In this document: positions 1 to 64,000 of the stretch, piece by piece
How the letters are laid out: every line of letters starts with the position of its first letter
Position numbering within the stretch: the stretch's first letter is position 1
NCBI GenBank assembly: GCA_022548915.1
Contig: JAKZES010000020.1
Span: 1 to 64,000, forward strand
Direction: 5' to 3'
Length of the DNA stretch: 64,000 nucleotides
DNA from: Verrucomicrobiaceae bacterium E54
GTDB lineage: Bacteria; Verrucomicrobiota; Verrucomicrobiia; Verrucomicrobiales; Akkermansiaceae
Translations under genes and position numbers: made by a program
The notes under the pieces: generated by a model
Seen by the model: the letters and a program-made list of their open reading frames with translations, nothing else
Databases searched by the model: none
What the model was told of the DNA's origin: nothing

Positions 1-113
1 TCGACCACTACCGCGACCACCGCCAAAAATCAGTGAACACCATCAATATGGCACAACCCATCCAATCATAGCCTGCCAAGCAAACGCCCTAGGGATGCCC
101 GGGTCGGATTCCC

Positions 114-155
114 GGGTCGAAGCGACCCGCAGGTTGTACAGGCTCGGGAGCCTGT
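114..155. repeat. Two small palindromes upstream of the fasciclin gene
   Basis: A 15-nt palindrome (GGGTCGAAGCGACCC, 114-128) is followed by a hairpin with the arms ACAGGCT and AGCCTGT and a CGGG loop (138-155). The rest of positions 1-284 shows no convincing gene; open frames there are antisense or out of frame to the fasciclin gene. The palindromes resemble the other intergenic palindromes in this window in size and placement. Confidence 0.5.
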
Positions 156-284
156 CATCCTAAATTCGCCGAACGATCGATTTTCGGATGCGCGCCGACA
201 GACCGCGAATCTGTTCCGCCGTCCACGAAAACAACAGGACGGGCTCGGACAGCCCTCCAATCCAAACACAAACCACAAAACATA

Positions 285-776
285 ATGAAGAACACACTGA
301 AAGCCATCATGGGCGCCTTCGCCGTCACCGCCCTCGCAATCCCGGCTCAGGGCGCGGAGAAGAAAGACATCGTCGACACCGCCGTCGCCGCAGGATCGTT
401 TGAGACCCTTGCCAAGGCACTGACCGCCGGCGGCCTGGTCGACGCCCTCAAGGGGGACGGACCGTTCACGGTATTCGCCCCGACCGACGAAGCCTTCTCC
501 AAGTTGCCCGACGGCACGCTTGAGACGCTTCTCAAGCCGGAGAACAAGGACAAGCTGGTCGCCATCCTGAAGTACCATGTCGTCAGCGGCAAGGTCATGG
601 CCGAGACGGCGGTCACCCTCACCGAGGCGGAGACGCTCAACGGTGACAAGGTGACCATCGAGAAGAAGGACGACGGCCTCTATGTCGGCGGTGCCAAGGT
701 CGTGAAGACCGACATCGACACCACCAACGGCGTGATCCACGTGGTCGACGCGGTCATTCTTCCCCCGTCGAGCTAA
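285..776 (+). CDS. Secreted fasciclin (FAS1) domain protein
   Basis: A 163-aa protein with an N-terminal signal peptide (basic MKNTLK, hydrophobic core, AQG-AE cleavage region near residue 23) and a single FAS1 domain filling the rest. Visible FAS1 hallmarks are [17 protein letters not shown] near residues 62-78, the YH pair in ILKYHVVSG, and the terminal [10 protein letters not shown] strand. FAS1 proteins are cell-surface or periplasmic adhesion-type proteins; a bacterial single-domain form has no defined partner. The start follows an A-rich leader without a clear Shine-Dalgarno. A rho-independent terminator follows, so it is probably monocistronic. Confidence 0.9.
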
Positions 777-801
777 GCTCGGGCGAAGCCTCTGAAATCA
801 T

Positions 802-831
802 CCCGCTGCCCGGCCCGGGTAGCGGGTTTTT
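802..831 (+). terminator. Rho-independent terminator after fasciclin gene
   Basis: CCCGCT (802-807) pairs with AGCGGG (821-826), extended by an inner CCCGG/CCGGG stem, and is followed directly by TTTTT (827-831). Confidence 0.85.
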
Positions 832-913
832 CGTGTTCCGAACCGGCACTTCCGGTCACCCGTCACGACACTGGCCAGTTGGCCGCATTCATGCTCCATT
901 GCCCCTCGACCGC

Positions 914-3565
914 ATGAGCAACGAACACCAACGCCTCGCCGAATCCGTCATGGCCGACTCGCCCTGGCGGCAGTGGGGCCCGTACCTCAGCGAGCGCCAG
1001 TGGGGCACCGTGCGCGAAGACTACTCCGCCAGCGGCTTCAGCTGGGGGGCCTTCCCGCACGATCACGCCCGCATGCGCGCCTACCGCTGGGGCGAGGACG
1101 GTCTGCAGGGATGGAGCGACAACGAAAGCCTGCTGTGCTTCTCCCCCGTCCTGTGGAACGGGCGGGATCCCATTCTCAAGGAGCGGCTTTTCGGCCTCGG
1201 CGGCCACGAGGGAAACCACGGGGAAGACGTCAAGGAATGCTACTACTACCTCGATTCGACGCCGACCCATTCCTACACCAAGGCGCTCTACAAGTACCCG
1301 CAGTGCGAGTTTCCCTATTCCCGGCTGCAGCACGAGGCGCTCCGCCGGTCGCGAGAGGAGCCCGAACTCGAACTCGCCGAGCTCGGGGTGTTCGATGACG
1401 GCCGCTACTTCGATGTGCTCCAGGAGGTCGCCAAGCGCACCCCCAACGACATCCTGTGGAAGATCACCGTGACCAACCACGGCCCCGAGAAGGCCGATCT
1501 CCACCTGCTGCCCCAGTTGTGGTTCCGCAACGTCTGGTCATGGAAGGGGACGCGCGAGGAACCGGTCGCCAAACCGACGCTGCAGTATGACGACGGCGGG
1601 CTGCTGGTCCACCACCCGAAGCTGGGCAACTACCGTTTCCACGCCGACTCGCCCGACGCAAGGGCCGGGCGCTGGCTCTTCACCGAGAACGAAACCAACC
1701 ACCCGGCGGTCTTCGGCATCGACCCCCAGGGGAAATACACCAAGGACGCCTTCCACCGGCATCTGGTCGATGGCGAGAAGGGCGCGGTCGCCCCGCGCCG
1801 CATCGGGACCAAGGCGGCGCCGCACTTCAGGTTCTCCATCCCCCCCGGTGAATCGGTGACCGTCCGCTGCCGGCTCCATCAGGTCGACTCCGCCATCGCC
1901 GCCTTCGATCAGTATGATGAAACCTTCGCCGCGCGGATTTCGGAAGCGGACGAGTTTTACGCGCGGACCATCCCGCCCGCCGTCGACGAGGAAGAGCGCC
2001 GGATTTCACGCCAGGGCTACGCGGGCCTGCTGTGGACCAAGCAGTTCTACTACTACGCCATCGACGAATGGCTGGAAGGCGACGAGAACGCGCCGCCGCC
2101 GCCGAAGGAGCGACTCAAGGGCCGCAATCACGACTGGCATCACTTCCATGCCCGCGACATCCTTTCGATGCCCGACAAGTGGGAGTACCCTTGGTTCGCC
2201 GCATGGGACACGGCCTTCCACATGATTCCCTTCGCGAAGATCGACCCGTCCTTCGCGAAACACCAGATGCTGCTGCTGCTCCGCGAGTGGTACATGCACC
2301 CCAACGGACAGCTTCCCGCCTACGAGTGGAACTTCTCGGACGTCAATCCTCCGGTCCACGCCTGGGCCGTGTGGCGGGTTTACAAGATCGCCGACCCGAA
2401 GGGCAGCCGCGACCTCATCTTCCTCGAGCGCTGCTTCCAGAAGCTGCTGCTCAACTTCACCTGGTGGGTCAACCGCAAGGACGCCGACGGCAACCACGTC
2501 TTCGGCGGCGGCTTTCTCGGGCTCGACAACATCGGCGTCTTCGACCGCTCCCACGCGCTGCCCGACGGCTCCAAGCTCTATCAGGCCGACGGCACCGCAT
2601 GGATGGGGGGATACTGTCTCACCATGCTCACCATGGCCCTCGAACTCGCGGAACACAACCGCGCCTACGAGGACATCGCCTCGAAGTTCTTCGAGCACTT
2701 CGTCAGCATCACCGACGCGATCAACTCGCTCGACGAAACCGGCCTGTGGGACGAGCAGGACGGCTTCTACTACGATCAGTTGATCTTCGACGATGGCAGC
2801 GAGCCGCAGCCCCTGCGGACCCGCTCGCTGGTGGGCCTGCTGCCGCTTTGCGCGACCACCGTGCTCAAGCAGAAGCACTTCGAGATGCTTCCCGACTTCA
2901 AGCACCGCGTGGACTGGTTTCTCGCCAAGCGCCCCGAGCTCGTTCGCTACCTCAACGTCAAGCGCTACGAAGGTGCCAAGAATCCCGGACGCTGCCTGCT
3001 CGCGATCCCCACCGAGGAACGTCTCCGCAAGTGCCTCGAAAGGCTCGTCGACCCCGACGAGTTTCTCTCCGACTTCGGCATCCGCTCGCTTTCCAAGGCC
3101 CACGAGAAGGAACCCTTCGTCTTCGAATGCGGGGGCCGCCGCAACGAGGTCCGCTACACCCCGGGCGAGTCGGATACCGACATGTTCGGCGGCAACTCGA
3201 ACTGGCGCGGCCCGATCTGGTTCCCGACCAACTACCTCATCATCGAGGCCCTCCAGCGCTACCACTACTACTACGGCGACGACTTCACCATCGAGTATCC
3301 GAAGGGATCCGGAAAAAGGTGCAACCTGCGCGAGATCGCGGCCGACCTCTCCGAGCGCCTGATGAACCTCTTCAAGCCCGGTGCGAACAACCAGCGCCCG
3401 TGCTTCGGCGACGCCACCCGCTACGCGGAAAAGGATGACTGGAAGAACCTCCTGCTCTTCCACGAGTACTTCCACGCGGAAACCGGGGAAGGCCTCGGTG
3501 CCTCGCACCAGACCGGCTGGACCTCGCTGGTCGTCCGCCTGATCCGCGAACAACGCCGCAGCTGA
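914..3565 (+). CDS. MGH1-like / GH63-type glucosidase
   Basis: An 883-aa cytosolic-looking protein without a signal peptide, of the large bacterial glucosidase group related to GH63 processing glucosidase and mannosylglycerate hydrolase MGH1. The C-terminal half is an (alpha/alpha)6 barrel. Likely catalytic acids are Asp432 in PWFAAWDTAFHM and Glu856 in FHAETGEG, placed like the GH63 acid/base pair; the GNSNWRGPIW and GASHQTGWTSL motifs also match. An in-frame extension to 833 exists, but ATG 914 (MSNEHQRLAESV) gives the N-terminus expected for the family. The exact substrate (an alpha-glucoside or glycerate glycoside) cannot be told from sequence. The next gene converges on it. Confidence 0.85.
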   Translation: MSNEHQRLAESVMADSPWRQWGPYLSERQWGTVREDYSASGFSWGAFPHDHARMRAYRWGEDGLQGWSDNESLLCFSPVLWNGRDPILKERLFGLGGHEGNHGEDVKECYYYLDSTPTHSYTKALYKYPQCEFPYSRLQHEALRRSREEPELELAELGVFDDGRYFDVLQEVAKRTPNDILWKITVTNHGPEKADLHLLPQLWFRNVWSWKGTREEPVAKPTLQYDDGGLLVHHPKLGNYRFHADSPDARAGRWLFTENETNHPAVFGIDPQGKYTKDAFHRHLVDGEKGAVAPRRIGTKAAPHFRFSIPPGESVTVRCRLHQVDSAIAAFDQYDETFAARISEADEFYARTIPPAVDEEERRISRQGYAGLLWTKQFYYYAIDEWLEGDENAPPPPKERLKGRNHDWHHFHARDILSMPDKWEYPWFAAWDTAFHMIPFAKIDPSFAKHQMLLLLREWYMHPNGQLPAYEWNFSDVNPPVHAWAVWRVYKIADPKGSRDLIFLERCFQKLLLNFTWWVNRKDADGNHVFGGGFLGLDNIGVFDRSHALPDGSKLYQADGTAWMGGYCLTMLTMALELAEHNRAYEDIASKFFEHFVSITDAINSLDETGLWDEQDGFYYDQLIFDDGSEPQPLRTRSLVGLLPLCATTVLKQKHFEMLPDFKHRVDWFLAKRPELVRYLNVKRYEGAKNPGRCLLAIPTEERLRKCLERLVDPDEFLSDFGIRSLSKAHEKEPFVFECGGRRNEVRYTPGESDTDMFGGNSNWRGPIWFPTNYLIIEALQRYHYYYGDDFTIEYPKGSGKRCNLREIAADLSERLMNLFKPGANNQRPCFGDATRYAEKDDWKNLLLFHEYFHAETGEGLGASHQTGWTSLVVRLIREQRRS

Positions 3566-3593
3566 TCGCAAAGAAGGACCGTGCGACGCGGTT

Positions 3594-5615
<2,022 letters not shown>

Positions 5616-5757
5616 GCGCCGACCCTGCACCCGCTTCCCCGGGCTGTCGCCCGAAAAGCCGCCACAGGATTGCCGGGGGGAAGCAGGCTGAATGCACGAC
5701 GTTGCTGCCCGTGGATCACGACTTGCACCGGTGATGCGGATCTGCGACTTTCCGGTC

Positions 5758-5946
5758 ATGTGCGAGCGAGCCACGGCAGGCCACCGTCCAAGCCGCAGTG
5801 CGAGCGCGGAAGCTGCATTGCGGGCGGAGATCGAACGGATCTCCCGCATGACGGTCGAGGAACGCATCACCGCCGCCCTGACCCTGCGCGAGCGCTTCTC
5901 CTGGATCCACCCCGGGAAAGCGTTGCCGCCCTCCACTGAAAAGTGA
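5758..5946 (+). CDS. Small hypothetical protein, first of a two-gene pair
   Basis: About 62 aa from ATG 5758; in-frame starts at 5692 and 5734 are also possible. I do not recognise the family. The conserved-looking part is the C-terminal half, EIERISRMTVEERITAALTL, an amphipathic helical segment of the kind seen in small partner proteins. It ends 3 nt before the next start, so the two genes are almost certainly co-transcribed. A nucleotidyltransferase- or toxin-antitoxin-type accessory protein is possible, but nothing in the sequence proves it. Confidence 0.5.
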   Translation: MCERATAGHRPSRSASAEAALRAEIERISRMTVEERITAALTLRERFSWIHPGKALPPSTEK

Positions 5947-5949
5947 GCC

Positions 5950-6120
5950 ATGCCGGACGCGCCTGCCAACTTGAGGGTTGCGGAACACATCGCAGCGATC
6001 CTCGGCGAGTCCGAACTCCTGCGCCGCAACCCCGATGTGGATCTCGATGCCATTCGTGAAACCTGCCGGAAATACCGGCTCCACGGTTTCGGCCGGGTGC
6101 TTGAGGACCTGGTCGATTAG
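5950..6120 (+). CDS. Small hypothetical protein, second of the pair
   Basis: A 56-aa acidic protein with probable helices (LRVAEHIAAILGESELLRRN, then DLDAIRETCRKYRLHGFGRVL). It starts 3 nt after the stop of the preceding small gene, which supports translational coupling. The family is unrecognised. No signal peptide or membrane segment. The pair could be an antitoxin-like unit, but no toxin fold is visible in either member. Confidence 0.5.
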   Translation: MPDAPANLRVAEHIAAILGESELLRRNPDVDLDAIRETCRKYRLHGFGRVLEDLVD

Positions 6121-6241
6121 GGATTCGCGATCACCACGCCAGGTCCCGGGGGCATTGCCGGGCTCCCTGTCCGCATCCGCATCCCGATGACGCAGCGAAA
6201 AAGAACTCGCGCTTCCGGAGTCGGGTCGATTGGTTCACGGC

Positions 6242-6865
6242 ATGGGACCCGAACTCCTTCTGCTGCTCCTTCCGCTGGCCGCGTGCCTGGGGATCTTCTG
6301 GATCATTCTCAGGTTCTCGTCGGCAAGGATTGCGAACCAGTACCGTCTGCTGTCCGAACGCTTCGGTCTCGAACTCGACCAGCCACCGGCGAAGATGGCC
6401 GGGTTCGTCCGTCCGGACCCGTCGCTCTACGGCCGCTACCGCGGGCGTGAGCTTTCGTTCTCGGCCCCGGGAAAGGGACTCAAGGGCACGCGGCAGATCG
6501 AGAGCGTGGTGAAGCTGGAACTCAGGAACCGGCAGCTCAAGGCGCAGATGGCCCCGAGCGGACTGCTCGGGGGCCTGCGTCAGCGCGACAGCCGCGGGCA
6601 GGACCGCTGGAAGAGCGGAGAGGCAACCTTTGACCAGGCCGTCGACGTCCGGACCAATGAACCCAAGACGCTCGAGGAGGTCCTGACCGATGATCGGCGC
6701 ACCTGGCTGGCCGGGAACCTGAAGAGCTTGAAGGGTTCCGTTTACGTCGGCGACGGCACCATCGCGTACGCAAAACTGGGTTTGATCGCCGACGACGCGA
6801 CCCGGCTGAAATTCGAGGAGGTCGTCGATTTCCTCTGCGACTTCGCCGAGGCGGTGGAGGATTGA
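6242..6865 (+). CDS. Hypothetical membrane-anchored protein
   Basis: About 207 aa. One N-terminal transmembrane helix (LLLLLLPLAACLGIFWIIL, residues about 4-22) anchors a soluble domain with no recognised family; FERFG-like and GSVYVGDGTIAYAKLG stretches suggest an alpha/beta fold. The C-terminus (FEEVVDFLCDFAEAVED) is acidic. ATG 6242 is preferred over TTG 6230 because it places the helix close to the start. It converges on the host-attachment-family gene with a 13-nt gap. Confidence 0.6.
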   Translation: MGPELLLLLLPLAACLGIFWIILRFSSARIANQYRLLSERFGLELDQPPAKMAGFVRPDPSLYGRYRGRELSFSAPGKGLKGTRQIESVVKLELRNRQLKAQMAPSGLLGGLRQRDSRGQDRWKSGEATFDQAVDVRTNEPKTLEEVLTDDRRTWLAGNLKSLKGSVYVGDGTIAYAKLGLIADDATRLKFEEVVDFLCDFAEAVED

Positions 6866-6878
6866 GCGGGTGCCGGCC

Positions 6879-7319
6879 TCACCTGATCCCGAATCGCTCG
6901 AGCAGGTCGAGCTTGGGGGCCTTGACCAGATTGAGGGATAGCTGCTTGCGGACACGCCGGCCGACACCGGTGCCCAGCTCGTCAAGGAGGTCGGCGATGA
7001 TTTCCTTGGGCGCGGCGAGGTAGATGTCCTCCCTGCCCGTGCCGGCCGCTCGCCGGATCGCCCCGGCGATGCCGTTGAGCTGGCGGGCTTCGGCTTCGTC
7101 CTGCTCGGACTGCCGTTCGCCCACCGACTTGCTCCCGGACCCGTAGGCGAAGCGGCCCGCCTTGTCGGTCACCCGCTCGGAGACCTTGCTGTGCTGGTTC
7201 GCGAGATCGACGTCGGCCACGTTCGCGAAGACGGGGGAGGTGCCGGGCTCGAGTTCGTCGCGGGTGATGCGGTAGGCCTTCATGCGGCCGAGGTCGGCGA
7301 GGATGATGAGTGCATTCAT
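6879..7319 (-). CDS. Host attachment family protein (archaeal Rf1-like fold)
   Basis: A 146-aa protein of the family annotated as protein required for attachment to host cells. The start MNALIILADLGRMKAYRI, the middle GRFAYGSGSKS segment and the end REDIYLAAPKEIIADLL followed by a basic KQLSLNLVKAP are typical. These proteins have an eRF1-domain-like fold; the attachment role comes from Agrobacterium and is not established elsewhere. Start 7319 is chosen by the conserved N-terminus. It overlaps nothing and is divergent from the membrane protein at 7417. Confidence 0.8.
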   Translation of the reverse strand: MNALIILADLGRMKAYRITRDELEPGTSPVFANVADVDLANQHSKVSERVTDKAGRFAYGSGSKSVGERQSEQDEAEARQLNGIAGAIRRAAGTGREDIYLAAPKEIIADLLDELGTGVGRRVRKQLSLNLVKAPKLDLLERFGIR

Positions 7320-7416
7320 ATCACGCCACCCTCGCAGTGAAGCCGCCCGGGTGCAAGGGGAGGCCGGAAATCTCCTGTCCGCCATCCCCGACTTCCGGCA
7401 GACTCGGGCCACGCGC

Positions 7417-7749
7417 ATGGACGAGGTTCCTGAAATTCCCGCACCCCCGCCCGAGGTCCCGAGGGGCAGACTCTGGGCCTCCCTCGGCATTCCGCCGGGG
7501 ATCACGATCCTCGGCACCATCATCCTCTCGGTGGCTTTCCGGGACAGCCACAACTACGGCATGGAGATCCTCCTGATGCTGCCCGTCGGCCTGATTGCCA
7601 TCATCACCTGCCTGGTCTTCTTCATCCTCGCCTGGCGTGTCCGCTACCACGGGCGCACGCTGGTCCTCACCGCCATCGGTTACTTCCTCGGCCAGATCAT
7701 CCTCTGCCTCTGCCTGTGGTATGGATGCTGTTTCGCCGTCCTCGCGTGA
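7417..7749 (+). CDS. Small three-helix membrane protein
   Basis: A 110-aa protein with a proline-rich cytosolic N-terminus (EVPEIPAPPPEVPRG) and three hydrophobic segments: around residues 24-42 (ITILGTIILSVAF), 50-72 (EILLMLPVGLIAIITCLVFF) and 84-108. No recognised family. ATG 7417 is used because earlier frame extension overlaps the divergent gene. Confidence 0.55.
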   Translation: MDEVPEIPAPPPEVPRGRLWASLGIPPGITILGTIILSVAFRDSHNYGMEILLMLPVGLIAIITCLVFFILAWRVRYHGRTLVLTAIGYFLGQIILCLCLWYGCCFAVLA

Positions 7750-7829
7750 CCCCTTTCCGGGATCCACGTGGCGGCACCCCGGCCTCGTTTTGCATTTTCG
7801 CGGATGCCGTGAGCCGGCATGGTCCGTTC

Positions 7830-8591
7830 ATGCAGGATTCCGACAGCCCCAACGCCAGCATCGCCCTGCTGGTCGATGCCGACAACGCGCCCTCCTCGAA
7901 GATCGACTTCATCATCTCCGAACTCGCCTCGCACGGCGTGGTCAACATCCGCAAGGCCTACGGAAACTGGAAGAAGAAGGGGCTCGCGGGCTGGGAGAAG
8001 GTGCTCCACGAGTATGCGATCCAGCCGGTGCAGCACTTCGACATCGTGAAGGGCAAGAACGCCACCGACATGGCCCTGCTCATCGAGGCGATGGACATCC
8101 TCTACACCAAGGACGTGCAGACCTTCTGCCTGGTGTCGTCGGATTGTGACTTCACGCCGCTGTGCCTGCGCCTGCGGGCGGAGGGAAAGCGCGTGATCGG
8201 CTTCGGCAGCCGCAAGACCCCCGAGCCCTTCGTCAACAGCTGCACCCATTTCCTCTACCTCGACGAGAAGACGAGGACCAAGAAGACCGCCTCCCAGAAG
8301 AGCAACTCCACGAACGAGCTGAAGGGGAACAGCAAGCTCATGAACACCCTGCGGACGGCGGTCCAGGCCGTGCAGGACGAAGACGGCTGGGCGCGCCTCG
8401 GCCCGGTGGGCTCCCACATCAACAACCAGGGTCCCTTCGACCACCGGACCTACGGCTACCGCAAGCTCAGCGACCTCTTCGCGGCCATCGACCTGTTCGA
8501 GGTGAAGACCCGCAAGGACGGCGAGCGCACCACCTTCCTTGTCCGGGTGAAGAAGGGGGCCGCGAGGAAGTCGGGGGGAGCCAGGGCCTGA
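7830..8591 (+). CDS. NYN-domain protein with C-terminal OST-HTH/LOTUS domain
   Basis: A 253-aa putative ribonuclease. Residues about 8-150 form a LabA/NYN (PIN-like) domain with [10 protein letters not shown], the [13 protein letters not shown] segment and [13 protein letters not shown], giving the conserved Asp residues of the metal site. After a Lys/Ser/Thr-rich linker, residues about 180-245 match an OST-HTH (LOTUS) RNA-binding domain. Such proteins are thought to cleave or bind RNA; the target is unknown. Start 7830 ([19 protein letters not shown]) fits the family; longer in-frame starts would overlap the preceding gene. Confidence 0.88.
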
Positions 8592-8646
8592 ACGGATCCT
8601 TCGCCACTGGACCATCCGGGACCTTTCCGACAGGGTCCGGCGCTCG

Positions 8647-9630
8647 ATGGCCATTGAGGAAGAGACACGCATCGCCAAGGCGACGGGAGCGACCCGTTGT
8701 CGGGAACTCGACGTGGTGCAACGCCTGTGGAGCGGCTACGGGGCGATCCGGCGATACGGACTCGAGGGGAGCGATCGGGAAAGCCTGATCGTGAAACACA
8801 TCTCCCCACCCACCGCAGCCGACCATCCTCGGGGGTGGAACACGGACCGGTCGCATCGGCGCAAGCTGCGATCCTACCAGGTCGAGTCGGTGTGGTACAG
8901 CGACTACGCCGGGCTCTGCGATGACCGGTGCCGCGTGCCGGAGTGCCTGGCGATGGAGCGGCAGGACGAGGAGATCCTGCTGCTGCTCGAAGACCTCGAC
9001 GCGGCGGGCTTCCCCGGACGCCGGACGACGGTCGACTCCGGCGAGGTGCGGGCCTGTCTCGCATGGCTGGCGCAATTCCACGCGACCTTTCTCGGCAACC
9101 CGGGCGAGGGACTGTGGGAGTGCGGCACCTACTGGCATCTGGAGACACGCCCGGATGAGCTGGAGGAACTCAGGGCCGGGGACCCGGCGCTGTGGCGGGC
9201 CGCGGGGGCGATCGATGCCAGGCTCAAGCAAAGCGCCTTCCAGACCCTGGTCCATGGCGATGCAAAACTGGCGAACTTCTGCTTTTCCCAGGATGGCACT
9301 TCGGTGGCGGCGGTCGATTTCCAGTACGTCGGGCGCGGCTGTGGGATGAAGGACGTGGCCTACTTCATCGGCAGTTGCTTTCGCGACGAGGCCTGCGAAG
9401 CACAGGTTCCCGCGCTGCTGGATTTCTACTTCGCCCAATTGCGCGCGGCACTCGTGGCGCGGGGCTCGGACAACGATGCCGGTGCGGTCGAAGCGGAATG
9501 GCGGGAACTCTTCCCGATCGCCTGGACCGACTTCCACCGCTTTCTGAAAGGCTGGAGCCCCGGTCACTGGAAGCTCCACTCCTACAGCGAGCGACTGGCC
9601 CGGCAGGTGCTGGCCGAAATCGGGGAGTAA
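8647..9630 (+). CDS. Phosphotransferase of the ecdysteroid-kinase-like / APH superfamily
   Basis: A 327-aa kinase-fold protein. It shows Brenner's motif [11 protein letters not shown] near residue 203, the metal-binding [18 protein letters not shown] near residue 222, and [16 protein letters not shown], typical of the EcKinase/CHK group. It would transfer phosphate from ATP to a small alcohol or sterol; the substrate is unknown. It is 20 nt upstream of an inositol-phosphatase family gene, which suggests a phosphorylated small-molecule pathway shared by both. Confidence 0.82.
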
Positions 9631-9650
9631 GATCAAGCGAATCGAGAACC

Positions 9651-10526
9651 ATGAACCTCACGCCCGAACAACTGCACGAACTTGCCGCTCAGGCCTGCCT
9701 CGCGGCAACCGAGGCGGGAGCGCTCATTGCCAGCTACCGCCACCACGAAGTGGCGGTGCGGGAGAAGGATGCCGGCAGCGGCCTCGCCTCACAGGTGGTG
9801 ACCGAGGTCGACGAAAGGAGTGAGGAAACGATCCTCCGGATCCTCGAGCCGACGATCGCCCGACACGATCTCGCCGTGCTCACCGAAGAACGCGAGGACG
9901 ACCGGCAGCGCCTTGAGAAGGACCACTTCTGGTGCATCGACCCCCTCGACGGCACCCTTCCCTTCACCCGCGGCATCCCGGGATATTCGGTCTCCATCGC
10001 CCTCGTCCGTCGCGATGGCAAGCCGCTGATCGGAATCGTCTTTGATCCGGTCGCCGGGAAACTCTACCGCGCAGTCAGCGGGGCCGGCGTGGAGATCGAC
10101 GGAAAGGCCTTCCAGCCGTCCGCGCGCGAGCATGGTCCGCTGAAGTTCTTCTGTGACTGCACCTTCCCCGGCCACCCGGATCGCGAGGGCCTGATCGACG
10201 AGGTTCGCACGGCCGCCGACCGGGAAGGGTTTCCCGGAGTGGAGGTCATCGAAGGGGCGGGCGGTGTTCTCAATGCGTGCCACGTTCTCACGGACGGACC
10301 CGCCTGCTATTTCAAGAAACCCAAGCTGAAGCAAGGCGGAGGCTCACTCTGGGACTTCGCGGCGACGGCCTGCCTGTTCGCAGAGGCGGGGCTCCACGCC
10401 CGCGACTTCGAGGGAAGGCCACTCGACCTCAATCGCCCCGACTCGACCTTCATGAACCACCGGGGGGTGTGCTACGCGTCGAGCGAGAAGATGGCGATGG
10501 CATTGAGACGCGGCTCGCAGGCGTAG
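9651..10526 (+). CDS. Inositol monophosphatase family protein (CysQ/HisN-like)
   Basis: A 291-aa Mg-dependent phosphatase. Metal-site motifs are present: EEREDD near residues 82-87 and IDPLDGTLPFTRG near residue 99; the C-terminal WDFAATACLFAEAG carries the third acidic ligand. Family members remove phosphate from inositol phosphates, PAP or histidinol phosphate; sequence alone does not choose. It follows the phosphotransferase gene by 20 nt and is probably co-transcribed. Confidence 0.85.
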   Translation: MNLTPEQLHELAAQACLAATEAGALIASYRHHEVAVREKDAGSGLASQVVTEVDERSEETILRILEPTIARHDLAVLTEEREDDRQRLEKDHFWCIDPLDGTLPFTRGIPGYSVSIALVRRDGKPLIGIVFDPVAGKLYRAVSGAGVEIDGKAFQPSAREHGPLKFFCDCTFPGHPDREGLIDEVRTAADREGFPGVEVIEGAGGVLNACHVLTDGPACYFKKPKLKQGGGSLWDFAATACLFAEAGLHARDFEGRPLDLNRPDSTFMNHRGVCYASSEKMAMALRRGSQA

Positions 10527-10617
10527 TGCCCCGGATTCGTGTTTACGGATTCTTTACCCTCGCAGGGGCTTCTTCTGTGCTAGCCTCGTCGCTGATCACC
10601 ACCCGCGACCATCCGTC

Positions 10618-11163
10618 ATGAACCCCAGGCTCATCCTGCTTCTAACCTTCGGCCTCGTCTTGATTCCCGTCAGCCCCGCGTCCGCCCAGCGTTCCTATTC
10701 GGTACCGCAGGGCATCAATGTCCTTTCCTCCAGTGCGCGACTCGTCGGCCTTTACGTGGAAAAGCACTATCCGGAAGCACGGACCCACGCCTTTGAGGAT
10801 GTCATCCATTTCGAGCACCTGACGGCAGTCCATGTCCTGCCGGCGATCGCCATGAACCCGAAGCCGCCTCGTGTCGCCGTGCGCGGCCCGCTGGCCGGCG
10901 GGGTTTGGTGCGACATCGCGGTGCTGGAGGGTGCTCTCAGTGACACTCCCTACGCCCGTGCCGAGGGCGCGATCGATCGGGGGCCGTTCATCGAGCACCT
11001 ACACTACGTGGCACCTCCCCTCGAGCCGAACCACCATCTCATCGTCACGGTCCGCCTGCCCAAGGATGCCGGGGACGCGGGCAGCAAGTTCGTCGAGGGC
11101 CTGCAGGAGACGCTCGAGCAGTTCCGCATCGAACGGCAGACGGAAACACCCCCGGCCCGCTGA
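10618..11163 (+). CDS. Hypothetical secreted protein
   Basis: A 181-aa protein with a clear signal peptide (MNPRLILLLTFGLVLIPV, then PASAQ-RS cleavage near residue 24). The mature part has no family I recognise; it contains LVGLYVEKHYPEA and a C-terminal SKFVEGLQETLEQFRIERQ helix. It likely acts in the periplasm. It stands alone between two other exported proteins. Confidence 0.6.
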   Translation: MNPRLILLLTFGLVLIPVSPASAQRSYSVPQGINVLSSSARLVGLYVEKHYPEARTHAFEDVIHFEHLTAVHVLPAIAMNPKPPRVAVRGPLAGGVWCDIAVLEGALSDTPYARAEGAIDRGPFIEHLHYVAPPLEPNHHLIVTVRLPKDAGDAGSKFVEGLQETLEQFRIERQTETPPAR

Positions 11164-11241
11164 AACCGGCGTGGCGACGCGCCTGCCGGGGGCGGAGGAA
11201 GATCCGTGCATTCGGGGAGCCTTGTGGTCCATCCTCAGGCC

Positions 11242-11847
11242 ATGAAGGGCAAGCGGATCCGATGGTGTGTCCTCGTGCTCGCCGGCATTGCCGGGCTGGG
11301 ACTGGTTTCCTGTGCTTCATCGAGGTCGCCGCAGATCACCATCACCACGCCCCTGGGCAGGATCGAGGCCGAGGTCTTTATCGACGAGGCCCCGATCTCG
11401 GCGCAGGCATTCCTGCGCAACGTCGATGCCGGAGTGTATCGAGACGGTCGCGCGGCCTTCTACCGGGTCGTGCGGATGGACAACCAGCCCGAGAACGAGG
11501 TGAAGATCGAGGTCGTGCAGGGCGGCGTGGACCGCGAGACCGGAGACACCGGGGTCCCCTACATCCCCCACGAAACAACCGCCGTCACCGGCCTCACCCA
11601 CCGCGATGGTTCACTCTCGCTGGCGCGAATGGAGCCGGGAACCGCCAACACCGAGTTCTCGATCTGCATCGGTCCCCAGCCCGAGCTCGACTTCGGCGGG
11701 CGACGCAACCCGGACGGACAGGGCTTTGCGGTGTTCGGCCAGGTCACCCGGGGCATGGATGTCGTCCGCCGCATCCAGCAGATGCCCGAAACCGCACAGT
11801 ACCTTGATTCCCCGGTGAGCTTCACCATCCAGCGAGAAACCCGCTGA
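11242..11847 (+). CDS. Cyclophilin-type peptidyl-prolyl isomerase, lipoprotein
   Basis: A 201-aa protein. ATG 11242 gives a lipoprotein signal (VLAGIAGLGLVSCASS, lipobox Cys at about residue 20). The cyclophilin domain covers residues about 29-195, with ITTPLGRIEAEVF, AFYRVVRMD, GSLSLARMEPGTANTEFSIC and GFAVFGQVTRGMDVV. It should catalyse proline isomerisation in folding periplasmic or outer-membrane proteins. A longer start at 11206 would disrupt the lipobox. Confidence 0.87.
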   Translation: MKGKRIRWCVLVLAGIAGLGLVSCASSRSPQITITTPLGRIEAEVFIDEAPISAQAFLRNVDAGVYRDGRAAFYRVVRMDNQPENEVKIEVVQGGVDRETGDTGVPYIPHETTAVTGLTHRDGSLSLARMEPGTANTEFSICIGPQPELDFGGRRNPDGQGFAVFGQVTRGMDVVRRIQQMPETAQYLDSPVSFTIQRETR

Positions 11848-11900
11848 ATCCGGATCAAGATAGCCGTCACGTCCCCGGGCCGTATGACTCCCCCCACACC

Positions 11901-13574
11901 ATGTCCATGACACCCCTCATCCGCCGACTCACCCCGATCGCCGCCTCCCTCTCCCTCGCGCTGCCGGGGCTGGCCGCCGACGCCCTGGATCTTCCAAGTT
12001 TTTTCAGCAACGGCATGGTGCTGCAGCGGGACCAGCCCCTGAAAATCTGGGGCTGGGGTCCCAAGGACTCCGAGGTTTCCGTCACCTTCGCCGGGCAGTC
12101 AGTCACCACCCGCATCGCGGACGATCGCTGGGATGTCGTCCTCGATCCTCTGCCCGCGAACGCCACCGGCCAGGTCCTCGTCGTGGCCTCCGGATCCACG
12201 AGGGTGAAAATCGAAGACGTGCTCATCGGCGACGTCTGGCTCTGCGGCGGCCAGAGCAACATGGAATGGCGGCTCCGCAGCAGCCGCGATGCCGACCTCG
12301 AGCTCCCCGCCGCCGACTACCCGGGCCTCCGCTACTTCCGCATCGAACCCGAGGGCGTCCCCGAGCCCCGCACCGACATTCCGGTGAGCGATACCGCCGG
12401 GATCTGGCAGGCCTGCACGCCGGAAACCGCCGGCGACTGCTCAGGGGTGGCGTACTACTTCGGCCGCCGCCTGCACCGGAACCTCGGCGTCCCCGTCGGA
12501 CTGATCAACGCCGCGTGGGGCGGAACGATGGCCCAGCACTGGGTGACCCGGGAGACCCTCGACACGCTGCCGACCATGAAACCCTTCATCGAGGAATACG
12601 AACAGAAGCGCGCCGACTGGATCGAGGGCGGTGGCATCGAGGGAGCGAAGAAGCGCTACGAAGCCGATCTCGCCGCATGGGAACAAGCTGCCGCCAAGGC
12701 CAAGGCTGCAGGCGAGAAGGCTCCAGGAAAGCCCAACTTCAAGAACTACGGTGACCCGGCGACGGGCCGCATCCCCGCGGGCCCGCTCAACGCGATGATC
12801 ATGCCGCTGGCCGGTCTCCCGATCCGCGGCGCGCTCTTCTATCAGGGCGAGAACAACTCCTTCGGGGAAACCTGGGTCCCCTTCCAGGAGACCTTCCCGG
12901 CGGTGATCGCCGACTGGCGGCGGCTTTTCGGGGATGACGATCTGCCCTTCGGCATCATCCAGATCGCCGGATGGAGCACCCGCCGGTCGATGACCTACGA
13001 CATGAACCACCACACCAACGTGGTCCGGGAGATCCAGTTCAACACCTGGCGGAGCACTCCGAACACCGGGTTGGTCGTCAGCTTCGACGCCAACAGCGAC
13101 GCCAACATCCACCCGCGCCGCAAGATGCCGGTCGGCGAGCGCTCCGCCCGCTGGGCGCTGTCGCAGGTCTACGGCGCCAAGGACGCGACCAATCCGAAGC
13201 TGCCGCTCGACTGGCATGGCCCGGTTTATCGGGCCATGGAGAAGGGCGACGGACGGATCAAGGTCGTGTTCGAGAAGGACGGCGCGCAGGGCCTGCGTCT
13301 CGACAAGGCCGACGTGCGCGGCTTCCACATCGCCGGAGCCGACCGGGAGTTTCATCACGCCGAGGCCCGGGTGGTCGACGCCAATGGCGACAATCCATCC
13401 GTCGAGGTCTGGTCCGCGGACGTCACCGAGCCGGTGGCCGTTCGCTACGCGGTTTCGAACCTGCCGATAGGCTCCCTGATGAACAGCCGTGAACTTCCCG
13501 CCTTTCCCTTCCGGACCGACGATTGGCCGATCAAACCGCACCACGGCGAAGCCGTCTATCAGGTAACAAGATAG
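11901..13574 (+). CDS. Sialate O-acetylesterase (SGNH hydrolase)
   Basis: A 557-aa secreted esterase. Signal peptide residues 1-25 (MSMTPLIRRLTPIAASLSLA..GLAADA). The sialate O-acetylesterase SGNH domain has the nucleophile Ser119 in LCGGQSNMEW, block II near LINAAWGGTMAQHW, and GALFYQGENNS. It removes O-acetyl groups from sialic acids or, in polysaccharide degraders, from acetylated sugars. It sits between a cyclophilin and a glycosidase/sulfatase pair, which points to work on decorated host or algal glycans. Confidence 0.92.
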   Translation: MSMTPLIRRLTPIAASLSLALPGLAADALDLPSFFSNGMVLQRDQPLKIWGWGPKDSEVSVTFAGQSVTTRIADDRWDVVLDPLPANATGQVLVVASGSTRVKIEDVLIGDVWLCGGQSNMEWRLRSSRDADLELPAADYPGLRYFRIEPEGVPEPRTDIPVSDTAGIWQACTPETAGDCSGVAYYFGRRLHRNLGVPVGLINAAWGGTMAQHWVTRETLDTLPTMKPFIEEYEQKRADWIEGGGIEGAKKRYEADLAAWEQAAAKAKAAGEKAPGKPNFKNYGDPATGRIPAGPLNAMIMPLAGLPIRGALFYQGENNSFGETWVPFQETFPAVIADWRRLFGDDDLPFGIIQIAGWSTRRSMTYDMNHHTNVVREIQFNTWRSTPNTGLVVSFDANSDANIHPRRKMPVGERSARWALSQVYGAKDATNPKLPLDWHGPVYRAMEKGDGRIKVVFEKDGAQGLRLDKADVRGFHIAGADREFHHAEARVVDANGDNPSVEVWSADVTEPVAVRYAVSNLPIGSLMNSRELPAFPFRTDDWPIKPHHGEAVYQVTR

Positions 13575-13599
13575 CTGCAGGCGCCCTCGCTGCCGTCCA

Positions 13600-15198
13600 T
13601 CACGGAAGTTTGCCGGTCGTCCTTGTCAGCCGCTCGGACCTGGCGATCTCCTTGCCGTCGGCGAGCACGACCAGGCCCTTGCCCCGGCCGTATTTCCCGC
13701 CGGCCTTGTCCCAGATGATGGTGAGCAAGTGCCCGTGGTAGGGCACCCGGTCGAGGCAGAAGGAGTCCCAGGTGCCCTCGGGAAGAAGCGGGTTCACGAC
13801 GACGATGTCGTCCGCGCGCGGCCGCAATCCGACCAGGCCGGTGATGATCAGGTCGTTGTAGGTCGAGTGATTGTAGTCCTTGCCGCGCTCCTTGCCACCC
13901 TTGCCCTTGTCCCACGTTCCATTCTTCCATGATTCCAGCCGGGTGCGCGAGATCCAGTCGCCGGTGAAGGGGTTGAGGTTCTCGTCGATCCACGGAACCA
14001 CCTTCCCATCCTCGCGGGTACGCAGATGGGACCGCGTGTAGATGCCGAGGGCCTCGAAGTAGTCCCGCCGATCGATGACGTCCTGCTCGTAGTTGTTGAG
14101 CACATTGGCCATCGCCGTGAGCACGCTGCAGGTCGCCAGCGGCCAACTCGGTCCGTTCCACTGGCATTCGTGACCCTCATAGGAAATCACGAACTCCGGA
14201 TGCCTTTGCTCGGCGAAAGTCGGCCCGTAGGGAGCGTGGAACCCCCGGGGATCCATCAACTGCTTCCACCCGGCTTCGTAGCCCGGGTCCGGCAGATTGA
14301 AATACCACGGGGTGTAGCCGTAGAGTTCCCTGACGCCGCCCAGCGGCGCTCCCTCCTTCGGCAGAATCTTGAAGAACCGGGCATCCTCGTCCCACAGCTT
14401 CTCCTGGACCAGACGCTTGATGGTGGCCGCCTTCTCCTCGAAGCGCGCGGCCTGCTCGCCCTCGCCCGCCATGCGTGAAATGGCCGCGATGGCCCTGGCG
14501 TCGCCATACATGAAACTGTTGAGCGTCGGGCGGTAGCCGTGCCCGCCGATGGACATCTCTCCCCCGTCCCGGTCGTCGATCGTGTAGAACATCCCGTTCT
14601 CGTGCCGCCCGATGCGATGGGCGCCCCAATCCCAGCCGGCCTCCCAGGCTTCGTAGTTCTCCACCAGGTCGGGCAGCAGGTCGACGAGCAACTCCCGGTT
14701 CGGCGTCGCGAGGTGGCGCGCATGATAGGCATCCGCGATCCAGAAGCTGTACTGCCGCGGCTTGCCCCCCTTGCGCAACCAGAAGACCGCGTAGTCATCG
14801 AGATACTCCGGATTGCGCAGCCAGCGCCCTTCATAGAAATGGTGGGCCGCCGGACAGTTGATGGTGTTGTGTTTCCGCGACCAGCTGACCTTCGGAAGGA
14901 ACTCGGTGATCACGTAGCCGTCGGGCGTGGACTTCACGTGCTTGCGGTAGGTCCACCACCGGAAGTAGAAGGTCCGCTCGAAGTGCTTGTCCGGGCACTC
15001 GAAGAGCGGGATGTTGTCCTTGAGAAAGGCGAGGGCCTCCTTGTTGGGGATGTTCGCATACATCTCCTCGTCGTCGGCATTGAAGCGGGCGACGTACGTT
15101 TCGAGGGCATCCGTGGTCAAAGTGTCGTCCGCAACCGCGGCACCCATCCCCGCAAGCGTCCCCAGCAGCATCGCCCTCATCGTCGCCGGTTTCATCAT
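13600..15198 (-). CDS. Secreted MGH1-like glycoside hydrolase
   Basis: A 532-aa protein with two ATG starts in tandem (15198/15195) and a signal peptide (MLLGTLAGMGAAVAD). The mature part is an (alpha/alpha)6 barrel of the trehalase/MGH1-like superfamily: FYFRWWTYRKHVK, GWDWGAHRIGRHENG, NSFMYGDARAIAAI, YEGHECQWNGPSWPLATC and NHSTYNDLIITGLVGLRP are typical. The substrate is not known. It is the periplasmic counterpart to the cytosolic enzyme at 914 and is divergent from the sulfatase, sharing the upstream region with it. Confidence 0.8.
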   Translation of the reverse strand: MMKPATMRAMLLGTLAGMGAAVADDTLTTDALETYVARFNADDEEMYANIPNKEALAFLKDNIPLFECPDKHFERTFYFRWWTYRKHVKSTPDGYVITEFLPKVSWSRKHNTINCPAAHHFYEGRWLRNPEYLDDYAVFWLRKGGKPRQYSFWIADAYHARHLATPNRELLVDLLPDLVENYEAWEAGWDWGAHRIGRHENGMFYTIDDRDGGEMSIGGHGYRPTLNSFMYGDARAIAAISRMAGEGEQAARFEEKAATIKRLVQEKLWDEDARFFKILPKEGAPLGGVRELYGYTPWYFNLPDPGYEAGWKQLMDPRGFHAPYGPTFAEQRHPEFVISYEGHECQWNGPSWPLATCSVLTAMANVLNNYEQDVIDRRDYFEALGIYTRSHLRTREDGKVVPWIDENLNPFTGDWISRTRLESWKNGTWDKGKGGKERGKDYNHSTYNDLIITGLVGLRPRADDIVVVNPLLPEGTWDSFCLDRVPYHGHLLTIIWDKAGGKYGRGKGLVVLADGKEIARSERLTRTTGKLP

Positions 15199-15260
15199 CT
15201 CAATCCCTACCCTCCTACCGCCCCGAAGCTTTCGCCGGCGACCCAGGAGATTCAGAAACC

Positions 15261-15303
15261 AAATTCGTGTCCTTTCGCGTCCATTCGTGGTTCCTTTCTC
15301 CGC
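15261..15303. repeat. Decamer-type tandem repeat abutting the sulfatase start
   Basis: Two 10-nt units (ATTCGTGTCC, TTTCGCGTCC) and a longer variant (ATTCGTGGTTCC) lie head to tail and end a few bases before the sulfatase ATG at 15304. They occupy the position where a ribosome-binding site would be expected. Confidence 0.6.
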
Positions 15304-17094
15304 ATGAAACCCGTCCTTGGCCTTGCCCTAGCCCTCACCTGCCTCAGCCTGGACGCCGCCGAAAAGCCCAACATCGTGCTCATCATCACCGACGACCAGG
15401 GCTACGGCGACCTCGGATGCACCGGCAACCCGGTCATCAAGACCCCGCACATGGACGCGCTTGCGGCGGAGTCCTCGACGCTCGACGACTACCATGTCGC
15501 TCCCACCTGCTCACCGACAAGAGCCGCGCTGCTGACCGGCCACTGGACCAACCGCACGGGTGTCTGGCACACCATCATGGGCCGCTCGATGCTGCGGGCC
15601 GACGAGATCACCCTCGGGCAGCTCCTGAAGGACAACGGCTACGAAACCGGCATGTTCGGCAAGTGGCACCTGGGCGACAACTACCCCTACCGCCCCGAAG
15701 ACCGGGGCTTCACCGAGGTCTACCGGCACGGCGGCGGCGGTGTCGGCCAGACCCCCGACTACTGGGACAATTCCTATTTCGACGGCCACTACTTCCACAA
15801 CGGCGAAGCCGTCCCCGCCAAGGGCTTCTGCACCGATGTCTTCTTCGAGGCCGGCCACGCCTTCATCCGCAAGTGCGTGGCCGCGAAGAAGCCCTTCTTT
15901 GCCTACATCGCCACCAATGCCCCCCACGGGCCGCTCCACTGCCCGCAGAAATACATGGACCTCTACAAGGACCAACCGGCGGGCATCGCCGCCTTTTTCG
16001 GGATGATCACGAACATCGATGAAAACCTCGGGAAGACCCGGAGCCTCCTCCGGGAACTTGGCGTGGCGGACAACACGATCTTCATCTTCACCACCGACAA
16101 CGGCACGGCCGGCGGCGCCAAGGTCTTCAACGCGGGCATGCGCGGGGCCAAGGGCTCCGAATACGATGGCGGCCACCGGGTCCCCTTCTTCCTTCACTGG
16201 CCGGCCGGAGGCATGGATCGGAAGAACCCCGTGAAGGAGATCGCCCACGCCGTCGACATCGTCCCCACCCTGCTGGACCTCACCGGATCCTCGAAGCCCG
16301 ACGACCTGAAGTTCGATGGCGTGTCCCTGCGGGCCCTGCTCGATCCCATGACCGACGTTGACTGGGCCGACCGGATGCTCGTCACCGATTCCCAGCGTGT
16401 CGTGGACCCCATTAAGTGGCGCAAGTCGGCGGTGATGAGCCGCCGCTGGCGCCTCGTGAATGGAGAGGAACTTTACGAGATCGAGGCCGACCCGGGCCAG
16501 AAGACCGACGTCGCCGACCAGCACCCCGACCAGGTCGCCCGGATGCGCGCGTTCTACGAAAAGTGGTGGGCGGAACTGGAGCCGACCTTTTCCAGGACCA
16601 CCGAGCTTCACCTCGGCCAACCCGGCCACGAAACCGTCACCCTGACCTGCCACGATTGGATCGGAAAGAACCCGCCGCCGTGGAACCAGGGCCAGATCCG
16701 ACGTGCCGGAAACCTGCTTCAGGAGGATTCCCCGACACTTCGTCACGAAAGCCACTGGGCGGTGAAGGTGGTCACGGCCGGCACCTACGAGATCACCGTT
16801 TCGCGCTGGCCGCAGGAGGCCGGCCACCCCATCACGGCCCCGCTGCCCCCGGGCGGAAATGTCCCCGGTGCCTCAAAAGCCTACCGCTCCCACCCGGGAG
16901 TCGCCGTTCCGGCGGTCGAGGCCGTCCTCCGCCTCGACGGCCGGGATCTCGCCCGCAAGCCCGTCTCCGGCGACGACACCGCGATCACCTTCACCACCGA
17001 GCTTCCGGCCGGCTCCCACCGGCTGGCCCCGGTCTTCCTCACCCGGAAGGGCGGCGAAGTGGGTGCCTTCTACGCCGTGGTGTCGAAAAAGTAG
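15304..17094 (+). CDS. Secreted arylsulfatase (type I sulfatase)
   Basis: A 596-aa protein. Signal peptide residues 1-19 (MKPVLGLALALTCLSLDAA). The N-terminal metal motif NIVLIITDDQGYGDLGC is followed by the formylglycine signature CSPTRAALLTG with Cys69 as the modified residue, then GKWHLGD and FIFTTDNGTAGG. The last 150 residues are a sulfatase C-terminal extension. It needs an anaerobic or aerobic maturase encoded elsewhere. With the adjacent glycosidase and the esterase it forms a desulfation and deacetylation set. Its stop codon lies inside a tRNA-like repeat. Confidence 0.93.
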   Translation: MKPVLGLALALTCLSLDAAEKPNIVLIITDDQGYGDLGCTGNPVIKTPHMDALAAESSTLDDYHVAPTCSPTRAALLTGHWTNRTGVWHTIMGRSMLRADEITLGQLLKDNGYETGMFGKWHLGDNYPYRPEDRGFTEVYRHGGGGVGQTPDYWDNSYFDGHYFHNGEAVPAKGFCTDVFFEAGHAFIRKCVAAKKPFFAYIATNAPHGPLHCPQKYMDLYKDQPAGIAAFFGMITNIDENLGKTRSLLRELGVADNTIFIFTTDNGTAGGAKVFNAGMRGAKGSEYDGGHRVPFFLHWPAGGMDRKNPVKEIAHAVDIVPTLLDLTGSSKPDDLKFDGVSLRALLDPMTDVDWADRMLVTDSQRVVDPIKWRKSAVMSRRWRLVNGEELYEIEADPGQKTDVADQHPDQVARMRAFYEKWWAELEPTFSRTTELHLGQPGHETVTLTCHDWIGKNPPPWNQGQIRRAGNLLQEDSPTLRHESHWAVKVVTAGTYEITVSRWPQEAGHPITAPLPPGGNVPGASKAYRSHPGVAVPAVEAVLRLDGRDLARKPVSGDDTAITFTTELPAGSHRLAPVFLTRKGGEVGAFYAVVSKK

Positions 17095-17158
17095 GCCCGG
17101 CCGGATTCGAACCGGCGACCAACCCCGACAGCGTCGGGGCTGCTCCAACCGCTTCAAG
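17092..17158 (-). pseudogene. Degenerate tRNA-like copy next to tRNA-Ile
   Basis: On the minus strand this resembles the adjacent tRNA-Ile from D-arm to 3' end: GGTTGGAGCAG and GGTTCGAATCC with compensated T-stem changes. The anticodon arm is replaced by CCCCGAC-GCT-GTCGGGG and the D stem does not pair. Its 3' end overlaps the sulfatase stop codon. It is probably a decayed duplicate or the scar of an old tRNA-directed insertion, not a working tRNA. Confidence 0.65.
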
Positions 17159-17232
<74 letters not shown>

Positions 17233-17387
17233 AGGTGGCGGGAGTTGCGACACCGAAAAGGTTGGGACGCCCCTTGAAGCGGAGCAAGACTTTCCGCCTC
17301 GCGGCCAAGAGCCGAGCCTGTCGGGCTGGCTCCCCCAACCGAACCGCAGCCCATGCCAGAGGCGGCCGGCCAGATCCGCGGCCCGAT

Positions 17388-17612
17388 TCAGGCGGCGATT
17401 TCGTAGTGCTCGGCAATCTGCTGGAAGATCCGGTCGCGACGCTCGCGGGCCTGTTCGACGTCGCGGGTTTTCAGCGAGAAACGAAGGCGCTCAGCCGTGG
17501 CGTCGGGCTTGTGAACGGTCAGGTGGCACCACCACACTCCACGGTTGTTCCAAAGGTGGTGGTTGGGGTTGTCGTGATTGACCCGCAGGGCGAGCTTGGG
17601 TTTGCGTTTCAT
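17388..17612 (-). CDS. Small basic protein resembling an integrase N-terminal arm domain
   Basis: A 74-aa protein starting MKRKPKLALRVNHDNPNHHL. The end, RLRFSLKTRDVEQARERRDR, is the pattern seen in the arm-binding N-terminus of tyrosine recombinases (strand, then ARxxRD helix). There is no catalytic domain, so this is either a stand-alone small protein or a fragment of an old integrase near the tRNA-Ile gene. Confidence 0.55.
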   Translation of the reverse strand: MKRKPKLALRVNHDNPNHHLWNNRGVWWCHLTVHKPDATAERLRFSLKTRDVEQARERRDRIFQQIAEHYEIAA

Positions 17613-17783
17613 GCTGGCTGTAGAGGTAACGAAACCGCCCCAGACTCCTCCAGTTCGCTGAAACCGAATGCCTTTCGACGCTAACGTCGGTCGAATTCCA
17701 GCGGATCGACGTGATCAGGCAAGCCTTTTTGCCTGGATGCCATTCCAATGCCGGATTTGAGCAAAATGTGCTCAATTGCCGGC

Positions 17784-19253
17784 TCAACCGACCCGCAATG
17801 CATCCTCGAATCTCTGATGCAGTTCCCTCGGATCCTCCTCACCGACCGAGACCCGGATCAGATGCCGCGGCACGCCGCAACCTTCGGCCCAATCCAGCTC
17901 CCGGTAGTGCGCCAGCAGCGTGTAGGGACAAGCCAGGGTGAACCGGGTGCCGAAACTCGGCCCCTTGGTGACCTCGAGCGCATCAAAGACGCGCGGTGCC
18001 CGCCGCGCGGACTTGAGCGCGAAGGAAAGAAGAGCCCCGTAACCGCCGTCGGGATGGCGGATGCGGTCGTAGCGCTCGGTGGTGGTCCGGGACGGATGCC
18101 ACACCTCGGCCACCGCCGGATGGGATGCCAGCAGCGCCGCCAGGTCGCGGGCGCTGTCGTTGGCACCCTTCAGCCTCGCCGGGTAGCCCTTCATGTTGGC
18201 CAGCAGCGCCTGGACGTCGCCAAGGTAAAGCGGCCCGGTCTCGGTGCTCTCCCGGTCGAGCGATGCGATCAGGTCGTCGGCAAACTCCGAGTCCTCGCGG
18301 ACCACCACGCCGCCCCCCATCACGTCGCCCACTCCCGAAAGCCACTTCGTCAGGCTGAAGGTCACGGCGTCGGCCAGCGGCAGGACCCGGACATTGTGGG
18401 GGCCGACGGCGGAGTCGTCGACGATGAGAGGCGTCCCGCCCTCGCGACAGGCGACGGAGACCCGCTCCAGATCCACACAGCGCAGCAGCGGATTGGTCGG
18501 CACCTCGGTGAAAACCGCGGCGAACTCGCCGCGGACGATGCGCTGCAGCGCTTCTTCGAACGACTCCCCTTCCGTCTCGTTGAGAAAAACAACTCCGTTC
18601 CCGAAGCGTTCCTGGAGCTTGAGCGAGTCGACGTACGGAAATTCGAGCTGCAGCGTGCGACGGCCCTCGGCGACGCCCGGCAGGGATCGCAGCAAGGCGG
18701 TGATCGCCGCCATGCCGTTGCCGAACACCGAGACCTGCTCGCTGCCCGTTCCGTAGATCTTCGCCAGGCGGCGCTTCAAGAGTCCGAGCTTGGAGCCGGT
18801 CCGGAGCCCGCCGTTCAGCCAATCCTCGGCCATCCGGCTGCTGATGATTTCCCCGGTGAACCGCTGGTATTCCCACGCCACGGTCGCCGCGGCCTGCGGG
18901 ACGATGACCGCCTGAAAGCCATCGAACCCCGAGGATCGCACCGCCAGCTTCGAACGCCGCTCGATCCAGCGCTGCGCCCGCTGGGCGGCGCTCTTGGTCG
19001 GGAACAGGTAGGCCGTCTCCCCGTCGCCGCAAAGCTCCTCCGCCGCGCGCAGCGTCACGCGTTCGACGATCGGATTGCGAATGAACCGCGGGTAGCCCGC
19101 CTTGAGCCGGCGCAGGATCTTCTGCCGGCCTTCCTCGTAGCCGACGACGGAGGACCAGGTCGGCAGGCAGACCGAACATGCATGCGGCGAATCCGGCAAG
19201 GGGACGCCAAGGTCCTCCTCGCTGAACGCAGGCTGCCGGATGAAGTCGCGCAT
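17784..19253 (-). CDS. PLP-dependent Cys/Met metabolism enzyme (cystathionine gamma-synthase-like)
   Basis: A 489-aa fold-type I aminotransferase-like enzyme. The C-terminal two thirds carry the family features: VSVFGNGMAAITALLRS, FTEVPTNPLLRCVDLE, LIVDDSAVGPHN and the PLP-lysine segment AVTFSLTKWLSGVGDVMGG. It is about 100 residues longer than usual because of an N-terminal extension that includes GDGETAYLFPTKSAAQRA. It is likely to act in transsulfuration or a related gamma-replacement reaction, but the substrate is unclear. Start 19253 gives MRDFIRQPAFSEEDLGVPLPD. Confidence 0.78.
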   Translation of the reverse strand: MRDFIRQPAFSEEDLGVPLPDSPHACSVCLPTWSSVVGYEEGRQKILRRLKAGYPRFIRNPIVERVTLRAAEELCGDGETAYLFPTKSAAQRAQRWIERRSKLAVRSSGFDGFQAVIVPQAAATVAWEYQRFTGEIISSRMAEDWLNGGLRTGSKLGLLKRRLAKIYGTGSEQVSVFGNGMAAITALLRSLPGVAEGRRTLQLEFPYVDSLKLQERFGNGVVFLNETEGESFEEALQRIVRGEFAAVFTEVPTNPLLRCVDLERVSVACREGGTPLIVDDSAVGPHNVRVLPLADAVTFSLTKWLSGVGDVMGGGVVVREDSEFADDLIASLDRESTETGPLYLGDVQALLANMKGYPARLKGANDSARDLAALLASHPAVAEVWHPSRTTTERYDRIRHPDGGYGALLSFALKSARRAPRVFDALEVTKGPSFGTRFTLACPYTLLAHYRELDWAEGCGVPRHLIRVSVGEEDPRELHQRFEDALRVG

Positions 19254-19338
19254 GCGCCCCCTGCTTGGAACCAATCGCCCTTCCCACGCAAGCCGATTCG
19301 ATTCGCCCCCCCCTTTCCTGTGGCCGGACCTTCCCCTT

Positions 19339-19361
19339 ACCGCACGGACCGAAGGTGCGGT
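19339..19361. repeat. Inverted repeat upstream of the subtilase gene
   Basis: ACCGCAC (19339-19345) pairs with GTGCGGT (19355-19361) across a 9-nt loop and is followed by GAATTTTTCG. It lies 47 nt before the subtilase start in a divergent intergenic region, so it may be an operator, an attenuator or another intergenic palindrome. Confidence 0.4.
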
Positions 19362-19407
19362 GAATTTTTCGCTACCATCCACCGGGTCCGGGGTTTCTAT
19401 TCCCGCG

Positions 19408-20991
19408 ATGCGGCATTGGAAATCGATCGGCCTGATTCTCCTGGTGACGGCTGCCGGACTCATTCTCGGCAGTCATCTGGGAAATCAGGCGGGCAAGACC
19501 CCGGAGCCAAAGACCGGGGAAGCGGCTCCTGCCCGGCAGGCGCGGTCCATCGACGATCCGGCTCCGCTCCCTCCGAGGTCGGGCGAACGGGAGTCCGGCC
19601 CGGACCGGACACGCGGCACCGATGCGCCCCCCGGAGCGCTCTACGGCGAACGCACGGTCACCTTCTCGAGTGCCGAGGCGATGCGCCGCTTCCTGGCCTC
19701 GCTCGACGGCACGGGCATCTCGGTGATTGGATCGATCGACGCGCTCAACACCCTGCGCCTGCGGCTGGACGATCCCGGCGCCCTCGCCGGCCTGCTCGAT
19801 GAATCCGACGAGATCGGCTACATCTTTCCCGCCGAGATCCCCGGGCAGGGCAGCATCCAGCCCGGCGCGGTGGCCTTCGGGGAGACCTACCTGAGATGGC
19901 TCGGTGCCGACGGCGACCGGACCGCCTGGGGCAAGGGCGTGGTGGTGGCCGTCCTCGACACCGGGGTGGTGAGCGGTTCCGCATTCGGCCAGGCGGTTTC
20001 CAGCATGAACCTCGTCGAGTTGCCCACCGACGGCTCGACCATCAACGGGCATGGCACCGCCGTTGCGTCGCTGATCGCCGGCAAGGACGGCCTGGCCCCC
20101 GACGCCCGGGTGCTCGACTACCGGATCGCCCGCGACGACGGCACCTCGGACACTTTCCTGATCGCCCAGGCGGTGCTCGCCGCGACCGATGGCGGCGCCG
20201 ACATCATCAACATCTCGCTCGGCTCCAGCGGACGCAGCGTTCTTCTCGAGCAGGCGATTCGCTATGCCAACGAGGCCGGGGTCCTCGTCGTGGCTTCCGC
20301 GGGGAACAACGGCGCCCCCTCCCTTTCCTACCCGGCGGCCTACGACAACGTCATCGGTGTCGGGGCCGTGGATGGCCTGGGCGAGCATCTCGATTTTTCC
20401 AATTCCGGCAATCCCTCCATCACCGCACCCGGACTGGCGCTCACCACCGCGGGAGCCGATGGCAGGTCGGTGAGCTTCAGCGGCACTTCCGCAAGCTCGC
20501 CGGTGGTCGTGGGAGCCATCGCCGCGACGATGACCCAGGAAGGACTCAATGCCTGGAACGCGTGGAGCCTGATCGAGCAGACGGCCAACGAAGCCGGGGC
20601 TCCGGGCTACGATCCCGCCTACGGTGCCGGCATCCTGAACGTCGGGAGGGCACTGAACCATGACATCGCGGGCATCAACGACATCGCCATCGCCGCCAAT
20701 CACGTCACCCTCAACGAAGCGGGCAATCCCATCGTGCAGGTGACCGTGGAAAACCGCGGCACGGCCCGGGTGATCAATGCGCCGGTTTCCGTGACCACCC
20801 AGATGGGAGAGAGCCAGCTCAACGTGACCTCGCTCGCCCCGGGAGCGACCCAGACCTTCGATCTTCCGCTCGGATCCCTCGAGTCCGGCGCGCGGATCGA
20901 GTCGAGCGTCGAGCTTTCCGGTGGCGGAACCGACCAGAATCCGGCAAACAACCGCCGAGTTGATGTTGTTGCGCCCCAGGAGTCTCCTTAG
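19408..20991 (+). CDS. Membrane-anchored or secreted subtilisin-family serine protease (S8)
   Basis: A 527-aa protein with an N-terminal hydrophobic segment (IGLILLVTAAGLILG, residues about 6-20). The S8 catalytic triad is visible: Asp184 in VVAVLDTGV, His215 in NGHGTAVASL and Ser361 in SFSGTSASSPVV. The last 110 residues form a CARDB-like beta domain (VTVENRGTARVINAPVSV). A pro-region of about 150 residues precedes the catalytic domain. It overlaps the next gene by 29 nt, so both products probably act together outside the cytoplasm. Confidence 0.9.
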   Translation: MRHWKSIGLILLVTAAGLILGSHLGNQAGKTPEPKTGEAAPARQARSIDDPAPLPPRSGERESGPDRTRGTDAPPGALYGERTVTFSSAEAMRRFLASLDGTGISVIGSIDALNTLRLRLDDPGALAGLLDESDEIGYIFPAEIPGQGSIQPGAVAFGETYLRWLGADGDRTAWGKGVVVAVLDTGVVSGSAFGQAVSSMNLVELPTDGSTINGHGTAVASLIAGKDGLAPDARVLDYRIARDDGTSDTFLIAQAVLAATDGGADIINISLGSSGRSVLLEQAIRYANEAGVLVVASAGNNGAPSLSYPAAYDNVIGVGAVDGLGEHLDFSNSGNPSITAPGLALTTAGADGRSVSFSGTSASSPVVVGAIAATMTQEGLNAWNAWSLIEQTANEAGAPGYDPAYGAGILNVGRALNHDIAGINDIAIAANHVTLNEAGNPIVQVTVENRGTARVINAPVSVTTQMGESQLNVTSLAPGATQTFDLPLGSLESGARIESSVELSGGGTDQNPANNRRVDVVAPQESP

Positions 20992-21751
20992 CGGTCTCGT
21001 CGCGACCGTGCTGATCATCGCGGCCCGAGCCGATGAACGCTGGGCTCCCCACGCCGTCGCCGGCCCGGTGAACCAGCTCAAGGTCGCGGGCAATGCCTGC
21101 GGTCCCGCCGCGCTGCTGGCCTCGTTCCGCTGCGGCTCGGAGAACTGGCGCTCGAGTTCCGAGGCCATCCCCGGCGATTCGGACCGCTCGAAGCTGCTCT
21201 ACATCATCCGCGCCCACGGCCTGCAGCCATCCAACAGCCTGCGGAACCGCAAGCGCTGGAGTTCCGGCGGCATCAACGCCGAAGACCTCACCGAAATCGC
21301 CGCCGAAATCGCCGGCATCGGCGGTCAACCGGCACCCCGGATGGAAGGACTCCTGCGAGAGAAGCGCGAATCCCCGGAGCGCCATCTCGACCGGCTTCAC
21401 GACCGCCTCCGAGATTCGCTGAAGCGCGGCTTCCCTCCGGTCATCAACCTGCGCCGCTACGCCCGACGCGACGGCCACTGGACTCCGCTGGACGGCCATT
21501 TCGTCACCATCGTGATGGTTCCGGAAAAACTCCCGCGGCGCTCGTCGAGTTTCAAGTTCACCTACTTCGATCCCTGGGGGGCGAAGAAGTGCCATGGAAC
21601 CTTCCGCATCCCCACCGCGCCCGGCCTTTCCGGAGACGGCGAGCAATCAGCGTTTCTCGAAGCCGTCGTCCCCGAGGCGCGGATCGGTCGCGAGAAGCTT
21701 CGCCGCGGCGAACCGACCGTGGTCGTCCCCGAAGTGATGATCGGGCGCTGA
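20963..21751 (+). CDS. Papain-like (C39-type fold) cysteine peptidase domain protein
   Basis: A 262-aa protein with a short signal-like N-terminus (LLSGLVATVLIIAARA). The motif GNACGPAALLASF places a likely nucleophile at Cys46; DGHFVTIVMV gives His179, and FTYFDPWG supplies the following Asp. This matches the C39/C70-like papain fold used by peptidases and some transglutaminases. It starts 29 nt inside the subtilase gene, a strong sign of coupled expression. The target protein is unknown. Confidence 0.72.
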   Translation: MLLRPRSLLSGLVATVLIIAARADERWAPHAVAGPVNQLKVAGNACGPAALLASFRCGSENWRSSSEAIPGDSDRSKLLYIIRAHGLQPSNSLRNRKRWSSGGINAEDLTEIAAEIAGIGGQPAPRMEGLLREKRESPERHLDRLHDRLRDSLKRGFPPVINLRRYARRDGHWTPLDGHFVTIVMVPEKLPRRSSSFKFTYFDPWGAKKCHGTFRIPTAPGLSGDGEQSAFLEAVVPEARIGREKLRRGEPTVVVPEVMIGR

Positions 21752-21753
21752 TC

Positions 21754-22854
21754 ATGCTGGTCTATCTCCACATTCCGTTCTGCCACCGGATCTGCCCCTA
21801 TTGCTCGTTCTACAAGCACACTCCCGGTGCCACGCCCATCCCGCGGTTCATCGATGCCGTCGTTGCCGAAGCCCGGGAGCGAATCACCACGATACGCAAT
21901 GAGCGATCCGCGACCGCCCCTCGCACGCTCTATCTGGGTGGCGGAACTCCCTCGATGCTCTCACCCGCCCACCTGCAGCGTCTGTTCGAGGGCCTATCCG
22001 AGGTCCTCAGCCTCGACTCCTTGGACGAGGTCACGCTCGAGGCCAACCCCGCGACCTTCGACCTGGCCAAGGCCCGCCTGTTCCGTGATCTCGGCGTCCG
22101 GCGGGTCTCGCTCGGCATCCAGTCATTCGATCCGGCAACCCTCCGCACTCTCGGCCGCGAGCACGATCCCGGGCAGGCGGCCGAGGCGGTGCGGATCCTG
22201 AGGGAGGCCGGCATGCCCTCGGTCAACATCGACCTGATCTTCTCCGTTCCCGGGCTTTCCCTCGACTCGTGGCGCGCGACTCTCGAAACGACCCTCGCGC
22301 TCGAACCGGATCACGTCTCGGCCTACAACCTGACCTACGAGGAGGACACCGAGTTCCTGGCAAGCCTGAAACGAGGTCACCTCGACGAGGACGAGGACCG
22401 CGACGCCGTGCAGTTCCACCTCGCCCACGACCTGCTGACGGCGGCCGGATTCGATCACTACGAGACCTCCAACTACGCGCGGGACAGGCATCACTCCACG
22501 CACAATCGCGGCTACTGGCAGGGTGAAGACTACCTCGGACTCGGGCCCTCGGCCGTTTCAACCATCGCCGCGCTGCGGACCACCAACGTCGCCGACACCG
22601 ACCGCTACGTCCGGATGATCGAAGCCGTGGGCCATGCCACCGTCGAAAGCGAGGCGCTCGACGCCGAACAACTTCGCCTCGAACGACTCGCCCTCCTGCT
22701 CCGGACGAAGGAAGGAGTTCCGCTCGAATGGCTCGATGCCGATGACTCGCAGCGCCTCATCGAGGCCGGCCTCGCCCGGGTCGCAGGCGATCATTTCATC
22801 CTGACCCGGCAGGGAGCCGCCCTAGTGGACCCCATCGCCGCCGAGCTCGCATAG
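21754..22854 (+). CDS. hemW: HemW, heme chaperone (radical SAM, coproporphyrinogen oxidase-like)
   Basis: A 366-aa radical SAM protein beginning MLVYLHIPFCHRICPYCSF, with the cluster ligands Cys10, Cys14 and Cys17. LYLGGGTPSML and RVSLGIQSF are standard for HemN/HemW, and the short N-terminus without the HemN-specific extension favours HemW, which inserts heme into respiratory proteins. It starts 2 nt after the preceding stop. The C-terminal winged-helix-like HemN domain is present. Confidence 0.9.
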   Translation: MLVYLHIPFCHRICPYCSFYKHTPGATPIPRFIDAVVAEARERITTIRNERSATAPRTLYLGGGTPSMLSPAHLQRLFEGLSEVLSLDSLDEVTLEANPATFDLAKARLFRDLGVRRVSLGIQSFDPATLRTLGREHDPGQAAEAVRILREAGMPSVNIDLIFSVPGLSLDSWRATLETTLALEPDHVSAYNLTYEEDTEFLASLKRGHLDEDEDRDAVQFHLAHDLLTAAGFDHYETSNYARDRHHSTHNRGYWQGEDYLGLGPSAVSTIAALRTTNVADTDRYVRMIEAVGHATVESEALDAEQLRLERLALLLRTKEGVPLEWLDADDSQRLIEAGLARVAGDHFILTRQGAALVDPIAAELA

Positions 22855-22864
22855 ATCGGTCTTC

Positions 22865-22910
22865 TTTGGAACTTGGCACTTCTCACTTGGCACTTCGAGG
22901 CGCAGCCTCG
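22865..22910. repeat. Heptamer array (ACTT type) plus GAGGCGCAGCCTC palindrome
   Basis: Four 7-nt units of the type GGAACTT/GGCACTT/CTCACTT run from about 22868 to 22895. They are followed by the palindrome CGAGGCGCAGCCTCG (22896-22910), 4 nt before the GTG start of pyrD. The 13-nt core GAGGCGCAGCCTC recurs exactly at 31138-31150 in the same position relative to another gene. Confidence 0.75.
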
Positions 22911-22914
22911 CAGC

Positions 22915-23946
22915 GTGTCCGCCGCCTATCGAATTGCCCGTTCGCTGCTGTTCCGACTCGACCCCGAAACCGCCCACAACGTCAGCATGGCCGGACTGCG
23001 TCTGGCCGAGCGGTCGCGGATCCTGCCTCTGGTATTTCCGGAACCGGACCACATCGCGCCCATCGAGTTGATGGGGCTCCGCTTCCCCAACCGCATCGGC
23101 CTCGCCGCGGGCCTCGACAAGGAAGGCAACACCATCGATGCGATGGGGCGCCTCGGCTTCGGATTTCTCGAAATCGGCACCTTCACCCCCCGCCCCCAGC
23201 CGGGAAATCCCAAGCCCCGCCTGTTCCGCCTGGTCGATCGCGAGGCCATCATCAACCGCATGGGCTTCAACAACCCCGGCATCGACGAAGGCGTGCGCCA
23301 TGCCTCCTCCAGCCGGTCGTTTGAAGGCGTCGTCGGCTTCAACATCGGCAAGAACAAGGACACCCCGAACGAGAATGCCGTCGACGACTACCTCGCCTGC
23401 TTCCGGGCCTGCTACGAGGCCGCCGACTACGTTGCGGTCAACTTCTCCTCGCCCAACACCCCGGGACTTCGCGACCTGCAAAGCGAGGACAGCTGCGCGC
23501 ACCTGCTCGAGACCCTCAAGCGGGAGCAGGAGAAGCTCGCCGCCGAGCATGGCAAGCAGGTGCCCCTGCTCTTCAAGGTCGCGCCCGACCTCGACCCGCC
23601 CCACATCGCAGGACTCTCCCGCGTGTTCCGCGACGGCGGGCTCGATGGATTGATCGCCACCAACACGACCATCTCCCGCACCGAGATCGAGGGACACCCC
23701 CGCGCGGGAGAAGCAGGCGGGCTGTCGGGCCGGCCGCTGCTCGAGAAGAGCAATGAGATCCTCGCCGCCTTCCACGCCGAGCTCGGCGCGGGTATTCCCA
23801 TCATCGGCGCCGGGGGCGTCTCGTCGCCCGACGACGCGGTCTCGAAGATCCGCGCGGGGGCTTCCCTGGTGCAGATCTACTCCGCGTTCATCTTTCATGG
23901 ACCGGCACTGATCCGGGACTGCGCCGACCGGCTGGACCGGGCCTGA
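22915..23946 (+). CDS. pyrD: Dihydroorotate dehydrogenase, quinone-dependent (class 2)
   Basis: A 343-aa FMN enzyme of pyrimidine synthesis, oxidising dihydroorotate with quinone at the inner membrane. Class 2 features: N-terminal amphipathic helix (AYRIARSLLFRLDPETAH), NRIGLAAGLDKEG, FNNPG, VNFSSPNTPGLR with the catalytic Ser, and IIGAGGVSSPDDA. The start is GTG 22915 (VSAAYRIAR); the TTG at 22873 lies inside the heptamer repeat and adds non-homologous residues. Confidence 0.93.
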   Translation: MSAAYRIARSLLFRLDPETAHNVSMAGLRLAERSRILPLVFPEPDHIAPIELMGLRFPNRIGLAAGLDKEGNTIDAMGRLGFGFLEIGTFTPRPQPGNPKPRLFRLVDREAIINRMGFNNPGIDEGVRHASSSRSFEGVVGFNIGKNKDTPNENAVDDYLACFRACYEAADYVAVNFSSPNTPGLRDLQSEDSCAHLLETLKREQEKLAAEHGKQVPLLFKVAPDLDPPHIAGLSRVFRDGGLDGLIATNTTISRTEIEGHPRAGEAGGLSGRPLLEKSNEILAAFHAELGAGIPIIGAGGVSSPDDAVSKIRAGASLVQIYSAFIFHGPALIRDCADRLDRA

Positions 23947-23996
23947 GAGAATTGAGGAATCAAACCACCGGCCGCACCTCCCACGACCAAGTTGTG

Positions 23997-26138
23997 ATGA
24001 AGATCCTACCTCTCCTTCTCGGAATCCTGCTACCGTTTCAGGCCCAATCACAGGACGACCCGCTGGAACTCGCTTTCGGTGACAAGTCATCCAAGACCGA
24101 GGAATGGTCGGAAGCTTCTCTGGTCTCCGAAGTCACCCACATCGCTCCGGGAAACCCCTTCACCGTCGCCCTCGTCCTTGAGCATCCCGAGGACTGGCAC
24201 AGCTACTACAAGAATAGTGGCGGCACCGAAAAGCCGCCGGAGATCGAGTGGCGGTTGCCGGAGGGGTTCAAGGCCGGACCCATCCAGTGGCCGGTGCCCG
24301 AAATCATCGAGGGATCCCTCGGAAACCAGAGCCTCACCTACTCCGGAACGGTGCGTTTCCCCGTCGAGATCACCCCGCCGTCCGACCTCGCCGTAGGCGA
24401 AAGCTACACCCTGACCGCCAGACCCTCGTGGCAGATCTGCAAGATGGTCTGCAAGGACGAGCCCCATCCCGGCGCGCCGCAGGAATACACGATCGAACTC
24501 GAGGCGGCCGCTTCACCGGTCCCGAACGCGGAAACCGCGGAGACCTTCGCCAAGGCCCGCGCCGCACTTCCGAAACAAGCCCCCGACTGGGAGTTTTCGG
24601 CGACCACCGCGGACGGCGGGTTCACGCTCCACGTCAAGCCGGCCGCCTCCGGGGGCAACCTTCCCATCCTCGAGGGCGGGATGCACTTCATCCCCGACGT
24701 GCCCTACGTCGAACCCCTCACCGAGTCGACCAACGTCCGGCTGGGAGAAACCGAATGGACCATCCCGCTCAAACGCCTGACCGAGATCCCACTCATCGAG
24801 ATCCCGATCGAGCAGGGAAACACGCTCTCCGGCATCCTGGTCTTCGACGAACCGCTGCCCGAACTCGGAGCCAGGGCCGTGGTCGTGCCCGAGACGGTCG
24901 TCGGCAAGCCCCCCGCGCCTCCGCTGCCGTTCAGCAAGTTGCTTCCCATTCTCGGCGGCATGCTGCTCGGCGGGCTGATCCTGAACCTCATGCCCTGCGT
25001 CTTCCCGGTCATCGGCATCAAGATCATGGGATTCGTCCAGCAGGCCGGTGAGGACCGCCGCAAGATCGTCCTGCATGGCGTGATGTTCGTGGTGGGAGTG
25101 CTGGTCTCCTTCTGGGTTCTCAGCGGGGCCCTGTTTGCCCTGCGCGCCAGCGCCGCCCCGGGCGAGGAAATCGGCTGGGGCTATCAACTGCAGAACCCGT
25201 GGATCATCATGGTCCTGATGCTCGTCATGTTCGTCCTCGGACTGTCGATGTACGGCCTGTTCGAGATCGGTGCCTCCGCCACGGGTGTCGGCGGCTCGCT
25301 TCAGAACAAGCAGGGCGTCAGCGGCTCGTTCTTCTCCGGTATCCTCGCCACCGTGGTGGCCACCCCCTGCTCCGCCCCTTTCCTCGGCGTCGCCATCGGC
25401 GTGGCGGTCACGCTGCCCGCCGCCCAGTTCTTCCTCGCCTTCACCTTCATGGCGCTCGGGCTCGCCCTGCCCTACCTGATCCTGTCGATTTTCCCGAAGC
25501 TGGTCGACATGCTGCCGCGCCCGGGACCATGGATGGAGTCCTTCAAGCAGGCGATGTCCTTCCTGCTCTTCGCCACGGCGGGATTCCTGCTGTGGGTCTA
25601 CGTCGGCCAGATCGAGCTGGTGAACATGCTGACGGTGGTCATCGGCCTGACCCTGATCGCCATCGCCGCATGGATTTATGGCCGTTGGGATACTCCGGCC
25701 CGCCGTTCCGGGGTTCGGTGGACCGCCCGTGGCCTGACCGTGCTGTTCGCCGGCATCGGGCTCTACGCCTGTACGCCGCCGGAGCCATCCGCCATCGAAT
25801 GGGAGAAGTGGAGTGAAGAAAAGGTCGAGCAGTTGCTGGAAGAAGGCACCCCCGTCTACGTCGATTTCACCGCCCAATGGTGCGCCACCTGCCAGCTCAA
25901 CAAGAGCCGCGCCTACCCCGAGGAGGTCGCCAACCTGATGAAGGAGCGCGGAGTCGTCGCCCTCAAGGCGGACAAGACCAAGGCCGACCCCGAGATCGAC
26001 GCCAAGCTCGAGGAACTCGGCAGGAGCGCGATTCCCGTCAACGTGCTCTACGTGCCCGGCAAGGAACCGATCATCACGCCCGAGATCCTGTCGGCCGACT
26101 ACCTCAAGGAGCTCTTCACCAACGAGGTGCCGGAGTAG
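23997..26138 (+). CDS. dsbD: DsbD-type thiol:disulfide interchange protein
   Basis: A 713-aa membrane protein with a signal peptide (MKILPLLLGILLPFQAQSQ), an N-terminal periplasmic beta domain (residues about 20-310), and a central transmembrane domain of about eight helices with the paired redox cysteines in NLMPCVFPVIG and VVATPCSAPFLG. The C-terminal thioredoxin-like domain has VDFTAQWCATCQLNK. It moves electrons from cytosolic thioredoxin to periplasmic partners. ATG 23997 is chosen to keep the signal peptide. Confidence 0.92.
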   Translation: MKILPLLLGILLPFQAQSQDDPLELAFGDKSSKTEEWSEASLVSEVTHIAPGNPFTVALVLEHPEDWHSYYKNSGGTEKPPEIEWRLPEGFKAGPIQWPVPEIIEGSLGNQSLTYSGTVRFPVEITPPSDLAVGESYTLTARPSWQICKMVCKDEPHPGAPQEYTIELEAAASPVPNAETAETFAKARAALPKQAPDWEFSATTADGGFTLHVKPAASGGNLPILEGGMHFIPDVPYVEPLTESTNVRLGETEWTIPLKRLTEIPLIEIPIEQGNTLSGILVFDEPLPELGARAVVVPETVVGKPPAPPLPFSKLLPILGGMLLGGLILNLMPCVFPVIGIKIMGFVQQAGEDRRKIVLHGVMFVVGVLVSFWVLSGALFALRASAAPGEEIGWGYQLQNPWIIMVLMLVMFVLGLSMYGLFEIGASATGVGGSLQNKQGVSGSFFSGILATVVATPCSAPFLGVAIGVAVTLPAAQFFLAFTFMALGLALPYLILSIFPKLVDMLPRPGPWMESFKQAMSFLLFATAGFLLWVYVGQIELVNMLTVVIGLTLIAIAAWIYGRWDTPARRSGVRWTARGLTVLFAGIGLYACTPPEPSAIEWEKWSEEKVEQLLEEGTPVYVDFTAQWCATCQLNKSRAYPEEVANLMKERGVVALKADKTKADPEIDAKLEELGRSAIPVNVLYVPGKEPIITPEILSADYLKELFTNEVPE

Positions 26139-26144
26139 CCGGAG

Positions 26145-26220
26145 TGGCGCTTTCCACCTGTCCTCCGAAGCCTCGGCGAAGGGTGAAGCGCCATACCGTG
26201 GACGGGCGACGTCCTCGTCG
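26145..26220. repeat. Composite palindromes between dsbD and glgB
   Basis: TGGCGCTT (26145-26152) pairs with AAGCGCCA (26186-26193) and encloses an inner stem-like CCTCCGAAG/GGCGAAGG. A second hairpin, CGACG-TCCT-CGTCG, lies at 26207-26220. The remaining intergenic bases to 26370 show no gene. The placement right after the dsbD stop could help 3'-end formation, but there is no T-run. Confidence 0.5.
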
Positions 26221-26370
26221 CGGGGGACCGCCTGGCATTCGGGGAGGTTCCCGCACCAAACTCGATCCCGCACCCTGGAGTCGGCTCAAAGCCGCCCCGC
26301 CCCGCCATGGGTTCTGCAAGGAGCCACTCCGCTCTCGCGTGTCCGCCGAAATCCACTCAACCTCGCCGCG

Positions 26371-28368
26371 ATGAGCAACGCTCCCGACCTCCCCAAACTC
26401 GTCCGTGACGATCCATGGCTGGAAGCCCAGGCCGACCGGATCCGGGAACGCATCGATCGCTTTGAGAAAGCGCTTGATCGACTCGGCGACACAAAGGGCA
26501 GGCTCGCCCCCTTCGCCAACGGCGACAAGCTGATCGGCCTCCATCCAACGGCCGACGGCGACTGGAGCGTCCGCGAATGGCTCCCGGCGGCCAAGGCGGT
26601 GAGCATCGTCGGCGATTTCAACGTCTGGAACGGCGATGCCCATCCGCTCAGCCGTCACGACAACGGCGTCTGGAGCGCCCGGCTTCCCGCCGGAACCATC
26701 GAGCACGGGCAGACCTACAAACTCCGCATCACCGGTGCCGACGACACGGTCCGCGACCGCCTCCCCGCCTGCGTGACCCGCGCGGTCCAGAATCCGGAAA
26801 CCCACGACTTTTCGGCCCAGGTCTGGAACCCGCCCCAGGCTTACGAGTGGAGGCACGACTTCGATCCCTCGACCGTCCGCATCCCCCGCATTTACGAAGC
26901 CCACGTCGGCATGTCCGGCGAGGAACCGCGCATCCACAGCTACCGCGAGTTTGCCAACACGGTCCTGCCGCGCATCGCCGAGGGTGGCTACAACACAGTG
27001 CAACTCATGGCCGTCCAGGAGCACCCCTACTACGGTTCCTTCGGCTACCACGTCTCGAATTTCTTCGCCCCCTCCTCGCGCTTCGGCACACCCGAGGACC
27101 TGAAGTACCTCGTCGACACCGCCCACGGCCTCGGCCTCGCGGTGCTGCTCGATGTCGTCCACTCCCACGCCGTCAAGAACATCGCCGAAGGCCTCAACGA
27201 CCTCGACGGTTCCGGCAACCTCTACTTCCACGCCGACAGCCGTGGCGAGCATCCGCAATGGGACTCGAAGTGCTTCGACTACGGCCGCGACGAGGTCCGC
27301 TGCTTCCTGCTCTCGAACGTCCGCTACTGGATCGAGGAGTTCCACTTCGACGGCTTCCGCTTCGATGGCGTGACCTCGATGCTCTACTGGCACCGCGGCA
27401 CGATCGCCTTCGACCACTACGACAAGTACTTCGCCCACGACATCGACCACGACGCGATCCTCTATCTCCAGTTGGCCACCACCCTGGCCCGCGAACTGAA
27501 GCCCGGTGCGATCCTTGTGGCCGAGGACATGTCCGGCATGCCCGGACTGTGCCGCCCAATCAACGAGGGTGGCATCGGCTTCAGCCACCGCCTGGCGATG
27601 GGCGTCCCGGACTACTGGATCAAGCTGCTCAAGCACACCCGCGACGAGGACTGGGATCTCGACGAGATGTGGGGCACGCTCACCAACCGCCGCCACGGCG
27701 AGGCCAACATCGCCTACGCCGAAAGCCACGACCAGGCGCTGGTCGGCGACAAGACCCTCGCCTTCTGGCTGATGGACCAGGAGATGTACTGGCACATGGG
27801 GGCCGAGGACGAAAACCCGGTGATCGACCGGGGGATCGCGCTGCACAAAATGATCCGGCTCGCGACTTTCGCCCTCGCCGGAGAAGGCTGGCTGAACTTC
27901 ATCGGCAACGAGTTTGGCCATCCGGAGTGGGTCGATTTCCCCCGCGAGGGCAACGACTGGTCGCACCACTACTGCCGCCGCCAGTGGTCGCTGGTCGACA
28001 ACGAGGCGCTGAAATACCGGTTCCTCGCCGCCTTCGACCGGGCGATGCTGGAGTTCGGCGAGGCGCATGGACTGCCCGGCGACACGCCGCCCACATGCCT
28101 CAACATCGACCCGACGAACAAGGTCCTGTGCGCCGAGCGGGCCGGGATGATCTTCGTCTTCAACTGGTCCTTCGATCGCTCCATTCCCGACTACCGCTTC
28201 AAGGTGCCCGGCACCGGCGAGTACCGACTCCTCCTCGACACCGACGCCCCGGAGTTCGGCGGCCACGACCGACTCGACGCCTCCATCCCCTATCCCGTGA
28301 ACAAGGATGGTGAACTGAGCATCTACACCCCGGCACGGACGGCGCTGGTCTTTGGTCGGGTCGACTGA
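26371..28368 (+). CDS. glgB: 1,4-alpha-glucan branching enzyme, eukaryotic-like (GH13_8)
   Basis: A 665-aa enzyme that makes alpha-1,6 branches in glycogen. CBM48 covers residues about 60-160 (VREWLPAAKAVSIVGDFNVWN). The GH13 barrel has the nucleophile Asp332 in FHFDGFRFDGVTS, acid/base Glu385 in LVAEDMSG, and AYAESHDQALVGDK. FGYHVSNFFAPSSRFG and DWSHHYCRRQW mark the eukaryote/Bacteroides-type subfamily. Start 26371 fits the family N-terminus. Confidence 0.93.
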   Translation: MSNAPDLPKLVRDDPWLEAQADRIRERIDRFEKALDRLGDTKGRLAPFANGDKLIGLHPTADGDWSVREWLPAAKAVSIVGDFNVWNGDAHPLSRHDNGVWSARLPAGTIEHGQTYKLRITGADDTVRDRLPACVTRAVQNPETHDFSAQVWNPPQAYEWRHDFDPSTVRIPRIYEAHVGMSGEEPRIHSYREFANTVLPRIAEGGYNTVQLMAVQEHPYYGSFGYHVSNFFAPSSRFGTPEDLKYLVDTAHGLGLAVLLDVVHSHAVKNIAEGLNDLDGSGNLYFHADSRGEHPQWDSKCFDYGRDEVRCFLLSNVRYWIEEFHFDGFRFDGVTSMLYWHRGTIAFDHYDKYFAHDIDHDAILYLQLATTLARELKPGAILVAEDMSGMPGLCRPINEGGIGFSHRLAMGVPDYWIKLLKHTRDEDWDLDEMWGTLTNRRHGEANIAYAESHDQALVGDKTLAFWLMDQEMYWHMGAEDENPVIDRGIALHKMIRLATFALAGEGWLNFIGNEFGHPEWVDFPREGNDWSHHYCRRQWSLVDNEALKYRFLAAFDRAMLEFGEAHGLPGDTPPTCLNIDPTNKVLCAERAGMIFVFNWSFDRSIPDYRFKVPGTGEYRLLLDTDAPEFGGHDRLDASIPYPVNKDGELSIYTPARTALVFGRVD

Positions 28369-28378
28369 AAGCAGGTAC

Positions 28379-28436
28379 CGCCGATCTCCGAATCGGCTCC
28401 GGTTGGCGATTGAAGATGCCGATTCGGAGATCGGCG
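28379..28436. repeat. Perfect 19-bp inverted repeat between convergent genes
   Basis: The arm 28379-28397 (CGCCGATCTCCGAATCGGC) is exactly complementary to 28418-28436 with a 20-nt loop. It lies 10 nt past the glgB stop and 5 nt before the end of the convergent permease gene. It may act as a bidirectional 3'-end structure or be a mobile intergenic repeat; there is no T-tract. Confidence 0.7.
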
Positions 28437-28441
28437 ATCCT

Positions 28442-29431
28442 TCAATAATCCCGCCGACAGAAGCTCCATCCGGCAAAGGCCAGCATGACGGCCTCGAAGG
28501 CGAGCGACGAGCCGATGATGAAGCCGACGCTGTGCCTTTCCAACGCCTCCTCCACCTCATCGTCCCGCACGGGCGCGCCGGTTGCCATCAGGTTCAACAG
28601 CTCGCTGACCGCGAACTTCTTCTGTCCCTGGACCGTGACCAGGCGCTGCAACAGGTTCACCGTGTCCGAGGTCTTCGGGAGGAGCGTATAGGCCAGCGAG
28701 ACCTGCGAATAGCGGTCACGCCAACCTTTCTGCTCCGCCTCGGTCAAGCGCATCGATCCCTGGGCCGCGGGCACTTCTCCAAACTCGGCGGCGGTCCACG
28801 CATACTCTTCGACCGTCTTCGCGATCCAAGCGCCGAACCAGACCAACAGCGAGGCGAGCACCGAGGCCATCACCGAGCGGGTCCGCACGCCGACCGCGAC
28901 CATCACCGACCACAGGTAGGAGAACATCAGGACCACCAGCGGCACCGCCCAGAAGACCGACGGATTCCAGGTCCCGACCTGCAGCCGGATCGCGAGGAAA
29001 ACGATCGCGCAGAAGATCCCGGTCTGCAGGAAGGCGAAGAGCAGGCCGGAGAGATACTTGTAGAAGAACAGCTTGATCCGGGAGATCGGCTTGCTCAGCG
29101 CCACGCCCGCACTCCCCTCGGCCATGAATTCCGGAAACACCGGCGCACAGGTGATCAGCGCGAGGATCACCGCGATCCACGACAGCCAGAGGTTGACGAT
29201 GATCATGCTGAAGATCCCGAGGTAGAACATCTCGGCCAGCGGCGAACCCTCCCGGAGGAACTCGCTCTCGAAACCGCTGGCCCCGAAGAGGAAGGTCACG
29301 CCGTTCTCATCGAAGCCGATCGACAGATAAAGGACGGCCGCCAGGGCCGAAATCCCGAGCGTGATCCAGAACAGCGCCCGGGCCCTGAGGAGCCGGAGCG
29401 CATCGACGAACACCGCCACGAACTGCCTCAC
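28442..29431 (-). CDS. ABC transporter permease (ABC-2-like)
   Basis: A 329-aa integral membrane protein with about six helices, including LFWITLGISALAAVLYL, FSMIIVNLWLSWIAVILAL and FWAVPLVVLMFSYLW, and a large extracytoplasmic loop between helices 5 and 6. It starts with GTG at 29431, and its first bases overlap the stop of the ATPase gene (GTGA), so the two are coupled. Substrate unknown; gene pairs of this type export lipids, drugs or peptides. Confidence 0.8.
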   Translation of the reverse strand: MRQFVAVFVDALRLLRARALFWITLGISALAAVLYLSIGFDENGVTFLFGASGFESEFLREGSPLAEMFYLGIFSMIIVNLWLSWIAVILALITCAPVFPEFMAEGSAGVALSKPISRIKLFFYKYLSGLLFAFLQTGIFCAIVFLAIRLQVGTWNPSVFWAVPLVVLMFSYLWSVMVAVGVRTRSVMASVLASLLVWFGAWIAKTVEEYAWTAAEFGEVPAAQGSMRLTEAEQKGWRDRYSQVSLAYTLLPKTSDTVNLLQRLVTVQGQKKFAVSELLNLMATGAPVRDDEVEEALERHSVGFIIGSSLAFEAVMLAFAGWSFCRRDY

Positions 29432-30351
29432 CGGGATTCCTCCTTTCCGACACTTTGCACCGCCTTGAGGAAAACCTCCTCGAGGGTGAAGCGGAGCTCC
29501 TTCATTTCCCGGATCACGACCCCCCGGGAGCGCAGCCGGTCGATGAGCTGCTGGACCCCCTTGGCGTCCGCCGCCGTCGAGGCGATCCGGTCGCCGGCCA
29601 CCTCCAGTCCGTCCCCTTCGAGTTCCGCCCGCACCTCGGCCGGCACCGGCCCGAGCGTGCGGATCTCGTAGCGGTTGTCGCGCCGGGTCAGCGACTCGAG
29701 CGTGCCCGACTCGGCGATCCGGCCGTGGGCCATGATCGCGACCTCGTCGGCGACCTGCTCGACCTCGCCCAACAGGTGGCTGTTGACGAAGACCGTCCGT
29801 CCCTCCTCCCGCATCCTCTCGATGATCTTGCGGATCTCGATGCGCCCGCCGGGGTCCACGCCGTCGGTCGGCTCGTCGAGAAAGACGATCTCGGGGTCAT
29901 TGACGAGTGCCTGCGCGAGTCCAACCCGCTGGCGCATCCCCTTCGAGTAGGTGCCGTTCTTCCGATCTGCCCAGTCCTTCATGCCGACGGTTTCGAGCAG
30001 TTCTTCCGCACGGCGTTTCGCCTGCTTCGCCGGAACCTTGGCCAGCCCGGCGGTGAAGCCGACGATCTGGCGGCCGGTCAGATATTCCGGGAAGCGGGCA
30101 TGCTCCGGCAGGTAGCCGACCTTCGCCAAAGTCCGGCGGTGGCCGATCCTCTCGCCGAGCAGGGTGCCGCGGCACTCGGTCGGACGGACGATCGTCAGCA
30201 GCGACTTCACCAGCGTGCTCTTGCCTGCGCCGTTCGGTCCGAGCAGCCCGAACACACTCCCGCGAGGGACCGACAGGGCGACCTCGCGCAGCGCCTCGAA
30301 ACGCCCGTAGCGCTTGCTCAGATGCTCGATTTCGACGGCCGCGGCTTCCAC
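29428..30351 (-). CDS. ABC transporter ATP-binding protein
   Basis: A 307-aa ATPase. Walker A GLLGPNGAGKST near residue 35, the Q-loop region, signature YSKGMRQRVGLAQAL, Walker B EIVFLDEPTDGVDPGG and switch His in VNSHLLGE. It has the CcmA/NodI-type C-terminal extension. GTG start at 30351. It is encoded immediately upstream of its permease with a 4-nt overlap and energises it from the cytoplasmic face. Confidence 0.9.
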   Translation of the reverse strand: MEAAAVEIEHLSKRYGRFEALREVALSVPRGSVFGLLGPNGAGKSTLVKSLLTIVRPTECRGTLLGERIGHRRTLAKVGYLPEHARFPEYLTGRQIVGFTAGLAKVPAKQAKRRAEELLETVGMKDWADRKNGTYSKGMRQRVGLAQALVNDPEIVFLDEPTDGVDPGGRIEIRKIIERMREEGRTVFVNSHLLGEVEQVADEVAIMAHGRIAESGTLESLTRRDNRYEIRTLGPVPAEVRAELEGDGLEVAGDRIASTAADAKGVQQLIDRLRSRGVVIREMKELRFTLEEVFLKAVQSVGKEESR

Positions 30352-30403
30352 GCGGGATTTCTAGCGAATCCGCCATGGGCCGAAAACCTCTTTCCGCTCC
30401 CCC

Positions 30404-30431
30404 TTTACGGAACCCCTTTTCAGGCTACTAT
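30404..30431 (+). promoter_or_regulatory. Candidate sigma-70-like promoter for msrA
   Basis: TTTACG (30404-30409) and TACTAT (30426-30431) are separated by 16 nt, 38 nt before the msrA ATG, in a divergent intergenic region. Matches are imperfect and no start site is known. Confidence 0.4.
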
Positions 30432-30468
30432 TTGGGAACATCGAGGCTTCGACAGCCCTCCAGCCACC

Positions 30469-31080
<612 letters not shown>

Positions 31081-31104
31081 GGCCTTCATCCCGCCCAGTT
31101 CCGG

Positions 31105-31151
31105 CATTCGTCATTTTCCATTTGTCATTCGTCATCGGAGGCGCAGCCTCC
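31105..31151. repeat. Heptamer array (CATTYGT type) plus GAGGCGCAGCCTC palindrome
   Basis: Four 7-nt units (CATTCGT, CATTTTC, CATTTGT, CATTCGT) run from 31105 to 31132. A palindrome, GGAGGCGCAGCCTCC, follows at 31137-31151, ending 4 nt before the ATG at 31156. The palindrome core is identical to the one before pyrD although the heptamer differs. Confidence 0.75.
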
Positions 31152-31155
31152 CCGC

Positions 31156-31767
31156 ATGTCGAAATACGCCGGTGAGGAAGTTCTGGTCGTCCCGAGGTCG
31201 CTGTTGGAGGAAACCGGGATCTTCGAGGGGATCCGCACCGACGGCATCGAGTCCGTGATCGGGCGACTGCTCGACCCGGCAAACCACTTCTTCATGGATC
31301 GGGCCGAGGCGGAGGACGACCCCTCGCACAAGCAGATCATCCCCTACTGCGTGATCCGCTGCGGCACGCGAGTCCTCAACTACACCCGCGGCAAGGCCGG
31401 CGGCGAGGCGCGACTCCATGCGCTGCGCTCGGTCGGCGTCGGCGGGCACATCAATCCGGTCGACACCGGCGGCGGCAGGACCGGGCCCGAGGCCTATCAG
31501 GCGGCGGTGGAGCGCGAACTCGAAGAGGAACTCGTTTTCGAGGTCCCCCACACCAACCGCATCATCGCACTACTCAACGACGACTCGAACCCGGTCGGGC
31601 GGGTCCACCTCGGTGTCGTCCACCTGATCGAGATCGAGGACGACGCCGTCCACTCGAACGAGGACGCGCTGGCCGACCTGAACTTCACCGAACTCGCCGA
31701 ACTCAACGGCCCCATGTTCGAGCGCCTCGAGACCTGGTCCCGGCACTGTGTGAGGCACCTGGCATAG
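31156..31767 (+). CDS. Nudix-box phosphohydrolase-like protein
   Basis: A 203-aa protein. The segment GVGGHINPVDTGG followed by AAVERELEEELVF near residues 97-128 matches a Nudix box (G..E..RELxEE) with a slightly longer insert than the classic 23-residue form. The N-terminal region (EEVLVVPRSLLEETGIFEGI) is shared with a group of bacterial Nudix-like phosphoesterases of unknown substrate. Likely a cytosolic house-cleaning hydrolase acting on a nucleoside diphosphate derivative. Confidence 0.8.
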   Translation: MSKYAGEEVLVVPRSLLEETGIFEGIRTDGIESVIGRLLDPANHFFMDRAEAEDDPSHKQIIPYCVIRCGTRVLNYTRGKAGGEARLHALRSVGVGGHINPVDTGGGRTGPEAYQAAVERELEEELVFEVPHTNRIIALLNDDSNPVGRVHLGVVHLIEIEDDAVHSNEDALADLNFTELAELNGPMFERLETWSRHCVRHLA

Positions 31768-31792
31768 AGAGGGCGGACACTGCTGCCCGCCC

Positions 31793-31819
31793 TTCCGGAG
31801 CATCGACATTCCTGTCGAT
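31793..31819. repeat. TTCCGGAGC + GACATTCCTGTC palindrome
   Basis: TTCCGGAGC (31793-31801) is joined to ATCGACA-TTCC-TGTCGAT (31802-31819). The same composite, with different outer stem bases, is at 62400-62425. Here it sits 19 nt before the GTG start of the next gene. Confidence 0.6.
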
Positions 31820-31837
31820 CTTCACCAACCTGCTGCG

Positions 31838-32545
31838 GTGGAAGAGGAATACCGGCCGCCGGTGCCTGCAACATCGGCTTCAAAAACGAAGAAGTCGTAC
31901 AGCCCGAGCATGGTGATCGTCGCTACGGTGCTGCTGGTGATACTCGGCTTCGTCACATGGCCGATGATTGGCAGGCAGCAGGCGGCTGCTCAACGGACCA
32001 CAGCCAACAATCACCTCAAACAGATCGGACTTTGCTTCCTTGAATTTGATCAGGAATTCGGCGCTTTCCCGTCGGAAGACACTGCAAACGCTGTGAAGGC
32101 AGCAACCGAGACTGATCTCAATCTGCAAGGCACAAGCACCAACGCTCTATTCAGGCAGTTCATCGCTTATGGAATTCAGTCTGAAGAGATCTTCTGGTGT
32201 CGGCACCCGGAGCTACCAAGGAGCAGGCCGGACAACGATATCGACCCGGGAGAGGCACTGGCCCCAGGGGAAGTCGGTTACAGCTATCTTGCAGGCCTAA
32301 AAACGGACTTGAACCCGGGAATCCCCCTCGCTTTTGCCCCGATGAAGATAGGAACCGAATCCTTCCACTCTGAAGTCTATGGAGGAATGGCGGTGGTGCT
32401 CCATCTCGACAATTCGGTCTGGCACTTTCCCATCCGGCCCGAAGACGGACGCGTCGCCAGCGGCGGCGGAAGTACTCTCTTCGACCCCACCAGCGAGATC
32501 TGGCCCGACGACTACACCATCGACCTCCGCCACCCGGAGAAGTGA
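31838..32545 (+). CDS. Pilin-like (DUF1559-type) membrane-anchored protein
   Basis: A 235-aa protein with a single transmembrane helix near the N-terminus (MVIVATVLLVILGFVTWPMIG, about residues 25-45) followed by RQQAAAQRTTANNHLKQIGLCFLEFDQEFGAFP, the layout of planctomycete and verrucomicrobial DUF1559 pseudopilin-like proteins. The canonical prepilin cleavage motif is missing, so it may not be processed as a pilin. GTG start at 31838. The central part is less GC-rich than its neighbours. Confidence 0.65.
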   Translation: MEEEYRPPVPATSASKTKKSYSPSMVIVATVLLVILGFVTWPMIGRQQAAAQRTTANNHLKQIGLCFLEFDQEFGAFPSEDTANAVKAATETDLNLQGTSTNALFRQFIAYGIQSEEIFWCRHPELPRSRPDNDIDPGEALAPGEVGYSYLAGLKTDLNPGIPLAFAPMKIGTESFHSEVYGGMAVVLHLDNSVWHFPIRPEDGRVASGGGSTLFDPTSEIWPDDYTIDLRHPEK

Positions 32546-32582
32546 GCCCAGCCAATCCGGCCGACCATTTCAGTACGTCGTT

Positions 32583-32656
32583 CCTCCTTCAGGAGGTCTT
32601 CGGTCTCGTTCTTGAGGCGAGGGTTGCCGGGTCGGTCGTTTGGACCCCTAAAGGGG
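32583..32656. repeat. Patch of short palindromes
   Basis: CCTCCTTCAGGAGG (32583-32596) and CCCCTAAAGGGG (32645-32656) are both preceded or followed by GTCGTTCC/GGAACTACG-type bases, suggesting inverted copies of one element. A third related CCCCCTTTA sits near 32699. The 174-nt gap holds no gene and marks the 3' end of the convergent importer operon. Confidence 0.5.
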
Positions 32657-32719
32657 GAACTACGAACAGAACAGGCCCGCCGGTGGCGTAAGCAGTTCCC
32701 CCTTTATGGAAGCACGCTG

Positions 32720-34414
32720 TTAGAGCTTGAACAGGCCGCCCTTCTTCCCGCCGAGGGCCGTCGCGCCGACGATCGCGATGCCGAGGAAGACCATGGCCCA
32801 GGTTCCCAATGCGGCCGCAAGTTCGTGGCCGTTGCCAAGGGTGCTGAGCAGCGTGTAGATCGCCTTGGTGATCGGGTAATGCTGGGCCTGCTGGGCAAGG
32901 ATCAGGCTGTCGCTGACCTCGAGCATGGCAAAGGCGAAGGCCAGGATCGCGCCGGCCGCGACGTTGGCGCCGATCAGGGGGATCGAGATCCGTCGCAGCG
33001 TGCGCCACGTGCCGGCCCCGAGCGAACGCGCCGCCTCCTCCATCGCCGGGTTGCTCTGCTGGAGACCCGCCACCGCGGCCCGCACGACGTACGGCATCCG
33101 CCGTACCGCATAGGCGGCGATCAGCAGCAGGGCCGGGCTTCCCCCGGCACCGATCATGAAGTGCAGCGGCTTCCCCTCCTGCGACAGCGCCAGGTAGCCG
33201 AAGGCCAGCACCAGGCCGGGGACCGCCAGCGGAAGCATCACCAGCGCATCGAGCACACTCCGCCCCTTGATGTCGCTGCGCACCACCACCCAGGCGATTG
33301 CGAGACCGACGATCACGGCGATCAGCGTCGCCACCACGGCGTAGAACAGGCTGTTCTCGATCGAGGGCACCACCAGCGGATCACCGAGCGCCTCCTGGAA
33401 ATGGCCGATCGTCCAGTGAACCGGCGCGATCGAATCATACCAGTTGTCGGAAAACGCGAGCATCACGACTCCGGCGTGGGGAATCGAGGCGACCAGGAAC
33501 ACGCCCGCGAAAATCATCGCGCAGCCGAGCGAGTTGAGTCCGGTGAGCTTCTTCTCGGCGTCGCGTCCCTTCGGACGGGGTTGGCTCCCCGAGGTCGACC
33601 GTCCGAACAGGAACTTCGTGAGCCCGAAGACCAGTGCCGAGATCAGCAGGATCACCGCGACCAGCGCGTAGGGTGCGGGATTCCCCCCGAGGTCCTTGAT
33701 GCCGTGGAAGACCTGCACCGGGGCCACCCGGCTGTAGTTGAAGACCAGCGGCACCCCGAGTTCGGTGAAGGACCAGATGAAGACGATCGACGAACCGGCG
33801 AAGATTCCCGGCATCGCCAGCGGCAGGGTGATGCGGAACAAGCGCCGCGAGGGCCGGCACCCGAGGTTTTCCGCAGCCTGTTCCATCGCAGGGTCGAGGC
33901 TCGAGAGTGAGGCCGCGATGTTCATGTAGAGGATGGGATAAAGATGCAGCGCGTTCATCACCACGATCCCCCAGAAGCGACCCTCCGCCAGCCAGTCGAT
34001 CCGCTGACCGGGATCCATCAGGCCGATCTCGATCAGCAGCGAGTTGAGCGAGCCGGTGACACTGAGAATGTGCATCACGCCGATCGCCCCGACGAAGGGC
34101 GGCAGGACCAGCGGGATCAGGATCAGGCCGCCGAGAATGCGCCGGCCGAAGAAGTCGTAGCGGTGGGAAAGCAGGGCCAGTGGGAAGGCGATCAGCAGGG
34201 TCACGAAGGTGCTCGTCACCCCGAGCAGCAAGGCATTCCACAATCCCTCGACGTACACCGGGTTGCGGAAGACCTCGACGACGAAGGCGAAGGTGAAGCC
34301 ACCATCACGGTCGCGGAAGGCCTCGCCGACCACGGCAAGTGCCGGATAGATGAAGAACACGGCAAACAGCAGGCAGACGCCGGCCGTCACCGCCACCGCG
34401 TTGCGACGTTTCAT
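32720..34414 (-). CDS. Fe(III)-type ABC transporter permease (fused double domain)
   Basis: A 564-aa membrane protein with about twelve helices in two homologous halves, as in FbpB/SfuB. Each half carries the EAA-type loop that contacts the ATPase: EQAAENLGCRPSRRLFRITLP near residue 185 and EEAARSLGAGTWRTLRRISIP near residue 470. Its ATG overlaps the solute-binding gene stop by 4 nt (ATGA). It would carry ferric iron or a similar small solute into the cytoplasm. Confidence 0.87.
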   Translation of the reverse strand: MKRRNAVAVTAGVCLLFAVFFIYPALAVVGEAFRDRDGGFTFAFVVEVFRNPVYVEGLWNALLLGVTSTFVTLLIAFPLALLSHRYDFFGRRILGGLILIPLVLPPFVGAIGVMHILSVTGSLNSLLIEIGLMDPGQRIDWLAEGRFWGIVVMNALHLYPILYMNIAASLSSLDPAMEQAAENLGCRPSRRLFRITLPLAMPGIFAGSSIVFIWSFTELGVPLVFNYSRVAPVQVFHGIKDLGGNPAPYALVAVILLISALVFGLTKFLFGRSTSGSQPRPKGRDAEKKLTGLNSLGCAMIFAGVFLVASIPHAGVVMLAFSDNWYDSIAPVHWTIGHFQEALGDPLVVPSIENSLFYAVVATLIAVIVGLAIAWVVVRSDIKGRSVLDALVMLPLAVPGLVLAFGYLALSQEGKPLHFMIGAGGSPALLLIAAYAVRRMPYVVRAAVAGLQQSNPAMEEAARSLGAGTWRTLRRISIPLIGANVAAGAILAFAFAMLEVSDSLILAQQAQHYPITKAIYTLLSTLGNGHELAAALGTWAMVFLGIAIVGATALGGKKGGLFKL

Positions 34415-35874
34415 GGCTGCCCTCCCTTCGCTTCGGCGGCGGCCCGGTAACGGGCCGCGAAGGCCTTGGAGATGCCGGTCAGGGTGCGGGCGACCTCGAG
34501 CGGATCATCGCGCTCGAGCAGCGGCACGAGCTCGTTCATCACCTGGGCGTACTCGATCCCGTCGATGTCATGGATCAGGGAAAGATCCCCCCCGCTCCCG
34601 AAGTGAACCGCTTGCCACGCTTCCTTCAACTCGTCGTGGGGGTCCATGCACACCGCGCGGAAGATCACGCGCAGGGCATCGAAGGCCGCCCCGGTGAGCT
34701 CGGGTTGATAGACGAACTCGCCGGTCCGCTCGTAGGGCAGCGCCTCGGGATCGGTGAAATGCCTCAGATGCTTCGGAGTGTAGAGATCGCGCCGGACCGG
34801 CAGGCGTCGCAGGGCCCGCGACTTCGGCCCCCCTTCGGTGCCCGGACGGTAGTTCCAGAGAAGCTGGCCTTCCTCGCTCAGGCAAAACCGGACGAACTCC
34901 TGGGCAATCTCCATGTTCGGCGCCCCGCGGAAGACCGCGATGGAATCCACACTCACCGAAGTCCCTCCCTCCGGGGAAATCCAGTGCAGACGGCTGGTGC
35001 CATCCTCGTACCGGACCGCATCCTCGAAGGACCTTCCGTAGAAGTCGATGCAGGTCCCCGCCGCGGCATCACCCATCGCCACGTCGTAGGGAATCTTGCT
35101 GGCGGAATCGCTGAAATACCGGGCGTTGGCCCCGAGCTTCTGGAGCAGGTTCATGCCCCGGCGCCAACCCTCCGCACGGGATTCGGGAGTGTCGCCCTGC
35201 TGCCGGATCACGTCCTGCATCTGCTCCTGCACGAGCATCTCGAAGGCCTGGGTCACCGAGCTGCTCTTGGTCGGATCCGCCAGGGCCAGCCGCCCGAAAT
35301 AGGCAGCATCCCCGAGGTCCTCCCAGCGCTGCGGCGGAGACAGGTCGAGCCAGCCGAGCGCATCCCGGTTGTAAACGATGCCGAACTGGGAAACGCAGAC
35401 CCCGACCCAGCGGTGCTCCGGGTCGTAGTAGGTCTCGCCCGAGAACCCGGCGGCGATCCGGTCACCGGAAAACCACTGCGGCTCGGTGTCGAAGACCTCC
35501 AGCACGGCCAGCCGGCCCAGCCTGGCCTGGTCGATGAAATCCTTGGTTCCCCCGCCGAAGAAGACGTCGAACGCGGTGCCCTCCTTGCCCAGGTCCTCGG
35601 CCGCGCCAAAGGCGCTCGCGATCAGGCGCTTGATGTCGCCACCGCCGCCCGGGGCCCGCCAGTCGATGTAAATGCTGCGACCGGTCTTCCGCTGCCAGTG
35701 GGCGGCGAAGGCCTCGCCGAACTCCGAGCGGATCGAATCGTTGTGGGGCGTGATGATCACCAGCCGGTCATCCCCGGTACCGGCGGCCGCGACCTCGCTG
35801 TCCTTGCGCAAAAGCAGCGGCGCCGCGACGACCAGCGCCAGCAACGCGAATACCGGAATGAGTCGCTTCAGCAT
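34411..35874 (-). CDS. ABC transporter extracellular solute-binding protein
   Basis: A 487-aa periplasmic binding protein with an N-terminal signal or anchor (RLIPVFALLALVVAAPLLL). The fold is of the Fe3+/polyamine class 2 (family 1) type, with LVIITPHNDSIRSEFGEAF at the N-lobe, DVFFGGGTKDFIDQA and GVCVSQFGIVYN. It is longer than typical FbpA (about 340 aa) because of a C-terminal helical extension. It lies between the ATPase and permease genes, 3 nt after the ATPase stop. Confidence 0.87.
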   Translation of the reverse strand: MLKRLIPVFALLALVVAAPLLLRKDSEVAAAGTGDDRLVIITPHNDSIRSEFGEAFAAHWQRKTGRSIYIDWRAPGGGGDIKRLIASAFGAAEDLGKEGTAFDVFFGGGTKDFIDQARLGRLAVLEVFDTEPQWFSGDRIAAGFSGETYYDPEHRWVGVCVSQFGIVYNRDALGWLDLSPPQRWEDLGDAAYFGRLALADPTKSSSVTQAFEMLVQEQMQDVIRQQGDTPESRAEGWRRGMNLLQKLGANARYFSDSASKIPYDVAMGDAAAGTCIDFYGRSFEDAVRYEDGTSRLHWISPEGGTSVSVDSIAVFRGAPNMEIAQEFVRFCLSEEGQLLWNYRPGTEGGPKSRALRRLPVRRDLYTPKHLRHFTDPEALPYERTGEFVYQPELTGAAFDALRVIFRAVCMDPHDELKEAWQAVHFGSGGDLSLIHDIDGIEYAQVMNELVPLLERDDPLEVARTLTGISKAFAARYRAAAEAKGGQP

Positions 35875-35877
35875 GGC

Positions 35878-36942
35878 TCAACCCTTCATCACGACCACGT
35901 CCTCGTGACGCGACCCGAACCCGACCTCGTCCCCGACCTCGCGCACCAGCTCCGGATTCAGCTCGACGACATGCTGGCGCCCGGCCTCGGACTCCAGCAC
36001 GTACTGGATGCGCTGACCCAGGTAACTGCGCTCGAGAATCGTCCCGCTCGCGCCGTTGCCGCCGCGGACGCCCCCGATGCGCCACGCCTCCGGCCGGACC
36101 GAAAGCACGACCTCATCGCCCGTGCCGGGCGACCAATCGGGATCGGTCGAGCGGCCGACCATCAGCCCGAACCTCGTCTCGGCCTGCACGAAACCGGCCC
36201 GGAAATCGACGGCCCGCCCCTTGATCAGGTTGGTTTCCCCGATGAACCCGGCGACAAAGGCCGTGCGCGGCGAGCGGTAAACCTCCTGCGGGGTGCCGAG
36301 CTGCTCGACCCTTCCGGCGTTGAGGACCGCCATCCGGTCGGCCATCGCCAGCGCCTCCTCCTGGTCATGGGTCACGTAGATCGCCGTGAGTCCTCCCTCC
36401 TTCACGATCCTCCGGATTTCCCGGCGCATCTCGATCCGGAGCTTGGCGTCGAGATTCGACAGCGGCTCATCGAGGAGCAGGCAGCGTGGACGCACCACCA
36501 GCGCCCGCGCCAAGGCCACCCGCTGCTGCTGGCCACCCGACAACTGGTCCACCCCCCGCTCGTCCATGCCCGCGAGATGAACGAGCCGCAGCGCCTCCTC
36601 GACCCGCCGCCGGATCTCCTCCTTCGGCACCTTCCGTTCCTCGAGACCGAAGGCCACGTTCCGCCCCACCGTGAGATGCGGCCACAGCGCATAGCTCTGG
36701 AACACCATCGCCGCCTCGCGCTTGTGCGGCGGCATGCCGGTCACCTCCGTGTCCCCGAAAAAGATCCCGCCCTCGGTCGGTTGCTCGAGCCCGGCGATGC
36801 AGCGCAGCAGGGTCGTCTTGCCGCAGCCGGACGCCCCCAGGAGAAAAAACAGCTCGCCCGGCGCCACCTCGACGTCGACGCCGTCGAGCGCCGTGACTTC
36901 CCCGAAGCGCTTGACCACCGACTCGGCGCGTATCGAATCCAT
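35878..36942 (-). CDS. ABC transporter ATP-binding protein (FbpC/PotA-like)
   Basis: A 354-aa ATPase starting MDSIRAESVVKRFGEVTALD. Walker A LGASGCGKTTLL, signature QLSGGQQQRVALARALV, Walker B LLLDEPLSNLD, switch YVTHDQEEAL. The C-terminal TOBE domain (residues about 240-350) includes VVLSVRPEAWRIGG. It is the first gene of the three-gene importer operon (ATPase, binding protein, permease). Start 36942 is preferred; 36954 is also possible. It is divergent from tRNA-Leu. Confidence 0.9.
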   Translation of the reverse strand: MDSIRAESVVKRFGEVTALDGVDVEVAPGELFFLLGASGCGKTTLLRCIAGLEQPTEGGIFFGDTEVTGMPPHKREAAMVFQSYALWPHLTVGRNVAFGLEERKVPKEEIRRRVEEALRLVHLAGMDERGVDQLSGGQQQRVALARALVVRPRCLLLDEPLSNLDAKLRIEMRREIRRIVKEGGLTAIYVTHDQEEALAMADRMAVLNAGRVEQLGTPQEVYRSPRTAFVAGFIGETNLIKGRAVDFRAGFVQAETRFGLMVGRSTDPDWSPGTGDEVVLSVRPEAWRIGGVRGGNGASGTILERSYLGQRIQYVLESEAGRQHVVELNPELVREVGDEVGFGSRHEDVVVMKG

Positions 36943-37079
36943 AACCGCGCCCATGCTTGCCGACCGCGGCCCGCTGGCAAGCCTTGATGCCGCGAAGGGG
37001 AAATCCGTCACACGAGGCAAAAGATTCGCTTGCCAAGGTCCCCGATCATTCCTAAATCCGCCGCCCACGATTTCCCAGA

Positions 37080-37167
<88 letters not shown>

Positions 37168-37190
37168 CTCTTTGATTACCAAAGGCTTAG

Positions 37191-37217
37191 AGCCCGCCGA
37201 AAGGCGGGCTTCTTTGT
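37191..37217 (+). terminator. Terminator after tRNA-Leu, carried by the island
   Basis: AGCCCGCC (37191-37198), GAAA loop, GGCGGGCT (37203-37210), then TCTTTGT. It follows the rebuilt tRNA gene; the displaced copy at the right end has its own separate terminator. Confidence 0.8.
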
Positions 37218-37232
37218 GTCAGGGCGGCAAGG

Positions 37233-37252
37233 TGTGCCAAGTGGTGTGCCAA
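37233..37252. promoter_or_regulatory. Candidate integrase arm-type sites, left end
   Basis: Two direct copies of TGTGCCAA (37233-37240 and 37245-37252), 12 nt apart, about 70 nt inside attL. The same octamer, in both orientations, clusters at 53751-53781 near attR. Confidence 0.5.
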
Positions 37253-37498
37253 CTCGTGCGGGCACGACGCTTTGCTGATCACGCTCATCCTACTCAAAAG
37301 CCTACCAATGGGATCTCTGATAGCGATCCCGACCAAAGCCCTCGGCTGATTAGGGGGATACGATCCGCGCAATTCGACTGGCACCCACAGACCCCGCGCA
37401 ACCGTGGCCATCGATCGCAGTGCCAGAAGCTTTTGTCGCCAATCTGGGATTTCACCCCAGACCCCGACCGGGGATAACGTCCCCGGACCCGCATTTGG

Positions 37499-37861
37499 AT
37501 GACAGGCTTGACGCCCAAGGGGTCGCTATCAGATCGTGATGGTGTGAAGGACGTTTATGCGCGGTTTCGGTCGTGGGTGGCAGGATTGCCGCGATCCCAG
37601 AGAAGGGTGCTGTTTTTGGGGTTCTCTGCGATTATTGTTGCGACCCTGATCCACAATCCGCTGTCGGGTTACGAATATGTGGGTAACTGGTCCTTCTGGG
37701 GAACGGAGCATCCCATCGGATTGTCTCGGAGCAATCGGTCCGGTGTTTTGAGCTTGGGGCAATTCAGCGTGTTCGTGTCGTTCGTGGCAGGCATCGCAAT
37801 GATGACCGGTGTCGGTTTTTGGCTAGCTGGACTGTCAGGCAAGCACGAAGGAGACGACTAA
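37499..37861 (+). CDS. Small membrane protein of unknown function
   Basis: A 120-aa protein with two predicted membrane helices (RVLFLGFSAIIVATLIHN, residues about 36-53, and FSVFVSFVAGIAMMTGVGFW, about 88-107) and an extracytoplasmic loop containing NWSFWGTEHPIG. No family recognised. It is flanked by related sequence on both sides (CCCGCATTTGG at about 37489 and 37963; CTTTTG-type motifs at 37430 and 37867), as if it were a duplicated or cassette-like unit. The 331 nt before it hold only the terminator and arm-site candidates. Confidence 0.6.
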   Translation: MTGLTPKGSLSDRDGVKDVYARFRSWVAGLPRSQRRVLFLGFSAIIVATLIHNPLSGYEYVGNWSFWGTEHPIGLSRSNRSGVLSLGQFSVFVSFVAGIAMMTGVGFWLAGLSGKHEGDD

Positions 37862-37866
37862 GGAGG

Positions 37867-37882
37867 CTTTTGGCGACAAAAG
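37867..37882. repeat. Island palindrome CTTTTGGCGACAAAAG, copy 1
   Basis: A near-perfect palindrome 5 nt after the stop of the small membrane protein. It is followed by GTTGTCACTTTCT and TCCGGGT-type bases that recur after the copy at 38808. The gap to 38121 has no gene. Confidence 0.6.
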
Positions 37883-38121
37883 GCTCCCCAGCCACGTGAG
37901 CAGTTGTTCTCGGGAACCCGTTGTCACTTTCTACAGTCCGGGTAGCATTGGTGTCCTCGGGCCCGCATTTGGGCATGAAGATACTTCGGTATCCCTAAAA
38001 ACCCCCTAGAAAGCCCTAGAATCGCTTCTGACGAGTTTGAATGCTAAATGAGTATCAGTAGGCCAATGGCCGAGAGGCGTCTCAGAAGCCATTCTTGAGC
38101 GTTTAAACAGTAATCACCAAA

Positions 38122-38718
38122 TCAATGTTCAGTGATTATGATCGCTATCCAATAGAGCAATATCAAAGCAATGATGATGATTGCCGGAGCCCGATCAAGC
38201 TTGCGATCGAACTCATAATTTGCCGGAAGCACTAGACATTGGAGGATGACAAAGAGCCCTACGACGGGAACGAATATCAGCCAGCAACTGAGTGGCCGTC
38301 GTCCGATGTTGTCCAGTCTTAGACTAACCGGGTAAAGCAGGAAAGCTGCCCCCAATAAACCGCCAATATACGGATTCATAGCTGCAGCTAGGTAGCTTGC
38401 TCCTAGAATCACCACGATAAATATCACAGCAAACGCAAGCCTCCCCATCCCGGAGCCTTTTGGACGAGCCCGCGACGGCTTGGACGGAGAGGGTCTGGAT
38501 GGCAGAGACTGATGGTCCTTGGAAGCGGTTACTTCCTCAGCGGGGCTTTCTTGCCGAATTGATGGGAGCAGATCGCCGAGCGGCTGTGGGTCACAGTCCG
38601 CTGATGATACCAACGTTGTCGCATGGACCAAGCCAGCCTGTAAGCGGGAGATCAATTCCTGCTCTGTGTATGGGCCTTGAACAGAGCCGCGGTTGTGAAG
38701 GAAGTATTTCGACTGCAT
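38122..38718 (-). CDS. GYF-like (DUF4339) domain membrane protein
   Basis: A 198-aa protein. Residues 1-55 (KYFLHNRGSVQGPYTEQELISRLQAG) match the GYF_2/DUF4339 domain, a protein-interaction module. After a basic Ser/Pro linker come three to four membrane helices, including FAVIFIVVILGASYLAAAM and WLIFVPVVGLFVILQC, resembling DUF805-type membrane segments. This N-GYF, C-membrane layout is common in this phylum; function unknown. Lower GC than the chromosomal genes. Confidence 0.75.
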   Translation of the reverse strand: MQSKYFLHNRGSVQGPYTEQELISRLQAGLVHATTLVSSADCDPQPLGDLLPSIRQESPAEEVTASKDHQSLPSRPSPSKPSRARPKGSGMGRLAFAVIFIVVILGASYLAAAMNPYIGGLLGAAFLLYPVSLRLDNIGRRPLSCWLIFVPVVGLFVILQCLVLPANYEFDRKLDRAPAIIIIALILLYWIAIIITEH

Positions 38719-38807
38719 CGACCTATTCGCCGGTCAGTATTGAGCATCGCCGCTATGGCAGGAACGAAGGCCCCTGACAAGGCGAGACGTTAGGGATCAG
38801 CCACGAC

Positions 38808-38825
38808 CTTTTGGCGACAAAAGGT
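38808..38825. repeat. Island palindrome CCTTTTGGCGACAAAAGG, copy 2
   Basis: An 18-nt palindrome in the 345-nt gap between the GYF-domain gene and the gene at 39064. The next 70 nt repeat the GTTCTCG..TTGTCACTTTCT..TCCGGGT pattern seen after copy 1, so a longer imperfect repeat of about 90 nt is likely. The remaining gap holds a terminator at 38973. Confidence 0.6.
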
Positions 38826-38972
38826 TGACCCAGTGCATCTGAGAATTTTTTCACGCGCGTTCTCGTTGTCACTTTCTCCTGATCCGGGTGGCTCTTGGCG
38901 GACGCGACCCCACCCCCCGCCGTCTAGGTAGAAATCTGACGCCACCGCTCAATCCAGCTTCTTGAAGCCCAC

Positions 38973-38999
38973 GCCCCGCACTTCGCGGGGCTCTTTCGT
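38973..38999 (+). terminator. Rho-independent terminator-like hairpin
   Basis: GCCCCGC (38973-38979), ACTTC loop, GCGGGGC (38985-38991), then TCTTTCGTT. It lies 65 nt before the ATG at 39064, so it may be a leader attenuator or an upstream terminator. Confidence 0.65.
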
Positions 39000-39063
39000 T
39001 CTCGGGACCTTGATCCCAACGCCACGGCGGCTGGCGAGTCTGCCGCCCCAACCAAAACAGAGA

Positions 39064-39468
39064 ATGAAACGCAATAACCAGTGCCCCACTTGCCGGGGCG
39101 CCCTCAGACACGACCACGCCGCTGCATCCTACGTCAACAACCGCCGAACCACCGGCACCCGGCCACGATGGCACTCCGTCATGATCCCGAACTTCGTTTC
39201 GATCTTTGGCGTCAGCCCCATCGCCGTGGTCACGATTGACGACTACGCCCGTGGTGGCATCGCCCTGCGGGTGACAGACCACGATGGCCCCTTGATGACG
39301 GCCACCGCGTGGACACCGGGCATCCCTCCCGGCCATGTCGCCGTGAAGGACTACCCAGACATGGATGGCTGCCTTGACCAGCTCATCCGCCACCGGGTCG
39401 TTGAACCACCGAAGGAGTCCCTGAACGGGTTCCCGATCTGCCGACTTGGCACCGCTTTCCGAGGCTGA
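39064..39468 (+). CDS. Hypothetical protein of accessory elements
   Basis: About 134 aa. The N-terminal 40 residues contain one CPTC pair (KRNNQCPTCRGALRHDH); the conserved-looking core starts at MIPNFVSIFGVSPIAVVTIDDY (ATG 39181, an alternative start) and runs through ALRVTDHDGPLMTATAWTPG to GFPICRLG. Similar short proteins occur on mobile elements; the function is unknown. The leader AACCAAAACAGAGA before ATG 39064 resembles the A-rich leader of the next gene, which supports the longer start. Confidence 0.55.
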   Translation: MKRNNQCPTCRGALRHDHAAASYVNNRRTTGTRPRWHSVMIPNFVSIFGVSPIAVVTIDDYARGGIALRVTDHDGPLMTATAWTPGIPPGHVAVKDYPDMDGCLDQLIRHRVVEPPKESLNGFPICRLGTAFRG

Positions 39469-39526
39469 GCCTCCAGCAAAAACAGACACAACGAACAAAC
39501 ACACCGCCGGACTCACCGGCATGCCG

Positions 39527-39552
39527 AAGCCCCGCCTAGAGCGGGGCTTTTG
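39527..39552 (+). terminator. Rho-independent terminator between island genes
   Basis: AAGCCCCGC (39527-39535), CTAGA loop, GCGGGGCTT (39541-39549), then TTGCG. The stem is nearly the same as at 38973, and again the next ATG follows about 50-60 nt downstream. Confidence 0.75.
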
Positions 39553-39601
39553 CGTGTACGGGCAGCGCCTTCGGGGAGGACGGCTTCAACCAAACGAAAC
39601 G

Positions 39602-40285
39602 ATGAAGATGCACACCAATGGCTGCGAAGAAGCCGCCACCCACAAAGCGGAAGATTCCGCCACCCCCTGCTTGGATGCCGCGCTCGGCACCATGCTGGTC
39701 AACGATGTCCTACCCCGCCTGAAAGCCTACCTGACGACCGTTCCGATTGTGGGTTCCGATGACGAAGAGGAGCTGGTTCAGGATGCCACTTTGATGGCTG
39801 CTAGAATGATGCTCTCGGCCTCTCAGAAGGGCCGGAAGTTCACGGCTGGCAACATTGCCCACTACGCCGCCAAGGCGCTCAGAAGCGGGCGTAGGAGCCA
39901 CTACACTGGCCGTGGCGACGCGATGTCACCGGGGTGCCAACTGGACGGGAAAGCCCGCTTTACCTACCTCGATCAGGAGGTTGAGTTTGAGGATGGGGAG
40001 TCCGGCGCACTCCAAGAGGCGATGCCGCTGTGCGACTACCTTGGCACAGGCACTGATCCTGCCGAGGAGGCTGCGCGGAATCTCGATTGGGAGGAGTTCC
40101 TAGACACCCATCCTCCACGCTACCGGGTTGCCGTCTGTGCGCTTCTCGAAGGCCAGACGATGCGGGAGGCAGGCAGGCGCTGCGGGATCAGCGACAGTGC
40201 CGCGCTGAATCTGAAGCGGAAGATCGCTGCCGATCTCGTGGAGTTCCGTGAAGAAGGGGATGCTCTGCGGGTTCTGCAAGTGTAG
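39602..40285 (+). CDS. Sigma-70-like regulatory protein
   Basis: A 227-aa protein. Residues about 35-90 (LPRLKAYLTTVPIV..DDEEELVQDATLMAARMM) resemble sigma region 2, and residues about 175-220 (HPPRYRVAVCALLEGQTMREAGRRCGISDSAALNLKRKIAADL) form a clear region 4 helix-turn-helix. The middle is divergent. It probably directs or modulates transcription of island genes. ATG 39602 is chosen by the A-rich leader CCAAACGAAACG. Confidence 0.65.
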   Translation: MKMHTNGCEEAATHKAEDSATPCLDAALGTMLVNDVLPRLKAYLTTVPIVGSDDEEELVQDATLMAARMMLSASQKGRKFTAGNIAHYAAKALRSGRRSHYTGRGDAMSPGCQLDGKARFTYLDQEVEFEDGESGALQEAMPLCDYLGTGTDPAEEAARNLDWEEFLDTHPPRYRVAVCALLEGQTMREAGRRCGISDSAALNLKRKIAADLVEFREEGDALRVLQV

Positions 40286-40374
40286 ACTGTAGAGTGCTCG
40301 TTTTCCCTGACAGCGGGGGTCGCTGAAGCAGACGGCGGCCATGAAACTAGATGGACTCGTGACTCGGTTCAGGC

Positions 40375-41130
40375 CTATTCTCGACTCTTAGCTGCGGCGA
40401 TGATTTTGTTCCTGAGGCCTTGATGGTCACTCTTAATGATGGCCTTCTCTGGGAGTTTCCCAACCACAAAATCCTCAAGGTGCTTCATCGACCCCGTTAC
40501 ACCTACGATCTTTCCCGTGTTTGGGCTTCTGGCCACAACGACCCAGCCCTCGAAGTCCTCGACTTCATTGCATCTGAACTCCTTAACGCTCCCACTCTTC
40601 TCGAATCGCACAACCTGATACTCAGCATCAAATATCTGCTTCTCCGCTCCCTTTCCCGCAATGGTGAAAAACTCCAACCCGGCATATCCCGGACCGAAGG
40701 TCGAGCTTAGCTCGACTTCTACTAATCGGTGGGAGACCTTGTAGCGATCAATCTCCGGTCGAACGTCAACCTCTTCCCAAACATAGCCATTGTAGCTGTA
40801 CTCCGTAACGGTCACGATCAAGTTGCCGGTTTCTCGCGCTCGCTTCTCTCTCTCCGCTTTCACCGTCCTCGCACGCAGTGAAATCTGGTCATTGCATTGA
40901 AACGGTAGAGCTTCGACAGCGCGGATCACGTCCGCAGTCGACAGTGAGTCGAAGGGCACCACGAATTCCTTCTCATCAGAGGCTCGCCTCATTTGCACGC
41001 CCTCAGCGGTCCAATAAAGCCCGGTAGCCTCCAGCGTTCGGCCGTCTGCAGACTTCCACGTGTCGGCTTCGGCCTCGGAGCCACACGCGAAGATTACGCT
41101 TAGCCCAAGTGAAAGCAGCACGATCCGCAT
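40375..41130 (-). CDS. Secreted SHD1-domain protein
   Basis: A 251-aa protein with signal peptide MRIVLLSLGLSVIFACGSEAEA. Residues about 23-70 (TWKSADGRTLEATGLYWTAEGVQMRRASDEKEFVVPFDSLS) match the SLA1-homology-1 (SHD1) domain frequent in secreted proteins of Planctomycetes and Verrucomicrobia. The C-terminal part is an unrecognised beta-rich domain. Lower GC than the flanking chromosome. It is divergent from the gene at 41326; the 195-nt gap is AT-richer and probably holds both promoters. Confidence 0.68.
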   Translation of the reverse strand: MRIVLLSLGLSVIFACGSEAEADTWKSADGRTLEATGLYWTAEGVQMRRASDEKEFVVPFDSLSTADVIRAVEALPFQCNDQISLRARTVKAEREKRARETGNLIVTVTEYSYNGYVWEEVDVRPEIDRYKVSHRLVEVELSSTFGPGYAGLEFFTIAGKGAEKQIFDAEYQVVRFEKSGSVKEFRCNEVEDFEGWVVVARSPNTGKIVGVTGSMKHLEDFVVGKLPEKAIIKSDHQGLRNKIIAAAKSRE

Positions 41131-41325
41131 CAACGGTTTCTATCAGGCGGCTGCCTCCTTCAGCAACAGCAGTCGCTCTGCATAAATTGGCATTAACCAA
41201 GCGTATATTGACCTCACCTGACGGCCTTTGTTCCAATCGAGATTTTGGCTATCCGTGATCCGCTGTCATCGTTTCCCCAGTGATCCTTGACAGGCCGGGA
41301 CCAAACGGACTATGCGTATTTTGCT

Positions 41326-42054
41326 ATGAGGTTTGAGTCAGGAGTATACTTCAAGGTCGGCATCTTTTGCGTCACACTTGCTGTTTCGGGGCCAGTGGCT
41401 TGTGCGCAGGCCCTGTCGGGGGTGCCAGTTTTCATTCCCGAGGGCGTAGAGAGAACCAGAGAAGTAAGGGCCCTTTACTTGCGTGTGCTTGCGGGCAGCA
41501 ACGGTCTGATTTCAGGAGACTACTGCCGCTGGAAGTATGGATACGGCTTCAAGCACAGTGCGAAGCCCTTGGGAGGAGGGCAGGAAATCCCCCTGATTCC
41601 CAAGAAGACTTGGGTGAAGTACATTTCCCATGATGAAAGCGGGGCGACCGTGATCATCGCTGGTAAGAAAGCACGGATACCTAACCCTAATAATTCTAAT
41701 TCGATTATGCTACATCTTGAGGTCTTCGATATGCCTTTGCGGGAAGTGGATAAGGACGTGGTGCGCATCCGACTAGGTCAGCCAGATCGCGTCGAGACTA
41801 TTGGAGGTGCCGATTGTTTTCTCTACACCTCGAAGGCGGTAACGCTGTCCCGTACGCGGTATGAGAATGCCTATGGGACAGGCACTGCACGTGTGGAAGG
41901 ACACACAATTGATATCGACACCGTGACTCGCATCCCGATTTATGAGGTAATTACTTTCCAGCCCTACTCATTCCGGGTGTATTTTGATGACAGGGGTTGG
42001 GTGTCGCGGGTAGAGGATTTAGTGGACCGAACTCCCGTCTGGCGCACCAAGTAG
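41326..42054 (+). CDS. Hypothetical secreted protein
   Basis: A 242-aa protein with a signal peptide (VGIFCVTLAVSGPVACAQA, cleavage near residue 29). The mature part is beta-rich, with VRIRLGQPDRVETIGGADCFLY and a C-terminal FRVYFDDRGWVSRVEDL, a pattern like SmpA/OmlA-type lipoproteins that describe a coefficient-like sheet, but no firm family. Low GC and clusters of AT-rich codons mark it as acquired. Confidence 0.55.
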   Translation: MRFESGVYFKVGIFCVTLAVSGPVACAQALSGVPVFIPEGVERTREVRALYLRVLAGSNGLISGDYCRWKYGYGFKHSAKPLGGGQEIPLIPKKTWVKYISHDESGATVIIAGKKARIPNPNNSNSIMLHLEVFDMPLREVDKDVVRIRLGQPDRVETIGGADCFLYTSKAVTLSRTRYENAYGTGTARVEGHTIDIDTVTRIPIYEVITFQPYSFRVYFDDRGWVSRVEDLVDRTPVWRTK

Positions 42055-42189
42055 GGCCATTCACGAGGTGACTTAGCCGCCCCTGATTCTAGACTGCCTT
42101 GGATTTGGGTCACTCTTTCACCGGCGCCCCCAGCGCGGGATTACGGACTGGCATGATGACCTTAGAAGCGTGGCGGTCATGCAAACGGA

Positions 42190-42906
42190 TCAGCCTCGAT
42201 CAGCAGCTAGTTCCACTGCTTGCAGGCCAGCGTCGGACAGCAGTCCCAGCCGATTCCAGCGCCTTCCGATCTGAACCTTCCGCTCGGTCACGCGGTTCCC
42301 CTTGCCGGAGTTCATCCGGGACGGCATGAATTCGAGGTTGTAGAGCCGCTCGTCGAGTTCTTCGCAGACGCTCCGGGGGATGATGTGATCGACTGAGGCG
42401 ATGTCGCCAGCATACGGCCCTCGGGTGATGGTCGGGGCATTGCTCGTTTCCAGCTTGGCCATGCCAGCAGGTTCGAGGCATCCCAGCTTTTCCAGAATGT
42501 CGAGGTTGCGGATGAGGGAGGCTTTGACCGCTTCAGCCCGAGCGGTGCCAGACACTTCCAGAGCCTCCTGCGCGGCATCAATTATGGCTGCCGGGGGGTG
42601 TCCGCCCTGGCGGGCGGACTCAAGAACGAAGCAGACACGGCGCAAGGAGCGGTTGGCGGCTCGCTTGCCTTGGAGTCCGTCGAGGCGCACGGGGTCGATT
42701 AAGCCCGCCACTTCTCCGACGATCTCGAACGGGATCGGAGCAGGCTTGGTCGCCTGTGGTGTGGGGGCAGGCGGCTCCGGTTGGCCGGGTGCCTCCTGTG
42801 GCTCGCTGGCGGGCTTGGACGGAGCGGCAGGGGTGGCACTCCGGTCGCACGCGACGAGCGCCAGCAGGAGCGCCAGCAGGAGCGCCGTGTGACGCCTCAG
42901 AACCAT
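42190..42906 (-). CDS. Lipoprotein with HNH-type nuclease motif
   Basis: A 238-aa protein. The N-terminus is a lipoprotein signal (MVLRRHTALLLALLLALVACDR), then a Pro/Ala-rich spacer. Near the C-terminus, SVDHIIPRSV and LYNLEFMPSRMNSGKGNRV carry the D-H..N..N spacing of an HNH endonuclease. A nuclease tethered outside the cytoplasm would be unusual; it could degrade incoming or environmental DNA. ATG 42906 overlaps the end of the upstream gene by 10 nt. Confidence 0.65.
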   Translation of the reverse strand: MVLRRHTALLLALLLALVACDRSATPAAPSKPASEPQEAPGQPEPPAPTPQATKPAPIPFEIVGEVAGLIDPVRLDGLQGKRAANRSLRRVCFVLESARQGGHPPAAIIDAAQEALEVSGTARAEAVKASLIRNLDILEKLGCLEPAGMAKLETSNAPTITRGPYAGDIASVDHIIPRSVCEELDERLYNLEFMPSRMNSGKGNRVTERKVQIGRRWNRLGLLSDAGLQAVELAADRG

Positions 42907-43157
42907 GACGCCGGGGCGGTGTTCATGGCGAGGTGAGGTGATCCGCTGCACCCCATCACGCGTTCCTCCGTTGTGCCGTCCGGGCGATGGACAATCAGCT
43001 TGGAATCGTCGGTAAGCATCCCGGCTCGGTGAAGAGCGTATTCTGCCGCGCTACGGACGGAGCGGAACCAGTGACAGCCAGCAGCCCCGCCCAGCGTCTC
43101 GCCTGACAGGTTCACGCCGTCTCCGGTGGGGCGTGGGTGGATCTCGAAGCAGTTCAC
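42897..43157 (-). CDS. Small hypothetical protein upstream of the HNH lipoprotein
   Basis: About 86 aa from a GTG at 43157; the start is uncertain and could be further in. The readable part is GGAAGCHWFRSVRSAAEYAL, followed by SKLIVHRPDGTTEERVMG. No family recognised. It overlaps the next gene by 10 nt, which argues for coupling with the HNH lipoprotein. A frame extension to 43454 is rejected because it would run antisense through the TPR-like gene. Confidence 0.4.
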   Translation of the reverse strand: MNCFEIHPRPTGDGVNLSGETLGGAAGCHWFRSVRSAAEYALHRAGMLTDDSKLIVHRPDGTTEERVMGCSGSPHLAMNTAPASWF

Positions 43158-43214
43158 GGAGGGAGGGTGGCGGATGTCCGTTGCCAAGGCGAGCCGTGGA
43201 TTCAATCCTGCGGC

Positions 43215-43571
43215 ATGTTGAGCGAAGCGGAAGGACTGGCCGACCTCGGACTCTGGCAAGACGCGTGGGAAGCTCTGGAGGCGTTCCCAGCGGAGGAACG
43301 CGCCACGCCCGCCGCGCTCCGTGTCCGCCTGCGGTGCTGCCCCGGTGTCGGTGCTTGGGAAATCGGCGAGCACCTCGCCGCCACCCTTCGAGAGGGCAAG
43401 GAAGCCGACAGGGAAACGGCAGCGGGATTCTATCACGCGCTTGCTGTGTTCCACGCGAAAGCGGGCAACCGCGATGCGGCAGAGGTTGCTATCAAGTGTG
43501 CGGTAGATGCTTGGGCGGACATTCGAGTCGCTCTAATCGAAGATCCGGTGCTGGGTGAGGAGATTTTCTAG
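43215..43571 (+). CDS. TPR-like helical protein
   Basis: A 118-aa protein from ATG 43215 (MLSEAEGLADLGLWQDAWEALEAFP). The repeated helix pairs, with FYHALAVFHAKAGNRDAAEVAIKCAVDAW, look like two to three degenerate tetratricopeptide repeats. The end, RVALIEDPVLGEEIF, is distinctive. It is a likely cytosolic interaction protein of unknown partner. The next gene, a broken YpsA-like frame, follows 59 nt later on the same strand. Confidence 0.65.
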   Translation: MLSEAEGLADLGLWQDAWEALEAFPAEERATPAALRVRLRCCPGVGAWEIGEHLAATLREGKEADRETAAGFYHALAVFHAKAGNRDAAEVAIKCAVDAWADIRVALIEDPVLGEEIF

Positions 43572-43630
43572 TGGATGACTTGGCCCTTGAGTCCTCGCTT
43601 TTCGGGGAGCCTTCGGCTTGAGTTCCGGCA

Positions 43631-43914
43631 ATGATCGAGCGGATCGTCAGTGGAGGTCAGACGGGAGCAGATCGAGCCGGACTTGATGCCGCGATTGCCG
43701 CAGGTCTTCCGCACGGAGGATGGTGCCCCAGGGGGCGGAAGGCCGAGGACGGGCCGCTCCCTAAACGCTACCTCCTGACGGAAACGAAGTCGGCATCCTA
43801 CCTGACTCGCACGGAGTGGAATGCGAGGGATTCAGACGGACGGTGATCTTCACGGTGGGGCCTCTGACGGGAGGCTCGACATGCACCAAGGAGCTTGCCC
43901 GCAAGTGCCCATGA
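43631..43914 (+). pseudogene. Broken cpYpsA (putative molybdenum carrier, SLOG) gene
   Basis: The first frame reads [20 protein letters not shown], then [17 protein letters not shown] and [11 protein letters not shown], the N-terminal half of the circularly permuted YpsA family. A one-base loss near 43839 ends it at a TGA. Reading resumes one frame over at 43840 ([20 protein letters not shown]) and ends at 43914 next to the end of the Mrr gene. The family is about 150 aa, so the 3' third is also missing. Confidence 0.8.
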
Positions 43915-43928
43915 ACGCAGCAAGATGG

Positions 43929-44840
43929 TCACGCCTCAGCGAAGTAGTCGGAGTCGATCCGCTTGACTTCGTAGGTTGAAGCCGTGGCGACACCAATGCC
44001 GTGGTCAAACATCAGACGAGCAAGACGAGTGCCGTCAACGAGGATGATCTTGGAGTCGATGCGCGAAACGTATTCCAGAGCCTCAGCGGTGAAGTTGGAA
44101 GTGGTGATGAAGATCCCCTTGCGGGCACGCTGGCCTTGGAGGGCACCGGCGAACTTCTGGATCTCCGGGCGGCCCACGCTGCCTTCCCATCGCTTTGCCT
44201 GAAGGTAGATGATGTCGAGGCCCAGTGGGTCTTCCTTGATGATGCCGTCGATTCCCTCGTCACCCGACTTACCCAGTGCCTCTCCAGCGTCCTTCCGACT
44301 GCCACCGTAGCCCATGCGGACAACCAGATCGACGACGACCCGCTCCATGAAATCTGGTGGGTTGTCCATGACCTGCCTCAGTAAGTCGGCCTCAATCTGC
44401 CGTCGGACTCTTTGGTAGGCATTCTCCAGCATTTCCTCGGGTGGAGCATCGTCATTGGCATCATCGTCCGAGTCAGTCTCGCCGGTCGCCTCCTTGCGGC
44501 GGTTGCGAAACTCCCTGTATTCCTCGAACTGCCTAAGAACTCCGAGATCCACTCGCTCGTGATTGTCAGCGAGCACCTGACGGCCCCGCTCGGTGATGGT
44601 GGAAACCGCCCGTCGGGGTGACTCCAGAAGCCCTGCCTGCACTACGTGGCTCTTCGCCCAGCCGACCCGGTTGTCGAAAAGCTTGGCACGCCCACTGGGG
44701 AGCATCTCGCGGCGCTCCTCCTCGGTCAGGCCGAACTGATCGGCAAGCTGTTGGACGAGATCACGGTTCTGGTGCTCTTTGCCGTCGGCGTGGGCCTCGA
44801 TCAAGGGACGCATGAGGGATTGAAAGTCGGGGATGGCCAT
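43929..44840 (-). CDS. Mrr-type restriction endonuclease
   Basis: A 303-aa protein. The N-terminal winged-helix Mrr_N domain covers residues 1-95 (MAIPDFQSLMRPLIEAHADG). The C-terminal Mrr-cat domain shows GDEGIDGIIKEDPLGLDIIY and LQAKRW, the PD-(D/E)xK metal site in its Mrr form (D..QxK). Mrr enzymes cut modified DNA. It starts 11 nt after the stop of the type IIG-like gene, so the two probably form one operon with linked defence roles. Confidence 0.9.
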   Translation of the reverse strand: MAIPDFQSLMRPLIEAHADGKEHQNRDLVQQLADQFGLTEEERREMLPSGRAKLFDNRVGWAKSHVVQAGLLESPRRAVSTITERGRQVLADNHERVDLGVLRQFEEYREFRNRRKEATGETDSDDDANDDAPPEEMLENAYQRVRRQIEADLLRQVMDNPPDFMERVVVDLVVRMGYGGSRKDAGEALGKSGDEGIDGIIKEDPLGLDIIYLQAKRWEGSVGRPEIQKFAGALQGQRARKGIFITTSNFTAEALEYVSRIDSKIILVDGTRLARLMFDHGIGVATASTYEVKRIDSDYFAEA

Positions 44841-44851
44841 GGGTGTTTCGG

Positions 44852-47800
44852 TCAGATTTTTCCGAGTGCGGTGAGAGTGTCGAGGATCTCACCGATGGTA
44901 CGGATGCGGGCTTGAGTGCGCTTGCCAAAGCAGGCGGCGAGTTCTGAAGCATCTGGGCCGATAGCGGGCAGCAGGCGCTGGATGGCGGCTACCTGATCAG
45001 GCATGGAGGTGGGCCACTTCTGCTTCGCGGCGGGTGCGGGCAGCTTGGTGCTCGCAGACTCCGCTTCGAGTTCAATCTGCTTCTGTTCGCTTGCGGGGAC
45101 GCCGGTTTCGTCGGGTGCTTGGTATTCAGGGCGGAGCCAGCGGACGAGGCCGCGCTTCTCTTCCTCTGCGCGCTCTTGGTTGAGGACGACGAGACGCTTT
45201 ATGAGTTCCTGCTCGATCTCTTCTTCGGCTTCGCGCGTGAAGCCTTTGATGCTGCCGGGTTCGAGTTCCATAACGGCAGCGCTGCCGGTTTCGAAGTCGT
45301 ATTTCATGCCGGGGAGCATGCGCTTGGCTTCGAGGATGTCGGACCAACCGTAGGCTTCGAAGACGGCTTCATCCAGATCGTCGTGAATCTGCTTGAGGTT
45401 GGTAACGAGGCCCGCTTCGTGAATGTTCTTTTCCTTGTCGGTGAGGGGTTCCTCGACGCGGAGCTTTTCGAGGACGTTGTACATACGGGTGAGGGTTAAA
45501 TCGGGATGAAGCTCTTGCTGGCGCTTGCGATGCGCGTCGAGTTTCTCGCCTAGGTCGCGAATACGTTTTTTCAAGGGTCCTTCTTCGAGAGCGGGAAAGG
45601 GGAAGGTTTCGAAGCAGCGGGATTTGTTGTATCGGGGCCTATCCTCAAGTGTGCCACCCTGCGCTAACGACCATAATACATGAATACGCGAAGAGAGAAT
45701 CCCTAGGATCGAGGCGTCGTCGTGCGCAACTGAGATCACCATGTGATCGGGCAAGATTTCCCCTTCCAGAAATGAAAAGATCCGATGTTTGGCAGTTTCA
45801 GTCGTGCCAATGAATCGCGGCAGGCCGCTAAGCATCCGTCGGAGTTTTGGGACACTCTCGTTGAAAAGCCACCAATTCTCCCGGCGACCCTTCCGCTTGT
45901 TTTGAAGGCGTTTCGGTCGGATATGAGTGTGAACCCACTGATAGACACCGGGCAATTGGTCCTGAAGCTCGGCTTCAGTTAGCCCAAATAGATCGAGAAC
46001 ATAGCTTTCTTCGTATCGAGAAGTGAGGGATGATCCTCCTAAGTACCTTCGGATATGACGCTTCCCCGCTGGGTTGTTTTCTAGCCCAAGAGCGAGAGCT
46101 TGGGTGTGAGAAACCTGAAAATCCTTACCGCCGAGGATTACACCATTATTTGAAATGCCCTCGTTTGAAAGCAATGGCTTCGCTAAGCTTGTATTCACGC
46201 CGAGCTGTAAGTTGGCGGCAATGTTCCCTGTTTTCCGCGCAAGGCTCACGTCGTTCTCTCCGTCGTCTCCGGTCTTTTCACCTTCAACTTCCTCAAGAAC
46301 TCCATCGAGTCGTTCGCTGTCGGCGACAGTCATCGAGATTCGTACGGCGGCCCCATCGGCAGAGTCGACCCACGGATGATCGGGAATGGCGTAAGCGAGG
46401 TGGATGGGTTTCTTGTCGTTGGCAAGAAAAGGTTCGAGGACGCGGCGATTGAAGGTTTGATGGATGGAGTTGGTGGTGATGAAGCCGAAGCGCTCGATCC
46501 TCTTCGCAGCGAGCAACTCGGCGGCCTTGTGCCACCAGAACATGACGAGGTCGGCAGAATCGGGAACCTTGCCCTTCCATGCCTTGCGTAGAGTCTCGGT
46601 GTAGCCGTCGCCGAGAGCGTCGCGCATGCGTGAGGCTCCGATGAATGGTGGATTCCCGACAATGAAATCCGCTTCCGGCCATTCGGCACGTTTGGGATTG
46701 GTGTAGTCGAATACGGTGGTGCGGGCGGTTTCGTCAGGGGCTTCCTTGCCGGTGACCGGATGCGGCTTGGTCGTGCGGCCGTCCCAGATGGTGCGGATCT
46801 CACCGGTGTCGGGATCGCGGCGGGGGATGCGCTCGTCGTAGTCGAGCACGGCGTCGCGGCATTCGATGGTGTTCTCGGAGCGCAGCAGCGGGCGGTCGTT
46901 GGTGTCGGCGGTGCCGGTGGTCTTGAGCTGCCACTGGAAGTAGCCAATCCACAGCACGAGCTGGGCGATGGCGGCGGCGCGGGGGTTGAGCTCGATGCCC
47001 TTGAACTGCGACGGGCGAACCCGCGCGGTGTCCATCTCCAGCGTGCGGTTGCCGCCGAGTTCTTCAAGCAGGTCGAGCACCTCGGCTTCAAGTTCCTTGA
47101 TCCGGGCAAGGGCGACGTAGAGGAAGTTGCCGGAGCCGCAGGCGGGGTCGAGCACGCGGGTGTCGCAGAGCAGGCGGTGGAAGTTTTCGATCTCGGCACG
47201 GGCTTTGTCGTCCCTGCCCTGTTCGTGAAGCAGGGCGGCGGCGGTCTTGACGGCCGACCACTGGTCGCGCAGCGGCGCCATGAGTGTGGGCTCAATGAGC
47301 CTCTCGACGTAGCTGCGGGGCGTGTAATGGGCACCGAGCTTGTGGCGCTCGCGGGGGTTGAGAGCTCGTTCGAGCAGGGTACCAAAGATCGCAGGCTCCA
47401 CTTCCTTCCAGTCCTGCTTCGCGGCGTCGATGAGCAGCTTGATCTGGTCCGCGTTGAGCGGCAGGGCGCTCGGGTTTTCGAAGAGCCCCCCATTAAAGTA
47501 GACGACCTTGGCTCGGATTGCGGCCGAGTAGTCGTTACCAGTCGCCATGTCATTCCAAAGGGCCGTGACGAGGGTGGCGAAGCCCGCGGGACTGGCGGCG
47601 GTGTGGGTGAGTAGTTCCTCGAAGGACTTCTTGGGTAGCAACTCGATGTCCTCGGCAAAGAGGGTGAAGAGTAGGCGCTGAAGAAAAATCGCGATGACTT
47701 GGGGGTCGTGACCGTCCTTTTCGAGCGAGGTGGCGAGCTCGGCCAGAATACTGGCAACCCCACGGGTGACCTTGGCGGCGTACTTCGAGGGGTCGAGGGA

Positions 47801-48376
47801 ATGGGGATCGGTCCAGACCGTGCGCAGGCGCTCGCGAATGTCCGGGTCACGGAGGTCTTCGAGGAAGATCCGGCGTCTCGCGGGGGTGGGGAACGCGAGG
47901 TAGGTGCCGCCGGTGCCGGTGAACTCGGCGTAGAGGTCGATGCAGTGGCCGACATCGACGACGATCAGGAAGGGCGGGCGGCCGTGGTCGGCGGGCAGGT
48001 CACGGATGTATTCGCGGGCCTGATGGTATGCCCTGTCGAGAGCTTTGTCCCAACCCTGACTGCCGCGCCGCCCGTGGCCGAGGCGGTCGCCCTCTCCGCT
48101 GGAACCCTGCTTGGTTTCGAGCACGAAGAAGCGGCGCTTGTAGAGGTCGAGATAGACGGTGGCACGGTTCCCGTCCTTGTCGGTTCGGGTGAAGGCTCGA
48201 TCAATGACGTAGTCGTTGAGCTCGTTCTGGTCGGTGGAGGGGTCGGGGCGCGGGACGCCGAGCAGGTCGCAGAGTTCCGAGAGGAAAAGAGCGTAGTTCG
48301 AGCGCTCGGCGGCGCCTGATGACTGCCAGCGGCTGATGAAAGCGTCGATGGCCTCGGGGGTGGTGGCGTCTGGCAT
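44852..48376 (-). CDS. Type IIG/IIL-like fused restriction-modification enzyme
   Basis: An 1174-aa single-chain enzyme. N-terminal nuclease region with [16 protein letters not shown], giving Glu87 and Lys89 of a PD-(D/E)xK site. The N6-adenine methyltransferase domain has the AdoMet motif [13 protein letters not shown] starting at Asp410 and the catalytic NPPFIG at Asn575. Residues about 690-900 form the target-recognition region, and the C-terminal 250 residues are helical. Such enzymes methylate and cut with one recognition domain. Only the recognition part (about 45.6-46.3 kb) is notably AT-richer, suggesting exchange. BREX PglX or DISARM methylase is less likely as no partner genes are present. 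Confidence 0.85.
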
Positions 48377-48627
48377 GTCAGAGGGAGAAAGACTGGTGCT
48401 TTACCTATCCGGAGCAACAGCCTGCGGCCAGCCAGAATGCGGCATGCTGTCCCATCTGTGGCTCTCGGGAGCAGATGGCGCCAAAGGATTGAGGCTTGTG
48501 TCACCCGAGATCGAAGGCGTCCGAAGCAACTCCTCATCGGTGGCACTCTTCAGAACTTCGAGCTTTTCGGCCCTTTCGATTCGCTTCCTGTTCGTTCCTT
48601 CGTCGGTGGTCAATCCGCAGCAGCAGA
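48377..48627. other. Upstream region of the restriction-modification operon
   Basis: A 251-nt gap. A TTG-initiated 76-codon frame on the minus strand (EKLEVLKSATDEELLRTP) looks weakly protein-like but has no start signal, and I do not call it. The region should hold the promoter of the restriction-modification genes; no clear -35/-10 pair or controller-protein box was identified by eye. Confidence 0.3.
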
Positions 48628-49608
48628 TCAAGGCGACTCGACAATCCGGTAGAATGCCTTGCTGGGACCTCCGCTGTCAGCCCACTGCCGCTGAGAGCCA
48701 TAACCGCTGAGGGTCGTCACCGTGGTCCAAGAATCAAGATTCAGTGAGCGCTGGATGTAGTAGGTTTTGTTGGGTGCCGCATACCAGGACAACCGGGGGA
48801 TCATCTCGATGGTCGGCGCACTCATCACACTTGATGGAGAAGCGTCTGGGAGAACGGAGCTGCGGGTCAATCCGACGGTCAGCTCGTCAATGCGGAACAC
48901 GGAATCAGTGCCGCTCGTTGAGTCACGGCCCACGCGGAGACCGATTCTGTCGAAGAATCCCGGCTCGTAAGTGCCTGCCCAGTTCTTCGGATCATAGTTC
49001 GTCGCTGCGGTTGGGTTGAATCGCGGAGTCGCCCATCCGGCGATCTCTGGATTGTGGATCTTAACCACCACGATATAGGGTGAAGACAACGTTTGGGGAT
49101 CGGCGGTATCAGTATTTGCGAAGTAGCCGGAGGCATACCGGGTGTAGTTGAAGGAGAATCGGGACTCTTCCTCAAAGTCAGGGATGATGCGAAGGGCAAC
49201 ATCTTCAACCGCGCCCTTCGTGAAGATGAGATCAATGAATCCACCGCCTGTCCCCACTCCTTCGACACTGAGTAAGAAGCTGATGTAGAACGGAATGTCT
49301 ATTGGTGGGTAAGAACGGAGTGCCGTCGATGAGCCAGTGGAGGTCGTCAGCTCCAGACTTTTCGGGCCGCCTGAAATTGAACCCAGACCCGGAGCCGTTT
49401 TGCCAAACCCACCGGGATTCGACACGATGCGGAGCCGTTGGGAGTCGTCGATGGTCCACGCCCCGGTCCATTGCCCCGTTCCCGAGGTTGCCCCGTTTAG
49501 AAAAGCGCCATTTGGAAGAGAATCGAATCCGTCTTCTACGATGACTTGCGCCGAAGCCGTCGCTATTACTGAGAAGAGGACGAGCGCGGGCAGGTGCGGC
49601 AGCTTCAT
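48628..49608 (-). CDS. Secreted protein with verrucomicrobial C-terminal domain
   Basis: A 326-aa protein with signal peptide MKLPHLPALVLFSVIATASA-Q. The central part resembles a concanavalin/LamG-like beta sandwich (EDGFDSLPNGAFLNGATSG, WTGAWTIDDSQRLRIVS). The last 60 residues (LSWYAAPNKTYYIQRSLNLD and SKAFYRIVESP) match a short beta domain seen at the C-terminus of many secreted verrucomicrobial proteins. An envelope or surface location is likely; no catalytic residues are evident. Confidence 0.7.
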   Translation of the reverse strand: MKLPHLPALVLFSVIATASAQVIVEDGFDSLPNGAFLNGATSGTGQWTGAWTIDDSQRLRIVSNPGGFGKTAPGLGSISGGPKSLELTTSTGSSTALRSYPPIDIPFYISFLLSVEGVGTGGGFIDLIFTKGAVEDVALRIIPDFEEESRFSFNYTRYASGYFANTDTADPQTLSSPYIVVVKIHNPEIAGWATPRFNPTAATNYDPKNWAGTYEPGFFDRIGLRVGRDSTSGTDSVFRIDELTVGLTRSSVLPDASPSSVMSAPTIEMIPRLSWYAAPNKTYYIQRSLNLDSWTTVTTLSGYGSQRQWADSGGPSKAFYRIVESP

Positions 49609-49692
49609 TAGATCAGGGGTTCTGCTTTCCCTTTCATGCTGATCCTCTGAAGTGGAGAGTCAAGATGTCGCGGAGTCAGCGCCCGCCGACCA

Positions 49693-49727
49693 TGGCGTTC
49701 GACCTTTTGTTGACTAAAGGTCGCCAT
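49693..49727. repeat. Island palindrome related to CTTTTG copies
   Basis: The core GACCTTTTGTTGACTAAAGGTC (49701-49722, given here in two parts: GACCTTT and AAAGGTC around TGTTGACT) is extended by ATGGC/GCCAT on the outside with a 4-nt bulge. It resembles the 37867 and 38808 palindromes. The 352-nt gap 49609-49960 holds this, AT-rich sequence and the hairpin at 49910, but no gene. Confidence 0.6.
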
Positions 49728-49909
49728 TAACGCAAAACAGTTGCAATAAGGTAAATTAGGGGATGATTTTTCTCCTTCCGTTTGTGCCAGAAACTAGCCG
49801 AGATCCTTTATTTTATCGATGTTTCAGCTGCCAAACGAAAGGGTAAAGGGCCTTGGAGTGATGGGGTAAGGCAGAAAATCCGTCCCACCCCCGGTTCCAA
49901 AACCCCCGA

Positions 49910-49948
49910 AACCCCCATTACTGCCGAGTTTTGGGAGTAATGGGGGTT
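49910..49948 (-). terminator. Long hairpin after the DUF3987 operon
   Basis: AACCCCCATTACT (49910-49922) pairs perfectly with AGTAATGGGGGTT (49936-49948) across a 13-nt loop, 12 nt past the stop of the DUF3987 gene. There is a weak TTTTGG tract after it on the transcribed strand. It is likely a 3'-end structure, less surely a true intrinsic terminator. Confidence 0.6.
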
Positions 49949-49960
49949 CTGGTAGTGGGG

Positions 49961-51520
49961 TCAGTGGTTGAAGCCATTGAGTTGCCGTGATGTCCGAAGC
50001 CTCACGCGGATTGATGGACGGCCACCGCCATGCTGTTGGCGTCTCCCGACGCGAACGTCGTCGAATTTAGCAGCCAGCTGTTCGATCTCCTCCAACTTGA
50101 ATCCGTGGCTCTTTTCGAGTTCACGGGCGCTGGATTCCCCGCCGCGATCAGTGAGGACTTCGCGCAGCCTGTCGTGGCGCTTCTTCAGCTGGTCGCGCTG
50201 GGACCCACGAAGCACGTCGATCTGTCGCTCGTTGAACCAACGCATCACACGAACGGCATCCTTTGCCGTGTCGATAGAGAGCTGGTTTTCGGTAGCCCGA
50301 AGTCCGTGTTTCGCGACATGGAAGACGAGGGCCAGCTTCCACGCATTCTCCGCCCACCGGGCAAGGTAGGCAGCGAGGTCGTGATGGGGACCATCCGAAC
50401 GGCGCAGCCTCACAGCTTCGTTGAAATATTCCCGGATTACCTCAGCTGCTTCGGGGGTGGGCTCGATGATGGGGACTTCTCGCGTGGAATCACTGTCACA
50501 GAACCGTTTCACAAGATCTCTGACGATCCTCGACCATTCGCTGAGAATCCGGTCGGGTACGGGATCGATGCCCCCGGTGTCTTCCAGCGGCTCGGCGTTG
50601 GAGTTGAATAGCAGGAATCTCGGGAGGAGTCCCGACCCCGTCATGGATGAGTTTACCAGCAACTTCGAGGCAGCGTCGGGCTGAACGAACCAGCAGACGG
50701 TGAGGCAGGGGCGCTTGAGCGCCACAGAAGCTCGTCCCACGCGATGAGTGGATAGCGCGTCACCCGAGTAGCTGGCGCAGTAGACATCTTCATCCGACGC
50801 ACTCGAATACCGACCGTCGATCACCCCTAAGATGCCGCGTGCCTCGGCAGAGAAGGACGCGATGCTCTCGCGGTTCTGCTTGCTGAAGAGGTCGATCAGG
50901 GCTTCCCGCGTAATGTCTCTGACCACGTAGGTCGGTTCTGCGTTCCGTCTTTGCTCCAGTTCCTTCTTCCGGGCATCTGCTTCCATTAGCTCGGCTTTGT
51001 GCATGGCACGTTCGCTCGGGTCGTCGCAACGAGCCGCCTGCTTCAGCGCGCCCTTCCGGCGCTCCTCGACAAAATCAAGCTCGGTATCAATCTCGCCCGA
51101 AATCGCCTCGCGGAATTGCTCGCTTGCGGCTGCTTGGATCTCCTGAAGCGGCTGTGCTACAAACCGGAAGTTCTCAGACTTGCCGGTTCCAGACTCTGCC
51201 ACCCCGAGGATGAAGAGATTTGCTCTCGTCGTTCTGTTCGGGCCGGTAGCAATCTCGATTCCAGCTCCGCATGCAGCGGATATGGTGCCGATAGCCGTCG
51301 CGGCAGCGAGAGGTAGGTTCCGGGCCGGGGTGACCCGAGAAACCTCTTCGACGACGATACGCATCGGAAGTGGCAGACATTCAATGGGGAAGTCACTATC
51401 GAACTCCTCGCTGTTGCCTTGCAGTGCGGTGGCTTGATTGGTAGCGTCTTGGCAGTCCTTCCAAAGAGCGCTCCGTTCGGCCCCGGCTGGCGGGGCGCTT
51501 TCGTTAGGGATGATGCTCAT
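49961..51520 (-). CDS. DUF3987 P-loop protein (primase/helicase-like)
   Basis: A 519-aa protein of the DUF3987 family found on plasmids, phages and integrative elements. A Walker A motif GVAESGTGKSENF lies near residue 100, followed by a coiled region rich in Glu/Lys/Arg and a C-terminal helix-rich part with a winged-helix-like end (LREVLTDRGGESSARELEKSHGFK). These proteins are thought to help element replication. ATG 51520 (MSIIPNES) overlaps the stop of the small upstream gene by 4 nt. Confidence 0.8.
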   Translation of the reverse strand: MSIIPNESAPPAGAERSALWKDCQDATNQATALQGNSEEFDSDFPIECLPLPMRIVVEEVSRVTPARNLPLAAATAIGTISAACGAGIEIATGPNRTTRANLFILGVAESGTGKSENFRFVAQPLQEIQAAASEQFREAISGEIDTELDFVEERRKGALKQAARCDDPSERAMHKAELMEADARKKELEQRRNAEPTYVVRDITREALIDLFSKQNRESIASFSAEARGILGVIDGRYSSASDEDVYCASYSGDALSTHRVGRASVALKRPCLTVCWFVQPDAASKLLVNSSMTGSGLLPRFLLFNSNAEPLEDTGGIDPVPDRILSEWSRIVRDLVKRFCDSDSTREVPIIEPTPEAAEVIREYFNEAVRLRRSDGPHHDLAAYLARWAENAWKLALVFHVAKHGLRATENQLSIDTAKDAVRVMRWFNERQIDVLRGSQRDQLKKRHDRLREVLTDRGGESSARELEKSHGFKLEEIEQLAAKFDDVRVGRRQQHGGGRPSIRVRLRTSRQLNGFNH

Positions 51521-51768
51521 TTCCGCGCTCCTTCCCGGTTGAGGCTCTCGAACACAGCGGCAGGGTCGAACATGACGGTTCCGCCGACTCTGAAACTCGG
51601 CACCAGCTTCTTTTCCGCCCACTGTAGTAGGCAGCGGGAAGTGACGGGCAGAGGTCCCTCGGGCTTGGTTAATGCGCTGGCCCGGACGAGCTGGGGCAGC
51701 GTGGTCTCACGGGACTTGCCCGTGTCGGTTGTGGTTTCGCGCTTTGCGCGGTTTGGATTTAGTTCCAT
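51517..51768 (-). CDS. Small helix-turn-helix (excisionase-like) protein
   Basis: An 83-aa protein. The C-terminal half, VTSRCLLQWAEKKLVPSFRV then GGTVMFDPAAVFESLNR, is the MerR/excisionase-type winged helix with its RVGGxxxF strand. It may bind DNA for replication control or excision. It overlaps the DUF3987 gene by ATGA, implying coupled translation. The 113 nt upstream contain loose CTTAG/GCTTAC direct repeats that could be binding sites. Confidence 0.7.
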   Translation of the reverse strand: MELNPNRAKRETTTDTGKSRETTLPQLVRASALTKPEGPLPVTSRCLLQWAEKKLVPSFRVGGTVMFDPAAVFESLNREGARK

Positions 51769-51881
51769 GGGACAAGACTAATATCCTAACAGAATTCACC
51801 CAAAACACTTACCCTTAGATGCTTACGCTGTGCTCTAAGTTGCTTGCCGGGACGCCATCTGCGCTTAGCAGAGGCGCTTCT

Positions 51882-52403
51882 CTACTTGCGCGGCGAACCA
51901 CCTTGCTTGGCCCGCTTTTTGCCCGACTTCTTCGCACCAAGCGATTTCTTCGCCCTTTTCGCAGCCGCACCTTTCTTGCCGCGTTCGGAATAGTTGGCAG
52001 CCTTCCGTCTCTCAAGCCACTCCTGAAACGCTCCTAAATGCCATTGGGCATTGGGAACCCCTTTTTCCCGGTGCTGGGTAAGGAGTTCAACCGCCATGTC
52101 TCTGGCTTGGTCTTGGGTAAGGCCACCTTTCTTGTAATGCTCCAACGAAATCAGAAACTCCCGATAAGCAGCTGTCCGGTCGCCAAGGCTCGCCTTCGGC
52201 ATCGCATCGCAAAGAACTTCTTGAAGGGGGCGCGTTTGTTTGGCGGCCATATCCGCGTAAAACTCGTCGTTCACAAGCAGATCACCCGCCGCTTTCCAGA
52301 TCTCAGCGGCCAGATTCACCCGCTCGTTGGCATCTCCCGTCGGCAGTGCAGCGGCCAGCGCGGCGAGTTGCTCATGCGTCAGTCGTTTAAGGGTAGTCCT
52401 CAT
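51882..52403 (-). CDS. Hypothetical protein with basic C-terminal tail
   Basis: A 173-aa protein, helical throughout (LTHEQLAALAAALPTGDANERVNLAAEIWKAA), ending in a lysine- and alanine-rich tail (KKGAAAKRAKKSLGAKKSGK) typical of non-specific nucleic-acid binding. It starts 2 nt after the integrase stop and is co-transcribed with it. A recombination accessory role is plausible but not shown. Confidence 0.6.
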   Translation of the reverse strand: MRTTLKRLTHEQLAALAAALPTGDANERVNLAAEIWKAAGDLLVNDEFYADMAAKQTRPLQEVLCDAMPKASLGDRTAAYREFLISLEHYKKGGLTQDQARDMAVELLTQHREKGVPNAQWHLGAFQEWLERRKAANYSERGKKGAAAKRAKKSLGAKKSGKKRAKQGGSPRK

Positions 52404-52405
52404 TA

Positions 52406-53689
52406 TTAGGCGGCTTTGGTGGTTTTGATCATCTTGCCCTTGGGTCCAATATTGAGGATTTCCGCTGCGTCGTCTGACTCCATGCGTCGGACGTAGTGCC
52501 TCCGCAAAGTGTCGTGCCCGCCCGAATGCCCAAATCTGAAGATCAGAGTTTCAAGGGGTTCGCCCGTCTCGACCAAGACGGACGCGCAGGTGTGGCGCGG
52601 GGCATTTTTGGGCCACCGTCCACGGGTCGGTTTGGGTGGATTGTTGAGCAGGCGGGCGGATACTTCCCACCCCGCAAGCCTACGGACGGCGTTCTTAACC
52701 TCGCGCCAGTTGGTTCCCACAATCTTGTCGTCGGGGTCCGCGTCCACTGGTCGATAGGCCGTAATCCATGCGGCGAGCGTCGGACAAATCGGGGTATTCC
52801 GTCGCTTGTTCTTTTTTGCAACGTCTTTGTCAATTTCCACGCCCTTCGCGCCGATATGCCGCCAACAGAGTTTTGAAAGCTCGGTCATGCGAACCCCAGC
52901 AAAGACAGCCAAGGCATAAGCGACGGCAGCATTGGGGCTCCACTTCTCTGCGGCCCCGAGTAGGGCGCGAACCTCGGCTGGCTTTAGTATCTCAATGTCG
53001 GCGTCGTCGTCGTCGTCTTCAAACTCCAGCCCGTAGAGCGCGGCTGACGAACACCACTCACGCGGCGGCTTCGCTGCCCAGCGCCAGAAAGCCCGCATGT
53101 ATCGGTAATGTGATTCCTGCGTGGTCGGGGCGTAAGACTCAAGCACTCCCTCTAGGTCGGCTGTCTCAACGTCGGACAACTGCATGTCAGCCAGCGGAGC
53201 AAGGGCATTCCTGAGCGCTCCCCGGTATCCCCTGAGCGTGTCCTTCGCGAGCTTGCCACGCTCAAACCGTTCCTCCTTCAGCTTGAGAAAACGTTCAACG
53301 GCAGCGCCCAGCGGCTTTGACGCCTCGCGAGCGTCATGGGTTCTCCGATAGGCGCGGGCGGCTTCCAGCAGGCTCCCAGCGTCGCCCAGCGCTTCGAGCG
53401 CTTCGAGGTGCTGGCGGGCAAGCTCGGCAAGCGTCACGTCGTGGCCCGCCTCTTGGAGACGTTCGCGGGCGGTGTCGGCGTCTTCGGCTAGGCGTGGATT
53501 GATCGCCTTTGCGGGCGTCGCCTCGGGGTCGCGGGGATTCAACTTAGCGATGAAGTCGCGGGCGGCGTCACGGTTGCGGAAGTGCGCACGGTGGCGCTTG
53601 CCGTCGTCGGCCATGTGGGGCGGAATATCCACGCGCCAGCGCTTGCGCGATTCGATGAACACGGGTTGGAGCGCAAGTTTTCGGGGCAT
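52406..53689 (-). CDS. Tyrosine recombinase (site-specific integrase of the island)
   Basis: A 427-aa integrase. Residues about 120-220 form the SAM-like core-binding domain (LGAAVERFLKLKEERFERG..TLRGYRGAL). The catalytic domain shows the first Arg in FAGVRMTELSKLCW, the H-x-x-R box as APRHTCASVLVETG, the GH pair in RFGHSGGHDTL, and the nucleophile Tyr in RRHYVRRM. Start 53689 (MPRKLALQPVFIESRKRW) fits. It lies 174 nt from attR, the usual place for a tRNA-targeting integrase. Confidence 0.92.
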   Translation of the reverse strand: MPRKLALQPVFIESRKRWRVDIPPHMADDGKRHRAHFRNRDAARDFIAKLNPRDPEATPAKAINPRLAEDADTARERLQEAGHDVTLAELARQHLEALEALGDAGSLLEAARAYRRTHDAREASKPLGAAVERFLKLKEERFERGKLAKDTLRGYRGALRNALAPLADMQLSDVETADLEGVLESYAPTTQESHYRYMRAFWRWAAKPPREWCSSAALYGLEFEDDDDDADIEILKPAEVRALLGAAEKWSPNAAVAYALAVFAGVRMTELSKLCWRHIGAKGVEIDKDVAKKNKRRNTPICPTLAAWITAYRPVDADPDDKIVGTNWREVKNAVRRLAGWEVSARLLNNPPKPTRGRWPKNAPRHTCASVLVETGEPLETLIFRFGHSGGHDTLRRHYVRRMESDDAAEILNIGPKGKMIKTTKAA

Positions 53690-53750
53690 GATTTTGGCGG
53701 CATGATTTTCAACGCAAAATGAGCCCGCACGGCGATTTGTTAGGGCACGC

Positions 53751-53781
53751 TTGGCACAGCGATAGTGCCATCTTGTGCCAT
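53751..53781. promoter_or_regulatory. Candidate integrase arm-type sites, right end
   Basis: TTGGCACA (53751-53758), AGTGCCAT (53764-53771) and TGTGCCAT (53774-53781) lie between the integrase start and attR. They match the TGTGCCAA pair at 37233-37252. They also fall in the integrase promoter region, so autoregulation is possible. Confidence 0.5.
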
Positions 53782-53863
53782 GAAATGCGAGCAAAACATG
53801 CCGAAACGTTTACATGTGGAAGAATTAGAAACTGACAGCCAGTGACTTGTGATTCCACGCTCC

Positions 53864-53917
53864 ACTAAGGATCATGTGGCTTAGGCCGTGGGGGTTCGAT
53901 TCCCCCCTCGAGCACCA
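53864..53917 (+). repeat. attR, right 54-bp direct repeat (tRNA-Leu 3' half)
   Basis: Identical to 37114-37167, from the anticodon stem to CCA. It lacks the 5' half of the tRNA and is not a working gene; it is the displaced original 3' end of tRNA-Leu. Confidence 0.95.
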
Positions 53918-53928
53918 TCATTCGAACA

Positions 53929-53962
53929 CCCCTGCGGCTGAAAGGCCGCAGGGGTTTTTCTT
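53929..53962 (+). terminator. Original tRNA-Leu terminator
   Basis: CCCCTGCGGC (53929-53938), loop TGAAAG, GCCGCAGGGG (53945-53954), then TTTTTCTTT. It is the strongest intrinsic terminator in the window and belonged to tRNA-Leu before the island inserted. Confidence 0.9.
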
Positions 53963-54055
53963 TGGTTCCGCCACTTGGATCCCGGGGCTTCCGCCAGAGG
54001 ACCCTTTACATCCTCCGATCCGCCAGCCTTCACTCTCCCAACCCAGAAAAAGAAC

Positions 54056-55213
54056 GTGATCCGGATTTTTTTCATCACCACCGCAGTTGCCGCGCTGCTC
54101 GTCAGCTGTCAGAAACCCTCCAGCGCCAGCAACCCCAACCCTGACGAACTTCTCGTGGAAAACTTCGGCAAAATCCAGGACGGCCGCGACGCCCATCTCT
54201 ACACGCTGACCAACGCCAACGGCATGGTCGCCCGGATCACCGACTTCGGCGCGACCCTGGTTTCACTGACCGCCCCGGACAAGGAGGGCCAACTGAGCGA
54301 CATCACCCTGGGCTACGATTCCGTCACCGGCTACGACAGCGACGAGAACCCCTACTTCGGCTGCTCGGTCGGCCGCTACGGCAACCGCATCGCCCACGGC
54401 AAGTTCAGCCTCGACGGCAAGGATTACCAGCTCGCCACCAACAACGATCCGGGAGGCATTCCCTGCCACCTGCATGGCGGCGACCGGGGCTTCGGACGCC
54501 GGCTGTGGACGCTGGAAGAGCATACCCCGTCCTCGCTCACCCTCAAATACGTCTCCGCAGATGGCGAGGAAGGCTATCCGGGCACCCTCACGGCAAAGGT
54601 CGTCTACCGCCTGACCGACGACAACGAGCTGATCTGGGAAGCCACCGCCACCACCGATGCCCCCACGATCGTCAACCTCGTCCACCACACCTACTGGAAC
54701 CTTTCCGCCGATCCGGTCACCTCGATCAACGACCACCGGCTCACCCTCAACGCGGACCACTACCTTCCGACCAATGCCGGGCTGATCCCGACCGGGGAAC
54801 GGGCGCCCGTTGCGGGCACTCCGATGGATTTCACCGAACCCACTCCCATCGGCCAGCGGGTCGAAGCGGATTTCGAGGCCCTGAAGCTGGGCCTCGGCTA
54901 CGATCACTGCTGGGTCCTGAACGAAGCCGCGGACGGCGAACTGGGACTGGCGGCCCGGCTTGAAGATCCCAAGACCGGTCGCGTGATGGAATTGCTCACC
55001 AACCAGCCGGCCATCCAGTTCTACGGTGGCAACTTCCTCGACGGCACGATCACCGGGAAGAACGGCACCGTCTACGAACATCGCGCCGCCGTGTGCCTCG
55101 AGACGGAGAGCTTCCCCGACGCTCCGAACCAGGAGGGATTCCCGTCACCGGTCCTGCGCCCCGGAGAAACCTACCGGCACGTCATGGTCCACCGGTTCTC
55201 GGCGAAGCCCTGA
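54056..55213 (+). CDS. galM: Aldose 1-epimerase (galactose mutarotase), lipoprotein
   Basis: A 385-aa protein starting at GTG 54056 (RIFFITTAVAALLVSCQK), a lipoprotein signal with lipobox Cys near residue 17. The mutarotase beta-sandwich has GATLVSL, the substrate-binding GRYGNRIAHGKF, CHLHGGDRGFGRRLW, LVHHTYWNLS with catalytic His, YDHCWVL and AVCLETESFPDAPN with the catalytic Glu. It interconverts alpha and beta aldoses in the envelope. A longer start at 53975 would bury the signal. Confidence 0.92.
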   Translation: MIRIFFITTAVAALLVSCQKPSSASNPNPDELLVENFGKIQDGRDAHLYTLTNANGMVARITDFGATLVSLTAPDKEGQLSDITLGYDSVTGYDSDENPYFGCSVGRYGNRIAHGKFSLDGKDYQLATNNDPGGIPCHLHGGDRGFGRRLWTLEEHTPSSLTLKYVSADGEEGYPGTLTAKVVYRLTDDNELIWEATATTDAPTIVNLVHHTYWNLSADPVTSINDHRLTLNADHYLPTNAGLIPTGERAPVAGTPMDFTEPTPIGQRVEADFEALKLGLGYDHCWVLNEAADGELGLAARLEDPKTGRVMELLTNQPAIQFYGGNFLDGTITGKNGTVYEHRAAVCLETESFPDAPNQEGFPSPVLRPGETYRHVMVHRFSAKP

Positions 55214-55230
55214 ACCTGCCCGAGGGCAGG

Positions 55231-55887
55231 TCAGAAATTCGCGACGTCGTCGGACCCGGCGTAGGCATCCGCCTTCACCCCGTCCTTGCCGTAGGACAAC
55301 AGCACGTAATTCTGGAATCGCGGCTTCTTGTCGCTCCACTCGGCAAGCCCCCAGGTGTACAGAATCTTGTCCCGCTGCCCGTCGGAGAACTCGTTCTCGA
55401 AGGGTGGCGTGTTGATCGCAATCATGATCTCGTTCCCCCACGAGTCATACAATTTGCCATCCTCGCGCCCGACCCCCGACCGCTTGTCGTCGACGATGAT
55501 GGGCGTCACGTAGCTCTCACCTCGGGGATTCATCTGGCGGGTGCTGAACACCTCGTCCGTTCCTGTCGAATACTCGACGCTCTCGCCCACCAGCGCTCCC
55601 ACGATGACCTCGCTGCCGTAGAGGCCACCCGGATCGCCGTAAATGGTGTCGTAGCCGGTATCCAGTTTGGACTTGGGAATCGGCGGGCGGTTGTAGTCGA
55701 TACTGAACGCCTCGACACCGAGACCGAAGTCCCGCATCTGCTGAAGGGTCTTCGCCTGCTGGGCCTTGAGAATCCCCTTTCCTGCAAACATGAAGGCAAG
55801 GGAGGCAAGCGCGGCGATGATGACGATGACCACGAGCAGTTCGACCAGCGTGAAGCCGCGGTCTCTGGAGGGGCGTTTGAATTTCAT
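55231..55887 (-). CDS. Type II secretion pseudopilin-like protein (prepilin-type cleavage motif)
   Basis: A 218-aa protein. After a short basic leader (MKFKRPSRDRG) comes FTLVELLVVIVIIAALASL, the classic type IV prepilin methylation and cleavage motif, so PilD-type peptidase should process it after Gly11. The globular part has the GspG-like LYDSWGNEIMIAI turn. It may form part of a secretion or pilus machine or act alone as a secreted pseudopilin. It converges on galM. Start 55887 is set by the motif. Confidence 0.85.
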   Translation of the reverse strand: MKFKRPSRDRGFTLVELLVVIVIIAALASLAFMFAGKGILKAQQAKTLQQMRDFGLGVEAFSIDYNRPPIPKSKLDTGYDTIYGDPGGLYGSEVIVGALVGESVEYSTGTDEVFSTRQMNPRGESYVTPIIVDDKRSGVGREDGKLYDSWGNEIMIAINTPPFENEFSDGQRDKILYTWGLAEWSDKKPRFQNYVLLSYGKDGVKADAYAGSDDVANF

Positions 55888-56135
55888 GATGAATGGCGCT
55901 GGGGCGGAAAGATAGCGTGGTTCGTGCCACTTTCCAGAAGGAACGAAATCACCCTTGTCCGGACGGCGAACTGCCTTGAGCTCGCTCGGGTTTACCCTGA
56001 ACCGGAATTCCCGAAATTTCATCCAAGCAACGGTCCCCCTTGATCGTTCGGGGGCGGCACAGGCACCATCCATCCCTGATTTTTCAGCTGGCAAGGCGGT
56101 AAATCCGCCATAATTTCACCAAAGCACCTGATAAA

Positions 56136-57635
56136 ATGAGCCTCCACGCCCAACTCAGCCCCGAAGCTCAAGCCCGACTCCAGGCCCAGCGCCGGGTCTC
56201 AACGATCTCCTCGATCGTCATCTCGCTGCTGGTAATCGTTTTCCTGGGTCTGATCCTCGCCTTCATCCTGTTGCCGGCGCTTGAGAAGAACACGCCCCGG
56301 ATCATCAGCTACGCCGCTCCTTCCAGCAACGAAGACAAGCTGGAGACCAAAAAGCTCACCAACAGCGTCGAAAGGAAACCTTCGGCCCCCTCCTCTTCAA
56401 TGGCGAAGGTGATTGCCGCGAACACCAGTTCGCCGACAGCGGTCCCGGTGCCGGAAGTGGATGTCCCCGAGCCTTCCACGGATTTTGGAAATGGCGATGA
56501 CTTCGGCGACGGCTGGGGTTCCGGCGGTGATGGAGGCGGCGGCGGTGGCTTCGGCAGCATTCCCGCCACCATGCAGAAGCGGTGCTCGCCGGAAGACCGG
56601 ATGCAGCGCCTGCTCGAGAGCGGAGGCACTGAAAAATGCGAGGAGGCCGTGGTCAAGGGACTCGACTGGCTCCAGGCGACCCAGCATGCCGATGGCTCGT
56701 GGGGCGGCAGCCACAAGTCCGCCATGACCGGGCTCGCCCTGCTTTGCTACCTCGGTCACTGCGAGACCCCGCTTTCCGAGAAATATGGCGAAACCGTGCT
56801 CAAGGGCATGGTCTGGCTCATCGATCTCGGAATGAAGCAAAATGGCCGGCTGAACACCGATCCGGGCAATCCCATGCCCTACCAGCACGCGATCGCCACC
56901 TACGCCCTCGGCGAGGCCACCACCTTCTGCAAGCAGCTCGGGCTGAATGTCCCCAACCTCGCCGAGGTCACCCAGAAGGCCGGCCAGTTCATCATCGACA
57001 ACCAGCACACGAAGACGGGCGGCTGGGACTACGGCTACTCCGAGGACAGCGGCCGCGGCGGCGACCTCTCGGTGGTCGCCTGGCAGATCCAGGCATTGAA
57101 GGCCTGCTACCATACCGGCCTCGATTTCCGCAACCTCAAGGGCAGCATCCGCAAGGCTCTCGACTACGTGGAATCCTGCCAGTCTTCCGATGGCGGCTTC
57201 GGCTACCGGCCAGGAGGGGGTGCCGGGCACGCCCCGAACGGCTACCACACCCTCACCGGTGCCGGCATGCTTTCCTTCCAGATGTGGGACAAGGGATCGG
57301 TCGGTGCGGTCCGCAAGGGTGCCCGCTACATTTCGAAACACTCGAAATTCGACTACGACACCGCGGACGCCGATCTCTACGGCCACTACTACGAAAGTCA
57401 GGCAATGATCGCCCGCGGTGGCGAAGACTGGAAGAAATACAACGAGATGTTCCGCGACGAACTCCTCGACAACCAGAATCCGGACGGCTCGTGGAAGGCT
57501 CCGGGCGGTGGCAACAAGCTCAATGCCGTCGGCGCGCTCTTCCAGAGCGACGTCCACTACCGCACCTGCCTCTGTATCCTGATGCTCGAAACCTACTACC
57601 GCTTCCTCCCGGGAACCGGTGCGGGCGTCAAGTAG
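56136..57635 (+). CDS. Membrane-anchored terpenoid-cyclase-like toroid protein
   Basis: A 499-aa protein. One membrane helix (IVISLLVIVFLGLILAFILL, residues about 27-46) is followed by a Ser/Pro/Gly-rich linker with a long Gly run (residues about 130-146), then an (alpha/alpha)6 toroid of squalene-hopene cyclase/prenyltransferase-like repeats: LDWLQATQHADGSWGG, FIIDNQHTKTGGWDYGY, YVESCQSSDGGFGYRP, LLDNQNPDGSWKAPG. The cyclase DxDD motif is absent, so it is more likely a binding or pseudo-enzyme domain in the periplasm. Confidence 0.8.
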   Translation: MSLHAQLSPEAQARLQAQRRVSTISSIVISLLVIVFLGLILAFILLPALEKNTPRIISYAAPSSNEDKLETKKLTNSVERKPSAPSSSMAKVIAANTSSPTAVPVPEVDVPEPSTDFGNGDDFGDGWGSGGDGGGGGGFGSIPATMQKRCSPEDRMQRLLESGGTEKCEEAVVKGLDWLQATQHADGSWGGSHKSAMTGLALLCYLGHCETPLSEKYGETVLKGMVWLIDLGMKQNGRLNTDPGNPMPYQHAIATYALGEATTFCKQLGLNVPNLAEVTQKAGQFIIDNQHTKTGGWDYGYSEDSGRGGDLSVVAWQIQALKACYHTGLDFRNLKGSIRKALDYVESCQSSDGGFGYRPGGGAGHAPNGYHTLTGAGMLSFQMWDKGSVGAVRKGARYISKHSKFDYDTADADLYGHYYESQAMIARGGEDWKKYNEMFRDELLDNQNPDGSWKAPGGGNKLNAVGALFQSDVHYRTCLCILMLETYYRFLPGTGAGVK

Positions 57636-57660
57636 TGAGCAACCCGCGCGACACGGGCCA

Positions 57661-57687
57661 CCCGCTTGCCCGTAAGCGGCCGTTTTT
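57661..57687 (+). terminator. Rho-independent terminator after the toroid gene
   Basis: CCCGCTT (57661-57667) pairs with AAGCGGC (57674-57680), loop GCCCGT, then CGTTTTT. Confidence 0.8.
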
Positions 57688-57757
57688 GCGGTAGTCCCCG
57701 GCTTTTCCCGGCTTTTCCCTCGCGTGGTGGGAAGATCACGCCTATCTCAGCCGCCGT

Positions 57758-58711
57758 ATGAGCCACAGCCAACTGGACCAACTCAAGCAGTTCACCGCGG
57801 TGGTCGCCGATACCGGCGACTTCGAGTCGATGAAGGAGTATGAACCACAGGATGCGACGACCAATCCGTCGCTGATCCTGCAGGCGGTCGGCCAGGAAGA
57901 ATACCGGCATCTTGTCGACCAGGCCGTCTCGGAACTCAGGGATTCCCCGGCCGAAGGTCGCGTCGAGGCCATCATCGACCGCATTCTCATCCTCTTCGGA
58001 ATCGAGATTCTCAAGATCGTGCCCGGGCGGGTCTCGACCGAGGTCGATGCCCGTCTCTCCTTCGACACCGAGGGGACCATCGCCAAGGCCCGCCAACTCA
58101 TCGGGGCCTACGAACAGGAGGGAATCTCCCGCGATCGCATCCTGATCAAGATCGCCTCGACCTGGGAAGGCATCCGGGCCGCGGAGATCCTCGAAAAGGA
58201 GGGAATCCACTGCAACCTGACCCTGCTCTTCTCGTTTCCCCAAGCCGTCGCGTGCGCCGAGGCGGGCGTCAAGCTGATCTCCCCCTTCGTCGGGCGCATC
58301 CTCGACTGGTACAAGGCCAGCACCGGCAAGGAATACCATGGGGAAGACGATCCCGGCGTCCAGTCGGTCCGCGAGATCTACACCTACTACAAGAAGTTCG
58401 ACTACCCGACCGAGGTCATGGGTGCCTCGTTCCGCAACACCGGCCAGATCACCTCCCTGGCCGGGTGCGATCTGCTGACGATCAGCCCGAAGCTCCTCGA
58501 AGAACTCCAGAACTCCACCGAACCGCTCGATCGTGCGCTTTCGCCCGACGCCGCGCGGGAAGCCGATGTCGAAAAGACCAGCTTCGATGAGAAAAGCTTC
58601 CGCCTGGCACTCAACGAGGACGCCATGGCAACGGAAAAGACCGCCGAGGGCATCCGCAAGTTCTCCGCCGACATCGTGAAGCTTGAGAAGCTGGTGGCAT
58701 CCATGCTCTGA
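57758..58711 (+). CDS. tal: Transaldolase (pentose phosphate pathway)
   Basis: A 317-aa enzyme that moves a dihydroxyacetone unit between sugar phosphates. It is the full-length class I (TalB-like) type: [25 protein letters not shown], Schiff-base Lys131 in [25 protein letters not shown] and [13 protein letters not shown]. Next gene starts 7 nt after the stop but is functionally unrelated. Confidence 0.95.
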
Positions 58712-58718
58712 TCTGCCA

Positions 58719-59198
58719 ATGACGACCGCCCTCCGTGCCATTCTCCTGCTGATCCTCGTCGCCGTGCCGCTCCAGGCGGGCGGCAAGAAAGAGGGCGCCG
58801 CAGGCATCGCCTTTCATCTTGAGACCAATCCCGGCGACAACCCGAAGATGATCTTCACCCAGTTCGTCGCCGGAAGGGAACGCGTCTTCCGCCGGGTGCC
58901 GGAAATCGGCCCGACCGACATCGCCGCCTTCAACCCCTTCCCCTCGCAGGATGGCGACGGCTACGGCGTCCTCCTCAAGCTCAAGGGGGGTCCAACCAAC
59001 CGGCTCAGCGCCATTACCGCCGCCAACATGGGCCGCTGGATGATCGCCCGGGTCAACGGACGCATCGTCGATGGAGTCATCATCGACCAGCAAGTCACCG
59101 ATGGTGAAATGGTGATCTGGAAGGGCATCGCCCTGGCCGAGATCAACGAACTCGACAAGCGGATCCCCCGCATCGGCGAACGCAAACCACGCGGCTGA
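58719..59198 (+). CDS. Hypothetical exported protein
   Basis: A 159-aa protein with signal peptide MTTALRAILLLILVAVPLQA. The mature domain (VLLKLKGGPTNRLSAITAANMGRWMIARVNGRIVDGVIIDQQV) resembles the P1-like head domain of SecD but stands alone. It is followed 7 nt later by the M23 peptidase gene and is probably translated with it, so a shared envelope role is likely. Confidence 0.6.
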   Translation: MTTALRAILLLILVAVPLQAGGKKEGAAGIAFHLETNPGDNPKMIFTQFVAGRERVFRRVPEIGPTDIAAFNPFPSQDGDGYGVLLKLKGGPTNRLSAITAANMGRWMIARVNGRIVDGVIIDQQVTDGEMVIWKGIALAEINELDKRIPRIGERKPRG

Positions 59199-59205
59199 TC
59201 CTGTG

Positions 59206-60237
59206 ATGTTCCGCACGCTCATTCTCGCCCTCGCCTTCCTCCCGTCCGGTGCCTCGGCGCTCGACTGGCAGCTGCCGACGGAGAACCGCCACCTTCTCAC
59301 CGGGGAACCCGAAAAATTCTACATGTATGTCGACCGCACCTTCGAGGGCGTGAGCTCGAAGCCATGGCAGGGAGGTGCCTGGGGGCTGGTCCGCAACCCC
59401 GTCCGGGTCGGGGGCAAGGTTGAATACATGCGTTTCCACGAGGGCATCGACATCGCCCCGGTCAAGCGCGACAAGGCCGGCAACCCGCTCGATCTGGTGA
59501 TGAGCGTCGCGCCGGGACGGGTCGTCCACGTCAACGACTCCTCCGGACGCTCCAACTACGGGCGCTACATCGTCGTCGAGCATCCGGTCGACTCCTCCGG
59601 CAACATGGTCCACAGCCTTTACGCCCACCTCGCCACGACCACGGTGAAACCCGGCGACCGGGTCAAGGCCGGCTCGGTGCTGGGCCGGATGGGCTACACC
59701 GGTCGAGGCCTCAACCGCACCCGCGCCCACCTCCATCTCGAACTGGGCCTGATGATGAGCAACCGGTTCCAGGGATGGTTTCAGCGGTACTCCGGCGGCA
59801 CCAATCATCACGGCAACTACAATGGCATGAACCTGATCGGCATGGATGTCGCCCGTTTCATGACCGAGGTCCACAAGAACCCCGAACTCAAGGTCACGGA
59901 TTTCGTCCGTCGCAGCCCCGCCTACTTCAAGGTGACCGTGCCGCGCCGGGGCACGCTCGAATTCGCCAGCCGCCATCCGTGGCTGGTCTACGGCGACCTC
60001 ACCAAGCCTTCCCCCTCGTGGGAGATCTCCCTCACGGCCACCGGCCTGCCCACCGGCATCGCCATCAGCCAGCGGAAGGTCGGCGAGCCCATCGTCTCCG
60101 CCGTCAAGGCCTCCGACACCGCCCACCGCTACCTCACCCGTGGACTTCTCTCCGGCGAAGGAAGCTCCGCCACGCTGTCCACCAACGGCAAGAAGCTCAT
60201 CGCCCTCCTCACCGGCGACTTCCCGGATCCAAAATAG
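59206..60237 (+). CDS. M23 family metallopeptidase (LytM-like)
   Basis: A 343-aa exported protein with signal peptide MFRTLILALAFLPSGASA. The M23 domain carries FHEGIDIAPV (zinc His and Asp), SLYAHL and RAHLHLELGL. It has an unusual C-terminal beta domain (residues about 235-340). It is likely to cut peptidoglycan peptides or to act as an activator. ATG 59206 is used; GTG 59203 is adjacent. Its stop codon lies within the GCCGA palindrome of the repeat that follows. Confidence 0.85.
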   Translation: MFRTLILALAFLPSGASALDWQLPTENRHLLTGEPEKFYMYVDRTFEGVSSKPWQGGAWGLVRNPVRVGGKVEYMRFHEGIDIAPVKRDKAGNPLDLVMSVAPGRVVHVNDSSGRSNYGRYIVVEHPVDSSGNMVHSLYAHLATTTVKPGDRVKAGSVLGRMGYTGRGLNRTRAHLHLELGLMMSNRFQGWFQRYSGGTNHHGNYNGMNLIGMDVARFMTEVHKNPELKVTDFVRRSPAYFKVTVPRRGTLEFASRHPWLVYGDLTKPSPSWEISLTATGLPTGIAISQRKVGEPIVSAVKASDTAHRYLTRGLLSGEGSSATLSTNGKKLIALLTGDFPDPK

Positions 60238-60292
60238 CCGAATTGAAAATCGGCGCTTGGCACTTGGCCCTTCGAACTTGGAACTTCAAGGC
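60237..60292. repeat. Palindrome plus heptamer array (ACTT type) before ridA
   Basis: GCCGA-ATTGAAAA-TCGGC (60237-60254) is followed by four 7-nt units (GGCACTT, GGCCCTT, CGAACTT, GGAACTT) to about 60286, ending 6 nt before the ridA ATG. Confidence 0.7.
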
Positions 60293-60754
60293 ATGGACCA
60301 GACCCTCGCCCGCCTCGAAAGCCTCGGCTTCACCCTCCCCGAAGTCCCCGCCCCGGTCGCCGCCTATGTCAACTGCGTGCGCAGCGGCAACCTGCTGTTC
60401 CTTTCCGGCGGCCTGCCCATCGATGGCGAGCGGAAGATCCTCGGCAAGGTGCCGACCGATGTTTCTCCGGAGGAAGCGGCGGAAGGCGCCCGCATCATCA
60501 TGCTCAACCGGCTTGCCGTGATCCGCGACGAGATCGGCTCGCTGGACAAGATCACGCGCATCGTCGCGCTCAACGGCTTCGTCAACTCCGAGCCCGACTT
60601 CACCGGCCACCCGCAGGTGGTCAATGGCGCCTCCGAGTTCCTCCTCGAGGTCTTCGGTGATCGGGGCAAGCACTCCCGCACCGCCCTCGGCGCCGCCGCC
60701 CTGCCGCTCAATGTCGCCGTCGAGATCAACATGATCGTCGAAGTGGAAGTATGA
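60293..60754 (+). CDS. RidA family protein (YjgF/YER057c/UK114)
   Basis: A 153-aa protein of the longer YjgH/TdcF-like RidA branch: LARLESLGFTLPEVPAPVAAYVNCVRSGNLLFLSGGLPI, then RIVALNGFVNSEPDFTGHPQVVNGASEFL, and GKHSRTALGAAALPLNVAVEI. The conserved Arg of the enamine/imine deaminase site is present in KHSRTALG. It likely clears reactive enamines. Start 60293 directly follows a heptamer repeat. Confidence 0.9.
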   Translation: MDQTLARLESLGFTLPEVPAPVAAYVNCVRSGNLLFLSGGLPIDGERKILGKVPTDVSPEEAAEGARIIMLNRLAVIRDEIGSLDKITRIVALNGFVNSEPDFTGHPQVVNGASEFLLEVFGDRGKHSRTALGAAALPLNVAVEINMIVEVEV

Positions 60755-60777
60755 ACGATCGCGCCGCCATCCCATGC

Positions 60778-60806
60778 GTCCTATAGGTCCCATAGGACCC
60801 ATGGCC
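60778..60806. repeat. Nonamer-type repeat overlapping the TatD start
   Basis: Related 9-nt units CTATAGGTC and CCATAGGAC followed by CCATGG lie head to tail; the last one contains the ATG of the TatD gene. An in-frame ATG at 60774 would read the repeat as PIGPIGPM. Confidence 0.55.
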
Positions 60807-61583
60807 CTCATCGACGCCCACAACCACCTCCACCAGCTCCCCGACCCGGAGGAAGCCATCCGCGCCATGCGGCGCGTCGGCATCGAGGGCTGCGTCGTCA
60901 ACGGCACCTCAGAAGACGACTGGCCTGCCGTCGCTGAACTCGCCGAACAACATCCGGACTTCATCCGTCCTGCCTTCGGGCTCCACCCCTGGCACGCCCA
61001 CCAACGCAGCGACGACTGGCTCGACACCCTGCAAGCTTTCCTCGACCGCTTCCCTGGCGCTTCCATCGGCGAATGCGGCGTCGACCGCTGGATCGACAAT
61101 CCGCCGATCGAGCTTCAGCTCGAGGTCTTCCTCCCGCAACTCGCCCTCGCCCGCGAGCGGAATCTCCCCATCACCATCCACGCCCTCAAGGCCTGGGGAC
61201 CGCTCCTCGACGCCCTCGACCAGGAACCACCGCCCGAGCGCGGCTTCCTCCTTCACTCCTACGGCGGCAGCCCGGAACTCGTCGCGCAACTGCTGCCACT
61301 CGGGGCCCGCTTCTCCTTCTCCGGCCACTTCCTTCATCCCCGCAAGACCCGGGTCGTCGAGGCCTTCCGCGCCGTCCCACCTGATCGGCTGCTGCTCGAA
61401 ACCGACGCCCCCTCCATGCCTCCGCCGGAGGAAATCATCACCCATTCCCTGCCCGACGGACAAAACCACCCGGCCAACCTGCCCGCCATCGCCACCGGAC
61501 TGGCCCGCCATCTCAGCGAGGATCCCGCCGCCCTGATCGACCGCTGCACCAAAAACACCCGTCAATTTTTACTGTTCACTTGA
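60801..61583 (+). CDS. TatD family metal-dependent hydrolase (DNase-like)
   Basis: A 260-aa amidohydrolase-fold protein. It shows LIDAHNHLHQL (metal His pair), the Glu of SIGECGVDRW, PITIHALKAWGPLL, LLHSYGGSPEL and LLLETDAPSMPP, the TatD/YcfH set; the usual HCF motif reads LLHSYG. It probably acts as a 3'-5' exonuclease or deoxyribonuclease. ATG 60801 is preferred over 60774, which lies in the repeat. Confidence 0.87.
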   Translation: MALIDAHNHLHQLPDPEEAIRAMRRVGIEGCVVNGTSEDDWPAVAELAEQHPDFIRPAFGLHPWHAHQRSDDWLDTLQAFLDRFPGASIGECGVDRWIDNPPIELQLEVFLPQLALARERNLPITIHALKAWGPLLDALDQEPPPERGFLLHSYGGSPELVAQLLPLGARFSFSGHFLHPRKTRVVEAFRAVPPDRLLLETDAPSMPPPEEIITHSLPDGQNHPANLPAIATGLARHLSEDPAALIDRCTKNTRQFLLFT

Positions 61584-61619
61584 ACATTTAAGGATTCCGC
61601 GCAGGCTTCTCCTCGGAAC

Positions 61620-62357
61620 ATGCCGAGCGAGACGATCCAGAACCTGCGCCAGCAGCTGCGCGAGAAATTCCCCGCCGCCCATCGCGAGGGGAGCGCCGGC
61701 GTCCCGCCGGCTCCATTCGGCGTCCCGCCGAATGCCTCCACCCACCCCGACGCGAAGCGTCGCACTCCTCTTGGCACTTGGAACTTCGAACCTGGCACTT
61801 CGAACTTCCCGATCGGCGCCATCACCGAGATCTCCCCGGCCCACCCCGCCTGCGGTCTCACCCTCCTCTTCGCCGCCCTCCTCTCCGAAGCACCGAATCC
61901 CGGAAACACCGACCTGTCCGCCGTCGCTTCAGCGAAGGCGGAAACACCGGCACTCGTTCTCATCGACGCCCGCGACCGCTTCGATCCCGCCTCGTTTTCC
62001 CCCGAAGAGTGCCGGCGCCTCCTCTGGCTGCGCTGCCGCGAGACCCGCCAGGCCCTGCAATCCGCCGACCTGCTCCTGCGCGACGGCAACCTGCCCTTCA
62101 TTCTCCTCGACCTCTCCCCGCTCCCCGCACGCGAACTGCGCCGCATCCCCGGGTCCGCATGGCACCGCCTGCGCCAGCTGGCGGAACCCAGCCAGTGCAC
62201 CCTGCTCGTGCTGACTCCCACCCCGCTCGTTCCGGGTGCGGCGCTGCGCCTGACCCTCACCCGAGAATTCGATCTCCGGCATCTCGACCTCTCGCGCACC
62301 GACCTCCTCCGCAACCTGCACGCCGAAGCCCGCCACCGCCACCGCCACACCGCCTGA
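61620..62357 (+). CDS. imuA: ImuA-like (RecA-fold) protein of the mutasome pair
   Basis: A 245-aa protein whose N- and C-parts match ImuA/SulA-like RecA-fold proteins encoded before imuB: MPSETIQNLRQQLREKFPAA, then IGAITEISPAHPACGLTLLFAALL, LVLIDARDRFDPASF, LLWLRCRETRQALQSADLLL and SRTDLLRN. The Walker A motif is absent. Residues about 24-64 come from repeats (GVPPAPFGVPPN, then DAKRRTPLGTWNFEP), so the native protein is shorter. The start follows tatD by 36 nt. It likely works with ImuB and a DnaE2 polymerase in SOS translesion synthesis. Confidence 0.78.
   Translation: MPSETIQNLRQQLREKFPAAHREGSAGVPPAPFGVPPNASTHPDAKRRTPLGTWNFEPGTSNFPIGAITEISPAHPACGLTLLFAALLSEAPNPGNTDLSAVASAKAETPALVLIDARDRFDPASFSPEECRRLLWLRCRETRQALQSADLLLRDGNLPFILLDLSPLPARELRRIPGSAWHRLRQLAEPSQCTLLVLTPTPLVPGAALRLTLTREFDLRHLDLSRTDLLRNLHAEARHRHRHTA
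61695..61809. repeat. Repeat cluster inside imuA
   Basis: Two hairpins with the same GTCCC loop (GCCGGC arms at 61695-61711; ATTCGGC/GCCGAAT arms at 61715-61733). Then comes GACGCGAAGCGTC (61749-61761), a 9-nt spacer, and five 7-nt units of the ACTT type (61773-61807). The composite from 61749 recurs at 63699 inside imuB. Confidence 0.8.
61917..61942. repeat. Hairpin inside imuA encoding VASAKAE
   Basis: TCCGCC (61917-61922) and TCGCT (61924-61928) pair with AGCGA (61931-61935) and GGCGGA (61937-61942) with one mismatch. It lies between two conserved ImuA segments, like an insertion in a loop. Confidence 0.55.
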
Positions 62358-62360
62358 ACC

Positions 62361-62470
62361 GGAAGTTCCAAGTGAGAAGTTCCAAGTGCCAATGCCAGTT
62401 TCCGGAGCGCGGACATTCCTGTCCGTCCGTCTCTCCCTTGGAACTTGGCCCTTCCCCACTTGGAACTTCG
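62361..62470. repeat. Repeat cluster between imuA and imuB
   Basis: A heptamer array in inverted orientation (AAGTTCC/AAGTGCC type, 62361-62391), a TTCCGGAGC + GGACATTCCTGTCC palindrome (62400-62425), and a forward ACTT-type heptamer array (about 62438-62470) that runs into the first conserved codon of imuB. Confidence 0.75.
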
Positions 62471-64000
62471 TACCTCGCCCTCCACATCCCCGCCCTACCC
62501 CTTGAGGCCCTTCTCCGGCACCAGCCGGAAAAGCGCCGTCATCCCCATGCCCTGCTTTCTCCATCCGCCCATTCCTCCACCGTCATCCACGCCAACCGCG
62601 CCGCCCGTCGCCGCGCCGTCCACGACGGGCTTTCCCACACCCGGGCCCTCGCCCGCTGTCCGGAACTGAAATTTCTCGAGCGCGCCCCCGAAGCGGAAAC
62701 CGCCGTCCTCCACGACCTCCTCCAATGCGCCGAGTCCCTCACCCCCGACTTTGAACTCACCACTCCCGACACGCTCATCCTCGCTGGCTTGCGGATCAAA
62801 CAGGAGATCCCATCTGAAATCCGAAATCTGAAATCCGAAATCGAACCCCTCGGACTCCCTCTCCACCTCGCCGCCGCCGCGACGCCCGACCTCGCCCACC
62901 TCTTCTCCCTTCATCCCGCCACCAGCCATTCGCTCATCTACCGCGGTGCCGACTATCGGTGGAAAAAACCGACCCACCTCCACGACTCACTCACCGCCCT
63001 CCCACTCCAAATTCTCCATCACTTGGAACTTGGAACTTTTCACTTGGAACTTCCATCCCAGTGGGGCCTGCAGACCCTCGCGGACCTCGCCCGACTCCCT
63101 CGTCAGGATCTCGCCGAGCGTCTCGGTCCGGATTTCGTCCGTCTCCACGATATTCTCCACGGCCGGCACCAGCGTCTTCTCAGGATCTTCCGCCCGGCCG
63201 AATCCATCGAGGCGCACACCGATCTCGAACACCCGCTGAGTCACGGCGACGGCCTGGTTCTGTGGCTGCGGCGAACCCTCCACACCCTGTGCTCCCGGCT
63301 GGCCTCCAGCTATCGCGCCGCTGCGGAAATCCATCTCACCCTTGATCTCGAGGACCAGCCCCCGCATCGCCACACCCACCGGCTGCCGGAGCCTTCGGCC
63401 TCGCCCGAAACCCTGCTCCGTCCTCTCGCCACCCATCTGGAGCACCTCACGCTGACCGCCCCCGTCACCGGCTTTCATCTCCGGCTGACTCCCTGCGCCG
63501 GCCACGCCGGACAACACGAGCTTTTCGACCGCGGGATCCGCCAGCCCCACCGGCTCGCCGACACCCTCATCCGCCTGGCCGCCCTGCTGGGTGACGACCG
63601 CCTCGGCTTCCCCTCCCCCGGCTTCACCCACCGCCCCGACACCTTTGCCCTTCACCCCGCCCATCACCTCTTCGATCAAACCAGTCTTCCATCCCCTCGA
63701 CGCGAAGCGGCGCACTCCCTTTGGCACTTGGAACTTCGAACTTCGAACTTCGGCCCACCCCTCTCCCGCTTCCGCCCTCCCATCGAGGTCTCCGTGGCCT
63801 TCGAAAACGCCAGCGGGCACCCCGTCCCCCTGGCGCTTCTGACCGGGCCCCACCGCGGTCGCGTCACCCATCGCCACGGTCCCTTCCCCCTCTCCGGCCA
63901 GTGGTGGGATCCCGGGGAAAAGTGGCAGCAAGTCGAATGGGACATCCGCCTCGAAACCCGCCATCTCCTGCGCCTCGCCCACATCCCCCCCGACCTCTGG
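62438..64000 (+). CDS. imuB: ImuB-like Y-family polymerase homologue (partial, runs off the edge)
   Basis: At least 521 codons, no stop before the window end. The conserved start YLALHIPALPLEALLRHQ has no ATG before it; the nearest in-frame starts are TTG 62438, inside the repeat, and GTG 62372. TVIHANRAARRRAVHDGLSH and LLQCAESLTPDFELTTPD are Y-family-like, but the catalytic acidic residues are missing, as expected for the inactive ImuB adaptor. The little-finger part includes RLGPDFVRLHDILHGRH. Three repeat insertions are read in frame (62812, 63020, 63699). A dnaE2 gene may follow outside. Confidence 0.82.
   Translation, partial: MELGPSPLGTSYLALHIPALPLEALLRHQPEKRRHPHALLSPSAHSSTVIHANRAARRRAVHDGLSHTRALARCPELKFLERAPEAETAVLHDLLQCAESLTPDFELTTPDTLILAGLRIKQEIPSEIRNLKSEIEPLGLPLHLAAAATPDLAHLFSLHPATSHSLIYRGADYRWKKPTHLHDSLTALPLQILHHLELGTFHLELPSQWGLQTLADLARLPRQDLAERLGPDFVRLHDILHGRHQRLLRIFRPAESIEAHTDLEHPLSHGDGLVLWLRRTLHTLCSRLASSYRAAAEIHLTLDLEDQPPHRHTHRLPEPSASPETLLRPLATHLEHLTLTAPVTGFHLRLTPCAGHAGQHELFDRGIRQPHRLADTLIRLAALLGDDRLGFPSPGFTHRPDTFALHPAHHLFDQTSLPSPRREAAHSLWHLELRTSNFGPPLSRFRPPIEVSVAFENASGHPVPLALLTGPHRGRVTHRHGPFPLSGQWWDPGEKWQQVEWDIRLETRHLLRLAHIPPDLW
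62812..62843. repeat. Heptamer array (CYGAAAT type) inside imuB
   Basis: Four 7-nt units alternate CTGAAAT and CCGAAAT. They are translated as SEIRNLKSEIE in the loop before LPLHLAAAATPDLAHL. Confidence 0.75.
63020..63054. repeat. Heptamer array (ACTT type) inside imuB
   Basis: Units GGAACTT, GGAACTT, TTCACTT and GGAACTT are translated as HHLELGTFHLELP just before the conserved WGLQTLADLARLP. Confidence 0.75.
63699..63752. repeat. Composite palindrome + heptamer element inside imuB
   Basis: GACGCGAAGCGGC (63699-63711), spacer GCACTCCCT, then ACTT-type heptamers to about 63750. The same composite is in imuA at 61749, but it is read here one base earlier (RREAAHSLWHLELR). Confidence 0.8.

Follow-up and report, generated by a model that had tools for sequence, protein, structure and literature searches.

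Palindromes and heptanucleotide repeats lying in frame in imuA, imuB and dnaE2 of a Verrucomicrobiaceae bacterium

The window analysed here, which is the whole 64,000-nucleotide stretch of contig JAKZES010000020.1 from Verrucomicrobiaceae bacterium E54, ends within an imuA-imuB-dnaE2 operon. ImuA has no match in Pfam or NCBIfam and was assigned from its open reading frame, its relatives and an AlphaFold model that matches RecA structures (best E 4e-9), and imuB was recognised from Pfam IMS (E 3e-7) and relatives, its matches to NCBIfam Pol IV models lying under the model cut-offs. The likely start of imuB is a TTG at 62438, within a heptamer. The features are as follows.

61620-62357, forward strand: imuA (245 aa), RecA-like fold, bearing the first copy of the composite repeat
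61690-61711, forward strand: REP-like palindrome A in imuA, GGAGC + GCCGGCG-TCC-CGCCGGC
61714-61734, forward strand: palindrome B in imuA, CATTCGGCG-TCC-CGCCGAATG
61748-61762, forward strand: palindrome C in imuA, CGACGC-GAA-GCGTCG, the motif of the original prediction
61763-61810, forward strand: remainder of the spacer (CACTCCTC) and a degenerate, ACTTGGA/ACTTCGA-like heptamer array in imuA
62360-62475, no strand assigned: imuA-imuB gap and imuB start, with reverse heptamers, palindrome GGACATTCCTGTCC and forward heptamers
62438-64000, forward strand, continuing to 64024 beyond the window: imuB, Y-family polymerase-like
62811-62845, forward strand: AAATCYG, a second heptamer family, in frame in imuB
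63020-63055, forward strand: more ACTTGGA heptamers, in frame in imuB
63698-63712, forward strand: palindrome C' in imuB, CGACGC-GAA-GCGGCG, with one stem mismatch
63713-63753, forward strand: remainder of the spacer (CACTCCCT) and a heptamer array in imuB

The palindromes of the operon have perfect stems of 6-9 bp. On the other strand, palindrome C is preceded by GGAGTGC in imuA and imuB and by GGAGAATGC in dnaE2. The segment at 62360-62475 is predicted to form a single long RNA hairpin (-51.4 kcal/mol, z -4.8), which none of 200 shuffles equalled. Four heptamer unit families occur in the operon, in head-to-tail tandem, and all 4 arrays called at a threshold of 17 of 21 lie in coding sequence.

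A composite repeat at 61749 in imuA and 63699 in imuB, read in two frames, had been proposed in the original prediction, and direct inspection confirmed it, the former being GACGCGAAGCGTC+GCACTCCTC+TTGGCACTTGG and the latter GACGCGAAGCGGC+GCACTCCCT+TTGGCACTTGG. Their common GCGAAGCGNCGCACTCC occurs exactly at these two places in the whole genome and, with up to 2 mismatches, at 13, and the sole additional place that is followed by heptamers is C122:64469, within dnaE2 just beyond the window. What had been described as a unit of two genes is therefore one of three genes. The suggested genome-wide count gave these 3 copies, every one inside coding sequence of this one operon, and whole-genome pattern counts found none outside it; a single composite element spread over the genome is ruled out by the finding of three copies. 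The kinds of parts that make up the composite are also present in other regions of the genome. When 7 kb of the operon was compared with itself, imuA aligned with dnaE2 over 116 bp (89.7%, E 4e-40), imuA with imuB over 66 bp (86.4%, E 1e-15) and dnaE2 with imuB over 63 bp (82.5%, E 2e-12), and at the level of sequence this similarity is far above chance. The upstream part, comprising the two additional palindromes at 61690-61734, is common to imuA and dnaE2, where palindrome A recurs with two changes and palindrome B unchanged, and is missing from imuB. Rather than one mobile unit, the composite is a stack in which REP-like palindromes precede a degenerate heptanucleotide array.

The frames of the composite are one base apart in imuA (phase 0) and imuB (phase 1); the imuB and dnaE2 copies share a reading frame, and those of imuA and dnaE2 differ. 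The proposal that the DNA spread, and not the protein, holds for the latter pair, in which 116 bp at 90% are read in different frames. The encoded peptides, which had been regarded as unrelated, do differ in the palindrome part, but the heptamer part gives the same cyclic heptapeptide in every frame because three heptamers make 21 nt. All three genes remain open despite the inserts, and the three composite copies are free of stops in all six frames, a property shared, in controls for the imuA copy, by 14 of 5000 shuffled sequences and by 78 of 5000 121-mers drawn at random from the genome. As to the earlier suggestion that the element tolerates or selects in-frame insertion, tolerance together with a stop-free sequence is enough, and selection finds no support. 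The AlphaFold models, with pLDDT <50 at ImuA 38-60 and ImuB 410-440, indicate that the imuA and imuB inserts probably sit in disordered linkers.

Alignments with relatives (13 ImuA, 14 ImuB and 20 DnaE2) agree with insertion, the imuA peptide being absent from 13 of 13 ImuA and the imuB peptide from 14 of 14 ImuB sequences, so that native sequence at these two sites is ruled out. Short palindromes can arise in GC-rich coding DNA, and the dnaE2 palindrome peptide RREATHS recurs at the same linker in one close relative, G001; nevertheless, with between-gene E values of 4e-40 and 1e-15 and peptides lacking in the aligned relatives, it is scarcely credible that the composite is a native, conserved part of the linkers or that the copies resemble each other by chance. 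An exact empty site was found for none of the inserts among the genomes searched, which include no near-identical strain, and neither insert edges nor a target duplication were seen.

G001, G002 and G015, which of the same-genus genomes are closest in DnaE2 identity, form one clade with the DnaE2 of the window (FastTree support 1.000) and carry other heptamer repeats in this operon. In the same dnaE2 linker of all three, palindromes are followed by heptamer-like runs of different sequence, which reach the array threshold in G001 only. With inserts in all three of its genes and these different 7-base repeats in close relatives, the operon seems to be a place where repeat DNA gathers. In-frame heptamer arrays are also present in imuB or dnaE2 of Acidobacteria MAGs. 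One palindrome sequence, CGTCGCRMAGCGACRC, occurs at six places over G000, G001, G002 and G015, all six in this operon, four inside dnaE2 and two just upstream of it. Such confinement, together with strong predicted RNA hairpins, would befit a regulatory signal of the operon, an operator or an RNA structure, kept under selection. However, the sites vary between species, four of the six lie inside dnaE2, the stems drift, as the imuA and imuB variants illustrate, and the operon of other genus members has no match to CGTCGCRMAGCGACRC; a regulatory role is therefore quite unlikely. The only other matches in the genus, one each in G006 and G013, are situated on contigs other than that of the operon, and inspection by eye showed no repeats there.

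The operon is a hot spot for heptamer arrays. Lags 7 and 14 were the only ones at which arrays passed the threshold in this operon and those of G001, G002 and G015. The own operon has 4 arrays within 6.1 kb, against 9 within 520.5 kb of its own genome (p 1e-5), a comparison in which the operon had been chosen because repeats were seen there and 12 of 40 sampled background stretches, being N throughout, were dropped. The operons of the three nearest relatives contain 9 arrays over 16.9 kb, against 15 over 903.6 kb of sampled genome, an approximately 32-fold higher density, with a p of 2e-10 that is too good because the linker repeats of these genomes were known before the background was sampled; G015 by itself is not significant (p 0.054), and the G001 background yielded more arrays at lag 9 (17) than at lag 7 (8). 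All 20 relative loci, six of which comprise dnaE2 only, hold 11 arrays in about 95 kb, roughly 7 times the rate of 15 in 904 kb, with 15 loci lacking an operon array and a sixteenth having one in a gap only. In a named set from several phyla, where the operon segment was defined as dnaE2 plus the 2.7 kb preceding it, regardless of the presence of imuAB, and where at least 3 of 80 records (L223, L233, L237) are genomes also in the relatives set, 19 arrays in 437 kb of operon segments stand against 12 in the flanks, which total 855 kb (p 0.0016). All 19 are at lag 7, lags 5, 6 and 8-13 giving 0 to 3 each; 10 of the 19 come from two loci, L264 and L297, and 3 of the 12 flank arrays, all of L297, may really lie in the L297 dnaE2 frame. 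Counted by locus, 10 of 80 bear arrays within the operon segment; for the flanks, which are twice as long, the figure is 8 of 80.

One possibility raised by this excess, in the nearest relatives as in the named set, is that the operon is targeted through its own activity, mutasome synthesis or repair around its induced, transcribed genes yielding slippage repeats. This is very doubtful, since ten genomes with only a replicative-DnaE-looking match still have 3 arrays in 327 kb, two of which share a G042 contig, a number not significantly lower, a U32 peptidase gene is also struck in two species (the second judged by eye), and 15 of 20 relative loci have no operon array. The notion that heptamer arrays need DnaE2 was likewise rejected, by a weak comparison of those 3 in 327 kb with 24 in 1,424 kb (p 0.46). 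Another, quite improbable, is that the operon is a general, cross-phylum landing and expansion site for heptamer arrays and palindromes, because damage-induced error-prone synthesis would write repeats into its own genes and so diversify the linkers of the mutagenesis machinery itself. Away from the operon, a rough coding score places most arrays in non-genic DNA. The genome has 21 distinct ACTTNGN arrays; of the 18 that were examined, 6 are in genes, 3 of those in this operon. Some arrays stand just before start codons, by our own reading of their positions. Hairpins of >=6 bp flank 7 of 37 arrays vs 148 of 3600 random places, which is only suggestive of an association.

A palindrome starting with GGAG is dispersed more widely, at 38 places here, 41 in G002 and 55 in G014 with up to 2 mismatches, and its reversed control gave none. 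GGAGCGCCGRTTNTGAAAYCGGC is found exactly 23, 27 and 51 times in these genomes, respectively, unlike palindrome C and the composite, which are not dispersed in this way. REPs are defined by a 5' tetranucleotide GT(A/G)G (PMC3686654); the element here begins with GGAG, next to a palindrome whose stem varies. Its stems covary (GTT/AAC, ATT/AAT), opposed pairs occur, and among the matches listed one copy lies in dnaE2 each of the own genome, G002 and G014. The genome contains 17 Y1_Tnp matches, and palindromes of their own border several of them. With this and the dispersed GGAG palindrome in view, a RAYT-like miniature element driven by a single-strand transposase might have been inserted separately into the three genes. 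None of the 17 Y1_Tnp loci, however, carries the GGAG palindrome within about 1.5 kb on each side where the contig allows, by which mobilisation by a linked RAYT gene is ruled out, and a scan of these loci for heptamer pairs and GGCGnnnCGCC palindromes found one GGCGGCCCGCC only. The composite, moreover, was not found outside the operon, and because imuA and dnaE2 share the entire three-palindrome stack, one copying event is simpler. Separate transposase-driven insertions thus appear unlikely.

We consider it fairly probable that the composite is passenger repeat DNA, copied locally, expanded by slippage and tolerated in flexible linkers of ImuA, ImuB and DnaE2. The dnaE2 copy would be the oldest; gene conversion or template switching between repeats might then have copied it locally, giving rise to the imuA copy and, from a shorter piece, to the imuB copy, while replication slippage would make the heptamer arrays grow, shrink and change their unit. 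The direction from dnaE2 to imuA is based on the linkers of the relatives as judged by eye. Inserts would survive by being stop-free, of fitting length and placed in a loose linker, and the passenger explanation requires no function in the cell. Heptamer arrays are also found within the genes for PriA, ValRS and a U32 peptidase, which fits tolerance, not a mutasome-specific role. Against the passenger explanation stand the lack of any exact empty site in the genomes searched, the excess in the operon, for which tolerance alone offers no obvious explanation, and the restriction of CGTCGCRMAGCGACRC to the operon in all four species (6 of 6), a more orderly pattern than would be expected of plain passenger DNA.

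Repair genes, DnaE2 included, are already known to contain in-frame REPs (PMC3733652), and heptamer arrays are published as well (PMC4679880). Di Nocera et al. (2013, PMC3733652) described short REP/GTAG palindromes that lie in frame within coding regions, as here, often those of replication and repair genes, DnaE2 being named among them; a Verrucomicrobium, O. terrae, had the highest number of intragenic GTAG repeats. A text search of that paper lists no occurrence of "imub". The present palindromes differ in starting with GGAG, in being absent from transposase loci, in adjoining heptamer arrays and in that all three genes of one operon carry the same stack. Tandem 7-nt TAACTGA units, dispersed genome-wide with some inside ORFs, were reported by MacGregor (2015), whose article also reviews heptanucleotide repeats (PMC4679880). 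The likeness extends to arrays just before start codons, but in place of one conserved, mostly intergenic unit we found four families with coding arrays, i.e. several units per genome, degenerate in-gene arrays and a unit that differs between species in the same operon linkers. Rickettsia palindromic elements are likewise in-frame palindromic inserts in unrelated proteins (cited through PMC3733652). Just so, imuA, imuB and dnaE2 carry in-frame inserts with no ORF break, although sequence and host differ. We know of no heptamer array in the Rickettsia elements.

The operon hot spot with turnover of its unit looks new. Repeat DNA has repeatedly entered the coding genes of one operon without closing their reading frames, and in the same linkers the 7-nt unit differs between species; this provides a natural series for studying the origin of heptamer arrays. 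It raises the question of whether repair genes gather repeats through tolerance or through how they are copied.

Three genes of one operon, imuA, imuB, and dnaE2, share one stack of repeats, in frame and in linkers, and the relatives carry other repeats there. The two copies of the original prediction, at 61749 in imuA and at 63699 in imuB, are both present, and a third was found in dnaE2 beyond the window end, on a contig that extends to 79.5 kb in the 5.9-Mb draft genome. The core, GCGAAGCGNCGCACTCC, has two exact matches in the whole genome and 13 places at up to two mismatches, three of which have heptamers following them; the composite thus defined has three genomic copies, each within one of these genes. 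The operon self-comparison gave 89.7% identity between the imuA and dnaE2 copies across 116 bp, 86.4% between imuA and imuB across 66 bp, and 82.5% between dnaE2 and imuB across 63 bp. The DnaE2 score exceeds the cut-off of the error-prone DNA polymerase model PRK05672 (NCBIfam), and ImuB contains a Y-family IMS domain; the family search gave no match for ImuA, whose predicted structure matched RecA. imuA, imuB, and dnaE2 are otherwise the usual gene names for such an operon. The called heptamer arrays of the operon (61.6-67.7 kb) belong to four families, and its repeats are as follows.

imuA, 61690-61810: 5' to 3', GGAGC + GCCGGCGTCCCGCCGGC, CATTCGGCGTCCCGCCGAATG, CGACGCGAAGCGTCG, CACTCC spacer, degenerate heptamers
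imuB, 63699: third palindrome only, with one stem mismatch, plus heptamers
dnaE2, about 64405-64520: stack identical in layout to that of imuA
imuB, called arrays: heptamer families AAATCYG and ACTTSGM
dnaE2, called arrays: heptamer families ACTCGGC and ACYGATC
dnaE2, 65555: dispersed palindrome, first copy, start altered to GGAC
dnaE2, 67189: dispersed palindrome, second copy

Separately, the imuA-imuB gap (62358-62475) holds a palindrome between inverted heptamer arrays, predicted to form a long hairpin (z -4.8) whose right arm contains the likely TTG start of imuB.

As had been proposed, the imuA copy is read in a frame different from that of imuB, which the dnaE2 copy shares; the copies read DAKRRTPLG, RREAAHSLW, and RREATHSPW in imuA, imuB, and dnaE2, respectively. 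The accompanying claim that the peptides are unrelated holds for the palindrome part, which reads differently, but not for the heptamers: because a heptamer array runs through three frames per 21 nt, it encodes the same cyclic heptapeptide whatever the frame (TWNLELG from ACTTGGA, TSNFELR from ACTTCGA), and the heptamer-derived peptides are therefore related between genes. Stop codons are lacking in all 18 readings (three copies in six frames), whereas, for the 121-nt imuA copy, only 14 of its 5000 shuffled versions, and 78 of 5000 stretches drawn at random from the genome, were likewise open in all six frames.

Alignment with relatives at genus, family, and order level (13 ImuA, 14 ImuB, and 20 DnaE2 sequences) places all three inserts in non-conserved linkers, between LREKFP.AH and FP.GAISE in ImuA, between the HRPD.F segment and PL.RFRPP in ImuB, and after LCQHLT in DnaE2. 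The imuA and imuB peptides, suspected to be insertions, are absent from 13/13 ImuA and 14/14 ImuB relatives, and the complete DnaE2 insert was found in none of the 20 aligned relatives; the palindrome-encoded RREATHS occurs in the matching DnaE2 linker of G001, and RREATHE in a different linker of G002. In the predicted structures, pLDDT falls below 50 at ImuA 38-60 and ImuB 410-440. Another palindromic stretch of imuA, TCCGCCGTCGCTTCAGCGAAGGCGGA (61917-61942), lies close to a second low-confidence ImuA segment, residues 95-106.

The DnaE2 proteins of the window and of its three nearest same-genus relatives (G001, G002, and G015) form one clade with support of 1.000. Other repeats occupy the operon linkers and gaps of these relatives: CACTCGT, CATCCAC, and AATCGGC in G001; ACATCGA/ACGTTCG in G002; and, in G015, AATCCCC/AAATCCG at the imuA-imuB junction and an ATTGGAA-like unit in a dnaE2 linker. 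Inspected by eye, all four genomes show palindromes and then a heptamer-like run in the first dnaE2 linker; the units differ, the stems are partly altered or decayed, and only the run of G001 reaches the array threshold. In G002 and G015, the imuA linker shows no such stack by eye, and that of G001 has palindromes of another kind. On this basis, we think that the dnaE2 copy is the older and that the imuA copy derives from it.

Arrays were called at ≥17/21 matches at a 7-nt lag, low-complexity stretches being excluded. Operon counts against the sampled genome were 6 in 4.8 kb versus 8 in 277 kb (G001), 2 in 5.7 kb versus 6 in 400 kb (G002), and 1 in 6.4 kb versus 1 in 227 kb (G015), or 9 in 16.9 kb versus 15 in 903.6 kb when pooled (ratio 32, p 2e-10, a p value that is too good because the linker repeats were seen before sampling). 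The genome of the window gave 4 in 6.1 kb versus 9 in 520.5 kb, for an operon picked beforehand by the original prediction. Gene frames contain 11 of the 13 arrays of these four operons, one of the 11 at the extreme 5' end of imuB in G015, and a rough coding score placed 3 of 24 background arrays clearly in genes, which we read as those of a putative glycosyltransferase, an RmlB-like enzyme, and a U32 peptidase family member. The hot spot is not universal, because 15 of the 20 relative loci fetched (11 arrays in about 95 kb together) have no arrays; four have in-gene arrays (G001, G002, G014, and G015) and one a gap-only array (G008). Across 80 named loci, the operon segment has 19 arrays in 437 kb and the flanks have 12 in 855 kb (p 0.0016); open frames of imuB or dnaE2 contain arrays in a Prosthecobacter MAG (L235), a Verrucomicrobiia (L238), two Acidobacteria (L263 and L297, the latter with dnaE2 as two overlapping frames that may be broken), and a record labelled Acidimicrobiia (L264). 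The MAG loci L264 and L297 each show several arrays in imuB/dnaE2.

Against a mutasome-only origin of the operon repeats, in-frame heptamer arrays also lie inside the U32 peptidase, PriA, and valyl-tRNA synthetase genes of the same genome (L165, L168, and L181), and arrays are present in genomes without evident dnaE2. The ACTTNGN family has 39 matches in the whole genome, collapsed to 21 arrays, of which 3 are in this operon (reversed control, 1 match). At loci L007-L011, arrays seen by eye directly precede the apparent start codons of several genes, oriented with the gene, some of them followed by a small hairpin.

Among the palindromes, CGTCGCRMAGCGACRC occurs at 16 places across 8 of 57 genomes (reversed control, six matches in the 57), and all six places in the genome of the window, G001, G002, and G015 are within this operon, at partly different sites; seven of the 16 are in G039, a genome of another family, where six belong to a different palindrome cluster. 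A dispersed cluster starting CGTCGCGAAGCGACGC was seen at G039 loci L329, L333, L334, and L336-L338 (another family, same order). A GGAG-started palindrome with a covarying stem and frequently opposed pairs, GGAGCGCCGRTTNTGAAAYCGGC, has 23 exact copies in the genome of the window (38 places at up to two mismatches), 27 in G002, 51 in G014, and 1 in G001; of the 145 family genomes searched, the remaining 141 have no exact copy, and the control gave no match. Among the matches listed, dnaE2 of the first three genomes has at least one copy apiece, and 3 of 134 places at up to two mismatches are in dnaE2 versus about 0.14 expected by our own arithmetic. Although alike in apparent build, GGAGCGCCGRTTNTGAAAYCGGC was not classed as a RAYT-type REP because it starts with GGAG, not GTAG, and is absent from all 17 Y1_Tnp loci of the genome of the window. 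Several of those 17 transposase matches (L076-L092), e.g., L080, L082, L085, and L088, have palindromes on either side that vary from locus to locus.

TnpA-REP features were taken from PMC8266576 and PMC3686654. Di Nocera et al. (PMC3733652) describe REPs inside genes, many of them replication/repair genes including DnaE2, and MacGregor (PMC4679880) describes TAACTGA heptamers mostly directly before start codons and reviews work in which heptanucleotides formed the most frequent class in the majority of genomes, with polymerase slippage proposed. No paper describing this hot spot was among the matches listed from the open-licence literature. For the operon of this bacterium, we infer that copying between imuA, imuB, and dnaE2 would spread the stack, that its heptamers may change by slippage, and that the inserts would survive through tolerance.
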